Below, in pieces: positions 1-23,522 of a stretch of DNA of 23,522 bases. The translations under genes and the position numbers were made by a program. The notes under the pieces are model-generated. The model had not been told where the DNA came from. It did not search any database and saw nothing but the letters and a program-made list of their open reading frames with translations. Origin of the DNA: a virus; the IMG/VR virus record IMGVR_UViG_3300027541_000294, positions 1 through 23,522 of that record; one strand, 5' to 3'. Every line of letters begins with the position of its first letter. The stretch's first letter is position 1.

Positions 1-1
1 C

Positions 2-454
2 GTATCGCCAACAGGATCGGCGCGGCGCAATGGCGAGACAGTCATTAACGCCGTGTCAACCGTATCCGCTTCCGCTGGCGTCATTCGCGGCGGTGCTGTA
101 CTTATTGAAGGCGTATCAACGGTTGCTGCAAGCGGTGCACGCATTGCGGCGGGATCGGTTGCTGTGGCGGGTCAATCAACCGTTGCAGCGGCAGGCACCA
201 TCGTCATGGTGGCATCCGTATCGATTGATGCCGTTTCAACGGTTGCTGCATCAGGCGGTGCAACCATTTCGGCGTCTGTGTCTATTGGCGCAACGAGCGC
301 TGTAAGCGCAGCGGGCGCATTGAAATGGTCACCGATACCCGACCCAAGCGACACATGGACGCCACAAGTGGTTACCAGCGAATCATGGACCACGCAAACA
401 GTTTCAGGAACAACTTGGACACCTCAAGTGTCACCTTATCGAGAGGCGGCTTAA
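2..454 (+). CDS. Virion protein with 20-residue tandem repeats (5'-truncated)
   Basis: The reading frame is open to the left edge, so the N-terminus is missing; a GTG at 53 is only an internal valine. From base 53 to about 352 the protein is built of five units of exactly 20 residues (60 bases), each beginning with a variant of VSTVAASG and continuing in small and aliphatic residues. The tail is rich in Trp/Thr (repeats like TWTPQV) and ends PYREAA. Regular beta-forming repeats of this sort suit a fibrous or beta-helical virion part. The tail-fibre-like gene starts directly after the stop (TAA 452-454, ATG 455), so this is probably a tail or fibre-associated structural protein. No named family is recognised. 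Confidence 0.6.
   Translation, partial: VSPTGSARRNGETVINAVSTVSASAGVIRGGAVLIEGVSTVAASGARIAAGSVAVAGQSTVAAAGTIVMVASVSIDAVSTVAASGGATISASVSIGATSAVSAAGALKWSPIPDPSDTWTPQVVTSESWTTQTVSGTTWTPQVSPYREAA
53..352 (+). repeat. Five in-frame 60-bp repeats
   Basis: Units start at 53, 113, 173, 233 and 293, exactly 60 bases apart. The best conserved block is around TCAACGGTTGCTGCA. The DNA has diverged more than the protein spacing, so the period seems kept by selection on structure rather than by recent duplication. Confidence 0.7.
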
Positions 455-1612
455 ATGGCTGATACCACGACAACCAACCTTAGTTTGACCAAACCCGAAG
501 TTGGTGCATCCACCGACACATGGGGCAACAAACTTAACACGAACCTTGACACGATTGATGCAATCTTTGCATCGAACGGCACAAGCGTTTCCATGAACGT
601 GGGCAGCGGAAAGACGCTTACGCTTGGCGGAAACCTAACGGGATCGGGGACGATCAATAGCGTCACCATTGGTCAGTCATTGGCGGCTGCGGGTTCGTTT
701 ACAACCTTAAGCGCATCCAGCAACGTTACGTTTAGCGGTGCTGTTGTTTTGTCATCCACGCTAACGGCTAATGGCAACACAACCCTTGGCGATGCAACCA
801 CAGACACGATTACGTTGACTGGCGCCACAAGATTTTACGCAGGAACGGATGCACTTCCAGGCATCACGCCGGCTAGCGATACCAATACAGGATTTTGGTC
901 TCCGGCTGCGGATACGCTTGCTTGGAGCACAGGTGGTACTGAACGCCTCCGCCTCGACTCCTCCGGCAACCTCGGCCTTGGGGTGACTCCGAGTGCGTGG
1001 GTAAGTGGCGATAAAGCAATTCAGTTGGGGACGTATGCTTCTCTTGCATTAGACAGTAATGGTTCTACGGCACTTTCATCAAATGCCTACGAATCTGCCG
1101 CTGGAACTTGGAAATATTCAGCAACCCTTGGGGCAAGCCGATATAGTAGCGAGTTTGGGGTGCATAAATGGTTCACCGCCCCCTCCGGCACAGCAAACAC
1201 CGCTATTACATCCTTCACGCAGGCGCTTACTCTAACTGCAAACAGAAATTTTCTTGTAGGAACCACATCAGAAAATTCTGGCAATGGCGGGTTAAAAGTA
1301 GCAGGCCAATTTGCTTTAACAACATCGCAAGCGTTTGCACAAAGCGGAAGCGTTAACGATACGGCTTACTACATAGTTTGCTACTCACTGTCAGGCACTT
1401 GCACTTTAACCTTGCCAACACCAGCAAATAACACAGGCCGTCTTTTGAACATTGTTGTTCAAAGTGCGCAAAAAGTTGTTTCTGCTTCAAGCAATGTTAC
1501 TAAAATTACAGATGGAACACCAACAACTGACATTCTTCCCGCCACAGCAGGAAAATGGGTGCAGTTGTGGTGTGATGGGGGGTACTGGAACATTATTGCG
1601 ACAAATGTATGA
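455..1612 (+). CDS. Tail-fibre-like structural protein
   Basis: This 385-residue protein starts with a Thr-rich leader and the segment [18 protein letters not shown] (about residues 11-28), a recurrent N-terminus of phage tail-fibre or collar-type proteins. The middle has glycine/threonine-rich beta repeats and the motif [14 protein letters not shown], often seen in phage fibre shafts. The C-terminal 100 residues form a separate beta-rich domain. The probable role is host attachment at the virion surface. The stretch from about 1020 to 1600 is more AT-rich than its 5' part, which suggests that the distal, receptor-facing half was exchanged. Its stop overlaps the HNH gene start by ATGA. No clear intramolecular chaperone domain is present at its own C-terminus. 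Confidence 0.75.
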
Positions 1613-2109
1613 TTACGCAACAAACCATTACAGACTGCTTTGAGTACCGTGATGGATGCTTGTACTGGAAAAGCGTAAGTCATCCAAACAAACAGTATCT
1701 GTTGAGCAAGCCTGCTGGTTCAATCCACAAGACCGGCTATCGTCACATTACATGGCAAGGCAAGCCACAAAAAGCGCATCGCTTGATATTTATGCTGCAT
1801 CATGGATATACGCCGCAGGAAGTTGACCACATTAACGGCGACAGGGCTGACAACAGGATTGAAAACTTGAGAGCCGCAAACCGTAGTGAGAACCAATGCA
1901 ATCGTGGTGCTTTGGCAAACAATACATCGGGATACCCTAATGTTTCTTGGCATAAGAAAAGCAAGGCATGGCTTGTTAGGGTGGTGAAAAATGGCAAGAC
2001 CAAAGTAAATATTTATGTCAAAGACCTTGAACTAGCAGGATTGGTTGCATTAGAAGCACGATCTCTTTATCACGGCAAATTCGCTCAACTAGAAGGAACC
2101 CAACCATGA
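1609..2109 (+). CDS. HNH homing-type endonuclease with AP2-like domain
   Basis: The 166-residue protein has an HNH_3-type core: His57 in KAHRLIF, then DHINGD (Asp73-His74-Asn76) and DNRIENLR (Asn82, Asn86). The region from about 106 to 150 ([15 protein letters not shown] onward) looks like the AP2-type DNA-binding domain that often follows such cores in phage homing endonucleases. It probably cuts double-stranded DNA at an allele lacking the insertion and so spreads itself. It is joined to both neighbours by ATGA overlaps (1609-1612 and 2106-2109), and it is AT-richer than the structural genes, as expected for a recent insertion. No intron is evident. Confidence 0.88.
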
Positions 2110-2411
2110 ACTGGAACATCTCTCAGCTAGAGTGCAAACCCCAAGACGGTGATTTAACGAATATCGTGATGACCGTACACTGGCAATGCTCACACTCCGA
2201 TGGCGAGCATTACGGGCATGTCTATTCAACGCACAGCCTGCCAGCACCTGAAGGCAACTTCATCCCCTACGACCAACTGACCAAGGAATATGTACTTGGT
2301 TGGCTATGGGCTAACGGTATTGACAAAGCGGGTACGGAAGCTGCTGTGCTAGCTCAAATCGAAACAAGCAAGAACCCACCAATCACTAAACCACCATTGC
2401 CCTGGCTATGA
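2106..2411 (+). CDS. Small phage protein of unknown function
   Basis: The 101-residue product begins [19 protein letters not shown]. It looks like a type of small protein found near tail-fibre and lysis genes of many environmental phages, recalled from general knowledge without a search. The N-terminal half looks beta-rich (alternating pattern in NIVMTVHWQCS), followed by a helical segment and a proline-rich C-terminus (ITKPPLPWL). There is no signal peptide or membrane span. A good ribosome site (AAGGAA, about 2094-2099) precedes the ATG, which overlaps the HNH stop. Its place between fibre and lysis genes suggests late expression. It could be a minor virion component or a chaperone, but no function can be assigned. 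Confidence 0.7.
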   Translation: MNWNISQLECKPQDGDLTNIVMTVHWQCSHSDGEHYGHVYSTHSLPAPEGNFIPYDQLTKEYVLGWLWANGIDKAGTEAAVLAQIETSKNPPITKPPLPWL

Positions 2412-2548
2412 ACCTAAACCTCGACCAAAACGAAATCCAATTTATTTTGAACGTGCTTGGCGATCTGCCGGCAAAGACTGGCGTGTGGCCTTTGATTGTG
2501 AAAATCAAGGAGCAGGCTGAGGCGCAAATTCCGAAAGACGAGCAATAA
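2408..2548 (+). CDS. 46-residue small protein
   Basis: An ATG at 2408 overlaps the preceding stop by ATGA and opens a 46-codon frame ending TAA at 2546-2548. The protein begins MNLNLDQNEIQFILNVLGDL, has a helix-forming central part with KIKEQAEAQ and ends in PKDEQ. Very short proteins of this style, helical with a conserved NxILxxLGxLP pattern, are common next to tail and lysis genes of marine and freshwater phages; that is family recall, not a search. There is no membrane span. Function is unknown. The coupled start and the sensible protein composition support it as a real gene. Confidence 0.6.
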   Translation: MNLNLDQNEIQFILNVLGDLPAKTGVWPLIVKIKEQAEAQIPKDEQ

Positions 2549-2557
2549 AGGTGATGT

Positions 2558-2728
2558 ATGACTTCAGCCGACTCCGAAGCCTTAAAACGCATTGAAGTTC
2601 ACGAAGCAGTGTGCGACGAACGCTATTCGCAAATCAACGCCAGGCTCAAAAGATTGGAGATGATCCTTATGACCACGGCGGGCACCATCATCATTCTGCT
2701 TTTGAATTTAGCGCTGAAGTTGAAATAA
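2558..2728 (+). CDS. Small coiled-coil protein with C-terminal membrane span (holin-like accessory)
   Basis: This frame encodes 56 residues from ATG 2558, preceded by the weak site AAAGGTG. Residues 1-36 are charged and helical (ALKRIEVHEAVCDERYSQ) and residues about 37-54 form one hydrophobic span (MTTAGTIIILLLNLALKL). The layout, soluble helix then a C-terminal anchor, resembles XhlA-type haemolysin/holin partner proteins, which sit in the inner membrane and help time lysis. It is followed by another single-span protein, a three-span holin and a lysozyme, so a lysis role is likely. An ATG at 2554 opens only a short frame and is rejected. Confidence 0.6.
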   Translation: MTSADSEALKRIEVHEAVCDERYSQINARLKRLEMILMTTAGTIIILLLNLALKLK

Positions 2729-2752
2729 GCATTCAGCAAGCCATACGCCTCC

Positions 2753-2938
2753 ATGGAAGCAATCACCGACGCAATCGGCAAACTGTGGTACTTGGGTGCA
2801 GCAGTGGTTGCAATTGCAGCTTATGCAGTAACGATCAAAGTACGCCTTGACTACCTCGAAAAGAATTACGACAAGCAGATCACAGCACTATGGGAAAAGG
2901 TGAACGAGTTGAACGAAAAGTGCCAAGGATCGGCCTAG
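2753..2938 (+). CDS. Small membrane protein, N-terminal span plus coiled coil (lysis-associated)
   Basis: The product has 61 residues. Residues about 10-30 (KLWYLGAAVVAIAAYAVTIK) form one membrane span and residues 31-57 a charged, coiled-coil-like helix ending in NEKCQ. This topology is the mirror image of the preceding 56-residue protein. It could be a holin, an antiholin or a small inner-membrane spanin-like piece. No lipobox or export signal is visible, so a classic two-component spanin is not supported. It ends one base before the holin gene start (TAG 2936-2938, ATG 2940). Position in the lysis cassette is the main evidence for its role. Confidence 0.65.
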   Translation: MEAITDAIGKLWYLGAAVVAIAAYAVTIKVRLDYLEKNYDKQITALWEKVNELNEKCQGSA

Positions 2939-2939
2939 C

Positions 2940-3422
2940 ATGATGACGCTTTTATCAACGCTCTTGTCATTCTTAGCCGGTGGCGTGCCCAAGTTGCTTG
3001 ATCTTTGGCAGGATTCCAAGGACAAGGCGCACGAGCTGGAACTTGCCCGTATGCAAAATGAGCGTGAGCGTGAGTTAGCCGCCATGGGATTGCTTGCGCA
3101 GCAACGCATTGAAGAGATTCACACTGAACAAGTGGCGATGCAAACGCAAGCCGAAGAGATGAAAGCGCTGTATGCGCATGACATTGCAATTGGCGAAGGA
3201 ACAAGCCAGTGGGTCAAGAACGCCAGAGCGTTAGTGCGTCCTGTGTTGACCTATGGCATGTTCATGTTGTTGGTATTCGTTGAGATTGGCGGATTCTGGT
3301 ACGCGTGGACAACCAATGTGCCATTCGATTTGATGCTTGATCAGCTATGGGATGACGATACGCAGCAAATTTGGGCCGCGATTGTGGCCTTTCACTTTGG
3401 GTCACGAGCCTTTGCGAAATGA
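2940..3422 (+). CDS. Three-span holin, GTA type
   Basis: The 160-residue protein matches in layout the holin family first described in gene transfer agents (GTA_holin_3TM): a hydrophobic or amphipathic N-terminus (residues 1-20), a long charged helix (24-95) rich in Glu, Arg and Gln, a strong span beginning RPVLTYGMFMLLVFVEIGG (100-122), and a C-terminal segment with IWAAIVAFHFGSRAF (144-158). The GSRxF ending is typical of the family. It would oligomerise in the inner membrane and open it at the programmed time, letting the lysozyme encoded next reach the peptidoglycan. Either ATG of the ATGATG pair (2940 or 2943) could be used. The stop overlaps the lysozyme start. Confidence 0.8.
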   Translation: MMTLLSTLLSFLAGGVPKLLDLWQDSKDKAHELELARMQNERERELAAMGLLAQQRIEEIHTEQVAMQTQAEEMKALYAHDIAIGEGTSQWVKNARALVRPVLTYGMFMLLVFVEIGGFWYAWTTNVPFDLMLDQLWDDDTQQIWAAIVAFHFGSRAFAK

Positions 3423-3895
3423 TCAGTCCGCTTGCCCTCCAAATGATCAAGCATCACGAAGGTGTGCGTGCGCGGCCTTATCGTTGCCCGGCGTTGCTTT
3501 GGACCGTGGGTGTGGGCCATGTCATTGACCCATCGCACATCAACGTCAAAGTTGAAGAGCGTAAAGCCTTACCCATCCCACCGGGTTGGGATCGCACGTT
3601 ATCGATGGCGGAAATTGACGACATACTTACAAAGGACTTACAACGCTTTGAGGCTGGCGTATCACGACTATGTCCTGTTGGTCTTACTCAGCCTCGCCTT
3701 GATGCACTCGTCAGCTTTTCGTTCAATGTGGGGCTAGGAAACCTTCAACGCAGCACATTGAGGATGCGCCATAATCGTGGCGACTATACGGGCGCAGCAG
3801 TTGCGTTTAAGATGTGGACTAAAGCGGCAGGGAAAGAGTTGCCGGGCCTGGTCAAACGCCGCCGCGATGAAATGGCCCTTTACATGAGCAACTGA
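3419..3895 (+). CDS. Endolysin, GH24 lysozyme
   Basis: The 158-residue enzyme is a phage lysozyme (muramidase) that cleaves the MurNAc-GlcNAc bond of peptidoglycan. The catalytic triad follows the E-8aa-C-5aa-T pattern, with Glu14 in HHEGVRARPY, Cys23, and Thr29 in LLWTVGVGH. Many GH24 enzymes have Asp at the middle position, but the Cys variant is also known. The later motif FSFNVGLGNLQRSTL and the ending PGLVKRRRDEMALYM are family hallmarks. ATG 3419, overlapping the holin stop as ATGA, is preferred over an in-frame start at 3371, which would lie inside the holin gene and add unrelated residues. No signal peptide or SAR anchor is seen, so export depends on the holin. Confidence 0.92.
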   Translation: MISPLALQMIKHHEGVRARPYRCPALLWTVGVGHVIDPSHINVKVEERKALPIPPGWDRTLSMAEIDDILTKDLQRFEAGVSRLCPVGLTQPRLDALVSFSFNVGLGNLQRSTLRMRHNRGDYTGAAVAFKMWTKAAGKELPGLVKRRRDEMALYMSN

Positions 3896-3896
3896 C

Positions 3897-5384
3897 ATGC
3901 CACTCGTCCCTATCAAACTTCCTCCAGGCGTTTACCGAAACGGCACCGAGTATCAAGCGGCGGGTCGATGGTATGACGCCAACCTTGTTAGATGGTTCGA
4001 GGGAACGCTTCGCCCAATGGGCGGTTGGCAGCAATGGTCAACAAATGCCACGAGCGGCGTGCCACGAGGCATGTATGCGTGGAAAGATAATTCGGCAAAC
4101 ATTTGGCTTGCCGTTGGGTCAGCATCAAAACTTTACGCTTACCAGGGTGATGGTGATCAGGCCGACATTACGCCAACAAGTTTCAGCGCAGGGCGCACTG
4201 ATGCAACAATCAATTTATCTTATGGCGGCAGAGATTACGGCCAAGAAGGTTATGGAACGGCTCGCTCATTTCGTTCGACGCTAGCTATTCAGCCCGCCAC
4301 AACATGGTCGATGGACAATTGGGGCCAGTATCTTGTGGCGTGCTCGGATTACGATGGCAAGTTGTATGAGTGGCAACTTGACTTTACAACGCCAACCAAA
4401 GCCGTTGCCATCACAAACGCGCCAACGAGTTGCAAGGGTTTGATTGTCTCTGAAGAGCGTTTTCTGTTTGCCCTTGGCGCTGGCGGCGATCCGCGAAAAG
4501 TGCAATGGTCTGACCAAGAAAACAATACGGTTTGGACGCCAGCCGCCAACAATCAAGCGGGTGACTTTACGCTTTCAACGCCTGGCTCCATCATTTGCGC
4601 CCGCCGCGTGCGCGGTGGCGTCTTGATCCTTACTGATGTTGATGCTCACTTTGCACAGTATCAAGGGCCGCCATATGTGTACGGGTTTGAGCGCGTTGGA
4701 ACGGGTTGCGGTGCCGTGAGCGCAATCGGCATCGCGGCGGCAGATACCTTTGCCGCTTGGATGGGTCAATCAGGCTTTTGGATTTTTGATGGTTACACCA
4801 AACCATTGCCAAGCGATGTATCTGACTATGTGTTTAACAACATCAATCGCGGCCAAATCTCTAAAGTTTCTGCGGTACACAATAGCAAATTCTCTGAAAT
4901 CTGGTGGTTCTATCCGTCTGTTGCTAATACTGAAAATGATTCCTACGTTGTTTGGAATTACCGCGAAAATCATTGGACGTTAGGAAGTATGGCTCGCACC
5001 ATTGGAACGGGACAAGCCGTTTTTCCTTATCCAATTATGTGTACGCCAACAGGCTACGTTTATGAGCATGAAATTGGCTGGAACTATGACGGTTCAACAC
5101 CTTATGCAGAAAGCGGTCCTTATCAAATTGGAATGGGTGATAACTTGCTTGTAGCTGATCAACTCATTCCTGATGACTCAACGCTTGGGGATGTAACTGT
5201 CACTTTTAAGACAAAACTTTATCCAACAAGCGCTGAAACGACGCATGGCCCTTACTCACTTGCTAACCCAACGTCAATTCGCTTGCAAGGCAGGCAACTA
5301 AAAGTGCGCCTGAACAGCAACAACAATACGGATTGGCGGGTAGGCATCTTTCGTTTTAACGCCAAAGCGGGAAGTGGTCGATGA
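3897..5384 (+). CDS. Virion structural protein (beta-rich, tail-associated)
   Basis: The 495-residue protein begins MPLVPIKLPPGVYRNGTEY and continues with GRWYDANLVRWFEGTLRPMG. This N-terminus resembles a large structural protein found in many marine and freshwater podovirus-like phages (the PGVYRNGT...RWxDxxLVRW pattern); that is recall. The rest is rich in aromatic residues and short beta strands, suggesting a beta-propeller or beta-sandwich. A tail-tube, nozzle or stabilisation role comparable to T7 gp12 is possible but not shown. It begins one base after the lysozyme stop and overlaps the next gene by ATGA (5381-5384). There are no membrane spans. Confidence 0.7.
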   Translation: MPLVPIKLPPGVYRNGTEYQAAGRWYDANLVRWFEGTLRPMGGWQQWSTNATSGVPRGMYAWKDNSANIWLAVGSASKLYAYQGDGDQADITPTSFSAGRTDATINLSYGGRDYGQEGYGTARSFRSTLAIQPATTWSMDNWGQYLVACSDYDGKLYEWQLDFTTPTKAVAITNAPTSCKGLIVSEERFLFALGAGGDPRKVQWSDQENNTVWTPAANNQAGDFTLSTPGSIICARRVRGGVLILTDVDAHFAQYQGPPYVYGFERVGTGCGAVSAIGIAAADTFAAWMGQSGFWIFDGYTKPLPSDVSDYVFNNINRGQISKVSAVHNSKFSEIWWFYPSVANTENDSYVVWNYRENHWTLGSMARTIGTGQAVFPYPIMCTPTGYVYEHEIGWNYDGSTPYAESGPYQIGMGDNLLVADQLIPDDSTLGDVTVTFKTKLYPTSAETTHGPYSLANPTSIRLQGRQLKVRLNSNNNTDWRVGIFRFNAKAGSGR

Positions 5385-5590
5385 AACTGCCGCGCCCTAC
5401 GCCCGATTACGATCAAGTGGCCGAGTTGACGCTGCGTCGTGCGCTCGAGCTGGCTGACGCGCTGAACCGTAAGAAGAACGCTGACATTGAACTTGGGCAA
5501 GATGAAAAACTTGTCATTCGTTCGCCCAATGGAACGCGTTACTACCTAACCGTTTCCAATGTTGGCGCGTTGAGCGCCACAACGATGTGA
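5381..5590 (+). CDS. 69-residue conserved small protein
   Basis: The start codon overlaps the stop of the structural gene (ATGA at 5381), which implies coupled translation. The protein has a helical first half (DYDQVAELTLRRALELADAL) and a beta-like second half (LVIRSPNGTRYYLTVSNVG). There is no membrane span or metal site. Its place among virion genes suggests a small structural or assembly factor, but no family is recognised. Confidence 0.65.
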   Translation: MKLPRPTPDYDQVAELTLRRALELADALNRKKNADIELGQDEKLVIRSPNGTRYYLTVSNVGALSATTM

Positions 5591-5597
5591 GGGAATT

Positions 5598-6848
5598 ATG
5601 ATTACCTTAGCGCAAGCCAGTGAAGTTTTCCAAAGCGTATTTGGCAGGCCGCCAAATGCTAGTGAAGTATCTAACTTCCAACTTGCTTTGGCGGCTAACA
5701 ATCCTGCGCTTGTTTCGCAGAGTGCTTTAGAAAATTACCTAAAAAGCACACCAGATTATCAAATCTATGCGGCGACATTGCCAGTCGCAACACCGGCTCC
5801 AACTACCACGCCTGCTCCAACCACTACACCTGCTCCAACCACTACGCCTGCTCCAACGTCAAGCCCATCAACCGGATTGCTTGATGCTGCAAAACCTATT
5901 TCTATCTCGCAGGCGGCGGAAGTTTTTTATGGCCTTTTCGGTAGACAACCAAGTCAAAACGAGTTGTCAAACTTTAACGCCGCTATTGCGGCAAACAATC
6001 CTGTTCTGTCAAGCGAAACATCGTTTTACAACTATTTGCGAAACACGCCGGAATACCAGACTTATGTAAATTCGCTTTTGTCGATGCAAAGCCAAGTCCT
6101 TGGAAAACCATCGACCGGAACGACAACAACTACAACCGTAGCACCAACTACAACGCCAGCCCCAACAGGGACGCCAGCACCTACGTCTGCACCTGGTGTA
6201 CCAATCAATGACGTGCAAGCATCAGCCGTTTTTCAAAGCGTGTTTGGGCGCGTACCGAACGCCACGGAGTTGGCAAACTTCAGGGGTTATCAGCAAGGCA
6301 CAACGCCATTCACGTCAACAGATGCCTTGACAACTTACCTCATGTCAACGCCTGACTATGCTTTTTATAAGGCAAACCAAGCGTTACCGCCGGCAACTTA
6401 TGGCAAAGCCGTTGTTCCGCAGGCGCAGTTGCAATACGGATACGGACCAGAGCAAGGGTTGCTCACAAACATCAAAGGCCCAACGGGTCAGCAGATTCAA
6501 AATTACATGGATGCTTTTTATGCGGCATCCTATGGCGGCACACCAACGGCTGGATTGCTTGCACCACGCGTTGCCGCCAATCAAGTGACATTGCCCGCAT
6601 CCTTTTACGCCATGCCTCAAGGTGCGCCAACGGCGCAACAGTTGGCCGCCACAGGTCAAGGGTTGCTCAATACGGGTACAACATTCAACGATTTACGCAC
6701 TGAGGCGCAAAAGTCTAATTTATCGCCACAAGTCACAGGCTCAATCCTTTCCACCTTAAACCAAGGTGCATCATTGCCTTATGTGCAAGGATTGCTATCA
6801 GGAACTCTGCCGTTAGTGGCTGGCGAAAACTTATTGGCGTACAAGTGA
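5598..6848 (+). CDS. Virion protein with three DUF4214-like modules on Pro/Thr linkers
   Basis: The 416-residue protein contains three copies of a module of about 50 residues: residues 6-57, 105-156 and 207-257. Each has the pattern FxxxFGRxPxxxEL/VxNF, then a helix, then YLxxTPD/EYxxY. The pattern resembles the DUF4214 module of bacterial surface and S-layer-associated proteins (LGRxPDxxGLxxW...SPEYQ), but is shorter. Linkers of repeated TPAPTT (66-88) and TTTTVAPTTTPAPTGTPAP (174-198) separate the modules. The C-terminal 150 residues are Gln/Ala-rich and resemble the following internal virion proteins. A strong ribosome site (GAGGGA) precedes ATG 5598. An adhesive or carbohydrate-contacting virion part is a reasonable guess. 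Confidence 0.7.
   Translation: MITLAQASEVFQSVFGRPPNASEVSNFQLALAANNPALVSQSALENYLKSTPDYQIYAATLPVATPAPTTTPAPTTTPAPTTTPAPTSSPSTGLLDAAKPISISQAAEVFYGLFGRQPSQNELSNFNAAIAANNPVLSSETSFYNYLRNTPEYQTYVNSLLSMQSQVLGKPSTGTTTTTTVAPTTTPAPTGTPAPTSAPGVPINDVQASAVFQSVFGRVPNATELANFRGYQQGTTPFTSTDALTTYLMSTPDYAFYKANQALPPATYGKAVVPQAQLQYGYGPEQGLLTNIKGPTGQQIQNYMDAFYAASYGGTPTAGLLAPRVAANQVTLPASFYAMPQGAPTAQQLAATGQGLLNTGTTFNDLRTEAQKSNLSPQVTGSILSTLNQGASLPYVQGLLSGTLPLVAGENLLAYK
5793..5864 (+). repeat. Four 18-bp tandem repeats encoding TPAPTT
   Basis: The units 5793-5810, 5811-5828, 5829-5846 and 5847-5864 are variants of CCTGCTCCAACCACTACG. The middle two differ at a single base. They encode the Pro/Thr linker between the first and second modules. 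Such near-identical units can change copy number by slippage, so linker length may vary between related phages. Confidence 0.8.
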
Positions 6849-7228
6849 ACGCACACGATTTAAGCCATTGGGATCGATGCCGGCCATTTATTGAAGCGGC
6901 ATTGTCTTTCACTGGCGGAACACATACCATTGAGGACATAAAGCGAGCCGTTGACGCCAATGAAATGCAGTTTTGGCCTGGTCGACAATCCGCTGTCATC
7001 ACTGAGATTCAGAGTTACCCACAAGCCAAAGGGATGCACTATTTTCTTGCTGGCGGGGACTTAGAAGAACTCTCGCGTATGCGTCCAATCCTTGAGAGAT
7101 GGGCGCAATCAATCGGATGCAATCGTGTGACACTTGCCGGAAGACGTGGTTGGCTGCGTACGTTTTTGGCGGACGAAGGTTATGAAGAGAAATGGACTGT
7201 CATGTCCAAGGAGTTGAATCATGAGTAA
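6845..7228 (+). CDS. Small phage protein, possibly GNAT-like fold
   Basis: The 127-residue protein uses a GTG start overlapping the previous stop (GTGA at 6845). Notable segments are DANEMQFWPGRQSAVITEI (about 37-55), KGMHYFLAGGDLEEL and GRRGWLRTFLADEGYEEKW near the end, followed by MSKEL. The order of a beta core with a sensor-like segment and a terminal FL..GYE...MSKEL strand recalls the acetyltransferase (GNAT) fold, but no acetyl-CoA loop is visible, so activity is doubtful. Similar proteins occur among structural genes of environmental phages (recall only). It overlaps the next gene by 8 bases. Confidence 0.65.
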   Translation: MNAHDLSHWDRCRPFIEAALSFTGGTHTIEDIKRAVDANEMQFWPGRQSAVITEIQSYPQAKGMHYFLAGGDLEELSRMRPILERWAQSIGCNRVTLAGRRGWLRTFLADEGYEEKWTVMSKELNHE

Positions 7229-8300
7229 AAGCGGCGGCGGTCAGACAACGCGTGTTGAACTTGACCCGGCATTCAAACAGGCGGCGCTAGAGAACTATGA
7301 GTTTTCTAAGCAACTAGCCGCCCAGGAATACACGCCTTATGGCGGCGCAAGAATAGCCGCGCCCACGGCGGCAACGCAACTGGGCTTGCAGCAACTTGCA
7401 TCCGCCGGGGCTATGGGGCCAGGCACGCAGACCGTTGATTACGCAACGGCGTTGGCACTGCAACCGACAAGTATTGCCGGCAACATTCAGCAATACATCA
7501 ATCCGTTTCAGCAGCAAGTCATTGGAACGGCATTGCAAAATATTGAGAATCAACGAGCGCAGCAACAACTGCAAAACGCCGCAGCCGCAACACGCGCACG
7601 CGCCTTTGGCGGATCGCGCCAGGGCGTTGTTGAGGCAATGACCAATCTTAATGCTTTGCAAGCGGCAGGCCAAACGGCTGGCAATTTGGCTTATCAAGGG
7701 TTTGGTCAAGCGGCGCAACTTGCACAACAAGACGTTGCAACGCGCCAGGCGCAGGCTGCGCAACTGGCAGGGCTAGGTGCACAGCAACAAGCAATCCGCC
7801 AACAACAAGCGCAACAACTGCTTGGCGTTGGCGCACAAGAACAGGCGCAACAACAAGCGCAACTCGATTTGGCGTATCAAGATTTCTTGCGCCAACAAGC
7901 CTACCCGTTGCAACAACTGAACATCAGATCGCAAGGCTTGAGCGGGTTTCCTGCTGAGAATCAACAAATTGCATCACAGCGTTTATCACCAGGCCAACAG
8001 TTTGGTCAGGGCGTCAGCACGTTGGCGTCACTTGCTTATCTTATGTCCGATAAACGCATGAAAGAAAACGTTGATCGCATGGATTCGCCATTGTCGCAAC
8101 TTGGCAAATTGACTGGCTATGACTACAACTACAAGGGCGATGATGAGCGAACGGGCGGCGTAATGGCGCAAGATGTTCAACGTGTTATGCCTCAAGCCGT
8201 GGCAAAAGATGATAGCGGCATGATGGCGGTTAACTACCCACAAATTACCGGCCTATTAGTTGAAGCTGTAAAAGAACTTGATCGCAGGACAAGGGGATAA
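7221..8300 (+). CDS. Internal virion protein with C-terminal Peptidase_S74 chaperone domain
   Basis: The 359-residue protein begins MSKSGGGQTTRVELDPAFKQ. Its centre (about 95-240) is very rich in Gln and Ala and is probably a long helical rod. Residues about 274-357 form an intramolecular chaperone (Peptidase_S74): MSDKRMKENV with the expected Ser276/Lys281 pair, then GGVMAQDVQRVMPQAV, then VNYPQITGLLVEAVKEL. In known members this domain trimerises the preceding part and then cuts itself off in front of the Ser. A ribosome site (AAGGAG, 7208-7213) lies inside the previous gene. The Gln/Ala-rich body and its neighbours suggest an ejected or internal virion protein rather than a classical fibre. 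Confidence 0.8.
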   Translation: MSKSGGGQTTRVELDPAFKQAALENYEFSKQLAAQEYTPYGGARIAAPTAATQLGLQQLASAGAMGPGTQTVDYATALALQPTSIAGNIQQYINPFQQQVIGTALQNIENQRAQQQLQNAAAATRARAFGGSRQGVVEAMTNLNALQAAGQTAGNLAYQGFGQAAQLAQQDVATRQAQAAQLAGLGAQQQAIRQQQAQQLLGVGAQEQAQQQAQLDLAYQDFLRQQAYPLQQLNIRSQGLSGFPAENQQIASQRLSPGQQFGQGVSTLASLAYLMSDKRMKENVDRMDSPLSQLGKLTGYDYNYKGDDERTGGVMAQDVQRVMPQAVAKDDSGMMAVNYPQITGLLVEAVKELDRRTRG

Positions 8301-8302
8301 GC

Positions 8303-9727
8303 ATGGCGTCACTACTAGACTTTTTTACGGGCAGCGGCAGTTTTGGCGGGCAACAGTTGCCCAATTCGCCTGAAGCTGCATCACAAGGTTACGCGCCAAA
8401 CATTTTTGATCGCTTTGGCACTGGACTTGATCGCTTGCAACAGTACCCTGGCTTGCCCGCCATGCCGATGGATGAGGAAGAGCGGCGCAGACAGCGCTTG
8501 CTAACGCTTGCGCAATTAGGCTCAACGGTTGCTCGTGGCGGCACACTGGCTGAAGGCTTGCAAGGTGTGCAGCAACAAGGGTTGCAAAGGCAGTTGTTTC
8601 AAATGCAACTTAACGAGCAACAGCGCAAGTTGCTTGAGCAACAGCAATTATCGCAACGTATGGCTGGATTACGCCAACGCTTACAAGGATTGCCAACCGA
8701 AGTAACGCCGTCAATGGCACTTGCCGGTGGTGGCGGACCAACGCAACAGGCCGCACAAATGGTTGGTCAGCGCATACCTGAAGATACCCGCCAACAAATG
8801 AGGGCTGATTTGTTGCGAAGTGTGGCTTCAGAATTAGCACTTGAACCAGGCGGAGCGGCACAAGCCAAGGCTTTGACGGAACTTGCACAAAACATTACTG
8901 AAGTCCAAAAACCAACCATTCTTTCGCCGGGCGCAAGAGCGGTTAGTCCAACAGGAAGATTGATTGCTGAGGCGCCGTTTAAGCCAGAAGAAAAAAAGCA
9001 ATTAAGTTTTGAGCAACGCGTTTTAGAAGACCCAGCTTTTGCTAACAGTCCTGCTGGTTTGGCATGGTTAAACATAAAAAAACAAATTGCAGCCGAAGGA
9101 AGGCCAAGCATCACAGTGCAAACCGGCGAAACCTTTGCCAAGGAAATAGCAAAGGGTGCCGCCGGTCAAGCTCAATTACAAGTTGAACAAGGGCAGTCAT
9201 CAGCAAGCCAGATTGAAAATAGCAACCGCGTTAGAGCGTTGCTTGATCAGGGCGTGATTACTGGCTTTGGTGCTGAAGGAAGGCTTAAGTTAGGCCAGGC
9301 AGCTCAAGCGTTAGGGTTTAATCAAAACGATCAAAGGATTGCAAATACCGCCACATTGATTCCTCAACTTGCACAACGCACATTGAACAACGCATCGAAG
9401 ATGAAAGGCGTACTGTCTGATTCGGATATCTTGTTGCTCACAAAAGTATCGAACGCCGATATTTCAGTTGGCGAGGCATCGCTGCGCCAAGCACTAGATA
9501 TCTCTGATCGCGTTGATCGTGAGTTAATCAAGCGCGGACGCAATGCGGCTCAGACGATCCTTGCAACGCCTGGTATGCAGCAATTTGCACCGCTATATCA
9601 AATCAATGAGCCAAAGCCGTACTCTAAGCAAGTCACAGTGCAAGGCAAATCAATGACCGCCACAAAAGGCACAGATGACAATTACTATGTAACTGTTAAC
9701 GGCAAGCGTTACCGCGTAGAGGAATAA
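8303..9727 (+). CDS. Gln-rich internal virion or DNA-ejection-like protein
   Basis: The product has 474 residues and begins MASLLDFFTGSGSFGG. Residues about 57-135 are strongly helical and rich in Gln, Arg and Leu (QRQLFQMQLNEQQRKLLEQQ). A second helical region runs through the middle and the C-terminus is a small beta domain (VTVQGKSMTATKGTDDNYYV). No enzymatic motif or membrane span is obvious. Size, composition and place between two other long helical virion genes resemble the internal core or ejection proteins of podoviruses, although no sequence family is recognised. AAGGGG precedes the ATG, two bases after the S74 gene stop. Confidence 0.65.
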   Translation: MASLLDFFTGSGSFGGQQLPNSPEAASQGYAPNIFDRFGTGLDRLQQYPGLPAMPMDEEERRRQRLLTLAQLGSTVARGGTLAEGLQGVQQQGLQRQLFQMQLNEQQRKLLEQQQLSQRMAGLRQRLQGLPTEVTPSMALAGGGGPTQQAAQMVGQRIPEDTRQQMRADLLRSVASELALEPGGAAQAKALTELAQNITEVQKPTILSPGARAVSPTGRLIAEAPFKPEEKKQLSFEQRVLEDPAFANSPAGLAWLNIKKQIAAEGRPSITVQTGETFAKEIAKGAAGQAQLQVEQGQSSASQIENSNRVRALLDQGVITGFGAEGRLKLGQAAQALGFNQNDQRIANTATLIPQLAQRTLNNASKMKGVLSDSDILLLTKVSNADISVGEASLRQALDISDRVDRELIKRGRNAAQTILATPGMQQFAPLYQINEPKPYSKQVTVQGKSMTATKGTDDNYYVTVNGKRYRVEE

Positions 9728-9730
9728 ATC

Positions 9731-11827
9731 ATGGCTGAAGCCCGACTCATACCCGTTGAGGATGATGAAGAAAAGCGCGAAGTGCGTTTGATACCCGTTG
9801 AAACGCCGCGCATAGAGCGTCCGCCATCACCAACCATTGGCGAGCGAACGATTCGAGGATTTCTTGATGTTGGGCAGGGTATTAAGCAGTTGTATTTAAT
9901 GGCAACTGATCCTGAAGAAGCTGCCAAGTACACTCAAAAAGTCAATAGAGATTTGGCGTTGTATGAGGCCGCAATTGGTACTGCGCAGCCGCCTAGCATT
10001 TACGGCGAGCGCGGTATGCGTACCGATGCAGGACCAGCGGCAGACATTCCGCGCATGGTTGGCAATGTCATGGCAACTGCGCCGGCCATGCTCATACCAG
10101 GTGGCCGCGAACTAACGCTTGGAGGCATAACGGCGCGAACACTTCAAGGCGCCTTGCCAGCCGCAGCGATGTACAGCGAAGCGGGAACGCCGGAATCTAA
10201 ACTTGCGCAAGCGGCAACAGGCGCCGTTGCCGGTGTGGTGGCGCCTGAAGTAGTGAAAGGCGCAACGCGTCTTGCGTTAGGCGGAAAAGATGTGGTTGGC
10301 GGCATGGCCCGCCAGGCAGTAACGATGCCGCCGGCACAAGTGCGTGTTGAGATCAACAATTACATCAAATCGCTTGATCCACAGGCTGACATTTCGCAAC
10401 TCACAGCAACCGCGCAAGCGCGATTGGCTGAAGGTGCAAAGCAACAGTTACGCGCCACAGGAAATCTTGACCCGGCATCGTTGATACGCCGTGAAGATTT
10501 TGAAAAACTAGGTATGCCCTACACGGCAGGGCAAGTTACGCGTGATCCAAGGCAATTTGCTATGGAGCGCAACTTAGCCGCCATTGAGCAATCAGGCCAG
10601 CCATTACTTGACATTTTTACGCAGCAACCGCGTCTGTTGCGCGAACGGCTTGAGGCAATACGCGGCCAGGCGCAACCGACGCCATTGGCAACGGGTGAAG
10701 CCGTAACAGGCGCAATTGGTCAGCGCGTTGATCGTAGCGGTATTTTTGGTGCGTTAGGTGCTGACATTGACGCGGCTTACAACGCAGCGCGTGGATTGCC
10801 AGGCGCAAAGGATCAAATACCTTTTGGCGATTTCCGCCAACGTATTCAAGCGACGCTTGATGACTTTGAAGATGTTATCCCTGCGCCTGTTAAAAAGAGA
10901 ATTGATCAGTTTGCTATTGGCGGTGATGCTGGACGCCCATTTAGTATTGAAGAAGCGATCAAGTTTCGTCAGTTACTTACGCAACGAGCTGGCGAAAACC
11001 CTGGTTCCGCCAAAGCAATGGGTGACATTAAACGCCAACTCGATGTTTATTTGGCTGAAGCCACGCAAGGATTAGAAGCAAACGAAGCGGTGCAAAAGTT
11101 CCGCGAAGGCATCAACCTGTCAGCCGCCAGAGCAAGGGAATTTGAACCATTCAAACCAATCGTTGCCGGTCAAGCCAATCAAGATCAGTTTTTTCAGCGA
11201 TTCATCATTGGCGGGCAAACCAAAGACGTGATTGCGCTACGCGATACGCTTACTAAGCCACGCGGTGAAAAGATTGATCAAGCAGTGCTCGATCAAGCCA
11301 AGGCGGCATGGGATGACGTTAGGGCGCAAACAGTTCAATGGCTTATTGACAGTGCCGTTGGTACGTCAGGTGCGTTTAGCCAGGCAGGATTTAACGCCGC
11401 GTTAAAACGCATTCAACCGAAACTTGAAGTACTTTTTAACAAAGAAGAGGTTGACCAGTTAAAGCGTATCGGTCGAGCATCAACCGCAGCGTTTGGCGAA
11501 CCAGCAACAGGCGGCGTGCCACTTATCAATCGATCAGGCACAGCGCCAACACTCATGAATATTGTGACGCGTGGTGTTGGCGGCAATGTGCCGCTAGTTG
11601 GACCTATGGCGCAAAACATTTCGCAGCGTATGCAAACCGCCGCCAATGTGGAAGCGACACAAGCTGCGGCGCAAGGCGGCGTTGTATCGCCCGCCGCTGC
11701 GCTTGAGCGCGAGAGGCAACGTAGGATGCTTGCGCAACGCATGGCCGGTCCGTTCCAGGTTGGCCCGTTCCAAGTTGCGCCATTCCCTGTGATGGGAGGG
11801 CTTCTCACAGAGGAATATCGAAGGTAA
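9731..11827 (+). CDS. Large internal virion or DNA-ejection-like protein
   Basis: This is the longest gene in the window, at 698 residues. The N-terminus carries a short duplication (two copies of RLIPVE). Residues about 105-190 are Ala/Gly-rich with hydrophobic stretches (MVGNVMATAPAMLIPGG; GALPAAAMYSEAGTPESKL) that could cross or disturb a membrane. The remainder is a long helical body, and the C-terminus repeats GPFQV. The pattern fits proteins ejected into the host to form a conduit for DNA, as with the T7 or P22 internal proteins, but there is no recognisable lytic transglycosylase motif. GAGGAA precedes the ATG. It is the last gene of the late operon and is followed by a strong terminator. 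Confidence 0.65.
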   Translation: MAEARLIPVEDDEEKREVRLIPVETPRIERPPSPTIGERTIRGFLDVGQGIKQLYLMATDPEEAAKYTQKVNRDLALYEAAIGTAQPPSIYGERGMRTDAGPAADIPRMVGNVMATAPAMLIPGGRELTLGGITARTLQGALPAAAMYSEAGTPESKLAQAATGAVAGVVAPEVVKGATRLALGGKDVVGGMARQAVTMPPAQVRVEINNYIKSLDPQADISQLTATAQARLAEGAKQQLRATGNLDPASLIRREDFEKLGMPYTAGQVTRDPRQFAMERNLAAIEQSGQPLLDIFTQQPRLLRERLEAIRGQAQPTPLATGEAVTGAIGQRVDRSGIFGALGADIDAAYNAARGLPGAKDQIPFGDFRQRIQATLDDFEDVIPAPVKKRIDQFAIGGDAGRPFSIEEAIKFRQLLTQRAGENPGSAKAMGDIKRQLDVYLAEATQGLEANEAVQKFREGINLSAARAREFEPFKPIVAGQANQDQFFQRFIIGGQTKDVIALRDTLTKPRGEKIDQAVLDQAKAAWDDVRAQTVQWLIDSAVGTSGAFSQAGFNAALKRIQPKLEVLFNKEEVDQLKRIGRASTAAFGEPATGGVPLINRSGTAPTLMNIVTRGVGGNVPLVGPMAQNISQRMQTAANVEATQAAAQGGVVSPAAALERERQRRMLAQRMAGPFQVGPFQVAPFPVMGGLLTEEYRR

Positions 11828-11875
11828 ACTACTCACTAGGACTCCTCCTGTGTCATTCTCCCCCTGAGAGTGTTT

Positions 11876-11902
11876 GCCGCCTACCGATGGCGGCTTTTTT
11901 TT
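11876..11902 (+). terminator. Rho-independent terminator of the late operon
   Basis: GCCGCC (11876-11881) pairs with GGCGGC (11889-11894) around a 7-base loop, followed by eight T (11895-11902). It ends the virion operon 49 bases after its last stop. Confidence 0.9.
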
Positions 11903-11929
11903 GACCGTTTGTCTGAAATGGTCTAACCA
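11901..11929 (+). promoter_or_regulatory. Possible promoter for the early/middle operon
   Basis: TTGACC (11901-11906) matches a sigma70 -35 box at 5 of 6 bases. After 17 bases comes TAACCA (11924-11929), a poor -10 box. The latter lies inside a perfect palindrome, so the site is more convincing as a regulated promoter than as a strong constitutive one. A promoter is expected here because a terminator isolates the downstream operon. Confidence 0.4.
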
Positions 11930-11933
11930 TTTC
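11915..11933. promoter_or_regulatory. Perfect palindrome, candidate operator
   Basis: GAAATGGT (11915-11922) and ACCATTTC (11926-11933) form an 8-bp inverted repeat around CTA. It overlaps the -10 position of the possible promoter. The sequence does not look like a terminator because no T run follows. It is the right size for a dimeric helix-turn-helix repressor, but no such gene is present in the window. Confidence 0.5.
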
Positions 11934-11959
11934 GTAAACATGGTGCATGATTGCAAACC

Positions 11960-12436
11960 ATGAAAATCATTCTCGGCATTGATCCAGGGTTGAGCGGCGC
12001 CATCGCAGCCGTTCAAGGTCAAAAACTTGTGAGCGTGTTTGACATGCCAACGGTTGAACGTAAGGTTGGCAAGTCAGTAAAACGCTTTGTCGCGCCACAC
12101 GAACTCCATACGGAGTTGGCGGCATTCTTGATCGACCATGAGTGCGAATGCTTCATTGAGCAAGTGTCCGCCATGCCAGGCCAAGGCGTAACGTCGATGT
12201 TCAACTTTGGACGCTCGCTCGGTAACGTGGAAGGCGTATTGGCGAGTCTCAAGATTCGCTATCACTTTGTACCGCCAATGACATGGCAACGCGCTGTGCG
12301 CTTAACAGGCGGCAAGGAAGGCGCACGCGCCCTGGCGATGCAAATGTTTCCCGAAATGAGTTCAGCGTTTAGCCGTGTCAAGGATAACGGACGTGCTGAC
12401 GCTGCGCTGATTGCTTTATATGGTTCGATGCAATAG
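11960..12436 (+). CDS. RuvC-like Holliday junction resolvase
   Basis: The 158-residue protein belongs to the RuvC-like RNase H fold nucleases. It begins MKIILGIDPGLSGAIA with catalytic Asp8 in IDPG. Glu67 is in FIEQVSAMPGQG, and the last acidic group is Asp142/Asp147 in KDNGRADAALIALYG. These are the metal-binding positions of the family. The role is probably resolution of branched DNA made during phage replication and recombination, clearing junctions before packaging. The ATG at 11960 is chosen because the family normally starts within a few residues of the IDPG strand; an in-frame TTG at 11951 would add three residues. No clear Shine-Dalgarno site is seen, and the start codon lies in a possible hairpin. 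It is the first gene after the terminator. Confidence 0.85.
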   Translation: MKIILGIDPGLSGAIAAVQGQKLVSVFDMPTVERKVGKSVKRFVAPHELHTELAAFLIDHECECFIEQVSAMPGQGVTSMFNFGRSLGNVEGVLASLKIRYHFVPPMTWQRAVRLTGGKEGARALAMQMFPEMSSAFSRVKDNGRADAALIALYGSMQ

Positions 12437-12444
12437 GAGTTACT

Positions 12445-12636
12445 ATGAAAACACAGGAAGTAGAGAACTTGAAAGAATTGTTGGCGTATACGCGCCAAAT
12501 CGCAGCCGATTCAGATCGCAAGTTGCGCACTGCTAGGCAGTTTATTGGTGAGCTAACCGACGTTGAACGCCTTGGCGGTCAAGTGACGGACCAGGTTCGC
12601 AGCCATGCTTACAACGTTTTGCAAAGGATCATGTGA
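12445..12636 (+). CDS. 63-residue helical protein of unknown function
   Basis: The gene has a good ribosome site (AGGAG) seven bases before its ATG. The product is almost wholly helical and charged (KTQEVENLKELLAYTRQIAA) and ends VRSHAYNVLQRIM. There are no cysteines, spans or catalytic motifs. It shares its general form with the 98-residue protein at 12960, which also ends in an R..AL.CLKRI-like helix, so both may be small DNA-metabolism accessory or structural helix-bundle proteins. The stop overlaps the following ATG (TGATG). Confidence 0.65.
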   Translation: MKTQEVENLKELLAYTRQIAADSDRKLRTARQFIGELTDVERLGGQVTDQVRSHAYNVLQRIM

Positions 12637-12884
12637 TGCTGATCCGGCGCGATGGTGAAACCGTGGTTGTCGTTGATCGACCAAAGATTGGATCAGCCTA
12701 TGAGCCGCCAAAGCCAAACTATTTGGCGGATGATCAATTGTGGATTCAGTCTGTATTTACATTTAAGCGAGTGCCGGCTTACGCCATACGAGACAGGCAG
12801 GCGAAGTTACTGTTGTTAGGTTCGCTTTACTTGGGCGGCGTCTTAATGCTTGGACAGATTGCACGCTACTTGTTGCAGCGATGA
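12636..12884 (+). CDS. Small protein with C-terminal membrane span
   Basis: Translation probably restarts at ATG 12636, overlapping the previous stop as TGATG; a GTG at 12633 is an alternative one codon earlier. The 82-residue product has a polar N-terminal part (VVVVDRPKIGSAYEPPKPNY) and one strong span near the C-terminus (LLLLGSLYLGGVLMLGQIA), with positive residues (RDRQAK) before it suggesting a cytoplasmic N-terminus. It could act on the host inner membrane early in infection, for example in exclusion, but nothing specific is recognisable. Confidence 0.6.
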   Translation: MLIRRDGETVVVVDRPKIGSAYEPPKPNYLADDQLWIQSVFTFKRVPAYAIRDRQAKLLLLGSLYLGGVLMLGQIARYLLQR

Positions 12885-12959
12885 AGATGCCTTTTGTTAA
12901 AAACTTTTCACTTAACGCTTTATGGCGGGCATTGTGCCGCCAACCTGAAAGGGATCGCA

Positions 12960-13256
12960 ATGGAACAAAAAATAACGATTGCTGCAACGGGTACTGTAAC
13001 CAAGGAAGAGACTGCCCACTTAGAGCATCAGGCGGACGACACGTTTGGTTTCGAGGCAATAGCACCGAAAAAGGGTCGAACGCCAAAAGCTAACGTCGAA
13101 GTTGGCGAACTCGAAAAGCGTTTGAACATTGCGCTAGAGAATCTGGCGGATTGTGTTGAAACGCTCAAAGGTTTAGAAAGCTATGGACGCTTTAACGATT
13201 CTGTTGTTCGCCGCCGCGCACTTGAGTGCCTAAAGAGGATTGGCGAATGGGCATAA
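12960..13256 (+). CDS. 98-residue protein of unknown function
   Basis: The ATG at 12960 is preceded by AAAGGGA at a suitable distance. The protein begins MEQKITIAATGTVTKEE and has a Lys/Pro linker (PKKGRTPKANVEV), then a helix-rich second half with ELEKRLNIALENLADCVETL and a C-terminus ALECLKRIGEWA. A TTG-started version from 12894 is possible but lacks support. A hairpin (12923-12942) lies in the 75-base gap before it. The end overlaps the glycosyltransferase gene by ten bases. No function is recognised. Confidence 0.6.
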   Translation: MEQKITIAATGTVTKEETAHLEHQADDTFGFEAIAPKKGRTPKANVEVGELEKRLNIALENLADCVETLKGLESYGRFNDSVVRRRALECLKRIGEWA

Positions 13257-13909
13257 AAATGATCGTGTCAACGATCAAGCCTGACAAGGGATCGTTACAC
13301 GTACTGGCGGCAAGCGTTGATGCTTATGCGCCAGAAGTTGACCTTTGCATTGAGAACGGAAAAGGGCCAACGTTTGGTGATGACTACAACAGGGCCATTG
13401 AGCGTTTCATGTCAAAAGACGACGATGGTGTAATCATCGCCAACGATGACATTGTGCTTGCACCTTACTCATTGCGCTTATTGCTAGAAGATGTTGAAGC
13501 GTTAAAGAAATTGTGTGGTCCGAAGTTGGGACTCGTTGCAGCGCGATCAGACTATGTGCGCCCTTCGCAAAACATTCGCATACCGCGAGACGATAGGGAC
13601 CAGTTTGTTGGTATGCGTTGGAAAGGCGAGGGCGCGGTCAAGAAGAACAAAGTGGTATCGCCGTTATTTGCATGGCTACCGCGTCTAGCGTATGAGCAAG
13701 CACCGTTTCCGCCACTGAACTGGTTTAGCGATGATGTGATGTGCGCTGACCTTGTGGCACTTGGCTTTAGCCATTGGATTAGCCGTAGCTACATACACCA
13801 CGTTGGATCAATGACGATTGGCGTTGACATGCAATCGAATCTTCAGCAGTCATTGCCATGGATGAAGTCACACAGGCCGCACTATTTAGAACAATGGGGG
13901 ATTGAATGA
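13247..13909 (+). CDS. GT-A type glycosyltransferase-like protein
   Basis: The 220-residue protein has the layout of a family-2-like (GT-A) nucleotide-sugar transferase: a first strand (MIVSTIKPD), an early helix, then a strand ending in the metal/nucleotide motif IIANDDIVL (Asp67-Asp68). Later come LFAWLPRLAYEQ and FSDDVMCADLVALGFSHW, where acceptor-side acids would sit. It would transfer a sugar from a nucleotide donor to an unknown acceptor. ATG 13247, preceded by GAGGAT, is preferred to an upstream GTG at 13226 lying in the previous gene. It is coupled by ATGA to a second glycosyltransferase, so the two probably act in sequence. It is cytoplasmic, with no membrane span. Confidence 0.7.
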   Translation: MGIKMIVSTIKPDKGSLHVLAASVDAYAPEVDLCIENGKGPTFGDDYNRAIERFMSKDDDGVIIANDDIVLAPYSLRLLLEDVEALKKLCGPKLGLVAARSDYVRPSQNIRIPRDDRDQFVGMRWKGEGAVKKNKVVSPLFAWLPRLAYEQAPFPPLNWFSDDVMCADLVALGFSHWISRSYIHHVGSMTIGVDMQSNLQQSLPWMKSHRPHYLEQWGIE

Positions 13910-14589
13910 TACCTATTAGGATTGTGGCGTGCACTCGCCACAACAGAAAAGATTTTGCAGGAACGCCGTTAGGCGTAACGATTCAACGCTTTGCGCATCT
14001 GTCGTTTATTGAAGCGCAACTGTTCACGAACAACACAGCAGGGTTGTGCCAACGCTATAACGAAGCCGTTGAAGCCGCCAAGAATGATCCGGCGTTACTT
14101 GTGTTTGTGCACGATGACGTTGAGATTGTCGATTGGTATTGGTACATGCGCTTAGGTGCGTCACTCGATGATCATCACCTGGTTGGATTGGCGGGTAACT
14201 GTCAGCCATCACCAGGTCAAACGTCATGGGCCATTACGGATATGGAAGGCACGTTATCGGATCGCCAATCATGGGCCGGTTGCGTAGCGCGTGGCAACGG
14301 TGAGTATTTGACGAGTTGGGATGTGTTTGCATCGCCAAACCGTGAAGTGTCATTGATTGATGGTTTGTTCATGGCGGCTTACTCAAAGACGTTTCATGAC
14401 AACGATATAAGGTTTGATGAGCAATTCACCTTCCATCATTACGACATGGATTTATGCCGCCAATTTACAGACAAAGGCTTATCAATTTACGTGTCATCGA
14501 TTTCCGCCATCCATCACAGTCAAGGCTTGATGGGTCCGACGTGGAAAGAATCAGCGCAGCGTTACTTAGATAAATGGCAAGGCAAATGA
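13906..14589 (+). CDS. Glycosyltransferase, StrF-like GT-A family
   Basis: The 227-residue protein matches the StrF-like glycosyltransferase layout (Glyco_tranf_2_5): LLVFVHDDVEIVDWYWYM with the His69-Asp70-Asp71 metal motif, then IDGLFMAAYSKTF (151-163) and FDEQFTFHHYDMDLCRQF (170-187), followed by His203-His204 in a late strand. These segments correspond to the donor site and a C-terminal catalytic acid region. The acceptor is unknown; host lipopolysaccharide, virion protein or modified DNA bases are possibilities. It is coupled by ATGA both to the preceding glycosyltransferase and to the following small protein. Confidence 0.78.
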   Translation: MIPIRIVACTRHNRKDFAGTPLGVTIQRFAHLSFIEAQLFTNNTAGLCQRYNEAVEAAKNDPALLVFVHDDVEIVDWYWYMRLGASLDDHHLVGLAGNCQPSPGQTSWAITDMEGTLSDRQSWAGCVARGNGEYLTSWDVFASPNREVSLIDGLFMAAYSKTFHDNDIRFDEQFTFHHYDMDLCRQFTDKGLSIYVSSISAIHHSQGLMGPTWKESAQRYLDKWQGK

Positions 14590-14819
14590 ACATCAACAAC
14601 AGCGACAAGAAAGCAGAATTGCACCCCATGCCCGTATACATGTTGGAGGGTATGCCCTATGTGCCGCACTACATCAAACCCTATCACTGGGTTGCGCCTG
14701 GCGGTATAACAAGGACAACGACATGGCTTGATGAGCGACACGCCAAACAAACCATGCGCCCATTGTGGATGCGCACTTGGGTGATTGAGCGTTTCGTTGA
14801 AACGACACAAGACTTATAG
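14586..14819 (+). CDS. 77-residue protein of unknown function
   Basis: The ATG at 14586 overlaps the previous stop as ATGA; an in-frame ATG at 14574 would add four residues inside the upstream gene. The protein begins MNINNSDKKAELHPMPVYML and is rich in Trp, Tyr, Met and Pro, with VPHYIKPYHWVAPGG in the middle and a helical C-terminus. There is no membrane span. A sigma70-like promoter for the next operon section overlaps its last codons. No family is recognised. Coupling to the glycosyltransferases makes a linked role possible. Confidence 0.55.
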   Translation: MNINNSDKKAELHPMPVYMLEGMPYVPHYIKPYHWVAPGGITRTTTWLDERHAKQTMRPLWMRTWVIERFVETTQDL

Positions 14820-14825
14820 CATAAT
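14797..14825 (+). promoter_or_regulatory. Sigma70-like promoter with palindromic -35 region
   Basis: TTGAAA (14797-14802) and CATAAT (14820-14825) are separated by 17 bases, each matching the consensus at 5 of 6 positions. A perfect 6-bp inverted repeat, CGTTTC-GTT-GAAACG (14790-14804), covers the -35 box and may be an operator. Transcription would start just before the GNAT gene at 14849. Confidence 0.6.
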
Positions 14826-14848
14826 CGTGGAGTTCACGAGGATGCTGC

Positions 14849-15292
14849 ATGTTTCGGATCAAGCGGGTGACGGTAATGTCCCAAACCACCGAGCAAGCCA
14901 TACGCTTTCTTCAGAAAGAGTGCTTGCCATTGGATACGGTCCTAAGTCCCAAGAACGGTTGGTGGTGGATGGCGTATTGCGACGGTCGGCTAGCAGGGTT
15001 TGCCGCCATGCTGCAATCCAGCAAAACACCGCAAGCCGCGTACTTAGCCAGGGCCGGTACGCTGGAAGCGTTTCGTGGCCGGGGTTTGCAAAAAAAGTTA
15101 ATCCGAGAGCGTTTGAAGTTTGCCAAAGACTTAGGTTTAACGCAGGCCATTACAGATACAACGGACAATGTGGCGTCTGCCAACGCGTTGATCGCCACAG
15201 GCTTCAGGATGTTCGAGCCAGACGACCCTTGGGGTTCGCCCAATACGTTGTATTGGAGGAAGGCTTTTGCCGTACAAAGACCCGAAGGTTAG
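14849..15292 (+). CDS. GNAT-family N-acetyltransferase
   Basis: The 147-residue protein has the GNAT core: a strand with WWWMAYCDGRLAGFAAM, then the acetyl-CoA loop FRGRGLQKKLI (Arg76-Gly77-Arg78-Gly79), and the C-terminal NVASANALIATGFRMF motif with the usual Asn and GF. It would move an acetyl group from acetyl-CoA to an amine on a sugar, protein or small molecule; the substrate cannot be read from the sequence. It follows a good promoter and lies after two glycosyltransferases. Its last 26 bases overlap the HNH gene, so the final residues (AVQRPEG) probably come from sequence brought by that gene. Confidence 0.82.
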   Translation: MFRIKRVTVMSQTTEQAIRFLQKECLPLDTVLSPKNGWWWMAYCDGRLAGFAAMLQSSKTPQAAYLARAGTLEAFRGRGLQKKLIRERLKFAKDLGLTQAITDTTDNVASANALIATGFRMFEPDDPWGSPNTLYWRKAFAVQRPEG

Positions 15293-15653
15293 AGCAACCA
15301 AGCAAAAGATTTATGCTCGAAAATATTACGAGCGAAATCGAGAAAAAACAATCAAGGCAAGTGTCGCGTCAAAGCGCGTATTGCGTGCAAAGTGGCGAGC
15401 ATACAAAGCATCACTTCATTGCGAGCGGTGCGGCATACAGCACGAAGCGGTCATTGACTTTCACCACGTTGATCGAACGCCGCCAAAGCGAAACATTAAC
15501 GAGCTTGTGGCGCAAGGCGCATACAAAAGAGTCTTCGAGGAAATCAAAAAGTGTATTGCGGTTTGCTCCAACTGCCATCGCATCTTGCATCACGACGAGC
15601 GCAAGCTAAAACGCAAAAAATTAAAACTTAAACATAAGAGGAAAAAGTCATGA
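15267..15653 (+). CDS. HNH endonuclease, Zn-ribbon type
   Basis: This 128-residue protein begins at TTG 15267, with a strong GGAGGA (15255-15260) six bases upstream. The HNH/zinc site is clear: Cys52-x2-Cys55, then DFHHVD (Asp64, His66, His67), then Cys100-x2-Cys103-His104 and His108. The N-terminus is a basic helix (PYKDPKVRATKQKIYARKYY) and the C-terminus is a lysine-rich tail likely to bind DNA. It may be a homing endonuclease or a helper in DNA processing. It starts inside the GNAT gene and its stop overlaps the DUF2800 gene as ATGA. Confidence 0.87.
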   Translation: MPYKDPKVRATKQKIYARKYYERNREKTIKASVASKRVLRAKWRAYKASLHCERCGIQHEAVIDFHHVDRTPPKRNINELVAQGAYKRVFEEIKKCIAVCSNCHRILHHDERKLKRKKLKLKHKRKKS

Positions 15654-16720
15654 ACGCACACTCAGAATGGTCACCATCAGCCGCCGAGCGATGGATAGCG
15701 TGCCCGGCATCAATCAAACTCTCACGAGGCGTACCGCCACGCGAAGCGGGAGACGCTGCAAAGATTGGAACAGCGGTACACGCATTGGCGGAAACAGTCA
15801 TGCTGACAGGTTCAGCGCCACACACATTTGTTGGAAAGGAATTTGAAGGTGTTGCGATTAGCGAAGAGATGGCGTCTTGGGCCGAGGTCTATACGGACTT
15901 TGCGGGCGAACTGGAAAAGCGCATGGAAAGTGCTTGCCTCATCGAAGAGCGTCTTAGGATTCCTAATTACGCTGGCGCTGATGTTTATGGGACTGCCGAT
16001 CTTGTTTGCTCTAATGATACTGATCTGGTTGTTGCAGACCTTAAAACAGGCCGCATTAAGGTTGATGTTGAAGGTCCGCAACTTAAGATTTACGCGTTAG
16101 GCGCACTGCAAAAGGCACCGGCAAGCATTAAAAACATTACGCTTGCAATCATTCAGCCAACGCAGGAACCGCAGATCAGTTTGGCGTTTATGACGAAGGC
16201 TGAACTTATTGATTGGTCCGCCAATGTGTTGGAGCCGGCACTGCGCGATACGCTGGCACCATTTCCGCCAACCAATGAAGGTGAGCATTGCCGCTGGTGC
16301 CCGGCCAGGTCAAAGTGCCCGGCAAAAATTGCCAGAGTTGAAAGTTTTGCCGGTGTAACGCCAAAGCAAATTGATGAAGCTACGGAAGATGAATTGAACG
16401 CCATGATGAATGTGGCGGATGATGCAGCGCATACGATTGAAGCGATTAAAGAGCGCATCACGAAAGCATTGGAGGATGGACGCCAACTCAATGACTGGAC
16501 GCTTATACCGAAACGCGCAACGCGCAAATGGCAAAGCGATGAGTTGATGGCGGGATTGCTGAGTGCTCATAAGGGTGCTGTAAAAACAGTGCCGATTACG
16601 CCTGCGCAGTTAGAAAAGAAATATCCAAATCTTTATCAGGAATTCGCGGATAAGGTCACCGCTGAATCAAGTGGCTTAACACTTGGGCGCAAACCCGCGC
16701 CAAATTTGACCTCACTTTGA
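15650..16720 (+). CDS. DUF2800 RecB-like exonuclease with probable Fe-S cluster
   Basis: The 356-residue protein is of the DUF2800 type, a PD-(D/E)XK nuclease of the RecB/Cas4 group. Visible motifs are His44 (GTAVHALAE), Asp117 (GTADLV), Asp130-Leu-Lys132 (VADLKTG) and Gln144-x3-Tyr148. Four cysteines, Cys18 near the N-terminus and Cys214, Cys217 and Cys223 in HCRWCPARSKCPA, match the split 4Fe-4S arrangement of Cas4 and AddB. It would trim DNA ends for phage recombination or replication. It is followed closely by a probable ssDNA-binding protein, a common phage pair. The end has no obvious extra domain. Confidence 0.85.
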   Translation: MNAHSEWSPSAAERWIACPASIKLSRGVPPREAGDAAKIGTAVHALAETVMLTGSAPHTFVGKEFEGVAISEEMASWAEVYTDFAGELEKRMESACLIEERLRIPNYAGADVYGTADLVCSNDTDLVVADLKTGRIKVDVEGPQLKIYALGALQKAPASIKNITLAIIQPTQEPQISLAFMTKAELIDWSANVLEPALRDTLAPFPPTNEGEHCRWCPARSKCPAKIARVESFAGVTPKQIDEATEDELNAMMNVADDAAHTIEAIKERITKALEDGRQLNDWTLIPKRATRKWQSDELMAGLLSAHKGAVKTVPITPAQLEKKYPNLYQEFADKVTAESSGLTLGRKPAPNLTSL

Positions 16721-16736
16721 AATAGGAAACTTTGAC

Positions 16737-17273
16737 ATGCTAGGACTTACAGGTGGTGGATCAGGACTTCCATACATTCGTTTCTCGCCATCCATGAACA
16801 TGTGGAGCGACAAGACGGGTCAGGAAATCCAATTAAAAAAAATGTTGTTTGACATTGACAACGTGCAAACGGGTTGGTTGTTGCTTGAAGCCGGTGTGCG
16901 TGATTGGCAACCCGATCAAGAGTTAGGCAGGCAAGGCCCAAAGCCAAGCGATGCGCACAAGCGCGGATTTGTGGTGCGTTTCTTTAGCCGCGAAATGGGT
17001 TGGGTTGAATGGTCATCCAATGGCGCAGGGCCGAACATGGGGCTGGAAGCGCTTTACACGGCAGCCGCCAAGGATCGCAATGCGAACGCTGGCAAGTTGC
17101 CGATCATCGAGTACGTTGGCGCCGAGGCCATGAAGGTTGGCAAAGGCAACACGCGCAAGCCCAGGTGGAACATCACCGGTTGGGCGCCAAGGCCAACGGA
17201 TGATGCAGGCAGTGCGCCCGTTGCTGCGCCGGAACCGGTGACCCATGCGCCAGCGAAGGGTGAAGAGTTCTAA
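16737..17273 (+). CDS. Probable single-stranded DNA-binding protein
   Basis: The 178-residue protein starts MLGLTGGGSGLPYIRFSPSM and has a beta-rich body with many aromatic residues (FVVRFFSREMGWVEWSS), suited to stacking on ssDNA. The C-terminus is a flexible Pro/Ala linker ending in the acidic KGEEF, similar in style to the acidic tips of phage and bacterial SSBs that dock partner proteins. Its place just after a DUF2800 nuclease and before a terminator supports the call. No OB-fold signature can be proved by eye, so this rests on context, tail and composition. GGAAA precedes the ATG. Confidence 0.6.
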   Translation: MLGLTGGGSGLPYIRFSPSMNMWSDKTGQEIQLKKMLFDIDNVQTGWLLLEAGVRDWQPDQELGRQGPKPSDAHKRGFVVRFFSREMGWVEWSSNGAGPNMGLEALYTAAAKDRNANAGKLPIIEYVGAEAMKVGKGNTRKPRWNITGWAPRPTDDAGSAPVAAPEPVTHAPAKGEEF

Positions 17274-17293
17274 GTAGTCACTGACTCACAAAA

Positions 17294-17320
17294 CCCGGTC
17301 TTTTTAGGCCGGGATTTTTT
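17294..17320 (+). terminator. Rho-independent terminator
   Basis: CCCGGTC (17294-17300) pairs with GGCCGGG (17307-17313), including one T-G pair, around a loop of TTTTTA. An A and six T follow (17315-17320). It separates the recombination genes from the aminotransferase segment. Confidence 0.87.
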
Positions 17321-17338
17321 GACTCTCAAGGGGATGAC

Positions 17339-17980
17339 ATGGCAGATGGCGTTTACAAAATAACGGAAGCGTTTGAAGAAAAGGTTGCCGAGTACACCGG
17401 CGCACCGTATTGCGTGGCAGTAGATAACTGCTGCAACGCTTTGTTCTTAGCGCTGACCTATGAACGTGTGGCGGGAACAACGATCAGGCTACCCGCAAGA
17501 ACTTATCCAGGCGTACCTTGCGAAGTGATTCATGCCGGCGCGAAGGTTGACTTTTATCCGGTTGAAGGAAGAACGATTAAGGGCGCGTATCAATTAGCAC
17601 CCACGCGTGTGTGGGATGCTGCGCTTTCGTTTACCTCCAACATGTTTATCAAAGGCTCGCACATGTGCGTGTCTTTTACCGGGCCTTATAAGCACTTAAA
17701 GCTAGGCAAGGGCGGTGCGATTCTCACTGATGACTATGCCGCCATGCTGTGGTTCAAGCGGGCGCGTTTCAGCGGGAGGCGTGAGTGTTCCTATCACGAC
17801 GATTATTTCGACATGATCGGTTGGAACTTTTACATGATGCCGGACGTGGCAGCGCGTGGTTTGTTGCTCATGAATCAATTCTGGCATCGTGATGGTTCGC
17901 CAAAAGTGATGGAGGACATTGAGATGAGTTATCCGGATTTGTCCAAGTTTCCAATTTACGCGTTTGGGGGTGATCGATGA
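17339..17980 (+). CDS. Short DegT/DnrJ-type aminotransferase-like protein
   Basis: The protein resembles sugar aminotransferases of the DegT/DnrJ/EryC1/StrS family but has only 213 residues, against about 370-400. Retained parts include AVDNCCNALFLALTYERVAG (cofactor phosphate region), Asp93 in VWDAALSF (pyridine contact), Lys118 in GPYKHLKLGKGGAILTDD (likely PLP Schiff-base lysine) and GWNFYMMPDVAARGLLL. The small C-terminal domain is absent. It may be a minimal PLP enzyme, or inactive, or a partner of a host homologue. Full-size relatives make amino sugars for surface glycans. AAGGGGAT precedes the ATG. The stop overlaps the next gene (ATGA). Confidence 0.72.
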   Translation: MADGVYKITEAFEEKVAEYTGAPYCVAVDNCCNALFLALTYERVAGTTIRLPARTYPGVPCEVIHAGAKVDFYPVEGRTIKGAYQLAPTRVWDAALSFTSNMFIKGSHMCVSFTGPYKHLKLGKGGAILTDDYAAMLWFKRARFSGRRECSYHDDYFDMIGWNFYMMPDVAARGLLLMNQFWHRDGSPKVMEDIEMSYPDLSKFPIYAFGGDR

Positions 17981-18288
17981 ATCAAGACTTTGAATGTCCA
18001 AGGTGCGGGCATTGCTGCCAATTATTGGAGACAGAGCAAGAGCCGGTTGCATGGATGCACACAACCGGAACCGGGCATGTGTACTTTCGCAAAAAGCCAC
18101 AGGACAAAGTGTTTAGCCCGCAACCTGTGTACACGGTACCGCCAAAGCGTGAATGGGTTGGACTGACTGAGCCTGAACTGCACGAGATTAACCCAACATG
18201 GCCTGCGCCTGGGCAGCACTGGAATTACGAAGATGTACTTGCATTTGCCCGTGCGGTTGAGGCCAAACTAAAGGAGAAGAACACATGA
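17977..18288 (+). CDS. Small protein with Cys-rich N-terminus
   Basis: The start overlaps the aminotransferase stop (ATGA). The 103-residue protein begins with a cysteine cluster ECPRCGHCC (Cys7, 10, 13, 14), possibly a small zinc site, then EPVAWMHTTGTGHVYF and PQPVYTVPPKREWVGLT. The EPVAW...PVYTxPP pattern is common in small prophage and phage proteins of unknown role (recall). The last third (AFARAVEAKLKEKN) resembles the end of the next protein, so the two share a module. The codons of its final residues also carry the ribosome site AAGGAG for the next gene. Confidence 0.68.
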   Translation: MNQDFECPRCGHCCQLLETEQEPVAWMHTTGTGHVYFRKKPQDKVFSPQPVYTVPPKREWVGLTEPELHEINPTWPAPGQHWNYEDVLAFARAVEAKLKEKNT

Positions 18289-18587
18289 GCAGAGAAGCTA
18301 TGCAGTTGGCGCTGGAGGCGTTGGAGAAAGTCACCAAACATTTCACGCGAACGCCTAGTACTCTGATGGACAGCGAGGCCCGAGTAGAAGCGCACAAAGC
18401 CATCACCGCCCTGCGCCAAGCACTGGAGACAGAGCGTGAATGGGTGGGGCTGACGGCAGATGAAATCTGGAAATGCAACAAAGCGAGTGGCAGTGCTGTG
18501 GAGTTTCACATTTGCGTTGAACATCAGAACGTGTTGGATTTTGCGGAAGCTATCGAAGCCAAGCTAAAGGAGAAGAACAAGTGGTAA
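18285..18587 (+). CDS. Small protein related in its C-terminus to its upstream neighbour
   Basis: The 100-residue protein starts MSREAMQLALEALEKVTKHF, a helical N-terminus of a kind often seen in phage proteins (xALxxALEALE...AITALRQAL). Then follow REWVGLTADEIW and a C-terminus LDFAEAIEAKLKEKN nearly the same as the upstream protein's last third. The start overlaps the previous stop as ATGA, with AAGGAG upstream. There is no catalytic motif and the function is unknown. The shared module points to a past partial duplication. Confidence 0.68.
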   Translation: MSREAMQLALEALEKVTKHFTRTPSTLMDSEARVEAHKAITALRQALETEREWVGLTADEIWKCNKASGSAVEFHICVEHQNVLDFAEAIEAKLKEKNKW

Positions 18588-18638
18588 ATATCGTAACAGG
18601 ACTACGACTTAAAGAATCAAGTTAAAGGGGCGCAATCA

Positions 18639-19295
18639 ATGAGCGGCGATCACAATATGTATCAAAAGGCAAAACGCAAAAACCAGTACGTTATCTTTGG
18701 TTCAGGAGGGCTTGCCAAGGAGTTGATCGGTTACATCGAGGAGGAAGGAACGCACGAGATTGTGTGCGTGGTTTCAACGCAACCGTTTAACAATAAGCGC
18801 TATGCCGCCAAGTATCCCGTGGTGGAAAGCATCCGAGAGGGCGCGTTTCCTGGTGCTGAGTTTCTGTTAGCTGTGGCGGACCCTGATGCAAAGCAAGCCA
18901 TTGTTGCTAAGAACGAAGAAAGATGGGGGACGTACATACACAGCACTTGTACGGTATCGCCCTACGCGAAAATTGGTAAGGGTTGCGTTTTAGCGCCGCA
19001 AGTGATCGTTACGGCGGATGCTTGGATCAACGATTTTGTGTTTATGAATACCAATGCAACGGTTGGGCATGACTCGGTAATTCACGCATGGACAACGATG
19101 TTTCCGAATACGGAAGTGTGCGGCGATTGCGTGATTGGCGTGGCGGTGATCATGGGTATTGGATCTTATGTGCTTCCGGGTAAGCAAATCGCTAACCGCG
19201 TGAAGATTTCAGCAGGGTCCATTGTCCGCCATGACTTCAAAGGTCCGGTGCACGAAGGCATTGTGCTGCAAGGCAATCCGGCGGCGCCTAGATGA
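18639..19295 (+). CDS. NeuD/PglD-type sugar O-acyltransferase
   Basis: The 218-residue protein has the two-part layout of NeuD-like acyltransferases. An N-terminal Rossmann-like half carries YVIFGSGGLAKELIGYI (glycine loop at 21-24). A C-terminal left-handed beta helix of hexapeptide repeats (about 101-195) has IHSTCTVSPYAKIGKGC and the catalytic His144 in TVGHDSVIHAW. It ends QGNPAAPR, the usual VxxGNPA close. Members transfer acetyl groups to sialic acid or amino sugars. Together with the DegT-like protein and glycosyltransferases this suggests glycan modification. AAAGGGG precedes the ATG; the stop overlaps the primase gene as ATGA. Confidence 0.88.
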   Translation: MSGDHNMYQKAKRKNQYVIFGSGGLAKELIGYIEEEGTHEIVCVVSTQPFNNKRYAAKYPVVESIREGAFPGAEFLLAVADPDAKQAIVAKNEERWGTYIHSTCTVSPYAKIGKGCVLAPQVIVTADAWINDFVFMNTNATVGHDSVIHAWTTMFPNTEVCGDCVIGVAVIMGIGSYVLPGKQIANRVKISAGSIVRHDFKGPVHEGIVLQGNPAAPR

Positions 19296-21364
19296 ACGCA
19301 GAACTATTAGCCGCAGCGCTTGGTAACGCCAAGCGTTACAAGAGGGGGTGGCTTGCGTCTTGCCCGGTACCTGGGCATGGCAATGGCAAGGGTGATCGGC
19401 ATCCATCGCTTGCGATTACGCAACTCGGTGAGAAGTTTCTCTTTAAGTGCTTTGGCGGGTGCGATCAGGAGGATGTGTTTGCCGCCATCAAACCTCACTT
19501 GCCTAACTCGTTGAACTGGAACCGCCCGCTGGTTGCGCGTGACCCTTTATCGGGTATCAGGCCGATTGTGCCGCCAACGATGAAAGAAGTGATGGCGTGG
19601 GATTACATCGATGAGAACGGCGAAGTCACAGCGCAAAAGGTTAGGTATGACGTTGAAGGTGGTGGCAAGACGTACCGCCAGTATCACCTTATCAATGGCG
19701 AGCGCGTACCAACGATCCGTAATTGGACGCCCATACCGTTTGGCTTACCGCTCATGATCGCAAGACCCATGGCGCCGGTATTTGTGACCGAGGGCGAAAA
19801 GGCCGCTGAGTTTTTGGTTGGCATGTTCGATGTGGTCGCCATATCGGCGCACGCGGGGTCGAGCGAGTGGCCTGCCGCCATCACGCCATGGTTTCATGGT
19901 CGATTAGTAGTAGTTCTACCTGATAACGATAGACCTGGCTGGAAGTACGCCAAACGCGTCGTGAGGGATTTGCAAGGGGTAGCGCAAGCGATCAAGGTGG
20001 TTGATTTAGCCGATGACGAGTCAGCCATTGGCGATGATGCTGAAGAGTTTATCGGGCGAGGGTTTACGTTCGAGGAGTTCGCCAAACGCGTTGGCGAGGC
20101 CAACGTGATTGAGGACTTCGAGGACGTTGTACCGCCGCAACGACTAGTGATTGATGAGAAAGCCGAGACGGAACCTGAATCCGTTGTGCCAGAGAAGGAA
20201 CCGTTTGCCGAAGTTGTTGAAGCGCAGGAAGCGCAACGCTACAGGGTTGAGATGTGGCGTGACGCGAAGGATGAGCCGGTTAAGTGGTTGGTGGATAGGA
20301 TTGTGCCTGAGAAGGGATTTATAGCGCTCTATGGCCCGCCAGGCACGTTCAAATCGTTTATCGCGCTGCACTTAGCCGCCATGATCGCCAGTGGGGACTC
20401 GTGGCTATCGCACGAAGTGCCGCAAGCCGGCGAGGTCTTATACATCGCAGGGGAAGGGCATGGCGGTATTGGTACAAGGATTTCAGGTTTACGCCATGCG
20501 TATGAACTCAAGGACATACCCGTTGGCGTGATTAGGTCGCAAGTTAACTTAAGGTCATCGGATCAGGATTTTGCTGACTTGATAGCCGCCATACGAGCGT
20601 CCGAAATCCAGCGTCCGAAATTGATCATCATTGACACCTTGGCCCGCGCCTTTGGCGGCGGCAACGAGAATGCGTCCGAGGACATGGGAAGTTTCATCAG
20701 TAATTGTGGACGCCTGCAAGAAGCCACGGGCGCAGCGCTTTTGGTTGTCCACCATAGCGGCAAGGATGCTTCGCTAGGTTTACGCGGTCACTCTAGCTTT
20801 CTAGGTGCGGTGGATACGCAGATTGAGATTACCCGCCATACCGATCAAATGTCAGGCACGTTGAAGGTAACCAAGCAAAAGGATGGCAAGGACGGTGTGG
20901 AGATTCATTTCTCCATGGAGACAGTGAACTTTGATCAGCAGGAATCGGATGAAACGCATGAAACGTCAGCCGCCAAATTAAACCTGGGGTTTGAGGATGA
21001 CCTAGCCAATACGCTCGTAGTCAAACCTTTCGAGGGTGATTTACCTGATGGCGTTGGATTCAGACCGCCACAAAACGCAAAGCCAAACGCGGGGCGCGGT
21101 AAGCATCAGTCGATGGGTAGGGAAGCGTTACGCCATATCGTGAAGACGGAAGGGCAATACCAGATCGTTCAGGGTGAACGCCATCGCGTGGTGACGTTAG
21201 AGCGTTGGCGTGATGAGGTGTACGCCAGGCTAGGGAATGATGTAGAGGATAGCGATAAGCGGAAGCGTTGGAAGGAGGTGAAGGACAAGTTAGTTGAGCT
21301 TGAGTTTGCCGCCATAAGAAACGATTTGGTGTGGATCAAGCCGATTAATCAGGAAGGATTTTGA
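19292..21364 (+). CDS. Primase-helicase (Zn finger, TOPRIM, RepA-like ATPase)
   Basis: The 690-residue protein joins primase and helicase parts. A CHC2-like zinc finger uses Cys24, His29, Cys53 and Cys57. A TOPRIM region has VFVTEGEKAAEFL (Glu167) and VVLPDNDRPGWKYA (Asp211, Asp213). After an acidic linker comes a RecA-fold ATPase of the RepA/AAA_25 type, with Walker A GPPGTFKS (348-355), Walker B LIIIDTLAR (444-450) and VVHHSGKD (485-492). The C-terminal 100 residues resemble a winged helix. It would unwind DNA and make primers at the phage fork. The start overlaps the acyltransferase stop. Two copies of the iteron-like 9-mer lie inside the ATPase coding region at 20597 and 20611. Confidence 0.9.
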   Translation: MNAELLAAALGNAKRYKRGWLASCPVPGHGNGKGDRHPSLAITQLGEKFLFKCFGGCDQEDVFAAIKPHLPNSLNWNRPLVARDPLSGIRPIVPPTMKEVMAWDYIDENGEVTAQKVRYDVEGGGKTYRQYHLINGERVPTIRNWTPIPFGLPLMIARPMAPVFVTEGEKAAEFLVGMFDVVAISAHAGSSEWPAAITPWFHGRLVVVLPDNDRPGWKYAKRVVRDLQGVAQAIKVVDLADDESAIGDDAEEFIGRGFTFEEFAKRVGEANVIEDFEDVVPPQRLVIDEKAETEPESVVPEKEPFAEVVEAQEAQRYRVEMWRDAKDEPVKWLVDRIVPEKGFIALYGPPGTFKSFIALHLAAMIASGDSWLSHEVPQAGEVLYIAGEGHGGIGTRISGLRHAYELKDIPVGVIRSQVNLRSSDQDFADLIAAIRASEIQRPKLIIIDTLARAFGGGNENASEDMGSFISNCGRLQEATGAALLVVHHSGKDASLGLRGHSSFLGAVDTQIEITRHTDQMSGTLKVTKQKDGKDGVEIHFSMETVNFDQQESDETHETSAAKLNLGFEDDLANTLVVKPFEGDLPDGVGFRPPQNAKPNAGRGKHQSMGREALRHIVKTEGQYQIVQGERHRVVTLERWRDEVYARLGNDVEDSDKRKRWKEVKDKLVELEFAAIRNDLVWIKPINQEGF
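20597..20619 (+). repeat. Two GCGTCCGAA copies inside the primase-helicase gene
   Basis: Exact copies are at 20597-20605 and 20611-20619, fourteen bases start to start. They are the same 9-mer that is concentrated downstream at 21371-21559. Confidence 0.75.
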
Positions 21365-21570
21365 TGTTAAGCGTCCGAATGTCCGAAAGTGATGTTTTGG
21401 CGTCCGAATTAGGGTGTCCTAAAGTTAATGTTTTGTCCTTTAAGCGTCCGAAAACGCGTACGAAGTTGTCCGAAAGCGTTGTAGAACAAGAAGTGAACGC
21501 GTCCGAAATGTGTGTGTGTCTGAAAGACACACATTCGGACGCTTCAATGTTTCGGACGCTTGATGTTTGA
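21364..21570 (+). CDS. Doubtful 68-residue reading frame across the repeat array
   Basis: An ATG at 21364 overlaps the primase-helicase stop (TGATG), so translation is possible. The protein (MLSVRMSESDVLASELG onward) is low in complexity. Its codons are largely made of the 9-bp repeat read in different frames: SVRMSE and ASEL come from one word in two frames, and KRPK from a third. That pattern suggests selection on DNA rather than protein. No family is recognised. It may be a non-functional frame over an origin, or a tiny gene that also hosts the origin. Confidence 0.3.
   Translation: MLSVRMSESDVLASELGCPKVNVLSFKRPKTRTKLSESVVEQEVNASEMCVCLKDTHSDASMFRTLDV
21371..21559. repeat. Iteron-like array of GCGTCCGAA, candidate replication origin
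   Basis: Full 9-mers on the + strand start at 21371, 21400, 21444 and 21499; reverse-complement copies (TTCGGACGC) are at 21534 and 21551. Shorter GTCCGAA copies are at 21381 and 21468. This makes eight sites in 189 bases. The surrounding words ATGTTTTG and GTCCTWWA also recur. The array lies directly after the primase-helicase gene, a usual place for a phage origin, as with lambda where iterons lie in gene O. No partner initiator other than the primase-helicase is recognised. Confidence 0.65.
21499..21542. repeat. Large interrupted hairpin at the iteron array
   Basis: The outer arms GCGTCCGA (21499-21506) and TCGGACGC (21535-21542) are perfectly complementary. Inside, TGTGTGTCT (21513-21521) pairs with AGACACACA (21525-21533) around a three-base GAA loop. 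Six unpaired bases remain on the left side. No T run follows, so it is not a standard terminator. It may be a cruciform or a single-strand initiation structure. Confidence 0.65.
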
Positions 21571-21600
21571 TGTGTGATTTGTAGAGAAAGGATTTGGGTT

Positions 21601-22260
21601 ATGGCGGCAAAAGATAAGCGCGGGAAGGTTAGAGATGGTTTGTATGGCGGATCAGAGGATCGGTTGAAGAATCCTTTTGAAGAGGATGACCAGATCGTGT
21701 TGGCGATGAATAGTGTGGCGGTCAGTGTGATGAAGAGAAAGCGTGAGGCGGATAAGGTTTGGGGATTAGATCGTTTGGCGGAACTTGTGAGCGAGGAAAC
21801 GCGGTTAAGGTTTTGGAAGCAGTTATGGCGGTGTAGGGATGCGCGGAAAGCAAGAGACGTTGAGGCGTATCGTTTGGCGTGTGGCGGGATGATGCGAGCG
21901 TTTGACGTGTTGGAGGCTGAAGCGAAGGCGATGAACGCTGAACCGTTGGCGGTAAGTGTTATGGAGGGTCAACGGGATGACGGGAGCGTGTTTGCGATTT
22001 GCGCTGATCCGGCAACTGTCCACGCCTACGCGGCCATGAGACCTAAGTGCGACTGCTGGACGATGGATGAGGTGGCGGTTATCTTGCAGCAGGAATTTTT
22101 TACGCAAGCGGTGAACATTAAACGGGCCATGCCTGGCGCGGAAGTGTTGACGCTTATGGCGGAAGAGGATATTGGTCCGGTGTACAAGGGAAGCAGTGAG
22201 CAGGCTTACGCGTTGAGCAAGGACGCGTTAAAGGCGATGGAACAAGCGAAAGGTAAGTGA
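21601..22260 (+). CDS. 219-residue protein of unknown function, upstream of small terminase
   Basis: ATG 21601 is chosen because GAGAAAGG lies nine bases upstream; an in-frame GTG at 21574 would add nine unlikely residues. The protein begins MAAKDKRGKVRDGLYGGSED and is mostly helical, with charged stretches (VMKRKREADKVWGLDRLAEL; LRFWKQLWRCRDARKARDVE), then a short beta part (VFAICADPATVHAYAAM) and the pair CDC in PKCDCWTMDE. There is no span or catalytic motif. Its position just before the small terminase suggests a DNA-binding or packaging-linked role, which is inference. Confidence 0.65.
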   Translation: MAAKDKRGKVRDGLYGGSEDRLKNPFEEDDQIVLAMNSVAVSVMKRKREADKVWGLDRLAELVSEETRLRFWKQLWRCRDARKARDVEAYRLACGGMMRAFDVLEAEAKAMNAEPLAVSVMEGQRDDGSVFAICADPATVHAYAAMRPKCDCWTMDEVAVILQQEFFTQAVNIKRAMPGAEVLTLMAEEDIGPVYKGSSEQAYALSKDALKAMEQAKGK

Positions 22261-22845
22261 GTGAACATGGAAGCAGAAAATCGAACTGAGGGCGATCTGA
22301 CGCGTTTGAGCGGCACTGGTGAGGCGGAAAGCGAAGAAGGCGCGGTGCGTGAAACGCGTGGCGCGGGATTGAGCAACGCGAAGCGTAGAGAGTTAAGGTC
22401 GATCGTGAATCGTGCGGTGCATAAGTTTCCAGGCGGCGAAGAGGGACTGTTTGAGCAGATCGGGAGCGGCGTGAAAGTGTCCGAGTTAATAGGCGCTCTT
22501 GGCGTAAGCGAGGGCGCGTTTTATTCGTGGGCGGAAACGACTCCCGAGCGCAGCGAAGAATTTGCGCGTGCACGCGCGAGGGCGGCACACGTTTTGGCTG
22601 AGCAAGGGTTGGCGATTGTCGATGGCGCTGACGCGGTTACGGCGAACCTGGCAAACGTCAGGGCGCGTTACCGGCAATGGCTCGCTGGCAAGTGGAACCA
22701 GCAAGCGTATGGAGAGAACAAGGCGCAAGTGAACGTTCAGGTGAACATCACTGACGCGCACCTGATGGCGAATCGATACCGCGAAACCGTCAACGCCGTA
22801 AACGTCGATGACAAAACCATCGATGTTGCGCCGCACAACGGGTAA
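22261..22845 (+). CDS. Terminase small subunit (Sf6-like)
   Basis: The 194-residue protein shows the features of Sf6/lambda-type small terminase subunits. After a disordered acidic start there is a helix-turn-helix-like part (VSELIGALGVSEGAFYSWAE, about 73-92), a helical centre (EEFARARARAAHVLAEQGLA) and the closing YRQWLAGKWNQQAYGENKAQ before a beta tail. It would bind the packaging site as a ring and load the large subunit. GTG 22261 has AAAGG seven bases before it; ATG 22267 is an alternative but is farther from that site. No large subunit follows directly. Confidence 0.82.
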   Translation: MNMEAENRTEGDLTRLSGTGEAESEEGAVRETRGAGLSNAKRRELRSIVNRAVHKFPGGEEGLFEQIGSGVKVSELIGALGVSEGAFYSWAETTPERSEEFARARARAAHVLAEQGLAIVDGADAVTANLANVRARYRQWLAGKWNQQAYGENKAQVNVQVNITDAHLMANRYRETVNAVNVDDKTIDVAPHNG

Positions 22846-22846
22846 A

Positions 22847-22866
22847 GCGTTGCGCTGACGCAACGC
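22847..22866. repeat. Perfect 8-bp hairpin after terS
   Basis: GCGTTGCG (22847-22854) and CGCAACGC (22859-22866) flank CTGA. It starts two bases after the terS stop codon. Only a weak T run follows (CTTTTA at 22872-22877), so it may be a poor terminator or a protein-binding hairpin. Confidence 0.65.
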
Positions 22867-22966
22867 GTGTCGCTTTTACGCCACGTCGCGTTCGCGCAAC
22901 ACCCCACCCTTCAGCGTTTCGAGGGGGCGGCGTAGGCGCGGCACCCCACACGCGCCCACTCATGCT

Positions 22967-23032
22967 TTGCATAACGGGCATCGCGTGGCTTGCCTTGCAT
23001 AACGGGCATCGCGTGGCTTGCCTTGCATAACG
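22967..23032 (+). repeat. 28-bp tandem direct repeat, 2.4 copies
   Basis: Two identical units of 28 bases, beginning TTGCATAACGGGCATCGCGT and ending GGCTTGCC, lie at 22967-22994 and 22995-23022, followed by the first ten bases of a third. Perfect identity implies recent duplication or strong selection. There are no spacers, so it is not CRISPR. Confidence 0.85.
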
Positions 23033-23106
23033 CGCCCTGCCCCCCCATTACCGTTCATCCGTTCGTCGGTTACCCAAAAAATTTTTGCGTAAACGCCCCC
23101 CATGAC

Positions 23107-23131
23107 TGTAAACGCGGTGTACATTTACACC
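23107..23131. promoter_or_regulatory. Overlapping inverted repeats, candidate operator
   Basis: TGTAAA (23107-23112) pairs with TTTACA (23124-23129), and GGTGTA (23116-23121) with TACACC (23126-23131) around CATT. The two palindromes overlap 25 bases before the 27-codon gene and recombinase. They may be alternative repressor sites or recombinase-binding sites. A TTGCGT at 23085 could be a -35 box, but no good -10 is seen. Confidence 0.45.
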
Positions 23132-23155
23132 ACTGACACAAACACAGGAAACGAG

Positions 23156-23239
23156 ATGAAGTCCACAACAGCAACATTGATCATTGGCGGCGCAATGTTT
23201 GGCGCTCTGTACGCAACGATGATTTGGATGGCGTTATGA
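23156..23239 (+). CDS. 27-residue single-span membrane peptide
   Basis: ATG 23156 follows a good AGGAAACG ribosome site, and the frame ends TGA at 23237-23239. The peptide starts MKST, then has one hydrophobic span (ATLIIGGAMFGALYATMIW). The stop overlaps the recombinase start as ATGA, suggesting coupled translation. It could be a real micro-protein or merely a leader that sets recombinase output. No family is recognised. Confidence 0.45.
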   Translation: MKSTTATLIIGGAMFGALYATMIWMAL

Positions 23240-23522
23240 ATTACGGTTATTTGCGCGTAAGCACTGATGAGCAAGCCAATGGCACAAGCCTTGACACGCA
23301 ACGCAGGGAAGTGACCGGAAACGCGTTAACGCATGGCTTGACGGTTGATCGGTTTATTGAAGATGCTGGTGTTTCGGGGCATTTGAATTTTCTTGATCGA
23401 TTGGCGGCAAGCGGTGTAACGCCACAGCCTGGTGATGTGATCATTGTGGCGAAGCTGGATCGGTTTAGCCGCAACTCGATGGATACGTTGAATACCGTTC
23501 ACGCGTTTAAGGAGCGCGGCAT
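23236..23522 (+). CDS. Serine recombinase/resolvase (3'-truncated by window edge)
   Basis: The visible 95 residues match the catalytic domain of serine recombinases: MNYGYLRVSTDEQANGTSLD with nucleophile Ser9, QRREV, then DVIIVAKLDRFSRNSMDTLN with the DRxSR motif whose arginines act at the phosphate. A break between FIEDAGVSG and the next strand is normal for the family. It would break and rejoin both strands of two DNA sites. Whether it is a large phage integrase, a small resolvase or an invertase cannot be told because the C-terminus is missing. The start overlaps the preceding peptide stop. The adjacent repeats could be its sites. Confidence 0.88.
   Translation, partial: MNYGYLRVSTDEQANGTSLDTQRREVTGNALTHGLTVDRFIEDAGVSGHLNFLDRLAASGVTPQPGDVIIVAKLDRFSRNSMDTLNTVHAFKERG

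Follow-up and report, generated by a model that had tools for sequence, protein, structure and literature searches.

Among the relatives found whose ends are described, the Sinorhizobium phage phiM5 is the closest, and its record (MF074189) carries annotated direct terminal repeats that are identical over 357 nt. A published study places phiM5 in a LUZ24-like lineage near phiEco32 (PMC10386132). At their end, the phiM5 repeats contain a C9 run, 16 nt, GGGGG and a further 13 nt before the terminus, and the bases that follow are TGCACCC. The two copies of C9 are the only C/G runs of at least seven in 44 kb, and by our own estimate the chance of finding this run within 50 nt of the end is about 0.2%. 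The repeat is spanned by an ORF with similarity to a terminase small-subunit family (E 2.8e-6), and the annotated end lies 56 nt after this ORF. The Pseudomonas phage LUZ24 (NC_010325) possesses a 184-bp repeat which, read in the orientation of terS, ends at C5, 9 nt, G5 and 11 nt and is followed by terS and terL. The phage tf, a LUZ24-like Pseudomonas phage, has fixed terminal repeats of 186 bp with experimentally mapped ends; palindromes are described at its proposed processing sites, together with a proposed core site, GATATCcc, which differs from the C/G element treated here (PMC3517423). The terminal repeats of phiEco32 comprise 193 bp.

The window analysed here is a stretch of 23,522 nt of viral DNA that is matched over its full length, at 99.996%, by a 35.7-kb viral contig (G001). 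Family searches covering part of its genes identified, besides terS and the recombinase, genes for an endolysin, an exonuclease, a helicase/primase, a RuvC-type resolvase and a virion structural protein. Positions 17339-17980 match DegT/DnrJ-type aminotransferases and positions 18639-19295 hexapeptide transferases, which suggests sugar modification functions in the phage. The ORFs at 1609-2109 and 15267-15653 resemble HNH endonucleases. The window stops short of terL, and phiM5 was compared through the relative L007, whose TerL shares 57% identity over 96% with that of phiM5 and falls into the same clade. Next to the recombinase, L007 and L022 carry terL (480 aa) downstream and, past some smaller ORFs, a long gene in the portal position (714 aa in L007). 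The features at the right end of the window are the following.

22261..22845, plus strand: terS, Sf6-type small terminase, 194 aa (PF20901, E 7.7e-12; phrog_1482, E 4.9e-13)
22847-22866, plus strand: 8-bp hairpin GCGTTGCG-CTGA-CGCAACGC just after the terS stop, read from the sequence
22902..22957 (about), plus strand: core element, CCCCACCC, 13 nt, GGGGG, CGGCGTAGGCGCG and GCACCCCACACGCGCC, seen when the window is aligned with 23 relatives
22938..22941: genome end predicted by analogy with phiM5, at which a direct terminal repeat would finish on its right side, best estimate 22939/22940
22963-23032, plus strand: 28-bp tandem repeat, 2.5 copies (TRF score 133, top of 13 TRF rows)
23040-23046, plus strand: second C run, C7, the longest C/G run in the window
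23051..23086, plus strand: CCGTTCATCCGTTCGTCGG block, found in the family only, and A6T5 tract (23076-23086)
23067-23095: palindrome CGGTTACCCAAAAA/TTTTTGCGTAAACG, 86% complementary
23088..23131, plus strand: two copies of GTAAACG and GGTGTACATTTACACC, promoter/operator-like, before the recombinase-terL genes, conserved in the family
23116-23131: palindrome GGTGTA-CATT-TACACC
23156..23239, plus strand: hydrophobic ORF of 27 aa that runs into the start of the recombinase, aligned in relatives
23236..23522, plus strand: small serine recombinase, N-terminal part (PF00239), truncated by the window end

The first-pass annotation had described 22846-23155 as a structured non-coding segment between terS and a serine recombinase and as a candidate packaging or attachment site. 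The hairpin, the 28-bp tandem repeat, the C7 run, the A6T5 tract and the palindromes it listed are all present, and both flanking genes were named correctly, with the qualification that the 27-aa ORF separates the segment from the recombinase ATG (23236). This small ORF is recognisable down to relatives with a 54% identical TerS and is swapped for a 91-aa gene in L022 and for another gene in L033. When the 310-nt segment was subjected to 500 dinucleotide shuffles, a 38-nt exact match at a period of 15-60 and the A6T5 tract were each reached in none, so that the exact tandem repeat, which is exact over 22967-23032 (2.36 units), and the A6T5 tract exceed chance. The C7 run and the 8-bp stem are weak evidence when taken alone, because a C run of seven was reached in 18/500 shuffles and an 8-bp stem in 28/500. 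A second, imperfect period-28 tandem repeat occurs at 21871-21925 (TRF score 68) in the gene upstream of terS. Folding energies of single-stranded DNA were ordinary in four stretches of the window (z from -1.49 to 0.32), which rules out folding as the key property. No match was obtained in an Rfam scan of the window, no DNA similarity to 22200-23522 was detected in phages, and the element region of a relative showed no DNA similarity to phages and plasmids.

TerS relatives were found at 33 loci in viral contigs, and the window segment was aligned with 23 of them, the ten omitted being nearly identical to others or lying on contigs that break off inside the segment. The most widely conserved part is one that the first-pass annotation had left unnamed, namely a core which in the window consists of CCCCACCC (22902-22909), 13 nt, GGGGG (22923-22927) and CGGC...GCACCCCACACGCGCC. 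In general terms, it comprises a C run, 12-16 nt, GGGG(G), CGGC and usually a GCACC-like block, with an A-tract further downstream in most lineages. The core, the second C run (C5-9 in 21 of the 23 aligned relatives, counted by eye), CCGTTCGTCGG, the A-tract and the GTAAACG-GGTGTA stretch are all better conserved than the tandem repeat, and they persist in L022 and L033, where another gene takes the first place after the segment. The tandem repeat is common to L002 and L004, L003 breaks off within it, and other relatives have different units, copy numbers or lengths or no repeat at all; it varies even between relatives with a TerS identity of at least 97%. This variation rules out the tandem repeat as a conserved binding array, and the comparison of relatives indicates that it is a fast-changing, loosely constrained spacer. 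The hairpin after terS is likewise local, being degraded or absent in more distant relatives. Thus, most of the features listed first are not the important part of the segment.

The core is linked to terL. A TerL alignment retrieved relatives in 562 stretches, from which the best 80 loci were used; the rule applied was C5+, N6-20 and G4+ followed by an A-tract, in loci with at least 1000 nt upstream of terL. Among these best 80 loci, the element was present upstream of terL in 63 of 67, counts that are not independent because many loci are close relatives, compared with 0.75 of 67 in the shuffled control. The same loci (best 80 of 562 stretches) contained a single antisense match in 99 kb and two matches elsewhere in 452 kb. 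L146 was missed by the rule with an interrupted C run and L148 with the core present and no A-tract by the rule used. L141 and L142 have no element upstream of terL; both are relatives at 73% TerL identity whose recombinase is also related (64%), and in L141 terS is located about 4 kb upstream, a rearranged terminase module.

The genes around the element are exchangeable. In 35 of the 63 loci (from the best 80) the element lies upstream of terS with no recombinase within the stretch examined, and in the other arrangement, seen in 28 of the 63 including the window's group, a recombinase is located between the element and terL. The order of element and terS thus changes while the position upstream of terL stays, and in C72C1, L338 and L339 (the latter two judged by eye) the element is found within about 300 nt of terL. 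Since it is kept with terS on the other side and without a recombinase nearby, the element belongs to terL. It is single-copy in most of the genomes tested: one sense copy and no antisense copy were counted in G002-G007, in MW202879 and at the left end of phiM5. The window and G001 fail the strict pattern because the C run of the window is interrupted (CCCCACCC). In C72C1 the element is present by eye, the automatic test with the A-tract rule having missed it and matched another place. The match in MW202711, C5/G4 at 1.7 kb upstream of terL, is only a weak one, and that in MW202496 is partial. In L317 (about 7952-8094, reverse strand) what follows GGGGGCGC of the element is unrelated, which looks like a junction, chimeric or natural, within the element.

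A scan that starts from the DNA pattern instead of a protein gave a corresponding picture. The degenerate pattern C7, 12-16 nt, GGGGCGGC, which was derived from elements already seen and has CGGC built in, was run over viral contigs and matched at least 120 stretches, of which 117 were readable and five previously seen. Among the matches listed, a TerL homologue is encoded downstream on the same strand in 78 of the 117, within 2500 nt in 72 and within 300 nt in 51 of them, and a TerL match on the other strand or upstream was found in none of the 117. These 78 stretches correspond to 56 distinct sequences, in which, again among the matches listed, the GCACC-like block is the majority after CGGC (32-37 of 56 at each position). 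No TerL was detected at E 1e-5 in the remaining 39 of 117 matches listed; 19 of these have a GC content of at least 60% and 13 have less than 1000 nt downstream. Of 18 hand-picked elements, 17 parse as C6-9, 12-16 nt and G4-6, and in 11 an ACNCC-like block starts 13-16 nt past the G run.

The element coincides with the annotated genome end of phiM5. At the annotated right end of its repeat, phiM5 has the same succession of C run, spacer, G run and CACCC as the window, in the form C9, 16 nt, GGGGG, CAGC and TGCACCC, and the element is likewise placed after a terS-like ORF and before terL, with an A-tract downstream. In contrast to the window, phiM5 has neither a recombinase nor a long variable spacer, and the distance between the G run and the cut is assumed to be equal in both. 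The LUZ24 end is similar in its C5-G5 pair and in the genes that follow; this match is weaker because C5-G5 pairs also recur elsewhere in the LUZ24 genome, and the CGGC/GCACC block is missing. MW202879 (TerL 66%) and phage C72C1 (TerL 46%) carry the C-run/G-run element between terS and terL; unlike phiM5, both are circular records, and C72C1 fails the A-tract rule. At the ends of tf and phiEco32 the full element was not found, and 7-11 and PfDIW6 showed no terminal repeat in the stretches compared. A profile HMM built from 42 distinct sequences (17 of 62 chosen loci had been dropped by the pattern) did not place the ends of phiM5, LUZ24, tf and phiEco32 above chance among the matches listed; a weak phiEco32 match near its ends ranked 13th (E 36).

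We consider it probable (roughly 0.68), on comparative grounds, that the segment contains the site where the terminase cuts and the genome ends in a phage related to phiM5. The placement of phiM5 near phages with short terminal repeats (LUZ24, tf and phiEco32) also speaks for this. In this model, the segment would be the packaging-end region of a podovirus-like phage, and the core (about 22902-22957) would serve as the site at which the terminase recognises and cuts the DNA concatemer, read by TerS or TerL. The cut would fall about a dozen bases past the G run, near 22939/22940, because the phiM5 spacing, with the end 13 nt past the G run, is carried over, which puts it between 22939 and 22941; LUZ24, with its end 11 nt past G5, provides a second spacing reference. 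Cutting would generate, as its right end, the terminus of a short direct repeat reaching back into terS. The tandem repeats would act as a loosely constrained spacer, and the downstream A-tract and GTAAACG/GGTGTA motifs would start the recombinase-terL genes. Of the two functions proposed in the first-pass annotation, packaging gains support, as the core tracks terL across lineages and matches the annotated phiM5 end, while attachment is not supported, the recombinase being small and the element separable from it.

The main rival is a headful pac site, at which an Sf6-type terminase would start packaging by an imprecise cut, with later cuts set by head filling and permuted virion ends. The window TerS indeed matches Sf6_terminase, and an Sf6-type TerS suggests headful packaging. 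Moreover, four of seven genome-length relatives show exact end overlaps (119, 93, 127 and 127 nt), with contig ends at different places. These overlaps are k-mer-like in size and thus indicate circular assemblies, which fixed terminal repeats would likewise produce. As the repeats of phiM5 are annotated as fixed and end at the element, we regard a pac site as unlikely, though worth keeping in mind. Contig ends provide an auxiliary test, because terminal repeats assemble as circles: none of 163 pattern rows (some contigs counted twice) ends at the expected offset. A locus end lies within 800 nt upstream of the element in 17 of 88 rows, in a repeat-rich stretch, and within 800 nt downstream in 9 of 88, where some of them mark the limit of a stored stretch rather than that of its contig. 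With no pile-up at the predicted cut, contig ends were discarded as a means of end mapping. In a set of loci, many AGGGTTTACC-like repeats precede the C run by several hundred nt, in a stretch where locus starts are frequent.

It is improbable that the region is purely regulatory, with core, A-tract and repeats controlling transcription of recombinase and terL and the match to phiM5 reflecting coincidence or a shared location. The A-tract and GTAAACG/GGTGTA do stand directly before the first gene, even in L022 and L033, where the gene after the segment is replaced and yet both stretches are kept. However, the promoter-like part is preceded by the C-run/G-run core, whose conservation is separate, the low chance estimate for the position of the phiM5 C9 run speaks against coincidence, and searches for promoter and terminator consensus sequences were negative for the segment, for L092 (1500-2000) and for L168 (4300-4700). 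As no sigma70 consensus matches, the promoter/operator function of 23088..23131 is putative.

An attP or res site of the adjacent serine recombinase is very improbable. Inverted repeats lie upstream of the recombinase gene, for which PHROG gives 'integrase' as the top label (E 2.8e-39), and res sites are often found just upstream of their gene. This label rests on the first domain, as the match spans positions 92-283 of 651, and the full-length protein (216 aa in L007) contains only the resolvase domain PF00239 according to Pfam and is no large serine integrase. The attachment-site reading was rejected on this ground and because element and recombinase occur separately: the element is kept in 35 loci (best 80 of 562 stretches) without a recombinase in the stretch examined, and in L141 and L142 the recombinase occurs without the element. 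In a TerL-alignment scan of limited reach over bacterial and archaeal genome contigs, 178 stretches matched and two encode a relative, one on a contig of 3.7 kb from a gammaproteobacterial bin, the other a distant actinobacterial match, neither being a prophage of the kind sought. A replication origin, in which the repeats would serve as iterons and the DNA would melt at the A-tract, can practically be dismissed despite the AT-rich tract, the helicase/primase-type gene at 19292-21364 and a drop in GC skew from 0.41 to 0.05 between the last skew intervals, since the repeats vary among close relatives and the detrended skew maximum is located 3.6-4.1 kb downstream of the segment in three complete relatives.

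A terminase cut site at a genome end is a known type of site; a description of a terL-linked signature was not found in the titles and abstracts of the literature searched. Packaging sites are rarely recognisable from sequence. We give even odds to the broader proposal that a single C-run/G-run/GCACC element indicates where the genome ends across a very large group of phages, most of them uncultivated, and that it would keep its place at terL as terS, recombinases and other genes are rearranged around it. As a cis site, the element would then go with the large and not with the small terminase. If this is true, metagenomic sequence alone would suffice to locate physical genome ends, and a signature tied to terL would allow the genome ends and the packaging mode of uncultivated phages to be predicted.
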